Positions 1 to 43,169 of a DNA stretch of 43,169 nt are shown here, piece after piece. The stretch comes from a virus: IMG/VR virus record IMGVR_UViG_3300046168_000039, positions 1 to 43,169 of that record. One strand, 5' to 3'. Each line of letters begins with the position of its first letter. Position 1 is the first letter of the stretch. The translations under genes were made by a program, and so were the position numbers. The notes beneath the pieces are model-generated. The model was not told the origin of the DNA. It did no database searches and was given only the letters and a program-made list of their open reading frames with translations.

Positions 1-164
1 ATTCGTTCCCACTCGATTCGTTGAAGCTCATCCTCTGACTCCTCTGGTTCTTCCTCTGGGAGGTCACCAAATAGGTCATACTCCACTTCTGGTTCTTCAT
101 TTGGATCGTACTCACCGTAATCCTCACCTAGAAGCATACTCACATTGCATACTTTATTATTCAT
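1..164 (-). CDS. Acidic hypothetical protein, C-terminus cut by window edge
   Basis: This reading frame is too short for an ordinary ORF screen and runs off the left edge after about 54 codons. It begins at an ATG whose first bases overlap the TGA of the preceding 27-codon gene (ATGA). The visible product is very acidic, with runs such as PNEEPEVEYD and LPEEEPEESEDE. No family is recognised. The 4-base overlap with the gene upstream, which in turn overlaps the helicase loader, argues that it is translated as part of the replication operon. If the genome is circular and directly joined at the window ends, the frame would continue into the right end, but that is not shown. Confidence 0.5.
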   Translation of the reverse strand, partial: MNNKVCNVSMLLGEDYGEYDPNEEPEVEYDLFGDLPEEEPEESEDELQRIEWER

Positions 165-244
165 GTGATTAAATACCCCACAATCATCGCACAAATGATG
201 CACACGATGATTAATCCCCAATCTGCATAATCTTCCCAATTCAT
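161..244 (-). CDS. 27-residue single-pass membrane microprotein
   Basis: A 27-codon frame is wedged between the helicase loader and the next gene, with an ATGA overlap at both ends. The product has a short acidic, aromatic N-terminus (MNWEDYADWG), then about 17 hydrophobic residues (LIIVCIICAMIVGYLI), which is enough for one membrane helix. No family is recognised. The double start/stop overlap is the main evidence that it is translated. Its function is unknown. A second 27-residue membrane peptide with the same double-overlap layout lies at 35872-35955. Confidence 0.5.
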   Translation of the reverse strand: MNWEDYADWGLIIVCIICAMIVGYLIT

Positions 245-969
245 ACCTTGAATACCTCCTGTTTTTCAGTGTTATTAAAAATAAAGACCTCACTGGTCTC
301 TCTCAGTCTTTCCAAAAGTGCGTGACCTCTACGCTTGTCCAAAAATAGACTAATTGCTTCCTTTGATTTCACTTGAGTGGTAATGAGATTTGGAAGCTTC
401 CGTGCCATCCGTTGTTCGATAACCTCAAATAAGCCCTTCTGCGTTGTCTCCGTTAGCTTTTCAGCAAAGAGGTCATCGATTGCGAGAACTGGCACTGTAG
501 TGACCTCCTTGAACCACTGACGGTATTGTGTGCCTCGCTTGGCATCCACCAGTTCCGTGTGAAAGTCACCTGCAAAGAATGCCTTGAATAAAATGCGTTG
601 CTTGTGGAGTTGCTGAAGTAGCAAACAGAGTGATCTGGTCTTGCCCTGTCGTGAATCACCGAGCAAATACAACCCTTTCTTGCGGTTTAAATCCCATGTG
701 AGGATATTTGCTAGGTTATCCTTACCTGCCTTGGGCAAACGGTTTAATTCAGTCTCACGGTAGAACACTGGGATTAAATCCTCAATAGGTGCTTGGTAGC
801 CTACCGCAGGTGGTTCATTAGCCTCTCTCTCATGGTATGCATCGCAACAAGTGTCACACACTGCTACATCCTGTCTGCCTCCAAATAAAGGTTGATTGAT
901 TAGTTCCTCTGTCCAACCAGAGTCTTCACCGCATTCTCGGCATGGAATAATTGTTGTTGTAGTTGTCAT
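241..969 (-). CDS. DnaC-like replicative helicase loader (AAA+ ATPase)
   Basis: The 242-residue product has a Walker A motif GDSRQGKT at about residues 104-111, a Walker B VLAIDD at 161-166 and a sensor-like TTQ near 198. This is the layout of DnaC/IstB-type AAA+ ATPases. N-terminal pairs CREC (10-13) and CDTC (38-41) could bind zinc. Helicase loaders of this family deliver the host DnaB helicase to an origin marked by an initiator. Here the gene directly follows a putative initiator that contains an iteron array, the same order as lambda O and P. No phage helicase is visible, so the host helicase is the likely partner. The family is clear; the loader role is inferred from context. Confidence 0.8.
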   Translation of the reverse strand: MTTTTTIIPCRECGEDSGWTEELINQPLFGGRQDVAVCDTCCDAYHEREANEPPAVGYQAPIEDLIPVFYRETELNRLPKAGKDNLANILTWDLNRKKGLYLLGDSRQGKTRSLCLLLQQLHKQRILFKAFFAGDFHTELVDAKRGTQYRQWFKEVTTVPVLAIDDLFAEKLTETTQKGLFEVIEQRMARKLPNLITTQVKSKEAISLFLDKRRGHALLERLRETSEVFIFNNTEKQEVFKV

Positions 970-972
970 AAA

Positions 973-1425
973 TTAAAAATCGTCTTCAGTGAAATTACCG
1001 TTCGTTACGGTCACTGGTTTTGCCTCAAGTGTTTTCTTTCCGAAATACCATCCAACATACCCAGATGATATCGCCCTGTTTAAACGGTCTATGATTCCAT
1101 CAATTCCTTCGACCTCATAGATTGCCTCAAAGTCACGAAATGCTTGTTTGAGTTGGGAATCCTTAATTGTCTTCCGCTTGGATTTGCAGTAGTTGCACCA
1201 ATCGTCCCATGCCTCTTCCAATGTTGGGTCACTTATTATTAATTTATATTTATTATTATTTAATATATATAATATATAAGGTGCACCTTGAGAACTGGGT
1301 ATGGTATCACCAGTGGTATCACTGTTGGTATCACTGGTGATACCACTGCCCTTTTTCTCAACCTCGCCAGTCACAGTTAAATTTGTAGTAATGGTATCAC
1401 CAGTGATACCACTTTTCTTGATCAT
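973..1425 (-). CDS. Putative replication initiator (lambda O-like position), contains the origin
   Basis: The frame is open from an ATG at 1503 (176 residues). The ATG at 1425 (150 residues) is preferred because it lies 4 bases after the stop of the upstream gene and is preceded by GGTGAT, a match to the 3' part of the Shine-Dalgarno consensus. The N-terminal part is low-complexity and is encoded by the iterons (GDT and GIT repeats), followed by a stretch encoded by pure A/T. The C-terminal half looks like a folded helical domain (PTLEEAWDDWCNYCK ... GYVGWYF), similar in feel to C-terminal parts of phage replication proteins. Its partner would be the DnaC-like loader just downstream. The initiator role is inferred from gene order and embedded repeats, not from a recognised DNA-binding fold. 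Confidence 0.55.
   Translation of the reverse strand: MIKKSGITGDTITTNLTVTGEVEKKGSGITSDTNSDTTGDTIPSSQGAPYILYILNNNKYKLIISDPTLEEAWDDWCNYCKSKRKTIKDSQLKQAFRDFEAIYEVEGIDGIIDRLNRAISSGYVGWYFGKKTLEAKPVTVTNGNFTEDDF
1233..1279. other. A/T-only tract, probable DNA unwinding element
   Basis: These 47 consecutive bases contain no G or C. The tract lies 24 bases from the nearest iteron and inside the coding frame of the putative initiator, where it encodes a Y/I/L/N/K-rich segment. Origins of the lambda O and plasmid Rep type place such a tract next to the iterons as the site of first melting. That role is inferred here from composition and position. Confidence 0.65.
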
Positions 1426-1501
1426 GGTATCACCAGGTGATACCACTTTCATTTTGCGATCTTGGTTGAATGGTATCACTGGTGATACCACTGGTGATAC
1501 C
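1303..1501. repeat. Iteron array: 11 copies of GGTATCAC in both orientations
   Basis: On the plus strand GGTATCAC starts at 1303, 1315, 1327, 1393, 1426 and 1472. Its reverse complement GTGATACC starts at 1337, 1403, 1437, 1482 and 1494. Four pairs face each other as GGTATCAC-(2 or 3 bases)-GTGATACC. Copies at 1303/1315/1327 and at 1482/1494 are spaced 12 bases apart, close to one helical turn. The array lies inside the putative initiator frame and the end of the ribbon-helix-helix gene. Beside an A/T-only tract, this is the architecture of an iteron-type replication origin. Confidence 0.8.
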
Positions 1502-1654
1502 ATTCAAAGCCAAGTTTGTGCATCGTTTGTGCTCAATGATACAATGTTTCACTGCCTCATTGATGCTCAAACCATACTCCTCGCAGAGTTCACCAATGTA
1601 CTCTTTTAAAGCCACTGGTAACCTCAAGGTTACTTTATAATCAGAATGGGACAT
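1430..1654 (-). CDS. Arc/MetJ-like ribbon-helix-helix DNA-binding protein
   Basis: The 74-residue product begins with a strand-like YKVTLRLPVALKEYI segment followed by EYGLSINEAVKHCI, which is the strand-helix-helix pattern of Arc-type repressors. The ATG at 1654 is chosen over an upstream extension because GAGGAGG lies about 5 bases before it, within the end of the SSB-like gene (14-base overlap). The C-terminal tail (NGITSGITSDTI) is translated from the origin iterons. Arc-family proteins are usually small transcriptional repressors. Its own position on the iterons makes autoregulation or an origin-accessory role possible, but neither is shown. Confidence 0.7.
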   Translation of the reverse strand: MSHSDYKVTLRLPVALKEYIGELCEEYGLSINEAVKHCIIEHKRCTNLALNGITSGITSDTIQPRSQNESGITW

Positions 1655-2105
1655 CGTCCTCCTCTTCCTCACCGTACACCTCATTATCGATTGCATCTTG
1701 TACGGTTTCAGATGCATCAGTGCCATTATCCCTTACCTCAATGTCCTCTGCGGTAGTCGCTTTATTCCACTTGATAATGCATTTGTAACCTCCCTTATTT
1801 TCTCCAGTCACTCCACTAAATGATTCTCCAATTATTTGGTCAAATGCTCCCAGTGTTAACTCCCAAGAACCATCTTCTTTCTGCGATGCGATTTCCTCAA
1901 AAGCAGGTGCAGTTAAGCCAAATGCTTCAAATACAACCTCCGTTTTCCAGTGTGCCTTCTTCGAGAAAAATAGTGACTCGTAAATTGCATCATCCTCACC
2001 ATTTCCGATCATCATAGTAATGTATCGGTTACCTTTTCTGGTAACTAGCGTTTCCCCATCTTTATTCTCAGTAAAGATATCAATTAATTTTAAGTTTTGT
2101 TCCAT
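1641..2105 (-). CDS. Putative single-stranded DNA-binding protein with SSB-type acidic tail
   Basis: The 154-residue product ends in EEEEDDVPF, closely resembling the C-terminal tip (DDDIPF) by which bacterial SSB recruits host repair and replication proteins. The body is beta-rich (RYITMMIGNGEDDAIYES, GGYKCIIKW), compatible with an OB-like fold, but I do not recognise a canonical SSB core. It lies among recombination and replication genes downstream of the ERF protein and exonuclease. The tail is seen directly; the ssDNA-binding function is inferred from tail and context. A DUF669-like phage SSB is the main alternative description. Confidence 0.6.
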   Translation of the reverse strand: MEQNLKLIDIFTENKDGETLVTRKGNRYITMMIGNGEDDAIYESLFFSKKAHWKTEVVFEAFGLTAPAFEEIASQKEDGSWELTLGAFDQIIGESFSGVTGENKGGYKCIIKWNKATTAEDIEVRDNGTDASETVQDAIDNEVYGEEEEDDVPF

Positions 2106-2107
2106 AT

Positions 2108-2311
2108 TTATTTGTTTTTTTGAATTGCATGGGAGAAACTCACTCCCATCATTTTTGCGTAATTTTTACCTGCCTTCTCAGCTTCAGCTTCAGTTCGTGC
2201 CTCAACCTCAAGTAACTTTGAAATAACTTTCTTAAATGGTTTTTGAATCTGACGGTAGCCAATGATTTCCCATTTTTTAAGACCGTGGACTTTACTTGAC
2301 TCTCTTGGCAT
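2108..2311 (-). CDS. Small basic hypothetical protein in replication operon
   Basis: The 67-residue product is lysine-rich with two predicted helices (PFKKVISKLLEVEARTEAEA, then AGKNYAKMMGVSF). The ATG at 2311 overlaps the TGA of the exonuclease gene (TGATG), so translation is probably coupled; a GTG one codon upstream is also possible. No family is recognised. Its place between an exonuclease and an SSB-like gene suggests a role in DNA metabolism, without further support. Confidence 0.6.
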   Translation of the reverse strand: MPRESSKVHGLKKWEIIGYRQIQKPFKKVISKLLEVEARTEAEAEKAGKNYAKMMGVSFSHAIQKNK

Positions 2312-3012
2312 CACAGATTCCTTTCCTGCATATCTCCATGAAGTGCTCCTGCGATCTTCCAGAACTTCTCAACCATCCCTTTTAGGTCACCGTCTGCAAA
2401 GTCCAGAGTTACATCAAAATCACCTGCGTGGTGATAACCTATAGCACATGGGTTTGAGTAGCGTGGATCGAGTCCTGCCTTATCAACTATTGAGTTAATG
2501 TGGTTCTGCCTAGCATCCTCAATCTTGGCATCAATCTTATCTTGATCCTTGAGGTTTCCTACCTTCACATTTTCTGGTTTAAATGCAGGTGCTTGTGCCT
2601 TGATCAATTCAATTGATTTTGGCTCAGTCTCAATATCAAACATGGTGCATTTATCCAGTTGCCAGAGACCAAATGCTCTTGATTGCCTTCGGTAAATCTC
2701 CAGAACCAGTTCCACATCTTTTGTAAGATATTCAATCTGGTCACTTCGGTTCATCTGGTAAAAGAATTTACCGTTACCTTCCTTGCCAGATAAACCATAT
2801 GCTTTGGCTAAGTTGCCCAGTGATATCATTTCACCATATTTGCCAAGACCATTAATAAGCTGAGTATCGACAAAAACATCTGGATAATACCTGCCTTTTC
2901 CCCTACCAAATGGTGTGAGAAAACTAGGCACTTTAATCCCATTATAGGAACTCCAGTTCATTAAATATCTTATATCGAAATCGATGATGTTATGTCCGAC
3001 TAATTTACCCAT
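2311..3012 (-). CDS. DEDDy 3'-5' exonuclease with circularly permuted motif order
   Basis: The product (233 residues) matches the PolB-exonuclease-like DnaQ-fold family, but in swapped order. Motif II comes first (GHNIIDFD, N8 and D13), then motif III (YLTKD, Y95 and D99), and motif I (FDIETEP, D126 and E128) comes after. The segment after motif I (insert with KVGNLKDQDKI, then PCAIGYHH ... EKFWKI) is what normally precedes the GHN motif. All four acidic residues of the DEDD site are present. The start is well supported: GGAGGG lies 7 bases before the ATG, inside the end of the ERF gene (8-base overlap). Beside an ERF annealing protein it probably supplies or trims recombination ends. The family is clear; activity of the permuted form is untested. 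Confidence 0.8.
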   Translation of the reverse strand: MGKLVGHNIIDFDIRYLMNWSSYNGIKVPSFLTPFGRGKGRYYPDVFVDTQLINGLGKYGEMISLGNLAKAYGLSGKEGNGKFFYQMNRSDQIEYLTKDVELVLEIYRRQSRAFGLWQLDKCTMFDIETEPKSIELIKAQAPAFKPENVKVGNLKDQDKIDAKIEDARQNHINSIVDKAGLDPRYSNPCAIGYHHAGDFDVTLDFADGDLKGMVEKFWKIAGALHGDMQERNL

Positions 3013-3640
3013 TTTCTGCCCTCCATTGTTCTGCTTGGTTCATAAGGGTTGATGGTTTCGTTTTCAGAAACTTTTCGTTCCTATCATCCTTGGCATCTCG
3101 TGGAATGTAGGAAATACCATTTGCCCAATCCTCAATCTTTAGCTCAACCAATTTATCTTGGCATCTTTCTACTAAAGATTTTGTGGGTGCAGGTTTAGCC
3201 TTTGGTTTTGGTGCAGGTTTCTTAACCACACCATCCGTATCCTCCTCGGCAGGAAGTGCGAATACACAACCAAGAGCATACTTTTTTGCATACGATATGC
3301 ATGAACCATTTGCTTGGCTCGCATTCATGCCCTTGGCATCCTCCAGAGGGTGCTCATAGAAACTGGGTTGAGTCCTTTGCCCACTCTTGTGGACGATAAA
3401 AGTCTCAATGCCAATATGACCGTCCTTGGCAGGTTGAAGATTTTGCTCAAACCAAAGACCGTGCTTTGGTAATACATTTCTTAGGATCGCAACGATTTGA
3501 TCCAATCCTGCGTATTTGTATCCATACCCTTTTGTATCTTTGACTGGGTTTGTGAGTTCCGCTTGAGCCGAAACAATAGCAGAATAAATTTCCGCAAAAC
3601 CCAACGAGTGATCGTGAATAATATGTTTTTCATCTTCCAT
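3005..3640 (-). CDS. erf: ERF-family single-strand annealing recombinase
   Basis: The 211-residue product has the ERF-family hallmarks: YGYKYAGLDQIVAILR near residue 40, a conserved PKHGLWF turn, and an ISYAKKYALGCVFAL segment near 115-130 followed by an acidic stretch. A proline/lysine linker (PKPKAKPAPTK) leads to a small C-terminal domain. ERF proteins anneal complementary single strands during phage recombination and genome circularisation. The gene lies with an exonuclease, an SSB-like protein and a resolvase-like nuclease, a coherent recombination module. The start overlaps the stop of the upstream HTH gene (TAATG). Confidence 0.85.
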   Translation of the reverse strand: MEDEKHIIHDHSLGFAEIYSAIVSAQAELTNPVKDTKGYGYKYAGLDQIVAILRNVLPKHGLWFEQNLQPAKDGHIGIETFIVHKSGQRTQPSFYEHPLEDAKGMNASQANGSCISYAKKYALGCVFALPAEEDTDGVVKKPAPKPKAKPAPTKSLVERCQDKLVELKIEDWANGISYIPRDAKDDRNEKFLKTKPSTLMNQAEQWRAENG

Positions 3641-3819
3641 TATTTTGCCTCCGCAGGAATTTCGTATTGCTCTAATGCTTTGAGAACTTTTTCTGGTTGA
3701 AATCGAACAGTTGCACCTATTTTTAAAAAAGGGATTATCTGCTTATTTCTGAGGTTGTTAATGCTCCGTGGGCAAAGCTGAAGAAAATCAGCAATTTCTT
3801 TTGTATTATATAATTTCAT
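3640..3819 (-). CDS. Small HTH_17/excisionase-like DNA-binding protein
   Basis: The 59-residue frame overlaps both neighbours (ATGA at its start, TAATG at its end). The product reads as a MerR/excisionase-type winged helix: YNTKEIADFLQLCPRSINN is the helix-turn-helix, and KIGATVRFQPEKVLKALEQ is the wing and third helix. Such proteins act as recombination directionality factors or small transcription regulators. The integrase lies about 530 bases upstream in the same direction, so an excisionase role is possible. It is equally likely to be a regulator of the replication operon. Confidence 0.7.
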   Translation of the reverse strand: MKLYNTKEIADFLQLCPRSINNLRNKQIIPFLKIGATVRFQPEKVLKALEQYEIPAEAK

Positions 3820-4124
3820 TTGTTTATTAGTTGTAGTAGATCATCCAATCTGAGCGTAATCAGATTTTCAGAGTTGTTTTTTCGGTGGATTACGCAGGGT
3901 GGTTTCTCACCCTTTGAATCCGAAATTGCTTGTGTCATTGCTTGGTAGAGATTCAGCTTTTCTACCCTCTTTGCCTCGATGTGAAATGGGAATGTAGAGA
4001 CCACATCTGGGTCACCATTTGCACCGCAGTACTGTTGTCCCCTGCGACTAGGAAATCCGTTGTCATTTAAAATATGGGCAATCTCTCGCTCATACCGTGC
4101 TCCTTTTGCTCTAGAGTTTGTCAT
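3816..4124 (-). CDS. PD-(D/E)XK nuclease, Holliday junction resolvase-like
   Basis: The 102-residue product has the pattern RAKGARYEREIAHIL, GDPDVV and HIEAKRVE: a conserved E, then D, then ExK, as in Hjc-like resolvases and related phage PD-(D/E)XK nucleases. The ATG at 4124 is preferred to an upstream TTG because AAGGA lies about 10 bases before it. It heads the recombination module and overlaps the HTH gene by ATGA. Resolution of branched recombination or replication intermediates is the likely role. The fold is well supported; substrate specificity is inference. Confidence 0.75.
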   Translation of the reverse strand: MTNSRAKGARYEREIAHILNDNGFPSRRGQQYCGANGDPDVVSTFPFHIEAKRVEKLNLYQAMTQAISDSKGEKPPCVIHRKNNSENLITLRLDDLLQLINK

Positions 4125-4188
4125 TATTTTCAATCCTTTCTTCTAAGTCGGAATATAAATCTTGAATGTACCCTGCTAATTCTTCCAT
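4111..4188 (-). CDS. 25-residue hypothetical peptide upstream of the nuclease
   Basis: A 25-codon frame starts at the ATG at 4188 and overlaps the nuclease gene by 14 bases. The product is acidic and helical (LAGYIQDLYSDLEERIE). AGGG lies about 6 bases before the ATG. The frame stays open upstream for 17 more codons to a TTG. It could be a leader peptide of the operon or a real small protein. Confidence is low because of its length. Confidence 0.35.
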   Translation of the reverse strand: MEELAGYIQDLYSDLEERIENNDKL

Positions 4189-4234
4189 ACTGCCCTTCCA
4201 CTTCCCTCCAGTTTTAATCGTCAGTTCTCCTTCT

Positions 4235-4263
4235 GCTATCAATGCTTAACGAAAGATTGTCAA
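4235..4263 (-). promoter_or_regulatory. Candidate sigma70-like promoter for the replication operon
   Basis: On the minus strand a perfect -35 hexamer TTGACA (4263-4258) is followed after 17 bases by GATAGC (4240-4235), a weak -10. It lies in the 162-base gap between the integrase stop and the first small gene of the operon, pointing into that operon. The gap also holds an imperfect inverted repeat, AGTGGAAGTG at 4271-4280 and ACTTTCCACT at 4339-4348, which could be integrase arm sites or an operator. Nothing else is evident there. Confidence 0.35.
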
Positions 4264-4350
4264 CCGATAGAGTGGAAGTGTTAACGGTATAGACACAGGT
4301 GTACCCTGCTTTTCTTTGATATAGATCAATTAGTTACCCAATACTTTCCA

Positions 4351-5583
4351 CTACACCCTCAGATCGTTCTTATGTGCAGTAAGGTCACTATAGTACCTCT
4401 CGCACACTGCGACTGAGTTTCTGAGCGTCTTACTCGCATGGTAAATACCTGCGGTGGTAGCCAACCTCGCTCCAAGAATTTTACGCAAACGGTGACAAGC
4501 TTTGTTGTCAGTGATGCCTAAATCCTGCTTTAAGAATTTAACGAACCTCTTGTGCAATCTAAGTCCACCTTGGATTACATTCTCATCATAAGAGGCAGAT
4601 GAGAAGTGTTCGAATAATTTAGAAGAAATACCAACCTTTTCCACATGGTCAGTATTTTTTAATCTGCTACGCTTCGTAGCAAAAGGTAGCAACAAGAAAT
4701 GTTGCCCATTGAAAGTAGTGAAATCTCTACCCTTGACTTGATAAATTTCTGATGCCCTTAATCCTGCACCAAAAGCCAAAAGATAGATGTCGTAAAACAC
4801 TGGATGTGTCTCACGGTTTGCTTCAAAGAAAGATATTATTCTTTCAACCTCATTGTCATCGGTAGTAAAAGGTTGGGACACTGTTGACTCTGCAATGTAA
4901 TTAACAAAGTTAGCAAAATTACCAGTGTCCCAACCTTCCCTTTTGAACAACAACAGATTTCGTTTAGAGAAAAGTGATCTGATTTGCCTAATTTTGTGAG
5001 GCAATCCGTATTTCTTAGCCCACTGCTCTGGCAATGTTCTACCAGTGTGGTCAGTGTCTAGGAATGATTCAGTAGATTCATCCAGTGACCTACCTTCTCT
5101 CTTGTAAAGGTCTTTTAAATGACTGACTGACTTCTTACGAGTGGCTAATGCTCCACCGCATTCATCATTCTCAATAATCCAGTCGAGGAACTCACGCACG
5201 GTAATATCACCATCCGCTTTTCGGATAGTGCGAGTTACAATATCAAGAACATCTGATTCTGTTAATTCTTCAAATCCACAATTTAAAGGAATGCGGTAGC
5301 TATTGTCTTTGTAATAAAATTTGAGGGATAACTTAGAATTTTGACACTCAATAGAGATGTCAACGGGAAGCTTCAATTGTGGTGAATTAAGAACAAATTT
5401 ATGCAGTTCTGCAATATATTTGATGTTTGAATTTTTAGTATTTCGAAATTCATACACATCCTGTCCGATATTGCACAAAGCTTCCCCACCTTTCTCATTA
5501 AAAGAATGGAGGCGCGGGTCGGAATCGAACCGACGAATAGGAGATTTGCAGTCCCCAGTACGCTCTATTGGCTCAGTTGGCAT
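4351..5583 (-). CDS. int: Tyrosine-family site-specific integrase
   Basis: The 410-residue product ends in a tyrosine recombinase catalytic domain: GLRASE with R276, TKR with K304, HRLRK with H364 and R367, and the terminal ERYYSD with Y397/Y398. The usual second histidine (LGHSS in most relatives) is replaced by TLRNS, so N389 stands there. A SAM-like core-binding domain spans roughly 125-235. The first 30 residues (for example TGDCKSPIRRFDSDPR) are translated from a tRNA-Cys 3' fragment, so the start may change after integration. No Shine-Dalgarno precedes the ATG at 5583. It would recombine the phage site with the host tRNA-Cys gene. Confidence 0.85.
   Translation of the reverse strand: MPTEPIERTGDCKSPIRRFDSDPRLHSFNEKGGEALCNIGQDVYEFRNTKNSNIKYIAELHKFVLNSPQLKLPVDISIECQNSKLSLKFYYKDNSYRIPLNCGFEELTESDVLDIVTRTIRKADGDITVREFLDWIIENDECGGALATRKKSVSHLKDLYKREGRSLDESTESFLDTDHTGRTLPEQWAKKYGLPHKIRQIRSLFSKRNLLLFKREGWDTGNFANFVNYIAESTVSQPFTTDDNEVERIISFFEANRETHPVFYDIYLLAFGAGLRASEIYQVKGRDFTTFNGQHFLLLPFATKRSRLKNTDHVEKVGISSKLFEHFSSASYDENVIQGGLRLHKRFVKFLKQDLGITDNKACHRLRKILGARLATTAGIYHASKTLRNSVAVCERYYSDLTAHKNDLRV
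5507..5556 (-). other. attP: Probable attP core: 3' part of tRNA-Cys(GCA)
   Basis: Read on the minus strand, these 50 bases carry a complete anticodon arm with loop CTGCAAA (anticodon GCA, cysteine). A perfect T arm follows (GTCGG-TTCGATT-CCGAC), then CCGCGCC and TCCA, the 3' acceptor strand with encoded CCA. No matching 5' half (a GGCGCGG acceptor strand plus D arm) lies upstream, so this is not an intact tRNA. Such identity blocks beside a tyrosine integrase are the standard attP, and crossover would rebuild the host tRNA-Cys. The single internal copy indicates the free, non-integrated form of the genome. Confidence 0.85.
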
Positions 5584-5605
5584 CGTTAGTTAATGTTAAT
5601 AGAGG

Positions 5606-5770
5606 TTAATTCGTAGAGGTCAAGCTTTCTTTATATTTTTTAAATAAAGTCCACCCATTGAACCATCTGCCATCTCGGTCTTCGTAAAACCTATACCAGT
5701 ATTGGCGAGGTGAATTGTTTAGATAAATGTAGCCTTGAGCTACTCTCCATTTTTCAAATTCGTTGTGCAT
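5606..5770 (-). CDS. 54-residue aromatic hypothetical protein
   Basis: The frame starts at an ATG preceded by AGGGAGA about 10 bases upstream and stops shortly before the integrase start. The product is rich in W, Y, F, R and K (RQYWYRFYEDRDGRWFNGW) and looks like a compact beta-rich fold. No family is recognised. Tight placement between the upstream gene and the integrase supports it as a real gene. Confidence 0.55.
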   Translation of the reverse strand: MHNEFEKWRVAQGYIYLNNSPRQYWYRFYEDRDGRWFNGWTLFKKYKESLTSTN

Positions 5771-5784
5771 TTTATTTAGTCTCC

Positions 5785-6117
5785 CTAGCTGAGTGCGATT
5801 TTATTGATCAAGATTTCGATTGGTGAAAAAGTTTTAAGGATATTGGTGTAGCGAATGTCCTTAGTCTGAGCTTTGGCAATTCGGCGATATCTATGAAATG
5901 TAACCCTGTCTTCTCTGCTCAAAGCATCTATCCACTCTTCATCAATCTCACCATCGATACAAAAGCAATTATGGGAGTCCACATATTTTATATTCTCATC
6001 TGCCCAACCTTCATTCCCCCAATCTATTTCAGCGGAGAATAATATTCTACCGCCATCCACATAAATGTGCGTTGCTACTGAGTTGAGAGTTGCGAGATGT
6101 TTTTTAGTTATGTTCAT
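5785..6117 (-). CDS. Hypothetical protein, 110 residues
   Basis: The frame can be extended upstream, but the ATG at 6117 is chosen because a strong AAGGAGATC lies about 8 bases before it. The product opens with ITKKHLATLNSVATHIYV, then DGGRILFSAEIDWGNEGW, and has an acidic middle and a basic C-terminal region (REDRVTFHRYRRIAK). No family is recognised. It appears to share a transcript with the coiled-coil gene just upstream and its promoter-like module. Confidence 0.6.
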   Translation of the reverse strand: MNITKKHLATLNSVATHIYVDGGRILFSAEIDWGNEGWADENIKYVDSHNCFCIDGEIDEEWIDALSREDRVTFHRYRRIAKAQTKDIRYTNILKTFSPIEILINKIALS

Positions 6118-6130
6118 GTGGTTGATCTCC

Positions 6131-6343
6131 TTATGCCTGTGCGAATCTTTCAGCAGTTTGCCTTTCCTTAACAATGCGAGTGACCTCATATTGTGCATTC
6201 GCAAGTTCACCTTTCTTTTCCCAAAGTCTTGCATTGAGGATATTCATTTGCTCATTCAAAAACTCAATCTCGTTATTAATAGAAGAATGTAAGTCTTCAG
6301 CAAATTTTAATCTTTTATTTAGGTCTGTAGTATTATTGTTCAT
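6131..6343 (-). CDS. Small coiled-coil protein under promoter module D
   Basis: The 70-residue product is almost wholly helical with heptad-like spacing (LKFAEDLHSSINNEIEFL, then LWEKKGELANAQYEVTR). No family is recognised. There is no Shine-Dalgarno. The ATG lies 7 bases after the -10-like TAGTGT of a conserved promoter module, so the mRNA may start at or next to the AUG. Confidence 0.6.
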   Translation of the reverse strand: MNNNTTDLNKRLKFAEDLHSSINNEIEFLNEQMNILNARLWEKKGELANAQYEVTRIVKERQTAERFAQA

Positions 6344-6410
6344 GATTAAGACACTAATTTAAATTATTGCGTAATGCAAGAACTAAATGAAGAAATCTCG
6401 TGTCATAAAC
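6344..6410 (-). promoter_or_regulatory. Conserved promoter-like module, copy D
   Basis: On the minus strand TTGCAT (6379-6374), a 17-base spacer, TAGTGT (6356-6351) and then 7 bases lead to the ATG at 6343. The box TTTATGACAC lies 20 bases upstream of the -35 (6409-6400). Unlike other copies, the frame upstream of the ATG contains an in-frame TAA, so the conservation is of DNA and not of a leader peptide. It shares CTAAAT next to the -35 with copies A and C. The gap beyond it (6411-6461) holds only a GTTTAAAC site and a weak inverted repeat CGCTAG/CTAGCG. Confidence 0.65.
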
Positions 6411-6461
6411 TTTACTGACTGTTTAAACAATCAGCATGAAACGCTAGGAGTCGCTTAAATA

Positions 6462-6578
6462 CTAGCGAGCAAGAGGTGTGTTACCTCTGTTACCTGCAAA
6501 ATTATTTCTAACTTTTTTTACCTCAACAGGTTTAGATTTGCTTTTTGTGACAGGTTTTTTCTCAGTTTTCTCTTTCAT
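6462..6578 (-). CDS. 38-residue lysine-rich hypothetical protein
   Basis: The frame overlaps the end of the upstream gene by 17 bases. The product is strongly basic (KEKTEKKPVTKSKSKPVEVK), followed by a N/G/R-rich tail. It could be a nucleic-acid-binding peptide or a virion-associated peptide packed with the internal proteins encoded just upstream. No family is recognised. Confidence 0.45.
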   Translation of the reverse strand: MKEKTEKKPVTKSKSKPVEVKKVRNNFAGNRGNTPLAR

Positions 6579-6774
6579 TTTCCTCTGGATTCTTTGGTTC
6601 TGGTTCTACATCTGGGAGTGTCTGGGCGATAGTTGCTGAGATAATAGTATTAGCGTTGTCTGGGAATATATTGCCCTTCCATCCGATGCCACTCGCTTCA
6701 GCACTTTTTTTCAAATACTCTGATTTTTGGGCAAAGGTCATTTTTTTCAATTCTTCTGAAGTAGGCTTATTCAT
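6562..6774 (-). CDS. Hypothetical protein following the giant virion gene
   Basis: The 70-residue frame starts with an ATGA overlap on the stop of the 2353-residue gene. The product has a helical N-terminus (SEELKKMTFAQKSEYLKKS) and an acidic, proline-rich end (DVEPEPKNPEENEREN). No family is recognised. Coupling to the giant gene suggests late expression and possibly a virion or morphogenesis role. Confidence 0.6.
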   Translation of the reverse strand: MNKPTSEELKKMTFAQKSEYLKKSAEASGIGWKGNIFPDNANTIISATIAQTLPDVEPEPKNPEENEREN

Positions 6775-9700
6775 TTCTTTATCCTACCACTTTTACTTGA
6801 TGAATCAAAAAGATAATTTGTCTTTGCAGACTTTCTTAAATTACCTCCAATTAAATCTGTTGATTTTCCTTCTCCTAAAATATTCTTTCCAAGTGTCTGA
6901 AATTGCTTCTCGGAAAAATACGATGACCTGCCCTCGTTGGCTTTATCTTGGGGTCTGTATGCCCATAGGATGTTTTTCTTCTGTGCCTTGGTTGCCTTCT
7001 TTTTGTCCTTACTTTTCACCCTGTCTGTTAAGCGTTTAAACGCTTTCTTTTCAACAGTCCCTTTTGTGAAATAATTTTTCTTTTCATTTGATTTGAAAAT
7101 AGTCTTTACCTCTTCCTTCATCAAAACCGCATCATCCTTGTCGAGGAATCCCTCTAATCCTGCAATGTCCACTAGTTCTTGAACCTCTGCCATCGCATTC
7201 TCTCTGAGCTTAGAGGTATTGTAGTGCTTACTGGAAACTTTCTCAGCTTGATTGTAAATTCTTTGAACTGAGTCTGCTACCTGCGGTAAACCATCATACT
7301 TGCGGTTCTGTAAATTATTTATTTTAGCCTTAGTAAGATTAAAAACATCTCTTGCAAATGCAGTCCGTGCGGTAGGTCTTTCTGGCTTAACTGGCATCGA
7401 ATCTGATCGAGTGTAATTATCTGCAACTAACTGCTCAGTTTTATATGTAGGTACATTGTGCTTACCCATGATCTGTCTTATTGCAGTTTCATTGTTAATT
7501 ATCTCATTCGATAACCTCTCTGGTTTGTAGTACAAGTCAGCAATAAACATCCCCTCGGTTGATTCCGTAAACCCAGTAAGGAAACTATCACCATCACCAT
7601 CAACTAAGGTTGAGAGGTCAGTGAAGAAATTCTTTTTCTGGGTAGCATCGAGTTGAGTGGTGTCAAAGGTAACTGCTTCATTGAGTCCACCCATATTAAC
7701 CTCTTTGACTGTTGGTCTACGGAAAACATTACCATCCGCTTGATCAAGTCCTCTACTAATTTCTACCATCACTTGGTTCACCACTGATGGGTCACCCTTT
7801 AGTGCCATTGTGATGTTAGGTGCTACCGCAGTGACTCCATTCTCAGTGTATCCACCTTGCCCTACCTTGACCTCATCAACCCTCATTCTAAGACCGTGAC
7901 CATCCGCAATCTGTTGCAGTTGTTCACCAAGTCCCTGCGAAAACTTTTCGGTTATTGCTTGTTGCCCCATTAATTTTTCTTGAGCTTGAACTGCAAGTGC
8001 TTCTTTGGATGCACCAAATGTAGTCACCTCAAATGGTAAAATTTGTGTTGCCGTTTTATTATATGAGTCGGTAACCGCAGACATTATTTGTGTGGCACTT
8101 GTCGGCAATTCTCCACCAAAAGTTTTGTCCGCTTGAGTCATCAACATATCAATTACCTGCTGACTATTTGGTAAATCTTTTACCGACTGTATCTGTTGAC
8201 CTAACTCTGACAATTTCATCGTTGCCTCATACAACGGTGTAAACCTATCCCCAAATAAAACTAAATTTTGATTGGCAGGTAATGGATTATCTAGCTTGGT
8301 TAATGCCCATAAAATTTCCTGTGCATTCCTCGCATATAATTTCTTCTTACCAAAAAATTTAGCGTACCCTGCCTTATTTAATTCATCTGCAATGAGACCA
8401 TCTACGGTCTGGTGGGCATCATACAATGCACCTCCACCCTTGGGTGTTAAACCGTCTTCGTCTGCCTTGGTGTAGTAAGACCATTCCGTAGTAGCATCAA
8501 TAGGTTCATTCTGCCTTACCGCCCAGTTGTCCTCATTCCAATCTTTTCTGCCATCAATCTGGAGAGCATTAGCTTGCTGATGCTTAATCTCCTTGGTGTG
8601 CTGATACCGCATCTGTTTCATTGCCTCGTTCCAGTACTTACCGTGTGCTTTATGAACCTTTCTATGCTTCTCCACTGACCAGTGAAAGGGCGATTTCATC
8701 TGTTGTTTTGCTCGCTTAGAGATTGGAATGTAGGCAGGGTGAGCGTATCCCTTTCCTGCCATATCCCACATATCTACTGTGGCTAAACCATCCAGTAATT
8801 GTTGGAGTTTAATCGCATCTTTAGGTGATAAATTCTGCCCCTTCTTGGTCAATCCAAGTGTCTTAGATGCACGGTCAAGAAGTATATCCACATCTCTTTG
8901 AGTACCCTCTACCTTAGCAATCTCGATTAGTTCAGCTAGACCATTAAGGTAAAAATTTCTTACCTTGTCATCAGCACCAATGGCATCTGGATCAAGGACT
9001 TCAAAGTGCTCTCCCCTATCCCATTCTTTTGCGGTACGGTTACCTGCAATCTGTTGATCAGCAGGATTAATCTTATGCCCTGCCCTTGATCCATGAGGGT
9101 GCATCATTGACCGTGCTGACTTAGTCATATTTGCTGACACTGCTGACCGTGGAGAACCTAGTGCTAGGAATCTTAACTGTAGGTCTGCGACATCGAACAA
9201 AGTCCTTTCTGGGAACTTTATAACCTGTGCCATTTGATAGGCAGTGTTCCCCATGTCCGAATAAAACAGTGCCGTTCTTTGTGCAAAGTCTGGATACTTT
9301 TCTTTAGTATATTCTATTTTCGTAACAATAGATTTAATGAGGTCAGTCACATCCTTGTAACTTGAGAACATACCTTTTTTATTGGCATTAATAATTCCCA
9401 TTCTGGCAGGTAGTGCAACACTACCATCAATTTCATTATCACCGTAATCTTTGATAGTCAATTGTGACTCTACTGCCTTCTTGTTACCCTCTAGTTTTTT
9501 AATCTTATGGGTAAGTTCAACATGATACTTCGCATCACCGTATGCCTTTGACCACTCTCCTCCCAGTGCCTCCTCAATTGATTTATTTGGGTTCTCCTTG
9601 AGCACCTGTTTTTGCTCTGGAGTGAGTGAGTCTATAGCATAGGAAAGAGTATCCTTTTTAATTTGCTCTGCTTCTTTAGCTTGCTTTTCTGCCAATTGCT

Positions 9701-12700
9701 CTGGGGTCAACTTACCCTTGGAGGGCATAAACTTGATATTAGGTTTTCCTTGCTCAATTGACCCATCTTTATTGATGATTAACCACTCTGGCATTGGATA
9801 TTCATCACTGATTACTTTTGCAATAACTGTATCATTTTTGCCATTTTCGTAACTTATGAGACCTTTGTCGTGTAATCTGTCTAAGGCATTTATTTGATAA
9901 AATGTCGTGCGGACTCTAGAAAGGGGTACTGGGTCTGAACTTTTTTTCGGAAAAGCAATTAAGTTATTATCACCATCCTTTAAACCACTACCCTCTTTAC
10001 CTTTGGATGGCATGAAGCTTCGTCCTTCTGGAACAAAGGCAGGAGGATAAGAAATTGAAGTTGGTTTAGACTTAGTCCCTACCTCAATATCGTGGAACAT
10101 AAATCCAACATGATCGTTAGGAGCATACATCCCAAGAAACCCTTGTTTCTTTAAGAAAGTTTCAAATGCAGTCTGCCTACCTGCACCTATAGTGTTTCCA
10201 GTCTTTCCGTTACCTGCCTCTTGTATCCCTTGTTCCGCAACAAATGCCTCAAAGTCGTACAGGAACTCTTTAGTATTATAATGAGGTTTGCCAGTCCAAA
10301 GATTATTTTTATCAATCTTTGTGTGGTGTGCGAAATCTGTAATTAAACCTTTCTCTGGCTTATAATTTCCATCACCAAAATATGTTCTATTAGAATATAA
10401 TTCTGGGTAGTTTGCCTTGCGACTACCTTCCGCACCTTTTATTCCAGTGCCATGAAAGTCAGTCTTTAGGACTTTTCTTCTGACTGGTCTGGTTGGGAAG
10501 TGGACGAAGTCAACGAATCCTCCTCCTTCTTCAACTCTGCCCTTCTCTCCTCTGATAGATAAGGGTGATCCGTCATGTTCATACCCATCTTTGAGACGAT
10601 TTCCTCCGCTTCTTCTTGGGTCATCTTGGCGATAATTTCTGCGTAGTTTGGAATCATAATCTATTGGTTTTAATTGTTTATCAACTGACATTACACCGTT
10701 CTCTATGGCAGTGGCAATGTCATTGTTTAATCCTAAGTGAAGTGATTTTTGGAAATCTAAAGTGCCATCTGGTTTCCAGATATCTTGACTTCTTAAATGG
10801 GACTCCATTCGCATATTGCCCTCATTCGGTCTGTACATTGGGTAAGGTTTTAATCTACCACTGAACTCACCACTCTCAATGTTCTTCAAAGATGGCATAA
10901 ATGAAGTCGTACCACTCCAATTTATTTTCCTTTGCTTGGCATGATTCATACCCACTGATCTGGAGGGCATGAAATTATTCTTCATGTTGTTGTAGTCTAC
11001 TGCGAAACCTTTTGTGCCAGTAGTATTTGCTCCCACTAACTCACCGATCTGGTAACTCTTAATGGCATTTTTCATACCATTGCCTTCCTTTGCCCAGAAC
11101 TGTTTATTAATTGGGTCTTTTAAAACATCTGCTTTAAGTGTGGTAGAACCAAATGCAATTGCAAATAATTCATTCTCCCCTTTTCCCTGTGGATTAATGG
11201 GGTCTTCTCTACCGTATTTCTTAAATGCATTTTGTGCGTGTGCAGTCAATGCATCTGCAAATTTCTGTGGGTCATTATTGTATTTTTTTAACAACCCTGC
11301 CTGTGCCATTGCTTGGATATTCGACTCAACAATTTCATTATTATATGCCATCACCTTCATGGATGGATACGAAATTTTTTCTTCCCCAGTTTTTCTATTT
11401 TTATTTTTTCTGGGTGCTTTAGGGGAGAACTGATAACCGAATAAAGTTATGTCATGGATGTAATATGGATTGTAGTCTGACCACTGTCCTTGGTGACCAC
11501 TTCTCTTTCCAATCCGAACTCGTTCTCTAGATGCAATCAAGGTATCTACCATGTCCACAATTGCATCCATCACATCTGGACGAAGTGAATTATTTTTCAA
11601 GTAGTCACGAATGAGAGGATGCATATTTTGATTAGAGGCATCCCTTCCAAGACCAACATATTTCTTATCTAAATCCTTGGTCACCTTTTCCATGATGTCG
11701 CTAAACTCATCGAACATCTGTTGGTCTTTTAAAATAAAATCATTACCTGCTAATAAGTCCCAAGTCAGTCCACCATTGGTTTTTTTGAATGAAGACTGTG
11801 CAGTGTCACCTTGTTTTGGAAAAACTTTCTGACCAGTGTCAACCGCATCTGCCCTCGCCTGTTGAACCTCCATTGCCTCACTTAAATAGTTCTTATAAAG
11901 ATTCTTTAATGGTTTTGGAATTTTAGCAAAAGGTAGGATTGCATTCTCTGCCCCAGTCTTTGGGTTTATGATTCCAAATTTTGCCAATGCATCTCTCGCA
12001 CCACCAAGTAACAGTGAACGAAATTGTGGTTCAAACATATCAAAAACATTTGGATTCTGTCCGAAATAAGTGGCAAACATATCTGCACCCATTTCCTCTG
12101 CAAGCATACCTGCGTCCTTTAAAATTCTATCTGCTTGCTCTGGACTTGTCTTGCGAACACGGTCTGCATAATTCTGTGCGAATGACATTGCCTCACCGTT
12201 TAAACGCACTGACTCCATTCCTTTTATTTTGTTCCCATCCTTATCAAGGAAGAAAAATTCTTTACCCTCTGGGTCTTCATAACTTTCAAGAACCTGCCTT
12301 CTGGTTGTGATGTCTTTCCCTAAATGTTGTTGCATGAAGTGATGCCCAAACTCATGTGCGAAAATATGGGATGCCTCTGCCACTGCACCCTGCATATCAT
12401 TTTTATTTAAAATCATTAACCCCATATCACGATCATAGTGGGCAGACGGTGCATCTTTTGGATCAAGTCCCAATGCACCTGCAAACTCATTCAGATCGAC
12501 TATCTGCATCCGCATTTTTTCAACTGGTGCAAGTGCATCCATAGTTGAAAGTAAAACTGCACTGGATGGACTTGCCTTTGCTAACTCAGTAATTGCCTCA
12601 GTGTGTATGACAGAATTTTTCTTTGCAATATACTCACGAATACCCTGCTGAGATCGTGCGGTAAGATTCCCTCTGACATCTAATGCATTGCTATCCTTAC

Positions 12701-13832
12701 CACTACCTCGTTGTCCAATTGCACCACCGATCCCACCACCCATTCCAAGACCAGTACCGAATGCCATACCTGCCTGTTCATCAGTTGCACCACTAGCATA
12801 CTGAAGTGCAGATTGTAGTATCCCTGCGGATGTTCCACCTACCATTGCATCGAATGCAACATCGTACATTTTCGTGCCAAGAAGTTTATGGGAAGTTGTC
12901 GCTAGTTTTCTGACCTTCTCACTTACATTTGGATCAGTTGCTAGACGATATAAAAATCTTTCATGCGAACTTGGTCTGGCAAAAACTCGTGCAATATCAG
13001 CACTGTTCCTACCTATCTTTTCTCCATACTTAGTTGCTATCTTTCCAATCTCTAAAGCAACTGGTGCAAGCCAGATGGAACTACCTCCATCGACAAACGC
13101 ACTCACTCCAATAAATGACGAAACTTTTCCTGCGGTTGAACCTGCTATTTTTTCTGGAACTTTAAGACCTCGATGAACTGTGCCTAAACCTTTTGCTCCA
13201 TACTCTAAAATTGGTGCTACTGTTTTTGCACCTCCCTTGATCACACCTCTGACTCCTCCAGTGTAACCCTTGACGAGCACTCCACTGCCTCCTGCGATAT
13301 TTGTTATGTCGGCAATGTCTGCTCCTGCCCTCATGTCCCCCATGTACTTTCCACCTGCCTTTGCCTCGATTAATTTCTCACGAGCATCTGTCATGTAATT
13401 AATCATCTCAACTTGTCTGCGGTGATGATTCGCTTTCTTGGTTTCCTCTGGAAGATCATCATCCTCATTGAATCGCTCAACAATCATTTTGCCGATTCTA
13501 GCTAAGTCTCTAGTGCCAACCTCTGGCATTGCCATAAGTGCTTTGTATGCATCTGGGTCACCCTTGCCTCCTAGTACCTCTGGCAGTAAACCCTTAACTA
13601 TTGACTCATCATTTAAAGCACCTCCCCAAGTCTCTTCAAAGTAATCGATCATTTCTGGAATTGCTCCAATAAATGCTTTTGTCGATTGCCATGTAGACCT
13701 ATTTTTTTGCCGATCATACTCTGCATCAGATTCTGCACGAGTAGGTATAAGACTATTCCTCTTAGGAACTTTTACATTTTGCTTCGTGGTTGGAAGCTTC
13801 CTAAAGGATGATGGAAGTTTTATTTCTGGCAT
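6771..13832 (-). CDS. Giant polyvalent internal virion protein with zinc-peptidase motif and ART-like region
   Basis: The 2353-residue product is of the kind called phage polyvalent proteins, which are packaged and injected with DNA. Residues about 170-375 contain glycine-rich, partly hydrophobic stretches that could contact membranes. A gluzincin-type zinc site is visible: HEFGH at 493-497 with a downstream AEEMGADMFATYFG that can supply the third ligand. Residues about 1105-1270 (FVDFVHF, FHGTG with H1127, NRTYFGDGNYKPEKG, then a glycine-rich GFLGMYAP) resemble the ADP-ribosyltransferase-like domain of polyvalent proteins. The tetrapeptide FMPS recurs at F954, F978, F1273 and F1368, around that region. 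The long C-terminal part is helical and unassigned. Expected role: ejection and early host takeover. Peptidase motif confident, ART assignment moderate. Confidence 0.75.
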   Translation of the reverse strand: MPEIKLPSSFRKLPTTKQNVKVPKRNSLIPTRAESDAEYDRQKNRSTWQSTKAFIGAIPEMIDYFEETWGGALNDESIVKGLLPEVLGGKGDPDAYKALMAMPEVGTRDLARIGKMIVERFNEDDDLPEETKKANHHRRQVEMINYMTDAREKLIEAKAGGKYMGDMRAGADIADITNIAGGSGVLVKGYTGGVRGVIKGGAKTVAPILEYGAKGLGTVHRGLKVPEKIAGSTAGKVSSFIGVSAFVDGGSSIWLAPVALEIGKIATKYGEKIGRNSADIARVFARPSSHERFLYRLATDPNVSEKVRKLATTSHKLLGTKMYDVAFDAMVGGTSAGILQSALQYASGATDEQAGMAFGTGLGMGGGIGGAIGQRGSGKDSNALDVRGNLTARSQQGIREYIAKKNSVIHTEAITELAKASPSSAVLLSTMDALAPVEKMRMQIVDLNEFAGALGLDPKDAPSAHYDRDMGLMILNKNDMQGAVAEASHIFAHEFGHHFMQQHLGKDITTRRQVLESYEDPEGKEFFFLDKDGNKIKGMESVRLNGEAMSFAQNYADRVRKTSPEQADRILKDAGMLAEEMGADMFATYFGQNPNVFDMFEPQFRSLLLGGARDALAKFGIINPKTGAENAILPFAKIPKPLKNLYKNYLSEAMEVQQARADAVDTGQKVFPKQGDTAQSSFKKTNGGLTWDLLAGNDFILKDQQMFDEFSDIMEKVTKDLDKKYVGLGRDASNQNMHPLIRDYLKNNSLRPDVMDAIVDMVDTLIASRERVRIGKRSGHQGQWSDYNPYYIHDITLFGYQFSPKAPRKNKNRKTGEEKISYPSMKVMAYNNEIVESNIQAMAQAGLLKKYNNDPQKFADALTAHAQNAFKKYGREDPINPQGKGENELFAIAFGSTTLKADVLKDPINKQFWAKEGNGMKNAIKSYQIGELVGANTTGTKGFAVDYNNMKNNFMPSRSVGMNHAKQRKINWSGTTSFMPSLKNIESGEFSGRLKPYPMYRPNEGNMRMESHLRSQDIWKPDGTLDFQKSLHLGLNNDIATAIENGVMSVDKQLKPIDYDSKLRRNYRQDDPRRSGGNRLKDGYEHDGSPLSIRGEKGRVEEGGGFVDFVHFPTRPVRRKVLKTDFHGTGIKGAEGSRKANYPELYSNRTYFGDGNYKPEKGLITDFAHHTKIDKNNLWTGKPHYNTKEFLYDFEAFVAEQGIQEAGNGKTGNTIGAGRQTAFETFLKKQGFLGMYAPNDHVGFMFHDIEVGTKSKPTSISYPPAFVPEGRSFMPSKGKEGSGLKDGDNNLIAFPKKSSDPVPLSRVRTTFYQINALDRLHDKGLISYENGKNDTVIAKVISDEYPMPEWLIINKDGSIEQGKPNIKFMPSKGKLTPEQLAEKQAKEAEQIKKDTLSYAIDSLTPEQKQVLKENPNKSIEEALGGEWSKAYGDAKYHVELTHKIKKLEGNKKAVESQLTIKDYGDNEIDGSVALPARMGIINANKKGMFSSYKDVTDLIKSIVTKIEYTKEKYPDFAQRTALFYSDMGNTAYQMAQVIKFPERTLFDVADLQLRFLALGSPRSAVSANMTKSARSMMHPHGSRAGHKINPADQQIAGNRTAKEWDRGEHFEVLDPDAIGADDKVRNFYLNGLAELIEIAKVEGTQRDVDILLDRASKTLGLTKKGQNLSPKDAIKLQQLLDGLATVDMWDMAGKGYAHPAYIPISKRAKQQMKSPFHWSVEKHRKVHKAHGKYWNEAMKQMRYQHTKEIKHQQANALQIDGRKDWNEDNWAVRQNEPIDATTEWSYYTKADEDGLTPKGGGALYDAHQTVDGLIADELNKAGYAKFFGKKKLYARNAQEILWALTKLDNPLPANQNLVLFGDRFTPLYEATMKLSELGQQIQSVKDLPNSQQVIDMLMTQADKTFGGELPTSATQIMSAVTDSYNKTATQILPFEVTTFGASKEALAVQAQEKLMGQQAITEKFSQGLGEQLQQIADGHGLRMRVDEVKVGQGGYTENGVTAVAPNITMALKGDPSVVNQVMVEISRGLDQADGNVFRRPTVKEVNMGGLNEAVTFDTTQLDATQKKNFFTDLSTLVDGDGDSFLTGFTESTEGMFIADLYYKPERLSNEIINNETAIRQIMGKHNVPTYKTEQLVADNYTRSDSMPVKPERPTARTAFARDVFNLTKAKINNLQNRKYDGLPQVADSVQRIYNQAEKVSSKHYNTSKLRENAMAEVQELVDIAGLEGFLDKDDAVLMKEEVKTIFKSNEKKNYFTKGTVEKKAFKRLTDRVKSKDKKKATKAQKKNILWAYRPQDKANEGRSSYFSEKQFQTLGKNILGEGKSTDLIGGNLRKSAKTNYLFDSSSKSGRIKK
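10466..10657 (-). CDS. Possible overprinted gene inside the giant virion gene
   Basis: A 63-codon ATG frame lies in another frame of the same strand, over residues about 1059-1122 of the giant protein. Its product has unusually protein-like composition (IIAKMTQEEAEEIVSKMG, then EERRAELKKEEDS). In the same stretch the giant protein is oddly R/G-rich and low-complexity (RQDDPRRSGGNRLKDGYE). No Shine-Dalgarno is present. It may be a chance frame in a 7-kb gene, so this is a low-confidence call. Confidence 0.2.
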   Translation of the reverse strand: MIPNYAEIIAKMTQEEAEEIVSKMGMNMTDHPYLSEERRAELKKEEDSLTSSTSQPDQSEEKS

Positions 13833-16099
13833 TATGTTCCTTGGGATTCTCTTCTATAAGTTTCATAATCCAATCTGGGGTTACCAGTACCACCACCTTT
13901 TTTGCGTTGGTACTCCTTGAAATCACCAGATTTTAAATTACGATCTAAGATCATTGTCTCGATAATTTTTCTTTCCTCAGAACCTTTGGGATATTTGGCA
14001 AACATCTTATGAAGTTCGTCAGACTCAACCTGTCCATTAGCCTCCACGATATCCATGACATCATACATCAAACTTGCACCTCCGACTGCAAGTGCAGTAC
14101 CACCAGTGAAAATACTACCAATTATCTTTGCAGACACTTTTTTAAACACACCTCTTTTTGCAAGGTATTCTGCTACCTTGCCCTTCATCTGTTGTTTAAA
14201 TTTTTGTGCCAACTTACTCCGTAATTGTTTCTCACCTTTCTTGCCACTACCGACATCTTCGACACCCATCTCTTTTGCAAATTCTTTTAAGTCAGATAGT
14301 GGTGCTTTTTTAAATGCATTTAATGCTTGTCGATACCTCCCACTAGACTCACCCATTGCCTCTAATGCATTTCCACGAGCGAGATTATTCATCATCCAAT
14401 CCGCAACTTTCTTGCCTACTATTGCACCACCTGCCATTTCGTAGACATCACCCATTCCTTTTTTGTTCAATCCAGATTGAAATTCTGCCTCTAAGTCTTG
14501 TCTTGCTTGTGGGTTTTCATTTTTGGATTGTGGTGTAGAATAGATGTCATCAATCGCACTATTGACTTCCTTCTCAACTCTCTGGTCAGTCTGGCTATTA
14601 GTGTATCGTTCTGCCTTACTTATCATTGACTGAATTTGGGCATCGTCTATCCTTGGGTTCTCTTCTTTGAGTTGGTTTACAACTGAATCCATACCTTGGG
14701 TTTCAATTGCGTTTGCCAACGAGGGAACATCATCATCTGCTATGGTAAAAGCATAAGCACGGTCATGGTATTTTGAATATGGACTAAGTTCTAAAAGTCT
14801 CTCCTCAGATATATTTGGATATGCAGTTCTTAGTTGCTCTTGAACATTTACACCATGTTGCTCTAGTCTCCTAGTGTTAACTTCCATCAAAGCTTTTGTT
14901 GCTTCTTGAATCCCCAGTATATCTTGTGCCGATGCTCTTGCACCAACTTTAACAGTAACCATTTCACCTTCTTTATCTGCCCAACCATTTTGAACATCTT
15001 GTGCAGTGGCAGGTCTCTCGATTGAACCATCTCCAAATATTTGTGTCTTTAATCTTTCGTAGGTACTTCTTGCATCTGATGCACCTTTCACTGCATCAAC
15101 ATCCTCGTTGGTCATTACACCAACACCGTTTGCTAACCGTGCAAATTGTCGAACAACAAATCCTGCGGAAGATGCATTCGCAATTTCATATGCCCCTTCT
15201 GCCGTTTGTTTTATAGCAGTTTGAATACCTGCTTGTAATCGATCATTAGTTCCTTCAGCAGTTTGCCACTCTTTATAATTTGGATCAGATTGCCAGTATT
15301 TCTTAGCAGTATCCATGATGACTGTTGGCTCAATTAAATCCTTATCCAAAGTGGTGTACATACCCCTACGATCTTCCCCTGTAATCTCTCCACCATAGGC
15401 ATCCATGTACTGAGCAAATAGTGACCTCATTAAACTAGGATTAGATCGATCATATTTACCCTGTTTAATCATTGAGGTCTTCCATGAGGCATAGGATGCC
15501 TTGGGCAAAAGGTTCATACTTTTCATCTGCTCATAAACTTGTGGCAACAAATGAGACTCTTCTTGGGTATAACTTAAATTATTAAAATCAAAAGTTGTTG
15601 TCCCATCCTCACCCTGTTTAAACGCAGTGGCAAATATCTTTTTAATCCCTGCTTCATCAGCAGTTTTTTGCTCTAAGGCATTTAATGCTAATTCGCTTTT
15701 CTCAATATTAAGTTCAGTTAATTGCTTCTGTTGATTGAACTGATCATTTAACATTTGAGTCTTCTGGAAGTCCTGCATCTTCTCATTGAACTCCTTCACA
15801 CCACCAGAATCACGAATGATATCATACATCATTTTATTCGCCTTCTTGGGGTCTTCTGACATTTCAGCAACCTCCTCCTTACTCATGCCATTAGAGATAA
15901 GCATCTCTTGACCATGTGGAGTGTTCACAATCTCTTGTGCCTTTTTCTCCATCCCCTTTCTTTCAAAGTATGCGTTACCAACCTTGGCAATTGCCTCGCC
16001 CATCTGGGCATACATTTTCCCAACAACTTCACCAGTCCGACCAATAGCGGAGTGATCCTGTTTTGCCAAATTAAGACTTTGAAAATAAGGTGATGCCAT
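13832..16099 (-). CDS. Internal virion protein, 755 residues
   Basis: The product is predominantly helical, with charged coiled-coil-like segments (for example KEFNEKMQDFQKTQMLNDQF near 100) and a hydrophobic segment near residue 660-680 (IIGSIFTGGTALAVGGASLM). It sits between the other two large internal proteins, and its stop overlaps the giant gene start (TAATG). Three large late proteins in a row after the fibre genes is the podovirus arrangement for ejection proteins such as T7 gp14-16. That function is inferred from length, helicity and order; no specific family is recognised. Confidence 0.6.
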   Translation of the reverse strand: MASPYFQSLNLAKQDHSAIGRTGEVVGKMYAQMGEAIAKVGNAYFERKGMEKKAQEIVNTPHGQEMLISNGMSKEEVAEMSEDPKKANKMMYDIIRDSGGVKEFNEKMQDFQKTQMLNDQFNQQKQLTELNIEKSELALNALEQKTADEAGIKKIFATAFKQGEDGTTTFDFNNLSYTQEESHLLPQVYEQMKSMNLLPKASYASWKTSMIKQGKYDRSNPSLMRSLFAQYMDAYGGEITGEDRRGMYTTLDKDLIEPTVIMDTAKKYWQSDPNYKEWQTAEGTNDRLQAGIQTAIKQTAEGAYEIANASSAGFVVRQFARLANGVGVMTNEDVDAVKGASDARSTYERLKTQIFGDGSIERPATAQDVQNGWADKEGEMVTVKVGARASAQDILGIQEATKALMEVNTRRLEQHGVNVQEQLRTAYPNISEERLLELSPYSKYHDRAYAFTIADDDVPSLANAIETQGMDSVVNQLKEENPRIDDAQIQSMISKAERYTNSQTDQRVEKEVNSAIDDIYSTPQSKNENPQARQDLEAEFQSGLNKKGMGDVYEMAGGAIVGKKVADWMMNNLARGNALEAMGESSGRYRQALNAFKKAPLSDLKEFAKEMGVEDVGSGKKGEKQLRSKLAQKFKQQMKGKVAEYLAKRGVFKKVSAKIIGSIFTGGTALAVGGASLMYDVMDIVEANGQVESDELHKMFAKYPKGSEERKIIETMILDRNLKSGDFKEYQRKKGGGTGNPRLDYETYRRESQGT

Positions 16100-16100
16100 T

Positions 16101-17831
16101 TTAAATTACCTCTCTAACTTTGGAGGTCATCCACTTGCGAATGATCCTTTTTAATCTTGGTTTATTTTTGATAAACTTAGCGAACCTTTCACCGAACTTG
16201 AGGTAAGTTGCCCTAAACCAAGCAGGTGACTCAGTGTCCAACCAGTCTCTAAATAACAACCACATCGGATTATTTTCACCATAGACTTCTCGTGCTACCC
16301 AACATCTTGTTATCCCTGCACTTGCCATTGATCCACCTGCTCCAATTAATGCCCCCATCATTCCTGCTTGTGCACCTGCTTGAGCACCGTAAACATTAGC
16401 TTGGTAGTTGGCTAAGTTGGCATTGGCATTACTCATATACTCAATGCCTTGACCTGCATTATAAAGAGTAGGTGTAGCACCTAGTCCTGCACCACTGCCG
16501 TAAACATTTTGACCACCCTGTGAACCAGAGAAGTTTCTTCCAGTAATTGCCATAAATGGGTCAGCACTGGTTGCTTTCTCTAATCCAACTCTTTGAGCCG
16601 AAACCGCACGGTCTGCTTGCAGTGCTTGCATATCTAACTGACGATTAAGTTGGTCAACATGAAGTCTCATGTCAGCATCCTTCTCAGCACCACCCAAAAT
16701 TGCACTGGCAGTCTGAAGATCGACTTGTTGGTTTGCGATCCTCGCTTGTTGATTCAGTTGATCCGATGCGAGGTCTGCTTGTTGGTTTGCCATTTGAGAC
16801 TGTAACCTCCTATCAGCATAACTCATGTCTTTTTGCTGATTTGTCATCTGGGCTTGCATTTGCCGTTGCCTCATTGCCTCGTCTGATTGTTGGTTCGCCA
16901 TCTGTGCTTGCATACTTGATCCAACATCCGCACCTCTCAAGCTCGCCTCTTGCCCTGCAATTTGTCCTGCATAATTCCTTGCCTCGTTTTGCCTCTCTCT
17001 GCGAAGTGACTCTTTGTTAGCTACTTCATCCACGATACTGGAATAATTTCTGGCAACACCTCTTGCGGTTTGTCCTGCTCTGGCATCCTCCTCAACCTGT
17101 CTTAATTCTTGTGCGGAAAGATTTCCACCAGACTGAAGTTCAGACATGGCATCATTTCGCATCGCACTTCTCAGTCCACCAAGGTCACCCATCTGTTCAC
17201 CTTGAACCTGTCTAGCACCGTATTGATTTCCAATGTCACGAGCATTCCCAACTGAACTAATTTGTTGCGATTGTGAACCTTGGATGTCCTTGACTTGGCT
17301 CATGTTAAATCCTGCCTTATTTTCAAGGTCACCACCAACTTGAATATCGTTTGGGTTCGATGATCTTTTAGCCAGAGCAGTGAAGTCATCAATTGCATTA
17401 CCCACACCTCCCATACGCATTGCACTAGTTAAAGCACCAGAGTTCCTGTTCGCTAAATTGATTGTTTGCTTGAGCGAATCTGCGGTTTGACGGTATTTTA
17501 AATCTTGGTCTAATTGAGTAGTTCCAAGAAATTCCCCATCAGCACTGAACCCTGCTTTTCGTTTGGCAGTACCATCATCAAATCCACGCTTTTGATTACC
17601 TGCAATTAGTCCTGTCGCACCTTCTCTCCCAGTGCCATCCTTCCCTAACAGACCCTGCTTAATTACCTTCTGGTCAAGTTCAGCATAGGCTTGCCTACCA
17701 TGATTTGGATTGGACTCCATATCATACAACTGTTGTGCATACTCCAACTGAGCGTCATATGCTTCCCCTAAAGATTCGCCATAAGTTTGTTGCTCTGGAG
17801 CAGGTGGTGGTGAGTCTACATACATTCCCAT
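16101..17831 (-). CDS. Internal virion/ejection protein with Q-rich helical repeats, 576 residues
   Basis: The middle of the product carries repeated MANQQ or MTNQQ units separated by about 20-25 residues (QAQMANQQSDEAMRQ, QSQMANQQADLASDQ), suggesting a long coiled coil. A glycine/alanine-rich stretch (GAQAGMMGALIGAGGSMASA) that could insert in membrane precedes a distinct C-terminal domain opening with RCWVAREVYGENNPMWLLFR. That last domain is familiar from tail or ejection proteins of other phages. The gene is first of the three large ejection-type genes. Assignment is by pattern and position. Confidence 0.65.
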   Translation of the reverse strand: MGMYVDSPPPAPEQQTYGESLGEAYDAQLEYAQQLYDMESNPNHGRQAYAELDQKVIKQGLLGKDGTGREGATGLIAGNQKRGFDDGTAKRKAGFSADGEFLGTTQLDQDLKYRQTADSLKQTINLANRNSGALTSAMRMGGVGNAIDDFTALAKRSSNPNDIQVGGDLENKAGFNMSQVKDIQGSQSQQISSVGNARDIGNQYGARQVQGEQMGDLGGLRSAMRNDAMSELQSGGNLSAQELRQVEEDARAGQTARGVARNYSSIVDEVANKESLRRERQNEARNYAGQIAGQEASLRGADVGSSMQAQMANQQSDEAMRQRQMQAQMTNQQKDMSYADRRLQSQMANQQADLASDQLNQQARIANQQVDLQTASAILGGAEKDADMRLHVDQLNRQLDMQALQADRAVSAQRVGLEKATSADPFMAITGRNFSGSQGGQNVYGSGAGLGATPTLYNAGQGIEYMSNANANLANYQANVYGAQAGAQAGMMGALIGAGGSMASAGITRCWVAREVYGENNPMWLLFRDWLDTESPAWFRATYLKFGERFAKFIKNKPRLKRIIRKWMTSKVREVI

Positions 17832-17843
17832 AATATTATTCTC

Positions 17844-18266
17844 CTATAAATCGTAGGTTCTTAAATCTTTCATTTTCCTCATGTGTTCCCATCCACCGCA
17901 AAGGTAGGCAATGTGGGCAAATAAATCTAAATCTCCGCACCGTAAACACCGTGCGATATCTCCCTCAAAATCTTCCGCATCCAAAGTTCTTTGAGCCAAA
18001 GAAACCATAAGGGGAAAGATTGATTGTTTGTGTAAATTCCAAAATGGATTAAAGGAAAGTGCCTCCACAAATTTTACCAGTTCCCCCAGAATTAATTCTT
18101 TGGGAGCATCCTTGTCACGATCAATTAAGTCATCGAACATATGATTGAAATTCCAAATTCTCCATCCCATCTCAAATGCATCTGGGTTGCCATTGGTGAT
18201 TGCATAAATCCATTTCTTAGCCACTGGATTTTTCTTTACTTCATCTGGTGTGTCGCAGTAGTTCAT
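17844..18266 (-). CDS. Hypothetical helical protein between spike and ejection genes
   Basis: The 140-residue product is mostly helical (WIYAITNGNPDAFEMGWRIW, then HMFDDLIDRDKDAPKELI) and ends with a cysteine-containing RCLRCGDLDLFAHIAYLCGG segment. The ATG overlaps the stop of the 857-residue gene (ATGA). No family is recognised. Position suggests a virion or assembly factor. Confidence 0.6.
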   Translation of the reverse strand: MNYCDTPDEVKKNPVAKKWIYAITNGNPDAFEMGWRIWNFNHMFDDLIDRDKDAPKELILGELVKFVEALSFNPFWNLHKQSIFPLMVSLAQRTLDAEDFEGDIARCLRCGDLDLFAHIAYLCGGWEHMRKMKDLRTYDL

Positions 18267-20836
18267 AGAAGTGCAGGAATTAGTTTCGTGTTTTTTGACA
18301 CTCCATCTAATTTTGAATTGTTAGTCATAGCGTTGTCCAACTGGGGGGAAATATACTGTACCAACTCACCAGTGTCCTGTGTCATTGGTTGATCCCCTGC
18401 GTTAGCATGGAGAACACTTGTTCCATCACTGCGGAAAATCCTAGCACCACTTATTACTAGTGGATTACTCCCAGTGTTCTGCAATTTAATATCCGCATTA
18501 CTTACATTGATTCTGTAGTTCATTGCATTAATTGCGGTAATTGCATTGAACCAGTTTTCGATTCCAGTCGATGTGGTAGACTGGTAAACCGCAAACGCAT
18601 ATAACTCTCTTGAATCCGCAACACCATCACCGTCACTAATATCTATCTGTACATTTGGGTAGTCGGCAGTGAGAGTTGTTACATTACTACCATCGATACC
18701 ATTGTCATTGTAAACAGTGTCTGCCTGTTGATCTGCGATAAATGAAATACCTGCACTGGTTGCCACACCAAATGCCTCGTAAGGGAGGAACGCAGATGCT
18801 CCTGCTTGGCAAGTCAAACGAATGCGAACATTGTCTCCTGCCTCAATCTGGGAGGTTGTGTAAGTTCCATTGGTTGATGTCGCAGAGATTACTTGGTTAA
18901 TTACTTCTTGGGACTTAGTTACATTGTAAATTTGGAGAGTACTTCCTGCCTCAATATTGGACACTGCATATTCTAGAACAATGTTTGTGCCGTTAGCATC
19001 TGTGTACCTTCCTTGGACATTCGATCCAGTTAAGGTAATAACTCCAGTGGTTGTTAAATTTCCTACGAATGTGGATGCTTTGATCGTGATCGTTGTGCCA
19101 TCACGCACAAATGCCGAAGAAGCATTTGAATCGATAAGCAAATCATAAGAACCTGCATCAATAGTGTTTCCCTCCCTTGACACTAATGGTGATGCTTCAC
19201 CTGCATAATTATCAACGAGGTAAGATTTTGCTATGTCGTAAAATTTCTGTGGAGTGTCTATTGAAGTATAAGCATCAACTGTGGTTTTACTATTTTCTGT
19301 AATTATAAAATCTGGTTGCAAGACAACATCAATTTCTGACCCATCTGCACCTCGCAAAGCAATTTCGGTAGTAAAAATATTTTGTGCATAAGAAATTATC
19401 CCATAATCAAATATGTCATCGGTATAAGGTTGATTGTAATAATATTTCTTAGGATTTTTCCCTCTACTCCTAACCCATCCATTAACATCTCCCTGTGGTG
19501 AATACCCTTCACCTATTAAAACTTCAAATTCTGCAACCTCACCATTTGCGTCAGTTGTTTTTTCATAAGTTCGCTGAGTGGTAGCAAGGCTAGTATCGAA
19601 ATTAGTGAGGATATGATTGCCTGGACTAAATAAACCTTCAACATCTGCAAAGGTATTACCTAGTAAATCCCAATCTGCTACACCGGGTTGTGAGTAGTTA
19701 TTTGATGTGGTGGATTTATAATAATTACCACCATAGACAACATAATTATTCCCACCATATTTTTTACCCTGCACCCAATTGAGAGCATTGGTTCTAGTTA
19801 TGTAAAGTGTTCCGCTATCTGTCACATAATCCCCTTGTGACAACTCTCCAAAAGAAAATGCAGTAGCTGCGCTTGTTGCAGTCGCGAGGTCAGCAGTTGC
19901 TAATGATGCGTCATCTTTTAGGTAAAACTTAGCACCTGGAATTGCAGTATATGCATCATCTACTACTTTTATAGTTAATCCTTGAGTGACCTCTAATGAC
20001 CCTGCTGAATAATTTGTTGAACTATTATTTAAGTGATTTGCCCAAAGGAATCTTGTTCCATTAATCGCATTCCTTACGCCTGTTTTCCATCCTCCAAATT
20101 GAGAAATGTCTGCCCTTGCACCTGTGTCAGAATCTAGCTTTTCAATAACTTGAAACACATTTGATTCATTATTAAAGGAATCCCTAGCACCAAAGATTTG
20201 TACATTGCTAATAGTTGGATTTCCACCTCTAAATGTAATACCACTTGTGCCACTAGCATACATCTTACAATCCACCATCTCGGTGGTGTTTGAAATATTA
20301 AACTGGATGTCCCCATCGTTTCCAATTTTGTCAATGATGCAGTTCTCAAATCTAACACTTCCTGTGATTGTTGCTGAAAACTCACCTCTAAAATTAACAC
20401 CAATAAAATTACTTTGTCCACTAGTATTGTTATCTATTCTCAATGCTTTAGAGTTCCACCCCATACCAGACCCCTCAATTGCATAAATGATATCACCAAC
20501 CTCTGGGTTGAATGAAAATCCATTTTCAGTCTGTGGGCTCTTTAGTTGGAGTGTGCCCGTATTTTTCACATACAATCTGTCCTTGTGACCAGTGCCTTTA
20601 AATATCCAAATTTGCCGACCAAAATCAATATCTAGGTCACCCTCAATGTGAAGTGCATTTCCACCAAAATCCACAACCTTAAATGTACTGTGAGATTGGT
20701 CACCAACTGTAGTTACATTTACTGAACTGATACCCTCCATTGCAGTTAAAAATGATGCAGTGTCATCAGTTCCACTTTGTGTAATTTTAGGGTAAGTATT
20801 ACTGCTATAACTAAATGTGCCTTCTGTGAAACTCAT
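18263..20836 (-). CDS. Large tail spike or fibre, beta-helix-like, 857 residues
   Basis: The N-terminal 300 residues have the repetitive short-strand pattern of a right-handed beta-helix (NALHIEGDLDIDFGRQIWIF, RVENC-like turns, ISNTTEMVDCKMYASGTSGI). Around residues 350-400 a short W/Y-rich unit (YVVYGGNYYKSTTSN ... VADWDLLG) resembles a carbohydrate-binding type 5/12 module. The C-terminal half is T/S/D/N-rich and beta-like. It is the best candidate for the receptor-binding spike. No catalytic residues for a depolymerase could be identified. It ends the fibre cluster with an ATGA overlap to the next gene. Confidence 0.65.
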   Translation of the reverse strand: MSFTEGTFSYSSNTYPKITQSGTDDTASFLTAMEGISSVNVTTVGDQSHSTFKVVDFGGNALHIEGDLDIDFGRQIWIFKGTGHKDRLYVKNTGTLQLKSPQTENGFSFNPEVGDIIYAIEGSGMGWNSKALRIDNNTSGQSNFIGVNFRGEFSATITGSVRFENCIIDKIGNDGDIQFNISNTTEMVDCKMYASGTSGITFRGGNPTISNVQIFGARDSFNNESNVFQVIEKLDSDTGARADISQFGGWKTGVRNAINGTRFLWANHLNNSSTNYSAGSLEVTQGLTIKVVDDAYTAIPGAKFYLKDDASLATADLATATSAATAFSFGELSQGDYVTDSGTLYITRTNALNWVQGKKYGGNNYVVYGGNYYKSTTSNNYSQPGVADWDLLGNTFADVEGLFSPGNHILTNFDTSLATTQRTYEKTTDANGEVAEFEVLIGEGYSPQGDVNGWVRSRGKNPKKYYYNQPYTDDIFDYGIISYAQNIFTTEIALRGADGSEIDVVLQPDFIITENSKTTVDAYTSIDTPQKFYDIAKSYLVDNYAGEASPLVSREGNTIDAGSYDLLIDSNASSAFVRDGTTITIKASTFVGNLTTTGVITLTGSNVQGRYTDANGTNIVLEYAVSNIEAGSTLQIYNVTKSQEVINQVISATSTNGTYTTSQIEAGDNVRIRLTCQAGASAFLPYEAFGVATSAGISFIADQQADTVYNDNGIDGSNVTTLTADYPNVQIDISDGDGVADSRELYAFAVYQSTTSTGIENWFNAITAINAMNYRINVSNADIKLQNTGSNPLVISGARIFRSDGTSVLHANAGDQPMTQDTGELVQYISPQLDNAMTNNSKLDGVSKNTKLIPALL

Positions 20837-21150
20837 GCGTAATCCTTTGTAATTGATGCGAGATTACCATCTCCATCATAAGTAAATGTTTTTGTAAGTT
20901 CAGTTACGCTTGATCCATCTTTGACCACAATTTTAGTAAGCAAACCATTCGTATATGTGAATGATTTTGTTTGCACTAAATTTGATTTAGAAGATGTAGA
21001 CCATGTATTAATTTCCGAAACTATTCCATTAGTATGGGTGGTCTCTGAATAACTATCTACCCCACCACTAGACTCTAGGGTAGATACCCTAGAACCTAGT
21101 GATTTAAATTCAGTACCTACCGCAGTACCGATCTGGGAGAGAATATCCAT
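20833..21150 (-). CDS. Small fibre-associated protein with YD-type repeats
   Basis: The 105-residue product starts with ILSQIGTAVGTEFKSLGSRV, a likely trimeric coiled-coil or anchoring segment that echoes the N-terminus of the next upstream gene product. Its C-terminal half has two repeats of the RHS/YD type (FTYTNGLLTKIVVKDG and FTYDGDGNLASITKD). YD repeats occur in teneurins, RHS toxins and some tail proteins as carbohydrate-binding beta hairpins. It is coupled to both neighbours (TAATG and ATGA). A fibre tip or accessory role is inferred. Confidence 0.6.
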   Translation of the reverse strand: MDILSQIGTAVGTEFKSLGSRVSTLESSGGVDSYSETTHTNGIVSEINTWSTSSKSNLVQTKSFTYTNGLLTKIVVKDGSSVTELTKTFTYDGDGNLASITKDYA

Positions 21151-21782
21151 TAAGCAGTTTTGGCAGTGGTCAGTGCGTTACTGAATGATGCGTAATTGCC
21201 AAGGGATACATTATTAATTAAAATACCACTGCCATCTGAGGCTTTAAATACACCTTCAAAATTTGTTGCAGTAATATCTTTTGCCTTGAGGTCTGCATAA
21301 GCACTACCCTTCTTTGCTTCCCAGAGTGAATTGGAGTCCTGCCAAAGAAATGATGCCTTATCTTCCCCACTTCCACGATTGATATTTAACCCAGAGCTTT
21401 GTGCGGTTTCAGAATCATCATTCGCAAGATTAAGCTCAATAATGTTATCGGAAATTTCAACTGTTGTTGTATTAACAATTGTTGTTGAACCTTTAACCTT
21501 TAGAGTGTCAAACTCACCATCACTAGAAACTATCTTTGATGCTTTAGTACTACCATCTAAGATATTATTTACGCTTGCGATGGTTGCACGAGAGTTTTGC
21601 AAATTAGTAATTGCAGTATTTGCAGTCCCCAGACTCGTCTTTGTTGCGTATGGTGTGAAGTCTAGATTATCTACTGAACTTACAACAGTTCCCAAACTAA
21701 CCTTAGTTGCATACGCATCGGTTATTGCTTTAATTTCTTGTCCGACTTTTTGTCCGACTTTTCCTAATATATCATTTGCCAT
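21150..21782 (-). CDS. Tail fibre-like structural protein, 210 residues
   Basis: The product begins with ILGKVGQKVGQEIKAI, followed by two copies of a YATK(V/T)SLGT unit. A beta region follows (DGEFDTLKVKGSTTIVNTTT, then VEISDNIIELNLAN) similar to repeats of marine phage fibre proteins. A C-terminal ASFLWQDSNSLWEAKKG segment is seen in similar proteins. Structural role is inferred from repeats and position in the fibre cluster. Confidence 0.6.
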   Translation of the reverse strand: MANDILGKVGQKVGQEIKAITDAYATKVSLGTVVSSVDNLDFTPYATKTSLGTANTAITNLQNSRATIASVNNILDGSTKASKIVSSDGEFDTLKVKGSTTIVNTTTVEISDNIIELNLANDDSETAQSSGLNINRGSGEDKASFLWQDSNSLWEAKKGSAYADLKAKDITATNFEGVFKASDGSGILINNVSLGNYASFSNALTTAKTA

Positions 21783-21800
21783 TTTATTTTTGTGTTTAAG

Positions 21801-22043
21801 TTAACTTGTTAATTCATACCCAACCCTAAAAGATTCATCGTCTCCATATTCTTGCCTTATGGATTCCAGTCCAACATCGTCTACATATTCCAGTTCACTC
21901 CAGTTCTTAAAACCGTCACCGACTTTAATTCGGTTACCTGCGGTGAGGAGTTCGACTCCTATCTCACCTTGGTGTAAAACAGGGTCAGACCCTTCCCAGT
22001 TTTGAGTGGAATCCCTGCGAAGCTTTATTCGTCTAATGCTCAT
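21801..22043 (-). CDS. Mtd_N-like tail fibre module protein, 80 residues
   Basis: The product matches the N-terminal domain of the Bordetella phage major tropism determinant and many fibre proteins: RIKLRRDSTQNWEGSDPVL, then GEIGVELLTAGNRIKVGDG and FKNWSELEYV. This domain normally anchors a longer fibre or receptor-binding protein. Here it is a free-standing 80-residue gene, so it may act as a small attachment subunit. It overlaps the upstream gene by ATGA. Confidence 0.7.
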   Translation of the reverse strand: MSIRRIKLRRDSTQNWEGSDPVLHQGEIGVELLTAGNRIKVGDGFKNWSELEYVDDVGLESIRQEYGDDESFRVGYELTS

Positions 22044-22771
22044 GCGAACCCTCCATCTAAATCAAATCCACTTACATAATGTAAGTCAGCATCACTGTAC
22101 CCTGCATCAATAATCGAGTCTACGAAATCAGTTTGAGCAACGGCATTCCATTTTTGGGAAACTCCATCATACTGCAAAGTGGACAGATCACTTGGTGCGG
22201 TTATATTCGTGTCCGTAAGTTCCCCAAGTGATGTTACTAAATTTTGAGTGGCATTAACCCAGTTGTTACCATCCCACTGTATTATTTGACCCTGTTCAAT
22301 ACTCTGGATGTTAGTGTCAGTTAGTTGACTGAAATTCCCTGCACCACTTTCGTCATTCAAGTTAGTCCAACGAGTGCCATCAAATTTCAATACTTGACCA
22401 GAGGCAGGTGAACTAATCTGCACACCGTTTAAACTGTCTATCGCAATTTCCTCTAAGCCTTTTTCGTCACTTAAATTAGTCCAACTTGTTCCATTCCATT
22501 TTAGTGCTTGCCCAACCTCCAAGCTTGAAACATTTACATCATTTAAGCTAGGTAATGAAGTGGGTTGATTTGGTTGTGGTAATCCACCACCGACTAATGA
22601 ACCATTAATAAGTAAAGTACCATCCACCTGCATAGTCTCACCAGACTGGATAGTAATATTATTTGTTGGTACGAAGACTCGTGGAGTTCCTATTTGCTCA
22701 AAAGTATTTGCGGTGATTTCCGCACCAACTTCTGGAACACCTTGAGGTATTACTGTTGCCTCAATTGCCAT
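22040..22771 (-). CDS. Repeat-containing tail fibre-like protein, 243 residues
   Basis: About four degenerate repeats are visible with the pattern L-x-D-x-N/V ... GQxLxWxGxxWxN (for example VGQALKWNGTSWTNL, SGQVLKFDGTRWTNL, QGQIIQWDGNNWVNA). These are typical of fibre shafts in marine phages. An N-terminal region (PRVFVPTNNITIQSGETMQV) leads into them. Its stop overlaps the Mtd_N-like gene and its start overlaps the nozzle-like gene. Role as fibre or fibre-adaptor is inferred. Confidence 0.6.
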   Translation of the reverse strand: MAIEATVIPQGVPEVGAEITANTFEQIGTPRVFVPTNNITIQSGETMQVDGTLLINGSLVGGGLPQPNQPTSLPSLNDVNVSSLEVGQALKWNGTSWTNLSDEKGLEEIAIDSLNGVQISSPASGQVLKFDGTRWTNLNDESGAGNFSQLTDTNIQSIEQGQIIQWDGNNWVNATQNLVTSLGELTDTNITAPSDLSTLQYDGVSQKWNAVAQTDFVDSIIDAGYSDADLHYVSGFDLDGGFA

Positions 22772-24300
22772 TAGGTAAAATCTCCTGTTGTTCTGCTAGT
22801 CGCAAATGCCTCTAAGGAAACGCTTTTAAATTTCGCTTCATTTGTACTAGGTCTCAATGCATCTGTTTTGAATGAGCAATCAACTTGGACACTAGCAGTG
22901 TGACCCCTTTGCGAAATATTAAATCGACTTAAAGTTGACTCACTGGAATCAGTTGAAAGTTCTTTTGAAACTACAGTTGAATCTGGGTTCTTTGTCTCTG
23001 TGGTAATTTTTAAATCTACACCTTCAGAAATATCGTAACTGCATGAACCTCGGACGAATTTTTTGATTTCTCGTGAACCTAAAATATAATCTCTGGTTTT
23101 AAATTTGCCGTAAATTTCTGAACCTTGATCGTGAAGAGATGTTTCATATTTAGAAACTTTATATTCGTCCAAAATATACAAATCCTTACCAATTGATCCA
23201 ATATCACGAATATCAATATCCCAGTTAAAAGTATCAATTGATACCCACTGGGAAACAAGTGAATCATAAACCGCAATCGTATTACAGTTCTCTGAATCAA
23301 TCCCAAAAGTGAAATAAACTTTGTTTCGGTGGTAGTGAACAACAGACTTTTTTAATGAGTTTAAATTAATCCGATCTATTGTGCTCTGGATGGGCTTGCT
23401 CAGTGGCTCAAGGTCAAGTGTTGCCTTACTAACTGCTATGCCCATGCCCTTCGCAGGATCACTGCTAGGGACGATTACTTGAATGTTCCCTTCATTCGAT
23501 ATGAAATAAATATAAGAACCATTTTGAGCGTATGCCTTTGAACCACAAATACCGTACTGTCTAGTGATCTCAAAGTTAGTGGAATTTAATCCAAGTGAGT
23601 GGGTATTTGAGATTATATGAATACTGTTTCTGTTAAATATGATTGCTTGATTTTCTGCAAAACTACAAATGGCAAGGGTGACATCACTAGTGCCTTTGTT
23701 GCAAAAGAAAGTGTTCGTAAGTGCGAACTGATTTGGTTGAAGTAAATCTGAAAAAGCAACAGTGGATGGGGAGTCTGCATAATAAGGAACAACCAGTCTG
23801 TTGGAAAGGTACTGACCGAATGGAACTGATGGACAAACAAAATTAACTGCACTGTCCACAGGAGTTTGACTTAGATCATATATTATATTTGCTGACCCAC
23901 CCCATGATTTTGGGGTTTTATTTTCGGCAAACAACAGAACCTGCTCAAATGCTTGGATTCCATAAACTCGATCAGTGTGTGAATATTGATTGTGAATATT
24001 GACATTCACATTAGAAGTTACACCCTCAACATTAAAAGGGTAAACAACTAGTAAATCTTCAAGCCCAGAGTTGGGGTCAGAGAACTTAACAAAACCTAAA
24101 CCTTGCCCCTTAGACTTTACTGTCTCTAGTCCTTTTCTTACTGAGATAACTCCTTTGTCAAATCGCACATTCTCCGCAAGCTGAACCATCCCTGCCTCCA
24201 ACAACAAAGGTTCAGTCTGTTGATCTAATCCTCTAAATGCAGGATCACCATCCTCAATGTAAGGATCGTCTAACTGACCAGTTGTGCGAAAGGTTGGCAC
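22771..24300 (-). CDS. Nozzle/tail tubular B-like structural protein, 509 residues
   Basis: The product starts with FRGLDQQTEPLLLEAGMVQL followed by AENVRFDKGVISVRKGLETV, a phrase shared by podovirus stabilisation and nozzle proteins. It then shows a series of beta-propeller-like segments (YGIQAFEQVLLFAENK, NGSYIYFISNEGNIQVIVP, NTIAVYDSLVSQWVSIDTF). It starts with GTG, overlapping the TAG of the upstream gene (TAGTG). In short-tailed phages such a protein closes the tail below the adaptor. Assignment rests on pattern and order, so alternatives within tail hub proteins remain. Confidence 0.6.
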   Translation of the reverse strand: MPTFRTTGQLDDPYIEDGDPAFRGLDQQTEPLLLEAGMVQLAENVRFDKGVISVRKGLETVKSKGQGLGFVKFSDPNSGLEDLLVVYPFNVEGVTSNVNVNIHNQYSHTDRVYGIQAFEQVLLFAENKTPKSWGGSANIIYDLSQTPVDSAVNFVCPSVPFGQYLSNRLVVPYYADSPSTVAFSDLLQPNQFALTNTFFCNKGTSDVTLAICSFAENQAIIFNRNSIHIISNTHSLGLNSTNFEITRQYGICGSKAYAQNGSYIYFISNEGNIQVIVPSSDPAKGMGIAVSKATLDLEPLSKPIQSTIDRINLNSLKKSVVHYHRNKVYFTFGIDSENCNTIAVYDSLVSQWVSIDTFNWDIDIRDIGSIGKDLYILDEYKVSKYETSLHDQGSEIYGKFKTRDYILGSREIKKFVRGSCSYDISEGVDLKITTETKNPDSTVVSKELSTDSSESTLSRFNISQRGHTASVQVDCSFKTDALRPSTNEAKFKSVSLEAFATSRTTGDFT

Positions 24301-24536
24301 TAGTTATTCCGTCTCCATTCTAATAATCGATCCAACTTATCTTCGATACCATCTAGGCGTTTAAACAGTGTCTCGTTCTCGGTAGTGTTTCTTGCCATAT
24401 CGACTTCCAGTTTGTTAATCCGCTTTCCGTAAGTATCCATACGGTTAAATAATCCTTTGATGACAAATCCACCGACTGCAAACAATACACCACTGACTAC
24501 TTGTAATGCTGAGAATATTATATTTCCTTCTTCCAT
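24300..24536 (-). CDS. Holin-like small membrane protein with coiled-coil tail
   Basis: The ATG at 24536 gives 78 residues; the longer upstream frame is antisense-like extension over the neighbouring gene. One hydrophobic segment (IIFSALQVVSGVLFAVGGFV) is followed by a charged heptad region (LEVDMARNTTENETLFKRL, then DKLDRLLEW). This resembles small phage holin-like or haemolysin-XhlA-like proteins. It overlaps the lipoprotein gene by 19 bases, which fits a lysis pair. No endolysin is seen nearby, so lysis function is tentative. Confidence 0.5.
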   Translation of the reverse strand: MEEGNIIFSALQVVSGVLFAVGGFVIKGLFNRMDTYGKRINKLEVDMARNTTENETLFKRLDGIEDKLDRLLEWRRNN

Positions 24537-24946
24537 TTTTCTTTTTGTTTTTTGGAATGCCAGTGGGTGTAAATCATTGGAACTAAAATCCAGAGTCCAA
24601 GACCGATGACGCAAAGTTTAATTACTCCGTAGACCTCGGTTAGAACCCCATCAAAAAATCCGTTGTCCTTTGCCTCATCCAGTTTTGCCTCAACCACTTT
24701 ATTTACATCCCCAGTCGTTAAAGCTTTTAGGACTCTCACTTCACTCTCAACCTTATCTGAACCTTGAACTAACAAAGTCCCTGCCCCTGCTCCCAGACCT
24801 GCTCCCAGACCTGCCGTAACTGGGTTGCCTCCTAGTGCTCCAATGCCTCCTCCTACCACACCAAGAGTGGCAGGTAGGAGAGGCTTGAAACTCATAGATT
24901 TACAACCACCTAACAACAATAAACTGACAAACAAGAGTCTCCACAT
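24518..24946 (-). CDS. Lipoprotein with C-terminal membrane helix, possible lysis (spanin-like) protein
   Basis: The 142-residue product starts with a lipoprotein signal (WRLLFVSLLLLGGC, lipidation at C15), then a glycine/alanine-rich region (GGGIGALGGNPVTAGLGAG). Charged helices follow, then a second hydrophobic segment near 108-128 (GVIKLCVIGLGLWILVPMI), and a basic end. A DNA-level tandem repeat (CTGCTCCCAGAC twice near 24797) encodes GLGAGLGAG. A protein tethered to two membranes could be a unimolecular spanin. Neighbouring holin-like gene supports this; it is inference. Confidence 0.45.
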   Translation of the reverse strand: MWRLLFVSLLLLGGCKSMSFKPLLPATLGVVGGGIGALGGNPVTAGLGAGLGAGAGTLLVQGSDKVESEVRVLKALTTGDVNKVVEAKLDEAKDNGFFDGVLTEVYGVIKLCVIGLGLWILVPMIYTHWHSKKQKEKWKKEI

Positions 24947-25353
24947 TAATCCATTTGGATCGTGAATCCACTTGCAGGAATCTTAAAAATATCTCCCTGT
25001 TGGATAGACACTGGAGAGGTCAATGAACCGTAAAGTAAAATGTTTCCACCTGTTGGTGCATCATACAATGCAACATGGGAAATATCACCCCAATTGTCAT
25101 TGGCATCATCCCAGCGAAACTCTGCTGAGTTGGTAGCAGAACCAGTTGAACTTACTGAGAAGTCTCCTTGATCAGTTCCACCGACTTGAACTCGTGCGTA
25201 AGCACCTCCAGTACACTCTGTTCCACTACTGGAATCAGTTGGTGCAGAAGTGAGTAAACCAATATAAGGTTTCCCACTACTGAGCGTTATTGCCGTTCCT
25301 CCAAGCAATCCTGTTAAAACTGCTTCCTCCATATAATCTGATGCTTGTGCCAT
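24946..25353 (-). CDS. Conserved phage tail fibre-family protein, 135 residues
   Basis: The product has the hallmarks of a widespread phage virion family: KPYIGLLTSAPTDSSSGTEC, then GGAYARVQVG, WGDISHVALYDAPTGGNILL and a final GDIFKIPASGFTIQMD. Members are usually annotated tail fibre or minor structural protein and form a beta sandwich. Its stop overlaps the lipoprotein gene start (TAATG). Family confident; exact location in the virion unknown. Confidence 0.7.
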   Translation of the reverse strand: MAQASDYMEEAVLTGLLGGTAITLSSGKPYIGLLTSAPTDSSSGTECTGGAYARVQVGGTDQGDFSVSSTGSATNSAEFRWDDANDNWGDISHVALYDAPTGGNILLYGSLTSPVSIQQGDIFKIPASGFTIQMD

Positions 25354-25356
25354 AAT

Positions 25357-25485
25357 TTAATTTTCCTGTTCTGGTTCTGGTTCTGGTGTAAAAGGTTCTT
25401 CCTGCTCCCTAGTGGGAATAACAGGTTCTAGTTCTGATTCTGGTTCTGGTTTGTTTTTTAAAATTAAAGGTTCTTCTTCACTCAT
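25357..25485 (-). CDS. 42-residue proline/glutamate-repeat microprotein
   Basis: The frame starts at the ATG at 25485, two bases after the preceding gene's stop, and ends 3 bases before the next start. The product is acidic and built from PE and LE dipeptides (KPEPESELEP, TPEPEPEQEN). It resembles rigid PE-rich linkers. No family is recognised. Tight packing between two virion genes supports translation. Confidence 0.5.
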   Translation of the reverse strand: MSEEEPLILKNKPEPESELEPVIPTREQEEPFTPEPEPEQEN

Positions 25486-25487
25486 AA

Positions 25488-26537
25488 TTATCCTAATGCT
25501 GAGACTGTTTTTGTTTGTGTTCCAGAGTCAAATTTAAGTCCGTTTGCGACTACATTGAAATTAAGATCGGAAGCACCCAAACTACTTCCTATAGAATATG
25601 TAAAAGGGAAGTACCCCACTGCATAATTTACCCATCCACCTGTGGCATTGGGAATATCTGCAAAGGATGTAATAGTACCACTCTGAGCACTGCACTGACT
25701 TGCTTTAGCACCAGTTACATTCCATGACATTTGAATGTCCGAAAGGGAATCCCAGTCTGGTTTATAGACAAGAATTTTTACCCAAAAATTATAGGAAGTA
25801 CCACTGCCCCAAAGTGGTGAAATACTAGAATATCCAGACAATGCCATAGTGGTAGTATCGTCAACTATTCCTATGCTTGAGTATACGCTTGGTTGCTTTA
25901 ATATAACAAATTGTGATCCATTTTCTGGGTAGTACATATTGGCAGTAGTACTAGAAGTCACGGTCATTGTTTGGTCTGCAACATACGGTTTTTTGTAAAC
26001 CGTTATACCGTGTTGAGCACACGGTGAACTTGTGTTTACATCTCCCCATTCTTCATAAGAATAATCAACCCCAGTAGTTAAATCAATTACACTGGAATCA
26101 TTCATTGCGATCCTAAAAGTTGGTCTTGGTACATTATTAGCGTATGCTTCTGAAAGCCAACTGTAAGTCTGGTGCTTGATTTTATAATTACCTCCATCCC
26201 TTGTTTTAGGGTAGGAATTACCTTCATACCCAGAAAACCCTACTTGATTTAAGTTTAGTGGGTTTGGTTTAGCGGTTTTAAGGGTTTTAACGAATCCATT
26301 TTCAGAATAATCCCATAGGGTTCTTTTGCCTATTCTAGTTGCTCCGAAACTCACATCATGTCCTTGATAACTATCCCAACCGTGGTTCATGTGACTCGCT
26401 GAGACAATATCTAGTTCAATTTTTTTAACATACTGTCCACCAACCTTAACTAAGTTAAATCCATTGCCCGCATAAGTGCTATTACTACTATTCCAGTAAC
26501 CCTTTTTATCGTCTATAAATACAGTAACAGAACCCAT
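25488..26537 (-). CDS. Putative tail/receptor-interacting protein, 349 residues
   Basis: The product is beta-rich with many Y, W, G, S and T residues (GFNLVKVGGQYVKKIELDIV, HMNHGWDSYQGHDVSFGATR). There are no recognised catalytic motifs. It follows the collagen-like gene by 1 base and lies inside the fibre cluster. A fibre tip or receptor-binding role is plausible from position and composition only. Confidence 0.5.
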   Translation of the reverse strand: MGSVTVFIDDKKGYWNSSNSTYAGNGFNLVKVGGQYVKKIELDIVSASHMNHGWDSYQGHDVSFGATRIGKRTLWDYSENGFVKTLKTAKPNPLNLNQVGFSGYEGNSYPKTRDGGNYKIKHQTYSWLSEAYANNVPRPTFRIAMNDSSVIDLTTGVDYSYEEWGDVNTSSPCAQHGITVYKKPYVADQTMTVTSSTTANMYYPENGSQFVILKQPSVYSSIGIVDDTTTMALSGYSSISPLWGSGTSYNFWVKILVYKPDWDSLSDIQMSWNVTGAKASQCSAQSGTITSFADIPNATGGWVNYAVGYFPFTYSIGSSLGASDLNFNVVANGLKFDSGTQTKTVSALG

Positions 26538-26538
26538 T

Positions 26539-27156
26539 TTAAACTGTGGTAAAAGTTAACACACCATTGGAAATAGAGATAGAGACTCCTGCTGATCCGT
26601 CTGCTCCTGCACTCCCTGCATCTCCCTTATCTCCTTTATCACCTTTTTGCCCAGTTCCTCCAGTTTGTCCAGTTTGTCCAGTATCACCCTTTAGGTTAGT
26701 ATAAGAACCCATAGAACCATTTGCATTTTGAAATCGCAGACTAGTTCCACTCCAACCGTGACTAGGAATATCACCTTTAACACCTTGTGCTCCCTGTGCT
26801 CCTGTTGCACCATTTGCACCATTTGCACCAGTATCTCCAGTATCCCCTTTATCACCCTTAACACCTTGGATTCCTTGGATTCCTTGAATACCTTGATCAC
26901 CAGTGTCACCCTTAACACCTTGGATTCCTTGGTCTCCAGTATTTCCCTTTAAACCAAATTCCCCTTGATCTCCCTTACTGGACATCACTTCCCATAAATT
27001 TGAAAAGTTGTCTGGGTCTTGTCCTGCACTGGTTACCGCAACACAAATGTAACTCGTTCCATTAAAATTTACTACATCATCTACAATGTAAGATGTTGCG
27101 TTATCGAAATTGCCTTTCCAGACAAATTTTATTCTTCCTAAATTTACAGTTGCCAT
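26539..27156 (-). CDS. Collagen-like tail fibre, 205 residues
   Basis: Residues about 10-60 form a W/Y-rich module (VWKGNFDNATSYIVDDVVNF, then NLWEVMSS) like carbohydrate-binding type 5/12 units. After it come two blocks of Gly-X-Y triplets (GIQGIQGIQGVKGDKGDTG, and GQTGQTGGTGQKGDKG), interrupted by a non-collagen segment (SHGWSGTSLRFQNANG). Phage collagen-like segments form trimeric fibre shafts. The strongly biased triplets produce long false frames on both strands here. Confidence 0.8.
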   Translation of the reverse strand: MATVNLGRIKFVWKGNFDNATSYIVDDVVNFNGTSYICVAVTSAGQDPDNFSNLWEVMSSKGDQGEFGLKGNTGDQGIQGVKGDTGDQGIQGIQGIQGVKGDKGDTGDTGANGANGATGAQGAQGVKGDIPSHGWSGTSLRFQNANGSMGSYTNLKGDTGQTGQTGGTGQKGDKGDKGDAGSAGADGSAGVSISISNGVLTFTTV

Positions 27157-27161
27157 AATTA

Positions 27162-27548
27162 TTATCCTGTTATTGTTGCCATTAAATTACCATTTGGTGT
27201 GTGTGAAAAAGTGAAACCAGTGCTTCCAAAAACTACCTCCTCAAATGAATCAAATTCCTCTGCTGAAATATTTTCCGTTCCATTATTTGTGGTTGTGACA
27301 ATTAGTTCACCTGCACCATTTTTCTTAAATCCGAAAACTTCGGCAATAGGTGCTCCTAAAATATTTCCACTCACATCGAGGTCACCATCGACCTTGACTT
27401 TGCTATCGCTTAATTGAAGTGGAGTTGGAGTTCCCTCACCATCTGAAACCACTCGTAAAGTTTCATCGACTCCGATGTTTGAATTGCTAACTTGTAGCAA
27501 ATCTTTGTAGGTATCTTTAATTGGTCTTCCTGTTAAATCTCCACTCAT
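27162..27548 (-). CDS. Fibre-associated structural protein, 128 residues
   Basis: The product opens with GRPIKDTYKDLLQVSNSNIG and VDETLRVVSDGEGTPTPLQL, a phrase familiar from tail fibre N-terminal regions of marine phages. It continues with beta repeats (DSKVKVDGDLDVSGNILG). It lies directly after the adaptor and before the collagen-like fibre, so it may connect fibre to tail. Inference from pattern and order. Confidence 0.6.
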   Translation of the reverse strand: MSGDLTGRPIKDTYKDLLQVSNSNIGVDETLRVVSDGEGTPTPLQLSDSKVKVDGDLDVSGNILGAPIAEVFGFKKNGAGELIVTTTNNGTENISAEEFDSFEEVVFGSTGFTFSHTPNGNLMATITG

Positions 27549-27549
27549 A

Positions 27550-29046
27550 TTATGCTCCGTCCTCCCAAGGTATGTTTAGGTCTTCCCAATCTGCGGTACT
27601 CGACCAGTGTGCTAAGTAAATCTGTAATCCGTAATTCACATCAAACTGTGGGCTTGCTTTCTTAATTGCATTCTTGCCACTAGGTGTAACGGTAATTCCT
27701 GTCGCACATGATGCACCTCTATGCCTAGTCCTAGTGTATTGACTTAATGCACCGATACTAATGGTAGAGAAGATAAGTGCCATTGCGTAGGCATCGATGC
27801 TACCCACTGGAATTGCACGATGTGACTTACCTGTTGTGAATTTTATATGCGTATTCGCAAATGCATTTTTGGTTACATTCCGAACACTTGAAAGTTCTGC
27901 ACTAAGCTTAATATTAGAATCATTCAGCTTACTTTGCTTAACTGGATTATCTCCAGTTGACTCAAGTTTAAAATCAAATGACTGAGGTGCAGGTTTACCA
28001 TAAACTGTAGCATTTCTTCCAGTACCTTTTGCACTGAATTTAAAAGTCAAATCTCCAAATGCTTCTTTAACCCCACCAATTTGTTCAGTGGTAATATCTG
28101 CCATTGTGTTACCACGAGCATTAACCCTGCGGTACGGTTCACTAGAAATAGTGTAAGGCATCGCACGGTCTTGTTGGTTATTCAGCTTATCCACTTCTCT
28201 AACCAAGAGGTCTAGTCCATGAATGTCTTGCAACTGAGATTTCTCGTGTTGCCCCTCTCCCACTAACCACCCTCGATAAGCATATGCTTTAATGGCAGGT
28301 ACGAGAAAATTGGGGACTTGTTCCGAACCAGATGTGCTAGTAAAAGTGGGTGCTTCCCTGCGGTATTTAATCCACAGTGTATTCTGATCTTCGTTCAGCG
28401 TGGATACATAAATTCCCTCCGCACCCTCTCTCCAGTCCAACGGTTGAACATTGTTGTAACGAGGATCACCAGTATGAACTGAAAGGATAGTTCCAATAGT
28501 ATTCTTACCAGTTTGCTCATACGGTATGTACCGTTCAAATTGTGTGTTAATTTCAATAAAATAATTTGTGTCCTCTGGAGTAATTCCATCCCACTCATAA
28601 TTTACTAAATCAACATTTGATGCAGTATTACCTGCTAAAATTGCTCGGCAAAGATAAGTCTTTCCTTTGTAGGTGACCCTTGCCCCTAATTGATAGAGAC
28701 CCTTAGTAGTCCACTCTGGGTCAGTGTAATAATCTCCTATTTCGTACCACTCTGCTCCAGACTCTGGTGCGGTTGTTGCACTCGCACTCCATAACCTCCA
28801 GTATTTGTCTTGATAATAAACTTCTGCCCCACTTGAGTAACTAGTAGATGGGTTATATTCATCTCTAAAATACCTTTCCTCGGTAGTCGTAAATTCTGCC
28901 CAAGGATAATAGTCCCAACAAAAACGAGTGGCATCATTTATGTATTCTGCCAACATGACTTTTTCATGTGCGAGAATATTGGTTGGGTCAATTCCTGCGG
29001 TAGAGGCAACCCCTCTTTCTAACGCATCGTAAGTTGTTGCCCTCAT
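27550..29046 (-). CDS. Tail adaptor protein with embedded carbohydrate-binding-like modules, 498 residues
   Basis: The N-terminus (LAHEKVMLAEYINDATRFCW, PWAEFTTTEERYF) and the region after residue 150 (EINTQFERYIPYEQTG, TLWIKYRREAPTF) fit the head-to-tail adaptor family of podoviruses. Between them sit two tandem W/Y-rich units (STSYSSGAEVYYQDKYWRLW; GLYQLGARVTYKGKTYLC) like chitin-binding type 5/12 domains. The C-terminal part is a separate beta domain. It follows the capsid gene and an intervening small gene, as expected for an adaptor. Family moderate; modules clearly visible. Confidence 0.6.
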   Translation of the reverse strand: MRATTYDALERGVASTAGIDPTNILAHEKVMLAEYINDATRFCWDYYPWAEFTTTEERYFRDEYNPSTSYSSGAEVYYQDKYWRLWSASATTAPESGAEWYEIGDYYTDPEWTTKGLYQLGARVTYKGKTYLCRAILAGNTASNVDLVNYEWDGITPEDTNYFIEINTQFERYIPYEQTGKNTIGTILSVHTGDPRYNNVQPLDWREGAEGIYVSTLNEDQNTLWIKYRREAPTFTSTSGSEQVPNFLVPAIKAYAYRGWLVGEGQHEKSQLQDIHGLDLLVREVDKLNNQQDRAMPYTISSEPYRRVNARGNTMADITTEQIGGVKEAFGDLTFKFSAKGTGRNATVYGKPAPQSFDFKLESTGDNPVKQSKLNDSNIKLSAELSSVRNVTKNAFANTHIKFTTGKSHRAIPVGSIDAYAMALIFSTISIGALSQYTRTRHRGASCATGITVTPSGKNAIKKASPQFDVNYGLQIYLAHWSSTADWEDLNIPWEDGA

Positions 29047-29049
29047 CGT

Positions 29050-29382
29050 TTAAACAACGATATTACTAGATACGCTTTTTATTTTAACGAGGTCACCAAA
29101 CCTCTTTTCAATCCAGTCCAAAAAGGCTTTATCCTTCCAACAGGAATCACCTAATTTGTTTGCCCAGAAATGATAAACATCTGGGCAGACTCTCATTCTC
29201 AATCTTCCGAATGATAAGTTTTTTCGTTCACCTCCAGAGACTCTCTTTTCTGCCTCCATCAGTTTCTTTTGCTCGATCTCAGCGTTATCCAGATCGGCAC
29301 GGTAAATGTCGGCTAATGCTCCGAAGACATCTTTGGTGAGGTTCTCACCACCAACATTTATTTCTTGATCCGTGCCAATCAT
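29050..29382 (-). CDS. Small head-associated protein next to the capsid gene, 110 residues
   Basis: ATG at 29382 is preferred to a TTG two codons upstream. The product is helical with an acidic/basic middle (LADIYRADLDNAEIEQKKLM), then RLRMRVCPDVYHFWANKLG and a basic C-terminal domain (WIEKRFGDLVKIKSV). No family is recognised. Position between capsid and adaptor suggests a head completion or decoration role. Confidence 0.55.
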   Translation of the reverse strand: MIGTDQEINVGGENLTKDVFGALADIYRADLDNAEIEQKKLMEAEKRVSGGERKNLSFGRLRMRVCPDVYHFWANKLGDSCWKDKAFLDWIEKRFGDLVKIKSVSSNIVV

Positions 29383-29405
29383 GGACAACTACTACCCCAA
29401 CTAAA

Positions 29406-30461
29406 TTAGGAAGTGAGAGTGTACTTACCGTGGTCAAGACCACCAGAGTACGACTTCAAACTGAATACCGATTCAATGATTGAACGAGCACCTCCACCAA
29501 GGTCTGGTAACTCACGAACAGAAGTTTCTTCTGCAAAGCAAGCTTCCAACTGTGGCATATTCAAAATGAACAATGTGTTTTGCCCAACACTCGCATCATA
29601 TGCATCCGAACCGTCTCTGGCATCTTGTTCTAAAAACGAACTAAGATTCAAAGTGATTGTTCCGAAATCAGATTCAATAATGTCAACTGAAGCAGACAAG
29701 CGACCTTCGTCAGTGTCACGATTAGAAACAACAAGGTTGTTGGTTCTTGGTGTGAACAATGTGAAGTTACTAATTGTCTTCTTAACTTGAGTTCCGCAAA
29801 GACCATAAAAAGTCTTATCAGATTCACCAGTTTGCTCATAGATACTCTGAAGAATATCACGCAAATCCTCTTCCTTCGCATCAGCAGAAGCAACAGATTT
29901 AATTGAACCAGTTGGTGTGCGGAAATCAGATGGCACTGGAAGCGTAGACTGAGCGGATGAACTAATCCATTTACCTAAACCACGAGTCTGGTATGGTGTG
30001 GAAGAAGTTTCCTGTGCAGTTTCTTGCGAAGAACAAAGAGTACTTTCAATATCTCGTTTTGTCGCAACAAGTGCTTTAGCAATACTATTTGCCATTTCCT
30101 TTTTGTACCCAACTCCTGCAACATCAGAAACCATATTTGCCAAGCGAGATACTTTGGGTACTCGTCTTGTGTACTGTAAATAAACAGAACATTTAACACG
30201 ATCATCGTAATTTTCAAAATCCGCAGAAGTGATATCATCACCGTCCTGTGGTAAATTATTTGAAATTCCAGATGCATAAGTTGCAGTGCGGACAAGGTTG
30301 TCTTTGTGCTTATCTAAGCCCCACTCAACAAAACTGTTTTTAGGTGCTGAACCTTTTTTTACCTGCGACATAAACGGTGTAGATTTTTGATCTACTACTG
30401 TTAATAAGTCACTGAGTGATTCCCTTTTAAGGGACTGTGATCTTTCGACTATTCCTGCCAT
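29406..30461 (-). CDS. Major capsid protein, SU10 type (DUF5309)
   Basis: The 351-residue product has the SU10-type capsid pattern: an N-terminal LSDLLTVVDQKSTPFMSQVK, followed by FVEWGLDKHKDNLVRTATYA, then YTRRVPKVSRLANMVSDVAG and a late LFILNMPQLEACFAEETSVR. A strong ribosome site (GGAGG) lies about 9 bases before the ATG. The acidic scaffold lies just upstream, as in most HK97-fold capsids. Confidence in family is good. Confidence 0.8.
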   Translation of the reverse strand: MAGIVERSQSLKRESLSDLLTVVDQKSTPFMSQVKKGSAPKNSFVEWGLDKHKDNLVRTATYASGISNNLPQDGDDITSADFENYDDRVKCSVYLQYTRRVPKVSRLANMVSDVAGVGYKKEMANSIAKALVATKRDIESTLCSSQETAQETSSTPYQTRGLGKWISSSAQSTLPVPSDFRTPTGSIKSVASADAKEEDLRDILQSIYEQTGESDKTFYGLCGTQVKKTISNFTLFTPRTNNLVVSNRDTDEGRLSASVDIIESDFGTITLNLSSFLEQDARDGSDAYDASVGQNTLFILNMPQLEACFAEETSVRELPDLGGGARSIIESVFSLKSYSGGLDHGKYTLTS

Positions 30462-30483
30462 AATTTTTTCCTCCTAAGATTTT

Positions 30484-31467
30484 TTAAAGAATTGATTCTA
30501 TGTAACTACTTGCATCTTCGATGTCCCCAGAACCTGCATTCGCTAGTAAGGATTTTTTATTTTTACCCCTACCTTTAACCACTGATGGTTTTGCCCTGCT
30601 TGGTGCGGATGGTACAGAGGGTGCGGTTTTATTTACTGGTTTCTTTGCTTGTCTGGCATTAATTGCTTTAATGCCTTCCATTGCGTATCCCAGTGTTAAA
30701 ACTGCATATGGGTCTTTTTTATAATACTCAGCTAAAGCCTCATTCATTTGCAGGACTTTTTTACTCTCCACCATCTCTGGTGATGATTCATCCTTCATCC
30801 ACTCAAAGGTCTTTTTAGCTAACTCAAAGTTGCCTTCCCTTTGTTGAATTTTCTGAATTACTTTAGGAATATTTTTGCGGAGATCACGGTCAGTTTGTGC
30901 CATCAATTTTCTCGCTTGATCGTACTCAACTTCATGTTCATCCCCACTGAGGTCTGTGTACTCACCACCATCTGGATTTTCCATCAACCAATCTCGGAGA
31001 TGCTCTGCATCGTCTTCCCTTTGCTTGACTTCTTGAATGGTGGTAAGGTCTTCAAAACGATCCATGCCTTTCTCTTCGACTTTCTGCCGTTGAGGTTCAG
31101 CTTTCTCTAGTTCCTCAATTCTGGATCGGAGTTCAGCAGTTTCTTCTTCCGCTTTATTCCTTGCCTCGATTAATTTACCAATTCGTTTCTTGACTCCATC
31201 AGAATCACCTTGCGGTTCTGGTTCTTCTGGTTCTTCACCAACTTCACCTTCTTCACCCTGCTCTTCTTCAAGTTCCTCACCCATTTCCTCTTCTGACTCA
31301 TCATTGGATTCCTCCGAATACTCAGCGGACTCCTCTGTCTTATCTTCCGATGCACTTTCAAATAACGATGCCATTCCGCTTGCCTCGGCAATATCTCCGA
31401 AACTTACTAGATTTGGACTTTCCTGTTCTTCTGCTTTTAGAGGTGCGACCTCGTTTGATTCTGTCAT
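30484..31467 (-). CDS. Capsid scaffolding protein
   Basis: The 327-residue product has an extremely acidic N-terminal third (runs such as EELEEEQGEEGEVGEEPEEP), a central helical part (KLIEARNKAEEETAELRSRI) and a basic C-terminus (RAKPSVVKGRGKNKKSLL). Such bipolar helical proteins directly before the capsid gene are the usual scaffold. The basic tail would contact the capsid shell. No protease domain is seen within it. Confidence 0.75.
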   Translation of the reverse strand: MTESNEVAPLKAEEQESPNLVSFGDIAEASGMASLFESASEDKTEESAEYSEESNDESEEEMGEELEEEQGEEGEVGEEPEEPEPQGDSDGVKKRIGKLIEARNKAEEETAELRSRIEELEKAEPQRQKVEEKGMDRFEDLTTIQEVKQREDDAEHLRDWLMENPDGGEYTDLSGDEHEVEYDQARKLMAQTDRDLRKNIPKVIQKIQQREGNFELAKKTFEWMKDESSPEMVESKKVLQMNEALAEYYKKDPYAVLTLGYAMEGIKAINARQAKKPVNKTAPSVPSAPSRAKPSVVKGRGKNKKSLLANAGSGDIEDASSYIESIL

Positions 31468-31573
31468 TTTTATATCGAGACGATTGATAGTTACTCGTGG
31501 ATTTCGCCACGGACGATAGAACCATCAATCCGTACAGAATTGATCACTCGCAAGTGATCCGTTGGAGTTGCGG
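31468..31573. other. Gap before the scaffold gene with two hairpins
   Basis: This 106-base stretch has no gene. It holds two short inverted repeats: CGTGG-ATTTCG-CCACG at 31495-31510, and GATCACT-CGCA-AGTGATC at 31542-31559. Neither is followed by a T-run on either strand, so they are not typical terminators. They could regulate translation or stability of the scaffold/capsid message. No Shine-Dalgarno precedes the scaffold ATG. Confidence 0.3.
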
Positions 31574-31822
31574 TTACTTGCGGTTTACGAACCGATACCA
31601 AGTGCCTCGGACAAGGTGACCAAACTCAGATGCCCATCGACTTCCTCGGTGGACTTCAATATCACCATCCGCTACTGCCTTCTTTAATTGTGCTCTGCTT
31701 TTGCAAACACCGTAATTAGAATTTTCAATAAATTCTTTAGCAGTGAACCAGTCATTACCCTTTGGTTCATCTCCTTCCTTTGCGTTTAAACGACCTATAT
31801 TTTTTGCCCAGTCTATTGCCAT
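31574..31822 (-). CDS. Hypothetical protein, 82 residues
   Basis: The ATG at 31822 lies within the end of the phosphoesterase gene (10-base overlap). The product has WFTAKEFIENSNYGVCKSRA, followed by QLKKAVADGDIEVHRGSRW, a pattern consistent with a small winged-helix fold. No family is recognised. It lies between phosphoesterase and scaffold genes. Confidence 0.55.
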   Translation of the reverse strand: MAIDWAKNIGRLNAKEGDEPKGNDWFTAKEFIENSNYGVCKSRAQLKKAVADGDIEVHRGSRWASEFGHLVRGTWYRFVNRK

Positions 31823-32526
31823 AAGAATTTTCCATCGAACCTGCGGACAGGATAAATTGCCCAAGATTTTTTAGAGTAGTATCCATAAACCCAACCTGCT
31901 TCATGTGCTAACCGATTTACCTTTGCCCTATTCCAATCCATTGCCGTTGTTGCTAAACAACCTGCGGATACTCCTGTGCATCCACCCATCTTTGGAATTG
32001 ATGCAAATTGAAACGAGTGGATGTGTCCATGAACTACCGCCCCACCCTGCACACCAAATGTTTCTGCGTGTCTCTTGGTTGCGGTAATGCCATGATAAAA
32101 ACCGTGGACAAAATTTATTTTTCCAAGTGATAAAATACCTTTATCCACATCGTAAGGGTAAATTCTGCACTTTATGGAACGGCAGGTTCTTTCAATATCC
32201 TTGATGCCCATTTTTGCAGTATCACGAATTAAACCAATTGAGTGTTTGTGTGCCGTTTGCCAAAGTCTGTCATCGTGGTTTCCCAGTAAGAAATGGTGTG
32301 GTCTCCATTCTTTTAGAAACTCCATACCTGCTTCCACATCTGCCTCCATTGATGCATTTCTTTCAGCAGGATCAGCATTCCTCATTAGTGGAGAAAAATC
32401 AAAAAGGTCTCCACCAAAGATGCGAACATCTGGGTTAAATTCTTTTGTAAATTTTAACAGTTCTGCGGTTGCCTCATAATCCTGTTTATCACCATGCAAG
32501 TCTGAACAATAAATAAATGATTTCAT
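31813..32526 (-). CDS. Calcineurin-like metallophosphoesterase
   Basis: The 237-residue product has the complete metallophosphoesterase motif set: SDLHGD (D9, H11), GGDLFD (D40), GNHDDR (N83, H84), a FVHG and the final VVHGHIHS. This fold binds two metal ions and hydrolyses phosphodiester or phosphomonoester bonds; phage members act on nucleic acids, nucleotides or proteins. The substrate cannot be read from sequence. It lies, unusually, inside the head gene block between portal and scaffold. Confidence 0.85.
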   Translation of the reverse strand: MKSFIYCSDLHGDKQDYEATAELLKFTKEFNPDVRIFGGDLFDFSPLMRNADPAERNASMEADVEAGMEFLKEWRPHHFLLGNHDDRLWQTAHKHSIGLIRDTAKMGIKDIERTCRSIKCRIYPYDVDKGILSLGKINFVHGFYHGITATKRHAETFGVQGGAVVHGHIHSFQFASIPKMGGCTGVSAGCLATTAMDWNRAKVNRLAHEAGWVYGYYSKKSWAIYPVRRFDGKFLWQ

Positions 32527-32684
32527 TCTTCTTCCTCAATTTCGATGACTGACATATTGGCAATCAGTTCAAATTTTAATGTGTCCAAAACTCCGCAAAC
32601 TTGCCGAACCGTGAATCCTTTTTCTATTTCTGGTTGAACTATTTCATTTAACTGTTCTTGTAATTCGTCTTCCCATTCTTCCAT
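32523..32684 (-). CDS. 53-residue acidic hypothetical protein
   Basis: The frame overlaps the upstream gene by 37 bases and the phosphoesterase start by ATGA. The product is helical and acidic (EEWEDELQEQLNEIVQPEIE), with a hydrophobic FELIANMSVIEI near the end. No family is recognised. The coupled overlap supports a real gene. Confidence 0.55.
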   Translation of the reverse strand: MEEWEDELQEQLNEIVQPEIEKGFTVRQVCGVLDTLKFELIANMSVIEIEEEE

Positions 32685-32944
32685 TGTCGGTATTCCTCCA
32701 TTTTGGATTTTAAGGTACTAATCGCATCCACCCTGCCAGAGGCATGGGAAAGTCCGTGAGAGTCTAATTTCGGATCAGAAACATCATTCACCGCAGACAA
32801 GAGGTGGGAGTCGATTACGGTGTCAATTGCTTGCCAGATTTTTGAGTCCTCACCGTACTCTGAAAATATTCTACTGACATCTTCAGCTTTCATTGGTTCT
32901 GGATATTTCACCAGAGTTGCTCTGCGTTTAAACAGTCCGATCAT
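32648..32944 (-). CDS. Small protein following the portal, 98 residues
   Basis: The product starts with basic residues (FKRRATLVKYPEPMK) and continues as helices (IFSEYGEDSKIWQAIDTVID). The pattern resembles small proteins found directly after portal genes in SU10-like and other podoviruses. Start overlaps the portal stop (ATGA). Function unknown; possibly head assembly. Confidence 0.6.
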   Translation of the reverse strand: MIGLFKRRATLVKYPEPMKAEDVSRIFSEYGEDSKIWQAIDTVIDSHLLSAVNDVSDPKLDSHGLSHASGRVDAISTLKSKMEEYRQWKNGKTNYKNS

Positions 32945-35064
32945 TGTTGTCCTCCCATTACTGGTTTCACTCCAACTCTTCCAATTTGTGCATTCTCTTG
33001 TTGGGAAATTCCGAACTGTAAATATTTCATTCGGTTGTCTGCCAGTTGCTTTACGAGTGGTTTTTCTGCCATCTTCTGTTGAAGTTCTTGAGACGATTGT
33101 AAAATCTGTTGAGCCACTTGAGAACGAAGTTCAAAATTCACACCTTCTTTTGGTGGTGGTTCGATTTCATTCATTATTCTTACCCAACTCAATTGCTCAT
33201 CCTCAATTTCTTTTTGCGAGGCACTCTGCTTGTCCATGACCACTTGTTTTGCGAGCATTGGATCAATTGATTCCGCAATGATTTCAAGTAGCTTAGAACG
33301 GTCTAATGCACCAGTAACATCGAACTGGGTAAGCTTAGTTACCGCATCTAATTTTTTCTCCATGAACTCTTGATTGAGGACATCGACAGAGAACCTCAAA
33401 GAAAGGTCATATCGTCCTGCAATGTCATCCTGTTGAACCGCAATTTCTTCCACCGCACCACCTGTTAATCGTGCTACAAATTCTGGAGGCAGATACTGTT
33501 GGCAAAGACTTAAAGCTTGCGATAAAGCCTCTCTCCATGAGTCCAACCAACGATTGACCATGCACTGTTGGTACAGTTGTTTTGCCTCTGGTTTCTCTGG
33601 ATTACCAAAGTACCTTTCCGCATCCATGATGGTTGCCTGTTCTGCTTCAATACTCCCCTGCGATGGCACTGGTGGATTCAACCACTGGATGTCATCTGGA
33701 CGAGTAATTGTCATCTGTGATGCAGGTGCGACAAGTAAATTCAAACCTCCTCTGCGAGCATTAACTAAGAGTGGTGGTATGACACTAATTTGACTCGCAT
33801 CGTTCCTTAAATCTCGTTGTACCTTCGCTTCATATTGGTTCGTGGCAACTAATTCTGGGATTCCTCTGGAGTCAAAAATGGATCGTGATAATCGTTCACG
33901 AGAAAATAGAACAAAGGGCATTTGGTTATGACCGTACTCAAGCATTTCGTGCTTACCGTAATTACCCTGCACATGACTTGAAAATGCGGTGCAATAAATC
34001 GCAGGGACATTCGTGTCCTCATCGTACTGTCTTTGATATGCGGTAAAGATTTCATAGAGACCATCGAAGTCTCCCTCGACTCCCTTACCCAAAACATTTA
34101 CTCCGATCTGGATGGGATTTCGATAATCGTATTCCGCTACTCCAGAAACTCCTTCCGCTTTTTCTAAAACCTCTTCAACAAAAGATTCATCATATCCCTC
34201 GGTAATAATTTTTTCACGAAGTTCAGTTTCACTCAACCATTCCCTTCGCATGATAACACGAGCACGGTCAATTTCTGTGCAATTCGCATCAACAAAAATA
34301 TCATCGTATAACTTATGAGCGACAAATCTTGGGCGATTCTCATGTTGAGTTGGAGCAGGTAATTTTGTCTCTCCAGTTTCACGAAATTCTTTTAATCCCT
34401 TTTTAAGTACCTTTGGTTTAACTCCTGCAAAAACTTGACCCATTATTGCCAGTGCTTGTTCTTCCATGTCTGGGTCTCTAAGAAGAGTTATTAATTCTTC
34501 AACATCCTGCTCCTGCCCACCTGCTTCCTGCACCATCATAATCACATCTTGGATGCTAAATTTCTTCATCCGCATGATTACTTCCTGTTGCCAGTAGACT
34601 CCCAAAATTCCAATTGCAGGTGAACCAGAAAACATTTCTTGGGCAAGTAATTCTACTTCTCTACGAAGTTCTGGGAGCATTCTCTGCTCTAAGAAATATG
34701 AAAGTGTATCCCTCCAGTAAGAGGCTTTTTTGGTGTCACTGGTCTCAACTCCAGACACATTCATATTAGACCGAAAGAATGCTTCAGTCACCATATGGAT
34801 GTGCTCATTAATCAAACGGTCTGCCAATCGAATCTGGATGTCACTGGCATTCTCCCACGGTGTAGGACGGTGACCTAAGTGCTCTTCATGCTTGCGACCA
34901 TCGTCCGACTGACCTTCCCATCGACAATAGCGGACATCCTCAAAGTCATCTCTCCTGCGAAGATTCCTACCTGCATCCTCCAAGATGTCAGAAAGCTCAG
35001 ACTGCAAGGCATCAATATCTGGTTCATTAGATACCTTATTTTTATCGGAGTCGTACTGGTTCAT
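32941..35064 (-). CDS. Portal protein, 707 residues
   Basis: The product has the length and makeup of a podovirus portal: an N-terminal DDFEDVRYCRWEGQSDDGRK segment with a WENASDIQIRLADRLINEHI motif, and a long central helix region. A FVLFSRERLSRSIFDSRGIP segment (the portal stem region) follows, then a glutamine-rich C-terminal helix (SSQELQQKMAEKPLVKQL) and QENAQIG. Twelve subunits would form the DNA gate and bind the terminase. Both ends are coupled to neighbours by ATGA. Good confidence from sequence pattern and gene order. Confidence 0.75.
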   Translation of the reverse strand: MNQYDSDKNKVSNEPDIDALQSELSDILEDAGRNLRRRDDFEDVRYCRWEGQSDDGRKHEEHLGHRPTPWENASDIQIRLADRLINEHIHMVTEAFFRSNMNVSGVETSDTKKASYWRDTLSYFLEQRMLPELRREVELLAQEMFSGSPAIGILGVYWQQEVIMRMKKFSIQDVIMMVQEAGGQEQDVEELITLLRDPDMEEQALAIMGQVFAGVKPKVLKKGLKEFRETGETKLPAPTQHENRPRFVAHKLYDDIFVDANCTEIDRARVIMRREWLSETELREKIITEGYDESFVEEVLEKAEGVSGVAEYDYRNPIQIGVNVLGKGVEGDFDGLYEIFTAYQRQYDEDTNVPAIYCTAFSSHVQGNYGKHEMLEYGHNQMPFVLFSRERLSRSIFDSRGIPELVATNQYEAKVQRDLRNDASQISVIPPLLVNARRGGLNLLVAPASQMTITRPDDIQWLNPPVPSQGSIEAEQATIMDAERYFGNPEKPEAKQLYQQCMVNRWLDSWREALSQALSLCQQYLPPEFVARLTGGAVEEIAVQQDDIAGRYDLSLRFSVDVLNQEFMEKKLDAVTKLTQFDVTGALDRSKLLEIIAESIDPMLAKQVVMDKQSASQKEIEDEQLSWVRIMNEIEPPPKEGVNFELRSQVAQQILQSSQELQQKMAEKPLVKQLADNRMKYLQFGISQQENAQIGRVGVKPVMGGQQ

Positions 35065-35255
35065 GCTTGAACCCCACTCTCCAATAATTTTTCAATATCT
35101 TTGCGGACGAAAAATGCCCTCGCACCCTTCCGCAAATATCTAGGGATTATAACACCCTCTTTGACCCATGCAGTCATTTCGTGATCGGCTAAACCCAACC
35201 ACTCCATAACCTCTCCTCGCCTCAATAAGGCTTTTTTCGGTTCATCTCCTGCCAT
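35061..35255 (-). CDS. HTH_17/MerR-like DNA-binding protein upstream of portal
   Basis: The 64-residue product reads as an excisionase/MerR-type winged helix: LLRRGEVMEWLGLADHEMTA, then WVKEGVIIPRYLRKGARAFF and VRKDIEKLLES. Unlike typical excisionases it sits in the head block and overlaps the portal start (ATGA). It might be a small-terminase-like DNA-recognition subunit or a late regulator; sequence alone does not decide. Confidence 0.65.
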   Translation of the reverse strand: MAGDEPKKALLRRGEVMEWLGLADHEMTAWVKEGVIIPRYLRKGARAFFVRKDIEKLLESGVQA

Positions 35256-35291
35256 TCCCCAAGGGGAGTAACAGAAGAAAAAGGAGTCAAA

Positions 35292-35501
35292 TTATTTCTG
35301 TGATTTAGCCTTGACAACCATCATGTCGATGGTTCTGCCCACACCTTCTGGTTGACTTAATAACCAGTGCTTTGTTTCTTGTGCAATTGTTGTGGTCAGT
35401 TGAGTTCTTTTAAACTCCTCTGGCATTTTTGGTCTACCAGATTGATTGCTTCGCTTTCCACCCCACCTGCCTTCATCTTCAATTTTTTTAGATTCGCTCA
35501 T
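35292..35501 (-). CDS. Small basic hypothetical protein, 69 residues
   Basis: The product has a basic N-terminal half (GRWGGKRSNQSGRPKMPEEF) followed by QLTTTIAQETKHWLLSQPEG and GVGRTIDMMVVKA, which could be a ribbon-helix-helix-like unit (strand, helix, helix). This would make it a small DNA-binding protein. It overlaps the upstream gene by 14 bases. Moderately supported. Confidence 0.5.
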   Translation of the reverse strand: MSESKKIEDEGRWGGKRSNQSGRPKMPEEFKRTQLTTTIAQETKHWLLSQPEGVGRTIDMMVVKAKSQK

Positions 35502-35700
35502 TGGAGTTAATCTTGGTTTTAATTATTGGATTAGGCAAGCTACAAATTACTTTTGTATTACAATTTATATAAATTAGCTTACCTTCCATTGCGTGATGAA
35601 CTAGGGCATCTTCAGTTTGCTCACCAGATGCCGATATGGGCAAGCCCAGTATATCCAAAAATCGTCCTGCTACCTCTTCTATTAAGTCATCCTCACTCAT
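35488..35700 (-). CDS. Hypothetical protein, 70 residues
   Basis: The N-terminal half is acidic and helical (SEDDLIEEVAGRFLDILGLP); the C-terminal half is a beta-like KLIYINCNTKVICSLPNP. No family is recognised. Overlap of 8 bases with the gene upstream and 14 with the gene downstream supports coordinated translation. Confidence 0.5.
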   Translation of the reverse strand: MSEDDLIEEVAGRFLDILGLPISASGEQTEDALVHHAMEGKLIYINCNTKVICSLPNPIIKTKINSNERI

Positions 35701-35875
35701 TAATTAAATCCTTCAAATATTGTGCCGTTGCCTTCAACTCAATTATGATATCTGCCAGTGATTTTTCCTCTACTTGGGAATCTTCTGGAAGCTTTGCGTT
35801 AATTTCTTTCTCCGCTTGTCTGCGGTACTCAATGTAATTTTCTTCGTCTTTAAGACTGTGATTTGTTTCGATCAT
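35693..35875 (-). CDS. Hypothetical helical protein, 60 residues
   Basis: ATG at 35875 overlaps the stop of the 27-residue membrane peptide (ATGA). The product is helical and acidic (YIEYRRQAEKEINAKLPEDS, then SLADIIIELKATAQYLKDLI). No family is recognised. Confidence 0.5.
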   Translation of the reverse strand: MIETNHSLKDEENYIEYRRQAEKEINAKLPEDSQVEEKSLADIIIELKATAQYLKDLINE

Positions 35876-35955
35876 AATAGTTCTGAGCGAACACACCAGA
35901 GGAGAAAAATCACCTCTGATGCGAACGCAATTGCTAGGATTGTGTCTGGGTTCAT
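35872..35955 (-). CDS. 27-residue single-pass membrane microprotein
   Basis: The frame lies in the 80-base space after the SprT-like gene, starts one base after its stop, and ends with an ATGA overlap. After NPDT there are about 17 hydrophobic residues (ILAIAFASEVIFLLWCV) followed by RSELL, consistent with one membrane helix and a cytoplasmic basic residue. Same length and arrangement as the peptide at 161-244, but no clear sequence identity. Function unknown. Confidence 0.45.
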   Translation of the reverse strand: MNPDTILAIAFASEVIFLLWCVRSELL

Positions 35956-35956
35956 A

Positions 35957-36547
35957 TTAATTGATGGTTAGTTCTGTTGATCCGCATGACCAACATTGAA
36001 AGTGTTCGTGATCGATTTCATCGATAACTTTACGAGAGGCACGAACCTTAAATCCGCACTCACATTCGATTTTAATCTGACGAGTGGTTTGCTTTTTATG
36101 ACCACTGGAAATGTCGATTTTCTTGTGAGGATAATCACCGTAACGCTTTACATACTTTACAAGTAAGTCGTAAAGTGGTGTGCCTTCCACTGCGGTGCAT
36201 TCGGTAGGTTTACCCTCAAGTCCAACTGCACGAGCAATATCAGTAAAGGCTTTACCATGACCAGACTGGCAATCGTCAATCGCATGACATAATTCGTGAA
36301 TCAATATGCCAAGCACTTTGATTGAATTATCAACTGTTGGACTAACGAAAACCTCGTTTACTCCTGCGGTTGAGCATGACCTTGAATAGCACTCACCAAT
36401 TCTGCGTTTGCGTTGAGTGAATGCACCTTTGCTTGGTAAAGAGCATGACACTCTAACATCAGCAGGAACGGTCTGACCGTTTTTCGTGAATAATGATTTG
36501 GACAACCTTTCTGTTGCCTTGCGTAAATAAGTTTCCCTGTCATTCAT
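35957..36547 (-). CDS. SprT-like zinc metalloprotease with zinc ribbon
   Basis: The 196-residue product carries HELCHAID with H84, E85 and H88 plus a third ligand H97 in SGHGKAF, the SprT/Spartan layout. A C-terminal zinc ribbon (CECGFKVRA ... FQCWSCGS) completes the family architecture. SprT-like proteins in eukaryotes degrade DNA-protein crosslinks; in phages the role is unknown and may be removal of host proteins from DNA. The ATG at 36547 lies 7 bases after the -10 of promoter module C; there is no Shine-Dalgarno. Confidence 0.85.
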   Translation of the reverse strand: MNDRETYLRKATERLSKSLFTKNGQTVPADVRVSCSLPSKGAFTQRKRRIGECYSRSCSTAGVNEVFVSPTVDNSIKVLGILIHELCHAIDDCQSGHGKAFTDIARAVGLEGKPTECTAVEGTPLYDLLVKYVKRYGDYPHKKIDISSGHKKQTTRQIKIECECGFKVRASRKVIDEIDHEHFQCWSCGSTELTIN

Positions 36548-36613
36548 GATTAAAACAATAATATTAATTATTATATAAAGCAAGCACTAAATAAAAATAT
36601 CCTGTGTCATAAA
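36548..36613 (-). promoter_or_regulatory. Conserved promoter-like module, copy C
   Basis: On the minus strand TTGCTT (36583-36578), 17 bases, TATTGT (36560-36555), then 7 bases to the ATG of the SprT-like gene. The TTTATGACAC box (36613-36604) lies 20 bases upstream of the -35 and overlaps the stop of the preceding gene. Shares GCAAGCACTAAAT (plus strand) with copies A and D. Confidence 0.65.
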
Positions 36614-36858
36614 GTTGCAATGTCTTTTATGCCTCTAATTTCCTTTAGGTATTTGATTTGTATCACCAAATCTCCGCTAAGAATATTAATTGCTTCCAAT
36701 TGTTTTAGGGTATCACCCTTTCCAGATTGGCATTTGTTTGCCAATTTCTGGATGGTCTTTTTGGCTTTAAATATTCTTTCTCTGGTCTCGGAAAATTCTT
36801 CATCACCTTTCCACTCCCAGAGTGCCTTTGCGTTTTCGTTAGATATATTTCCACTCAT
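36607..36858 (-). CDS. Hypothetical helical protein, 83 residues
   Basis: The product is helical (WEWKGDEEFSETRERIFKAK, then KTIQKLANKCQSGKGDTLKQ). AGGAA lies about 8 bases before the ATG. Its stop lies within the TTTATGACAC box of module C. No family is recognised. Confidence 0.55.
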   Translation of the reverse strand: MSGNISNENAKALWEWKGDEEFSETRERIFKAKKTIQKLANKCQSGKGDTLKQLEAINILSGDLVIQIKYLKEIRGIKDIATL

Positions 36859-36860
36859 AT

Positions 36861-36983
36861 TTAATTCCTAGACTTTAGAGATGTATTGACATTTAAGAAT
36901 ATTTTCTTGAATGCCCAAAAGAGTATTAAGTCTTTTTTGCGAGGTGTCTTGCACCGTGATTTAATTTGTTGTTGGTAACTCAT
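36861..36983 (-). CDS. 40-residue basic hypothetical protein
   Basis: A 40-codon frame fills the gap between two genes. The product is basic (QQQIKSRCKTPRKKD) with a hydrophobic-aromatic middle (LILFWAFKKIFL). There is no Shine-Dalgarno. It may be a small membrane-active or nucleic-acid-binding peptide, or chance; no family is recognised. Confidence 0.35.
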   Translation of the reverse strand: MSYQQQIKSRCKTPRKKDLILFWAFKKIFLNVNTSLKSRN

Positions 36984-36988
36984 TGATA

Positions 36989-37198
36989 TTAATAATTACA
37001 AATGTCTCCACTGATATTTCCTACCTTTTCAAACTTTTCAATTCTCCAAACCCTCCCCCATGATATTCTTGAACGATCAAGAGTTTTGTTCGCTTTCTTT
37101 TTGAACTCATCAATATTGTTACATTCAATATTTTTTGGGCGAATTTTGCTTCCATCTGAATTGTTTAGGAAGTGTATTTTAAAAATTAATTGATTCAT
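36989..37198 (-). CDS. Hypothetical protein, 69 residues
   Basis: ATG at 37198, one base after the stop of the DUF3846-like gene, is preferred to the longer frame. The product (NQLIFKIHFLNNSDG, then RISWGRVWRIEKFEKVG) looks like a small alpha/beta fold. No family is recognised. Confidence 0.5.
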   Translation of the reverse strand: MNQLIFKIHFLNNSDGSKIRPKNIECNNIDEFKKKANKTLDRSRISWGRVWRIEKFEKVGNISGDICNY

Positions 37199-37199
37199 A

Positions 37200-37445
37200 T
37201 CAGTTCCACTTAGCCTTTCCTCTAAGTATGATGGCATTGCCAACAATTCTACGATTCGCAATCATTGTTGCCATTCCGTTAATATCTAAACCTTTCAATA
37301 AACCTTCCTCATTGACCAACATTTGGTCACCGTCAGAAAGTTCGATTAGCTCAACGAATCCTCCGACCATTTTTTGAGCTTTTTTTAAGCTAGGTTTCTC
37401 TTCTGCAATTACCCAAACACTTGGGTCTTCTACTGGTTTTTCCAT
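37200..37445 (-). CDS. DUF3846-like small protein
   Basis: The 81-residue product carries the DUF3846 pattern: AQKMVGGFVELIELSDGDQM, then LVNEEGLLKGLDINGMAT and a final IVGNAIIL. This family is common in phages and plasmids and has no established function. AGGAAC lies about 9 bases before the ATG. Confidence 0.75.
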   Translation of the reverse strand: MEKPVEDPSVWVIAEEKPSLKKAQKMVGGFVELIELSDGDQMLVNEEGLLKGLDINGMATMIANRRIVGNAIILRGKAKWN

Positions 37446-37473
37446 AATTATTGTTCCTGTATTTTTTGGATTA

Positions 37474-37716
37474 CTAACTCTGATAAATTTTTAAGTCCAT
37501 CAAACCATCGAGAAAGACTGACTTAGCTTTGCGGAGTGCGTTTTCACTTTCCTCTCCACGAATGTAATGATTTCGGAGATGAAAAGACTCGTGCGGTATC
37601 TTCTCAAAAAGTTCTAGAACTCCGATATTGAACTCATTCCACTCGGTTAAGAGTGAGGCTTTAGAATTTCCGTTCAAGTGAACGGTAGGTGTAATTTCTT
37701 CTGGGTTAATGCTCAT
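37474..37716 (-). CDS. Hypothetical protein, 80 residues
   Basis: ATG at 37716 is chosen; the longer frame runs across the upstream gene. The product has SLLTEWNEFNIGVLELFEKI, then ESFHLRNHYIRGEESENAL. It is helical and mildly acidic. No family is recognised. Confidence 0.5.
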   Translation of the reverse strand: MSINPEEITPTVHLNGNSKASLLTEWNEFNIGVLELFEKIPHESFHLRNHYIRGEESENALRKAKSVFLDGLMDLKIYQS

Positions 37717-37721
37717 AATTT

Positions 37722-37982
37722 TTAGTTGATGTAGCAGGTCAATTCGTACCTGCCAGATGATAAACGATAGATAACCACACAAGCATACTTTCTGGTGTGC
37801 TTGTCCTTGATGGTATCCACCTTGAAGTTCCACCTCTCAGTGGTCTCATAAGTAACACCTCTCCAAGTCTCGTCATCGAACTCAGATGACTTAGCTTCAT
37901 TGAGACGGAGGAGGTTAATTCGGACATCTGCAATGCAATCTGCGAGAGTGTCGTGGTAAGATGATGTGCGGTTCTTGATCAT
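37722..37982 (-). CDS. Hypothetical protein under module E, 86 residues
   Basis: ATG at 37982 lies 7 bases after the -10 of module E and lacks a Shine-Dalgarno. The product has YHDTLADCIADVRINLLRLN, followed by a beta-rich WRGVTYETTERWNFKVDTI and KYACVVIYRLSSGRYELTCY. No family is recognised. Confidence 0.55.
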   Translation of the reverse strand: MIKNRTSSYHDTLADCIADVRINLLRLNEAKSSEFDDETWRGVTYETTERWNFKVDTIKDKHTRKYACVVIYRLSSGRYELTCYIN

Positions 37983-38037
37983 GTTTAATACAATAAATTT
38001 ATTTATTTGAAATAGCAAGTGGTAGTTGTGTCATAAA
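37983..38037 (-). promoter_or_regulatory. Conserved promoter-like module, copy E
   Basis: On the minus strand TTGCTA (38018-38013), 17 bases, TATTGT (37995-37990), then ATTAAAC and the ATG. The TTTATGACAC box (38037-38028) lies 9 bases upstream of the -35 and contains the stop of the previous gene. Confidence 0.65.
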
Positions 38038-38237
38038 CCTTTAATTCGATCTATTTCCACCACTACATCAATTGCTTTCTGAATAAGCTCAAATGAATCA
38101 ATATCACCACCTTCAACAGTGATGTCTTTTTGATCCTTGCGAGTTGCACGAAAAAAAAGTTGTGCTCCTTCTTTGTTAAAAACTCTGGCAATTTTAAAAC
38201 CTCGGTGGGTGTGAATATGCTTTGATTCGTGTTCCAT
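38031..38237 (-). CDS. Hypothetical protein, 68 residues
   Basis: The product (KHIHTHRGFKIARVFNKEGA, then GDIDSFELIQKAIDVVVEID) suggests two strands and a C-terminal helix. Start and upstream stop are linked as TAATCATG. No family is recognised. Confidence 0.5.
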   Translation of the reverse strand: MEHESKHIHTHRGFKIARVFNKEGAQLFFRATRKDQKDITVEGGDIDSFELIQKAIDVVVEIDRIKGL

Positions 38238-38239
38238 GA

Positions 38240-38431
38240 TTATAATTTTTCTATTTCTGAATCTCTGTTATTAAGTGCAAAACTTCGTGTTGCGAATCTA
38301 TGAGCCAAGATAAGTTCCTGCCCTTTTTTAAGACCATTTACTCGGAGCATTCCACGAACAACATAGGGTGGTTCTTGATTAATGAATTTTAATTGTCTTT
38401 CGACTGTTTGCTTAAATGTTAATGTGTCCAT
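38240..38431 (-). CDS. Hypothetical protein, 63 residues
   Basis: Product is basic with LTFKQTVERQLKFINQEPPY, then VVRGMLRVNGLKKGQELILA. It begins with the same TAATCATG stop-start link as its neighbour. No family is recognised. Confidence 0.5.
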   Translation of the reverse strand: MDTLTFKQTVERQLKFINQEPPYVVRGMLRVNGLKKGQELILAHRFATRSFALNNRDSEIEKL

Positions 38432-38433
38432 GA

Positions 38434-38721
38434 TTAGTCTGATATGTGGTATAATGATACGAATGGTTTTGGGTCTTTTTCAGTACCGTACAACTTGTTT
38501 AAACGGTCTGCCTCGGCATCTGCCTTTTCACCGTCCAGATCAAATGATCCGCAGAATGCCTTAAAGTAATACTTGGGATAAGAGTTATATCTACCGTAGT
38601 GCGTGTGACCTCCGAAAAGTTTATCAGCACCGTGATCCCACCCCTCGCCCTTTTTGGCTTTATTGAAAGGAGTGACCCTATCGCATAAATATTGAATAAA
38701 ATAAAAATCAAATGTGTTCAT
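38434..38721 (-). CDS. Hypothetical protein under module B, 95 residues
   Basis: ATG at 38721 lies 7 bases after the -10 of module B. The product is aromatic and charged (FDFYFIQYLCDRVTPFNKAK, HTHYGRYNSYPKYYFKAFCG) with a helical EKADAEADRLNKLYG. No family is recognised. Confidence 0.55.
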   Translation of the reverse strand: MNTFDFYFIQYLCDRVTPFNKAKKGEGWDHGADKLFGGHTHYGRYNSYPKYYFKAFCGSFDLDGEKADAEADRLNKLYGTEKDPKPFVSLYHISD

Positions 38722-38776
38722 AATTAAGACAATAATATTTATTAGTATGCAATGCAAGAAGTTCTTGTGTCATAAA
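38722..38776 (-). promoter_or_regulatory. Conserved promoter-like module, copy B
   Basis: On the minus strand TTGCAT (38757-38752), 17 bases, TATTGT (38734-38729), then CTTAATT and the ATG. The TTTATGACAC box (38776-38767) lies 9 bases upstream of the -35 and includes the stop of the previous gene. Together with copy E it forms the short-gap subtype. Confidence 0.65.
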
Positions 38777-39495
38777 ATTTCATTCTTAGAAATAAAGAAT
38801 TTTCCATCTTGAACAAGGAATCTGATATTTGCTTCAGCTTGATCCCAATCCACTCTTTCGCTTTCACTATATTCATAACCTTCGTTTGTCCTGCCATAAA
38901 TATCTTGTCCAACAAGAATCTCATAAGGTTTTCCATGCTCACTGGCACAATCTAATCCGTAGGTAATATCTTTTTTGCGGAACGCAGTATAAGACCAATC
39001 TCTATACAGATCATCATCATTATCTTCACCAAACACACAGATTAAATATCCACTCCCATGAAAAAAACCTTTCCAATATTCTTTAAATTGACGATTACGG
39101 TATCGTTCACTCTTGCACAATTGAAGTGCTTTCTGAAAACGCTTAGATAAAATCTTTTTAAGTTGTGTAAAATTAACTTCCTCAACTAATCCTAACACAA
39201 ACAAATCAGCAACCGATGAAACTTTATATGCAGTCCATTCATCTCCATTGGCAATATCGTGTTTACCAGAAACTTCTTGAGCTTCATCCTCATATTTATC
39301 GACATAAATAGGATACCAATCATCAAATTTAATATCTTGTTTTACCAAACCAGTTAATCTAGAAAATTGATCTTGGTTAATGTCGTTATTTACAGTTACG
39401 ATATCAGTACCATTAATATCGAATAAAGCACCGTGGTCATGATGCTTACCTTTCCAGTCGTAACTTTGAATCCATAAAATATAATTGTTGTTCAT
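38770..39495 (-). CDS. Hypothetical acidic protein under module A, 241 residues
   Basis: ATG at 39495 lies 7 bases after the -10 of module A. The product (NNNYILWIQSYDWKGKHHDH, IVTVNNDINQDQFSRLTGLV) has an alpha/beta N-terminal domain, a basic helical middle (LKKILSKRFQKALQLCKSER) and an aromatic, acidic C-terminal half. No family is recognised. Being first in the accessory block under the largest regulatory gap, it is a candidate early host-interaction protein. Confidence 0.6.
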   Translation of the reverse strand: MNNNYILWIQSYDWKGKHHDHGALFDINGTDIVTVNNDINQDQFSRLTGLVKQDIKFDDWYPIYVDKYEDEAQEVSGKHDIANGDEWTAYKVSSVADLFVLGLVEEVNFTQLKKILSKRFQKALQLCKSERYRNRQFKEYWKGFFHGSGYLICVFGEDNDDDLYRDWSYTAFRKKDITYGLDCASEHGKPYEILVGQDIYGRTNEGYEYSESERVDWDQAEANIRFLVQDGKFFISKNEIL

Positions 39496-39531
39496 AATTA
39501 AGACACTAATTTTAATTATAATAAAAAGCAA
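39496..39531 (-). promoter_or_regulatory. Conserved promoter-like module, copy A
   Basis: On the minus strand TTGCTT (39531-39526), 17 bases, TAGTGT (39508-39503), then CTTAATT and the ATG at 39495. It shares the CTAAAT extension with copies C and D. Its TTTATGACAC box is at 39662-39653, 121 bases upstream, with hairpins in between. Confidence 0.65.
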
Positions 39532-39571
39532 GCCCTAAATGAAATTCTTTTTTGGCAAGTCAAGAAATCGC

Positions 39572-39588
39572 TAAGGGGATACCCCTTA
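39572..39588. repeat. Perfect hairpin TAAGGGG-ATA-CCCCTTA
   Basis: Two 7-base arms flank a 3-base loop, in the gap upstream of promoter module A. No T-run follows on either strand, so an operator or a message-stabilising hairpin is more likely than a terminator. Confidence 0.45.
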
Positions 39589-39621
39589 ACCGTACCTTAA
39601 AAACCCAGTGTTTATGCGGTT

Positions 39622-39649
39622 CTTAGCCGAATATCGGCAAGTTTTTTTT
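39622..39649 (+). terminator. Rho-independent terminator on the plus strand
   Basis: The stem CTT(A)GCCGA / TCGGCAAG with loop ATA is followed directly by eight T residues on the plus strand. It would stop rightward transcription. No plus-strand gene is seen upstream of it, so it either stops antisense transcription before the terminase or ends an unrecognised plus-strand RNA. Confidence 0.6.
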
Positions 39650-39665
39650 CTTGTGTCATAAATTT

Positions 39666-39710
39666 TTTAGTGAGGTTCACTAAATCCGAAAGTGTACAAC
39701 TTCTTGTACA
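39666..39710. promoter_or_regulatory. Two adjacent operator-like inverted repeats at the terminase 3' end
   Basis: TTTAGTGA-GGT-TCACTAAA (39666-39684) and TGTACAA-CTTC-TTGTACA (39693-39710) are both perfect, with arms of 8 and 7 bases. They lie between the terminase stop and module A's upstream box. Neither has a T-run positioned for termination of minus-strand transcription. Repressor or activator sites are the likeliest reading. Confidence 0.45.
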
Positions 39711-39711
39711 A

Positions 39712-41361
39712 CTAATACCCTCCCCCAGTGTTTAAAACTCCTGCCTCTGGGTCTAAATAGCACGGTGCTGATAGGCAAAAATACCTCAGAACATCAACAA
39801 AGTCCTTGCAAGCCCCATGTTTACCGTCCTGCCCAGTCCATGTAGATAGGGCAAATCGAGTGTTTTTGCAGTCTTCATGCACAAACAGTCTAGGAGTGTT
39901 TAAACTGTCAATTGGTTGCTCTTCATTGTAATCTAAAAGATCGTTAATCAATGTGACTCCCTCTTCGATTCTAACCCCCACGCTTGGCTCAAAAAACATC
40001 TCCATATCTGCCATTTGGTCAATTAGGGTAGTCACCCCACTTTTTGTGGGTGTAGGTGATGATCCAAACCGACTATCCATGATTCTGCAAAAAATTTCTT
40101 CGTCCCCTTCTTGATTTTTTATTTCTTGAAAGTATCTCGCCAGAGACCATCCAAAAGGTTGTTGGGCTAATCCCTTGTCACCATCAATCTTCTTCCCTGC
40201 CACTGACCACTCTCCCACCATTCCGATGCCCTCAATTGGATGCACTTGACTTGGAAATTCACGATAAACATAACATTTATTATCTGGTGCAACCCTCACC
40301 CAAATTATCACCCAGTTTTTGCCATGAGATGGGTCAACGATCATGTAATTTGTGCCTTCCTCTGGAATTTGTTTATCATTCACTAAGTGGTCACTTCCAA
40401 AACGAGGGAATTGCCCACCACTGACACGAGTTGGTAATCCATATGCACGAGTTAAAATTTTTGTCTTAGGATCGTGCTGAAGAGTGCGTTTTAAAGCTTT
40501 ATAATCATTATACTTATTCCATTCTGAATGAAAAAACACAATTCGTGCGTTATCCTTTAACGGTTGCATAATTACTGGCACTTTTTCGTTCGGCAATAAC
40601 TCTGGATCAGCAGGTATGCTTTTAATTGTCCTTGCCCCCTGCAAAAATTCACGAACCGTTGGTGTATATCCAGTCACTGGTGTGAATGAAATTAATAATC
40701 CACGATTAGGGTACGAACCATTCATCCATTCTGGGTGATTTTCGTTCACCACTGGACGGTTTGATCTTGTGGTAAGTCGAAAACGCAAACTGGCAATGAA
40801 ATCATGGGGACAAAGTTCATCTGCCCAAACTAAATCCCACTCTGATCCCTCTAAAATGCCACTTTCCAAACTTTGAGAGTAATTTCTGAAGAAAATTCTC
40901 GATCCATTCGGTGCGACACAACAGGATTCAGTAAATCCACCCTTTTTTGAAAAAGTAAGATTGGTAACTTTGCCTTTTTTTGCCATCTTCCATTCGCTCG
41001 GAAGATACTTCCAAATATACTGTTGTTGTTGTTCAACACTGGTACTGGCGGTTGTATGCATGCATAAAACATTTGCCTCTGGAATGTCATTAATGACCTT
41101 TACTACTTTTTTACTGCAAAATTCTGACTTGCCACTCCTGTTCCCTCCCATAATTAACATTTCATCCACTTTGGCAAATTCATCATCTGCCATTTGCCAG
41201 TGAGGTGGTTCGATTCCATGATGGAAAGGGTCAATTTTTTCGGCATGAATTAATTCCTCCCTTTGGAGCAAAAGTTCCATCGTTTTATCTGCTCCCAATT
41301 CCTTGGCAGTGTCTGCATCTGGAAGCTTGAAATAAGGGTGTGGTGTAGGGTGGAAACTCAC
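39712..41361 (-). CDS. terL: Terminase large subunit
   Basis: The 549-residue product has Walker A GGNRSGKS (72-79), Walker B WDLVWADE (175-182) and a C-terminal nuclease domain with acidic centres in MIVDPSHGK and FCRIMDSRFG. It starts with GTG, overlapping the stop of the small gene before it (GTGA). It powers DNA packaging and cuts the genome at the portal. Family is clear. Confidence 0.9.
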   Translation of the reverse strand: MSFHPTPHPYFKLPDADTAKELGADKTMELLLQREELIHAEKIDPFHHGIEPPHWQMADDEFAKVDEMLIMGGNRSGKSEFCSKKVVKVINDIPEANVLCMHTTASTSVEQQQQYIWKYLPSEWKMAKKGKVTNLTFSKKGGFTESCCVAPNGSRIFFRNYSQSLESGILEGSEWDLVWADELCPHDFIASLRFRLTTRSNRPVVNENHPEWMNGSYPNRGLLISFTPVTGYTPTVREFLQGARTIKSIPADPELLPNEKVPVIMQPLKDNARIVFFHSEWNKYNDYKALKRTLQHDPKTKILTRAYGLPTRVSGGQFPRFGSDHLVNDKQIPEEGTNYMIVDPSHGKNWVIIWVRVAPDNKCYVYREFPSQVHPIEGIGMVGEWSVAGKKIDGDKGLAQQPFGWSLARYFQEIKNQEGDEEIFCRIMDSRFGSSPTPTKSGVTTLIDQMADMEMFFEPSVGVRIEEGVTLINDLLDYNEEQPIDSLNTPRLFVHEDCKNTRFALSTWTGQDGKHGACKDFVDVLRYFCLSAPCYLDPEAGVLNTGGGY

Positions 41362-41510
41362 TTTTTCTTTTTAGGTTTTGGTTTAGCCTTGCCCATTTCC
41401 TTCAGCACTTTCGCAAAGATGTTCTGCGGATTACCCAGTCTCGCCTCCATCTTCTTTTGCTCCTGCACCTGCTCCCATTTCTCTACTATTCGTTCCGATT
41501 CTTTACTCAT
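41358..41510 (-). CDS. 50-residue charged hypothetical protein
   Basis: ATG at 41510 is preferred to an upstream TTG; GGAGAGGGAG precedes it. The product is helical, ending in a very basic KAKPKPKKKK. It lies one base after the putative small terminase and overlaps terL. It may be a packaging accessory; no family is recognised. Confidence 0.5.
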   Translation of the reverse strand: MSKESERIVEKWEQVQEQKKMEARLGNPQNIFAKVLKEMGKAKPKPKKKK

Positions 41511-41511
41511 G

Positions 41512-41904
41512 TTACCATCTCCCTCTCCATCTAGGGGTTCGTCCAAGCATTACCCACACCCTACCCTCAGTGGCAGGTGGTCTAGCTTTGACCTTCATTC
41601 CTTTTAAAAAATTTTGATTGCTACTGACCCTCACATAAATCTCACCGCAAATAACTAGTTTTGGGTTAAGCGGAATTTGAGTTATCTCTAATTCCTGCGG
41701 TTTCGTGATGTCCAGTGGTTCACTGATTTCAGAAACACTAATTTCATCCTTTAGTTTCTCCCTTACCTCATCCTCTCCAGATTCAGTGTAGCAAATTTTA
41801 TTGCCACTTTTTTCCCATCCAGAAACCCCACCTTCCGACCTCCATTCACGAAGTATATTTCGGTCAAGTCCAAGTTCTTCCGCTAAGTCTTTTTCAGTCT
41901 TCAT
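41512..41904 (-). CDS. HTH protein, candidate small terminase
   Basis: ATG at 41904 gives 130 residues. The N-terminus KTEKDLAEELGLDRNILREW followed by RSEGGVSGWEK is a helix-turn-helix. A C-terminal beta-rich part (KLVICGEIYVRVSSNQNF, GRVWVMLG) follows. Location just upstream of terL and a DNA-binding N-terminus fit the small terminase subunit, but the C-terminal domain is not the usual oligomerisation helix. Confidence 0.5.
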   Translation of the reverse strand: MKTEKDLAEELGLDRNILREWRSEGGVSGWEKSGNKICYTESGEDEVREKLKDEISVSEISEPLDITKPQELEITQIPLNPKLVICGEIYVRVSSNQNFLKGMKVKARPPATEGRVWVMLGRTPRWRGRW

Positions 41905-42001
41905 TGTTTTCAGTTTTATGAATTTCTGGTGGACATACCACATCTTGGGTGTCCCACATCCATGCCAGTGCTAAATAATAATCTAATTCTTGCTCACCCA
42001 T
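41894..42001 (-). CDS. 35-residue acidic peptide overlapping two genes
   Basis: The frame starts inside the end of the nuclease-like gene and ends within the HTH gene. The product is acidic and aromatic (GEQELDYYLALAWMWDTQDV), with CPPEIHKTENNED at its end. A weak AAAGAG precedes the ATG. Real gene or chance; coupling to both neighbours favours real. Confidence 0.4.
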   Translation of the reverse strand: MGEQELDYYLALAWMWDTQDVVCPPEIHKTENNED

Positions 42002-42456
42002 CTCTTTGCATTCCTTTTTAAAATATCAATTTTTACCAAATACGCTTTTTTGGACTCTCTGTCCCCATTGCCCACAAATTTGACCTGTTGAATACCATGA
42101 TACAAAATACAATCCTTTATCCGCTCTGGTTTGATGATTAAATACCCATCTGGTAAATCAAACACCCAATAATCTGCTCTCGTTGAAATTAACCCACTTG
42201 GCTTGTCATACATTTTTACCTCAATGACAATATTGCCAGTTTCAGCAGATTTGTAATCCCTCTTCACCTCATATGCCATTTTTGTTTCAGCAATAATAAA
42301 ATCATAATACTTAAAGTTTCCTTCCACGCACAAAGGATGTTGTCCCTTCTTACGGCACATATCCATCAGTTCATGCTCGGATATTTTACCTAATTCTAAG
42401 TCTTTTAAGAAATTCTCAGTCTCTCGCTGAACAAAACTACTTGTGTCTATTGTCAT
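41983..42456 (-). CDS. PD-(D/E)XK-like nuclease-fold protein, 157 residues
   Basis: The product shows KYYDFIIAETKMAYEVKRDY followed by GNIVIEVKMYDKPSGL and STRADYWVFDLPDGYLIIKP. A D/E followed by an ExK within a beta strand fits the PD-(D/E)XK nuclease core, as in phage very-short-patch or resolvase-like nucleases. It begins the packaging block and overlaps the upstream gene by 20 bases. Activity is inferred. Confidence 0.5.
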   Translation of the reverse strand: MTIDTSSFVQRETENFLKDLELGKISEHELMDMCRKKGQHPLCVEGNFKYYDFIIAETKMAYEVKRDYKSAETGNIVIEVKMYDKPSGLISTRADYWVFDLPDGYLIIKPERIKDCILYHGIQQVKFVGNGDRESKKAYLVKIDILKRNAKRWVSKN

Positions 42457-42742
42457 TATTTCCCTCCACTAATTTTTTAAAATGCTCCCTTGCTTTCTCT
42501 TCATTCTTTGGCATATAAAACCAAATTTTACTTCCACCCTCAGATTTACTCGGTAAACACTCCCTCGGTGGATAAACTGCACCATTGGGAAATACCGATT
42601 TGGGTAACCTCTTTATTTTCGCAACCATCCATCCAAACAGGTCACCCATTTGGTCATTTCGGTAGAGAACAATATCACCCACTCGTTCCAGTTGAACAAA
42701 GGTCATTCCCCATCGATCAAATTTAGTTTCCAGTGGTTTCAT
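42437..42742 (-). CDS. Hypothetical protein, 101 residues
   Basis: The product (FDRWGMTFVQLERVGDIVLY, then WMVAKIKRLPKSVFPNGAVY) is beta-rich with a basic C-terminal helix. No family is recognised. Overlap with the genes on both sides supports translation. Confidence 0.5.
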   Translation of the reverse strand: MKPLETKFDRWGMTFVQLERVGDIVLYRNDQMGDLFGWMVAKIKRLPKSVFPNGAVYPPRECLPSKSEGGSKIWFYMPKNEEKAREHFKKLVEGNNDNRHK

Positions 42743-42921
42743 CGTTGAGTTACATGAACCGTTTCCTCGGTCATTATATCCTTTTTCTCATCCAGTCTTT
42801 CAAGGATGCCCTCTAGGAATTTTATGTAGGAGTCTTTGAGTTGATCCTTGAGTTGGTCTTGTTTGCAAATCTTCAATGCCTTCTGAAAGTCTGCCCATTG
42901 TTTTTTTTCTTTTTCGGTCAT
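42739..42921 (-). CDS. Hypothetical helical protein, 60 residues
   Basis: ATG at 42921 is preferred to a GTG ten codons upstream. The product is helical and charged (TEKEKKQWADFQKALKICKQ, FLEGILERLDEKKDI) with a short internal repeat (DQLKDQLKD). Its stop overlaps the next gene (ATGA). No family is recognised. Confidence 0.5.
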   Translation of the reverse strand: MTEKEKKQWADFQKALKICKQDQLKDQLKDSYIKFLEGILERLDEKKDIMTEETVHVTQR

Positions 42922-43034
42922 AATTTTAAAATTAAAAATTTCTTGTAGCACTATCGGTTGACAGATTCCAAAAGGAGAATACCTCCACCCCCCCCACCCT
43001 TAAAATAGAGGGGATTTGGGGTGATCGAGGACTA
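42922..43034. other. Gene-free segment upstream of the packaging genes
   Basis: This 113-base stretch holds a C-run near 42990, an A/T-rich start region, and the 13-mer CTATCGGTTGACA at 42951-42963. The same 13-mer, in inverse orientation, overlaps the candidate promoter at 4258-4270. A cos/pac site would be expected near here, but no specific signal could be identified. Confidence 0.3.
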
Positions 43035-43169
43035 TTAATCCTCTGTACATCCGCATGAATACTGGGCTTCCGTCTGCCACTTCCCAATAATGCCAAATAA
43101 TGCACACTTATAATGGGAGTGTTGATGGGTTCGTGCGTGTTGGAGTGGAACGAGGGGAGACCTCCAACC
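43035..43169 (-). CDS. C-terminal end of a cysteine-containing hypothetical protein, cut by window edge
   Basis: An open frame enters from the right edge and stops at TAA (43037-43035) after 44 codons. The visible end (HSHYKCALFGIIGKWQTEAQ, then YSCGCTED) contains three cysteines and looks protein-like, possibly a zinc-binding tail. It would be the last gene before the packaging block. Its frame does not match the gene cut at the left edge if the ends are joined directly. Confidence 0.35.
   Translation of the reverse strand, partial: GWRSPLVPLQHARTHQHSHYKCALFGIIGKWQTEAQYSCGCTED
43139..43168. repeat. Inverted repeat at the right edge
   Basis: GTTGGAG (43139-43145) and CTCCAAC (43162-43168) are perfect 7-base arms separated by 16 bases, ending one base before the window end. 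It may be chance, or a reason the assembly stopped there. Confidence 0.3.

Follow-up and report, generated by a model that had tools for sequence, protein, structure and literature searches.

Lambda O binds iterons that lie inside its own gene beside an A/T tract, a step that is followed by theta replication (PMC3349717, PMC7466680). In lambda O and its origin, and in the O proteins of lambdoid and Stx phages, the gene runs from a DNA-binding domain through the iterons and the A/T tract to a C-terminal domain, and the helicase loader gene comes next (PMC3349717, PMC7466680). The locus described here shares this order. It lies in the window, which is the whole 43,169-nucleotide stretch of viral DNA that was analysed. 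The segment at 1233-1501 is very probably a theta-type replication origin located in the gene of its own initiator; judged from its sequence and from the analogy, it would follow the logic of lambda with a non-homologous, ribbon-helix-helix (RHH) DNA-binding domain. The first-pass annotation had drawn the parallel with the lambda origin in O, and the intragenic, iteron-type layout with a loader gene next to it supports that comparison. It had also remarked that the repeats do not match those of lambda, which is correct: the boxes are 8-10 bp long and often inverted or 12 bp apart, whereas lambda has four 18-bp iterons. The phage also differs from lambda in its DnaC/IstB-like loader and in a GC element between the boxes and the A/T run.

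Several RHH proteins act on plasmid replication as copy-control factors. CopG, ORF56 of pRN1, and PrpA are fold neighbours of the domain described below but are separate small regulators without a fused initiator domain. Omega of pSM19035, also an RHH protein, places one dimer on each 5'-WATCACW-3' repeat (PMC9499535). Omega resembles the present system in its RHH fold, its short non-palindromic repeats, and their ATCAC core (PMC9499535), and by this resemblance an RHH protein could plausibly recognise the TATCAC box. Unlike the present protein, omega functions in partition and repression, binds contiguous 7-bp repeats, has a ParA partner, and carries no fused initiator domain.

Butyrivibrio phage Bo-Finn and Phage nd4 (replisome organiser, then DnaC loader) have the same gene order of SSB, initiator, and loader. 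Their initiators differ, however, in matching other PHROGs, and Bo-Finn has an N-terminal Phage_rep_org_N domain, with no RHH found. No description of an RHH-fused phage initiator was found in the open-access literature, and the combination of such an initiator with a lambda-type intragenic origin appears to be a new variation on a known design.

The box array and the initiator gene

Counted across the 43-kb window, 11 exact GGTATCAC/GTGATACC boxes are packed into 199 bp (Table 1), exactly the eleven half-sites in 199 bases reported by the first-pass annotation. Their start-to-start distances are 12, 12, 10, 56, 10, 23, 11, 35, 10, and 12. The direct pairs are thus 12 bp apart and the inverted pairs 10 bp apart (one at 11), and both the inverted repeats and the 12-base spacings described earlier are present. 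The only exact GGTATCAC copy outside the array in the 43 kb is at position 36709. With one mismatch allowed, none of 100 dinucleotide shuffles equalled the GGTATCAC total, and no other 8-mer in the window clusters as densely (11 copies vs 3 for the runner-up). GC skew is uninformative about an origin in the window, since the major genes all lie on one strand.

Table 1. Coordinates of the candidate origin and of the genes around it
Feature	Position	Strand	Basis or remark
DnaC-like/IstB helicase loader	241-969	-	phrog_50 'DnaC-like helicase loader' E 2.3e-17; IstB E 5.5e-9
ORF B, remaining linker and C-terminal O-like domain (about 973-1286)	973-1503	-	phrog_678 match
A/T run (47 bp, pure A/T), putative DNA unwinding element	1233-1279		encodes YILYILNNNKYKLII; A/T content vs synonymous versions
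GGTGCACC palindrome	1280-1287		touches the A/T run; occupies the place of the relatives' conserved CTCGCGCGCRCC element
Candidate origin array, 11 GGTATCAC boxes	1303-1501		box count, spacing, 8-mer density
GGTATCAC boxes (n=6)	starts 1303, 1315, 1327, 1393, 1426, 1472	+	
GGTATCAC boxes (n=5)	starts 1337, 1403, 1437, 1482, 1494	-	
Spacer (CAG, 3 bp) of the third inverted pair	1434-1436		spacing 11 vs 10; relatives in frame
ORF A, N-terminal part of the initiator (74 aa, MSHSDYKVTLRLP...)	1430-1654	-	RHH domain 1505-1654, then start of the linker
Conserved upstream gene	1641-2105	-	acidic ..DDVPF tail; stop overlaps the initiator start

The array spans the overlap of ORF A and ORF B. In the sister phages L012 and L013/L014, the same region is a single ORF of 226 or 211 aa. 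L012 (3300046168_000053, 43.2 kb) has a C-terminus that is 96% identical to that of the window. The spacer is 2 bp long in the other three inverted pairs, and the one extra base in the spacer of the third pair accounts for the split into two frames. Misassembly or a true mutation would explain this base; a recoding site is the least likely of the three options. A pattern search found no near-identical record against which to check the frameshift. ORF A ends with a TGA, and the frame of ORF B has an ATG four bases further on (TGATACCATG, 1423-1432, minus strand). In the window record, translation could in principle restart at this ATG and yield the C-terminal part as a product of its own.

The array had been placed inside an initiator gene with boundaries at 973-1425. 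The intragenic position holds, as the single ORF of the relatives indicates, but the gene model does not: the RHH domain is encoded upstream and, in the window record, in the other frame. The 973-1425 product alone was rejected as the DNA-binding initiator since it is without the DNA-binding domain, and a footprint of that product would be expected to be negative even if the origin idea is right.

The DnaC-like loader was correctly recognised as the gene adjoining the array, and it is a conserved neighbour across the related loci. On the other side, the product of the conserved upstream gene is SSB-like by its tail and position and has no confident family match.

A family of related initiators

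Scans of IMG/VR yielded 17 related initiator genes, and the window makes 18 loci. All 17 genes encode the RHH domain, linker, and C-terminal domain in one ORF upstream of a DnaC-like loader, and, in the loci whose flank was available, they lie downstream of the conserved gene with the acidic SSB-like tail. In these relatives the order is RHH domain, disordered box-encoded linker, A/T run within the gene, and O-like C-terminus, with the loader gene next. In 17 of the 18 loci (window included), the most densely repeated 8-mer of several kb sits in the initiator linker; the array of L035 is looser. Among the isolate phages searched, no recognisable relative of the initiator was found. A scan of genome contigs with the loader alignment gave pattern matches but no relative.

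Each of the 17 genes has its own box within the linker, and the box sequence varies by group. The DNA-facing beta strand of the RHH domain and the box pair as follows: YKVTLRLP with TGGTATCAC (window, L013); YKTVLRLP with GTAGTACTAC (L012); (Y/C)KLTLRLP with GTGAGGTCA or TGAGGTCA (L008, L021, L022); FKLNLRLP with TGGCCCCA (L019, L020); YSITVKLS with CACCAAAT (L026); RLTI(T/R)(L/I)P with TGCTGTCA (L031, L033, L034, L038, L042); YTITIRLP with GGTATCA (L035); KTSSIRLP with GCGAAATG (L044, L046); and HQLPLRIP with GAGATATCTC (L047).

The A/T run and the GC element

The A/T run is the longest in the window (the second longest is 23 bp), and its A/T content was matched by none of 2000 synonymous versions of the same peptide. 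Its length of 47 bp is as first described; the first box lies 23 bp away and not 24. Under the approximation that window codon usage applies to all 18 genes, the A/T stretch is richer than the peptide requires in 16 of them (≤32 of 2000 synonymous versions), and in the other two, L038 and L042, the excess is without significance.

In most relatives the element CTCG(C/T)GCGC lies between the boxes and the A/T run, and the group of the window has GGTGCACC instead. The element is read as PSRAP in one codon frame and as LVRT or LART in another, and because two different frames read it, it seems to be conserved as DNA. The sequence CTCGCGCGCRC followed by AATAATAATA within 45 bp also occurs in viral contigs that are not recognisably of the initiator family (L049:451-509; L058:7823-7864; L050, minus strand, 1099-1145). 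Iteron-like repeats lie beside it, namely GTCCCC in L049 and TGACAACCG with TTGTCA in L058, and the element may be a wider phage origin motif. Matches to the GC-element pattern in a scan of genome contigs look like chance occurrences in coding or intergenic DNA.

Domains of the initiator

The N-terminal domain (1505-1654) matches a PHROG of Arc-like repressors (1.3e-5) and matches Pfam RHH_1, but below the cut-off. An AlphaFold2 monomer model built from 18 family members has a mean pLDDT of 82.9. In a first structural comparison, its PDB neighbours were MatP, Arc, AmrZ, and CopG; in a second, they were AtaR, NikR, PutA, and CopG, with Z of 5-6.5 and nearly all of the RHH fold. The domain is therefore assigned, on the strength of this model, to the RHH (MetJ/Arc/CopG) fold because its neighbours are consistent; the single scores are modest, as expected for 50 residues.

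The full-length model has a strand at 6-11 and helices at 14-27 and 31-50, followed by a low-confidence region at 45-109 that corresponds to the box-encoded linker, and then strands and two long helices. Its mean pLDDT is low at 55, and the C-terminal fold and loader contact are only putative. A Foldseek search with this model returned nothing below E 1. At the sequence level, residues 89-132 of ORF B match phrog_678, 'replication initiation O-like' (1.5e-5), and the C-terminal part matches this PHROG in 12 of 17 members (best 1.4e-9). Lambda O and the RHH initiators match opposite halves of PHROG 678: lambda O aligns with positions 4-216, and the family members mainly with about 216-290. The N-terminal DNA-binding domain of the lambda O type is absent, with the RHH domain there instead, and the simplest reading would be that the RHH domain replaced it.

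Alternative functions of the boxes

The boxes might be only an operator at which the RHH protein acts as a repressor of its own gene or of the loader gene, with the origin elsewhere. The fusion of the RHH domain to an O-like domain makes this unlikely, as does the position of the array deep inside the gene and away from any start. The array also always adjoins an A/T run with more A/T than the codons demand, ahead of a helicase loader, and the 43-kb window contains no second cluster of GGTATCAC boxes. It is true that Arc, CopG, omega, and other RHH proteins are mostly repressors and that the PHROG label of the domain is Arc-like repressor; autorepression is, though, compatible with binding at an origin.

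That the boxes form a parS-like partition site for an RHH ParB, on the model of omega of pSM19035, is highly improbable. The omega repeat 5'-WATCACW-3' resembles the TATCAC[CT] boxes and is likewise non-palindromic and found in mixed orientation, but full omega activity needs four contiguous heptads (PMC9499535). The boxes here are 10-12 bp apart with gaps, and the integrase gene suggests maintenance through integration. This reading was rejected as no ParA-type Walker ATPase was found in the window, whose record misses about 0.8 kb present in the sister genome.

The codon evidence bears on whether the repeats are DNA sites at all. When synonymous codons were permuted within each gene, 16 of the 17 genes had a best 8-mer count that no more than 2 of 1000 shuffles reached; for L035, the exception, 7-mers gave 0 of 1000. 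In 10 of the 17 genes the boxes are spread over two or three codon phases, and the spacing 32-34-32-46-32 is kept in five divergent genes (L031, L033, L034, L038, and L042). The excess over synonymous shuffles, together with the several codon phases, argues that the boxes are conserved as DNA. That the repeats are a low-complexity protein linker grown by duplication, with no DNA role, is scarcely credible and was rejected on the codon phases and the shuffles: although the GGTATCAC, GTGAGGTCA, and TGGCCCCA groups keep one codon phase within each orientation (GITS, SEV, and GPT peptides), duplication of a peptide repeat gives no pattern of several phases, and inverted copies and a constant spacing across divergent genes also speak against it.

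Joint change of the RHH domain and the boxes

Within the family, box similarity tracks the RHH domain rather than the C-terminus. Across 14 representatives, RHH identity and box similarity are correlated (Mantel r 0.56, p 0.0002, the p being indicative as the sequences are related), and the partial correlation given the C-terminus is 0.51. The correlation of the C-terminus with box similarity is 0.28, and the partial value given the RHH domain is -0.04.

Two comparisons illustrate this relationship. The DNA of L044/L046 is 82-90% identical to that of L045 until 2 nt upstream of the initiator ATG, and identity returns about 15 bp before the GC element. In the segment between, the RHH domain is 29% identical and the boxes are different. 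L044 and L046 thus read as a natural exchange of an RHH-plus-box cassette in an otherwise homologous locus. Over their first 48 residues, the RHH domains of L008 and L019 share 85% identity; L008 has the DNA-facing strand K-L-T-L-R and GTGAGGTCA boxes, and L019 has K-L-N-L-R (T to N) and TGGCCCCA boxes. TCA is present in all four box groups whose readers have Thr in mid-strand (T-x-R/T motif) and not in the five others, a post hoc pattern that is no proof.

On balance, a wider picture seems to us rather more probable than its opposite: a temperate phage family, without members among the isolate phages searched, uses RHH initiators whose 'reader plus address' cassettes are swapped whole or re-tuned by a few changes to the strand that reads the DNA, which would keep the origins of co-infecting relatives apart.

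Proposed mechanism

Sequence comparison of the related loci shows the domain order, a constraint at the DNA level on boxes and A/T run alike, and a box sequence that changes together with the RHH domain; binding, melting, and helicase loading are inferred. RHH dimers formed by the N-terminal domains of the initiator would bind the GGTATCAC boxes through a two-stranded beta ribbon. The dimers would coat the array, and their flexible linkers would set the C-terminal O-like domains beside the A/T run. By analogy with lambda, the adjoining A/T run would then melt, and the C-terminal domain together with the DnaC-like loader would recruit the host replicative helicase. Use of the host replisome is consistent with the gene content: no replicative helicase was recognised among the window proteins scanned, and of the types of P-loop motif sought, the window has two only, in the terminase and the loader.

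If this is true, a second, unrelated DNA-binding fold has arrived at the lambda-type intragenic origin design, and replication initiators join the repressors, antitoxins, and partition proteins already known among RHH proteins. The family supplies natural pairs in which near-alike RHH domains go with different boxes, and these pairs offer a direct way to test the RHH recognition code and how origin specificity evolves.

Other features of the phage genome

The phage looks temperate because the window proteins include matches to an integrase (5.6e-7) and an excisionase-like protein (6.3e-6). The sister genome L012 continues across the window ends 1 and 43169, with about 0.77 kb between them. A circular or circularly permuted genome is probable, of which the record would be slightly incomplete. 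No Rfam match and no tRNA was found. Three A/T-rich leaders at 36545-36600, 38720-38775, and 39497-39550 (minus strand; ..TTGCTTTATATAATAATTAATATTATTGTTTTAATTATGAA..) closely resemble one another; each precedes a gene, and they may be copies of a phage promoter with its leader. In the genome's structural half, a 2353-aa ORF (6771-13832) dominates, and another ORF among the structural genes (26539-27156) encodes collagen-like G-x-y repeats (GxQGxQGxKGDxGDxG).

Follow-up and report, generated by a model that had tools for sequence, protein, structure and literature searches.

A gene carried by an uncultured virus is best explained, when the evidence is taken as a whole, as a true circular permutant of an enzyme of the PolB-exonuclease-like (DEDDy, DnaQ-fold) kind, a reading that we hold with high confidence. 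It lies in IMG/VR virus record IMGVR_UViG_3300046168_000039 (positions 1 to 43,169, metagenomic source), and this whole stretch of 43,169 nucleotides is hereafter called the window. The gene is a single frame of 233 codons on the minus strand, running from an ATG at 3012 down to a stop at 2311, and its translation bears out the observation of an earlier note that the exonuclease motifs follow one another without interruption in the order II (GHNIIDFD), III (YLTKD) and I (FDIETEP). The protein starts with MGKLVGHNIIDFDIRYL (motif II), continues through EYLTKDVEL (motif III) and TMFDIETEPK (motif I), and ends with EKFWKIAGALHGDMQERNL. The ribosome-binding site GGAGGG, also pointed out in that note, is present before the ATG and within the final part of the upstream ERF gene; GGAGGGCAGAAAATG stands 5' of the exonuclease frame, and 8 nt of that frame are shared with the 3' end of the ERF gene. 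The note's interpretation, a cut and rejoining within the fold, is supported by a full-length match after rotation, by conservation of the order in a divergent clade and by a rotated series of predicted structural elements. The features of the locus are as follows.

241..969, minus strand: DnaC-like helicase loader, used as an order-blind lineage marker (PHROG 50, 2e-17)
973..1503, minus strand: "rep" (the name is a guess: replication-initiator-like), same operon; iteron-like repeats in its 5' part
1641..2105, minus strand: SSB-like protein, after the exonuclease; assigned only from position and an acidic C-terminus ending in DDVPF
2108..2314, minus strand: small ORF of 68 aa between the exonuclease and SSB-like genes; only in the window, L001 and L002/L003
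2311..3012, minus strand: DEDDy (PolB-exonuclease-like, DnaQ fold) exonuclease of 233 aa, read as circularly permuted from its translation, profile matches and an order conserved in 19 other contigs
2626..2637, minus strand: motif I, D126-I-E128-T129; D126 and E128 invariant (17/17)
2647..2715, minus strand: fusion region, residues 100-122, defined by the D-III to D-I spacing; helix 89-113 then strand 122-131 in the model
2716..2730, minus strand: motif III, Y95-x3-D99; invariant in 17/17 permuted and 22/22 canonical sequences
2974..2997, minus strand: motif II, GHNIIDFD, residues 6-13 (G6-H7-N8...F12-D13), with catalytic D13; invariant in the same 17/17 and 22/22
3005..3640, minus strand: ERF-family single-strand annealing protein, 8-nt overlap with the exonuclease start (Pfam ERF, 5e-26; PHROG 155, 4e-31)
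3019..3024, minus strand: ribosome-binding site GGAGGG, 5' of the exonuclease ATG and within the ERF gene end (from the sequence)
3816..4133, minus strand: Holliday-junction-resolvase-like/PDDEXK_15 phage endonuclease, same module (Pfam PDDEXK_15, 7e-8; PHROG 244, 5e-22)

Rotation Restores a Full-Length Family Match

PolB-exonuclease-like proteins form cluster F.12 of the RNase H-like superfamily (PMC3985635). When the native window protein was compared with a canonical profile built from 59 distinct normal-order relatives, its two halves matched in swapped positions, residues 3-109 to profile 115-219 (84.6 bits) and residues 122-222 to profile 8-108 (85.9 bits). With each half found at about 85 bits, a chance origin of the motif order is highly unlikely. 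Rotation of the protein, as the note had proposed, restored a single domain spanning profile 10-219 at 178.4 bits, and the same pattern of two swapped half-domains in the native form and one domain in the rotated form was seen in 11/11 permuted proteins tested. The normal-order sequences had been gathered with permuted halves as bait, which may favour homology, not order. Scoring of all rotations of the window protein gave a plateau of best cuts at residues 108-121, in agreement with the position at which the note had placed the join.

Comparisons with phage genomes and protein families lead to the same picture. When rotated, the protein of the nearest relative, L001, can be aligned over 93-96% of its length with PolB-like exonucleases of normal order from GenBank phages (MW202520, E 6e-7, and MN988538, E 7e-8); native window protein searches of the same phages gave a coverage of at most 46% among the matches listed. 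In a joint alignment, rotated permuted and normal-order proteins run in parallel from motif I through motif III. PHROG 403 ("DNA polymerase exonuclease subunit"), itself in normal order, matches window residues 4-110, the motif II/III half, and a weak match of residues 122-219 falls at the N-terminal end of PHROG 9556 (DNA polymerase family). Against PF10108, with its gathering score of 24 bits, the native window protein scored 13.7 bits over residues 3-94 and the rotated one 15.5 bits. L001 and L002 rose from 22.5 and 22.8 bits in native form to 25.4 and 25.9 when rotated, and L203 and L208 reached 26.3 and 26.9 bits in native form. Motifs and sequence family are those of the PolB-exonuclease-like proteins, with the gathering score reached by rotated L001/L002 and native L203/L208 and missed by the window protein in either form, and homology to the family extends over the whole domain after rotation. 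The family order I-II-III is not met, the window protein instead having the order II-III-I and termini that lie before motif II and after alpha-A.

The junction is compact. In permuted proteins 24-26 residues separate D-III from D-I, while canonical proteins have 12-17 residues from the motif III aspartate to the C-terminus and one normal-order protein, L035, has four from its likely start methionine to the motif I aspartate. From these spacings, the natural termini are joined via only a few extra residues. The fusion region comprises the end of the motif III helix (the former C-terminus), a short linker (approximately residues 114-121) and the start of strand beta-1 (the former N-terminus), and the new termini separate helix alpha-A (EKFWKIAG) from the motif II strand (KLVGHN). 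The definition of a natural circular permutant, namely halves homologous to one family, swapped, and with the former termini joined, is therefore met.

Distribution of the Permuted Order

The permuted order is found in 20 contigs, the window and 19 further IMG/VR contigs from 16 metagenomes (L001, L002, L003, L004, L012, L013, L014, L015, L025, L026, L027, L028, L100, L196, L199, L201, L203, L207 and L208, each counted once). They were collected by scanning IMG/VR with the protein, with alignments and, as an order-blind query, with the adjacent helicase-loader gene; relatives from the protein and alignment scans are collinear over the entire length. Identity to the window protein is 44-79% among the first eight distinct permuted sequences and 36-40% (tblastn) for L026, L027 and the fragment in L028. 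The genes of L028 and L199 run off the contig end. Pairwise dN/dS among permuted exonucleases is 0.06-0.20, which indicates purifying selection. In L201 (778-1479) the surroundings of motif II have diverged (AGHMSNKYD in place of VGHNxxxFD) with the aspartate kept, and L199 (2-625) holds a truncated, near-identical copy of this gene.

Beyond these viruses the order was not encountered. Among GenBank phages and cultured relatives, no record matched a native permuted protein over as much as 80% of the sequence; a first scan of cellular genomes gave no permuted relatives, and a second gave non-permuted relatives only. A survey for independent further permutations found none: 152 reading frames (with overlapping loci) gave a single full-length normal-order domain, and every permuted frame found in the survey falls in the phage lineage described here.

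Origin of the Permutation

Permuted proteins form a single clade of 17 rows (support 100/99) in a tree of rotated and normal sequences, and this clade is recovered in trees of both halves (SH-aLRT 97 and 98). The helicase-loader gene divides the phages likewise (94/94). Contigs of a sister lineage (L210, L211, L212, L213 and L214, of which L212 is also named L029 and L213 L030) have an exonuclease at the same locus, with the common gene order ERF - exonuclease - SSB-like - rep - helicase loader; their neighbours are alike and their exonucleases differ in being of normal motif order. After rotation, the window protein and its near relatives share approximately 38-40% identity with L029 and L030. 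Since normal-order homologs hold the same genomic position and there is one permuted clade, the permutation probably arose in place, and once.

The route can only be inferred. An ancestral normal-order gene between the ERF and SSB-like genes was probably duplicated in tandem, after which the end of the first copy would have become fused to the start of the second via a few extra residues and the outer halves would have been lost. The resulting chain would begin at the motif II strand and finish after helix alpha-A. No tandem-duplicate intermediate was found.

That both halves derive from a single parent gene is likewise an inference. The motif II/III and motif I halves could instead come from two different exonuclease genes fused in reverse order, for example a resident gene and an incoming one as opposed to two copies of one gene. 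The half trees give this some support, in that the syntenic normal-order genes are the closest group to the motif I half (SH-aLRT 92), and L031/L032/L036/L045/L072 to the motif II/III half (SH-aLRT 73). However, the swapped placement of each half is not rejected (p-AU 0.063 and 0.123), the halves amount to only approximately 120 columns, and the branches are long. A two-parent hybrid is thus not excluded, since the half trees differ without rejecting a common placement, but we regard it as unlikely.

Predicted Fold and Active Site

An AlphaFold2 model of the permuted protein was obtained from eight permuted sequences (pLDDT 75, pTM 0.75), with residues 36-61 and 226-233 mostly below 50. Its predicted elements are E3-5, H9-23, H50-55, H65-71, H81-86, H89-113 and E122-131, followed by H134-140, H157-169, H171-181, E186-195, E201-205 and H210-223, giving the order beta4-helices-motif III helix-beta1-beta2-beta3-alphaA. 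The model of a normal-order control, L030 (pLDDT 90, pTM 0.85), has E10-19, H22-28, H43-68, E73-81, E86-90, H94-110, E114-117, H120-134 ... H200-224, in the order beta1-beta2-beta3-alphaA-beta4-helices-motif III helix. As modeled, and without superposition of the two models, the element series of the permuted protein is a rotation of that of the control. The model did not bear out the note's refuting case of two separate folds.

In the PDB, Foldseek aligned the L030 control with entire exonuclease domains from family B polymerases (E 3.5e-7, 244 columns). These domains share the predicted fold of the control and the DEDDy motif III; they differ from the permuted protein in belonging to a polymerase and keeping the normal order. 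The permuted model had no PDB match under E 0.001, a result attributed to Foldseek aligning in chain order and one that gives no positive support. Its best match among viral models was a 3'-5' exonuclease fragment (100 columns, E 1.7e-7), and a PDB sequence search with the permuted profile gave no match.

A different arrangement to be considered is a domain-swapped assembly, in which two chains exchange halves and the pair forms composite DnaQ folds without closure of a single chain. The shortness of the linker between the motif III helix and beta-1 would suit such an assembly, as would the lower confidence of the monomer model relative to the canonical control (pTM 0.75 vs. 0.85), but the linker is a few residues longer than the two natural ends put together, and the monomer model positions both halves at that same pTM. 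We consider a swapped dimer improbable, and the permuted chain is predicted to fold as a single DnaQ domain that holds the four acids and the tyrosine at their positions, the fold being modeled and the residues observed.

Residues D126, E128, D13, D99 and Y95 are invariant in all 17 distinct complete permuted and all 22 normal-order sequences. All catalytic acids are therefore there, as the earlier note had stated, and with the YxxxD tyrosine the catalytic-residue requirements of a DEDDy PolB-exonuclease-like protein are fulfilled, which makes the permuted protein a DEDDy enzyme by sequence. Its active-site geometry is inferred from the models, no coordinates having been superposed. Activity data are lacking and L201 varies around motif II, so that a remnant without catalysis, serving in structure or DNA binding, can be imagined; the invariance of the acids and of the motif III tyrosine (17/17) and the low dN/dS make this very improbable.

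An assembly or annotation artefact, in which the gene contains a join or consists of a truncated copy plus part of a second, has in its favor only the metagenomic source without a raw-read check. It is a negligible prospect given that 19 other contigs, drawn from 16 metagenomes, show the same order and junction region, and given the purifying selection on the gene and the single exonuclease match in the window record, where no second copy, normal order included, was found. The note's argument against a simple truncation is thereby upheld, and its refuting conditions of an assembly join or of normal order in the closest relatives were not borne out; short of a systematic error common to all, an assembly join or truncation is ruled out by the relatives.

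Genomic Context and Likely Function

The ERF gene stands directly upstream of the exonuclease in the window and at most permuted loci. In L207 (3015-3299) and L027 (5703-5983) approximately 280 nt separate the two genes, which overlap in other members. PolB-like exonucleases of Vibrio phages (e.g., Vibrio phage 1.042.O) also adjoin ERF, and differ in being of normal order. Downstream, the SSB-like gene is a conserved neighbor at permuted and syntenic canonical loci; its product had no Pfam match.

Taken with this context, the exonuclease is most likely an active DEDDy 3'-5' enzyme of the ERF recombination module, activity being inferred with no measurement to support it. Such an enzyme would degrade DNA 3' to 5' with two metal ions, and would prepare or trim ends for the ERF annealing protein in phage recombination and concatemer repair. 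This specific role, inferred from fold and operon, is a reasonable proposal that we modestly favor. No family A or B DNA polymerase was detected in the window record, which may be incomplete; from this and from the module we infer a free-standing 3'-5' exonuclease acting with ERF on DNA ends, and not a proofreading subunit of a polymerase.

Other features of the window were noted. Clustered iteron-like repeats (TGGTATCACTGGTGATACCA) occur at 1301-1503 in several copies, direct and palindromic, in the 5' part of the rep-like gene, and resemble an intragenic origin of replication of the lambda O type. A tyrosine-integrase-like gene (4351-5583) lies upstream of the recombination module and its position is conserved in the permuted lineage, so these phages may be temperate. 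A reading frame of 2353 aa (6771-13832) without a Pfam match probably encodes a giant virion-associated protein.

Novelty and Implications

Circular permutation is itself well known, and has been reported for phage adenine methylases (PMC7824862). The earlier note knew of no described permutant of this fold, and our search of the open-access literature, which leaves subscription literature uncovered, likewise found no earlier description of a circular permutant of a DnaQ-like/RNase H-like exonuclease; the stem "permut" is absent from the classification paper of the RNase H-like superfamily (PMC3985635).

The permuted lineage consists of uncultured viruses infecting bacteria, represented by 20 virus records with active-site residues intact. 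We think it probable that no natural circular permutant of the DnaQ-like (DEDD) exonuclease fold was known before their exonuclease, and that this enzyme is active, has become fixed throughout a phage lineage and has taken the place of an ancestor of normal order at one operon position, where sister phages still carry the normal-order form. If so, the states before and after permutation can be compared directly between permuted phages and their normal-order sisters. Having a natural permutant and normal-order homologs at one locus offers a clean test of whether element order matters to folding and catalysis, and of the way in which a compact viral genome comes to undergo circular permutation.

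Proofreading depends on the DnaQ/RNase H-like fold, as do many nucleases of recombination and RNA decay, and the order of elements serves to recognize family members. Sequence and structure searches built on this order miss or split the permuted exonuclease, and half-length phage matches to exonuclease families may be permuted whole enzymes, not fragments.
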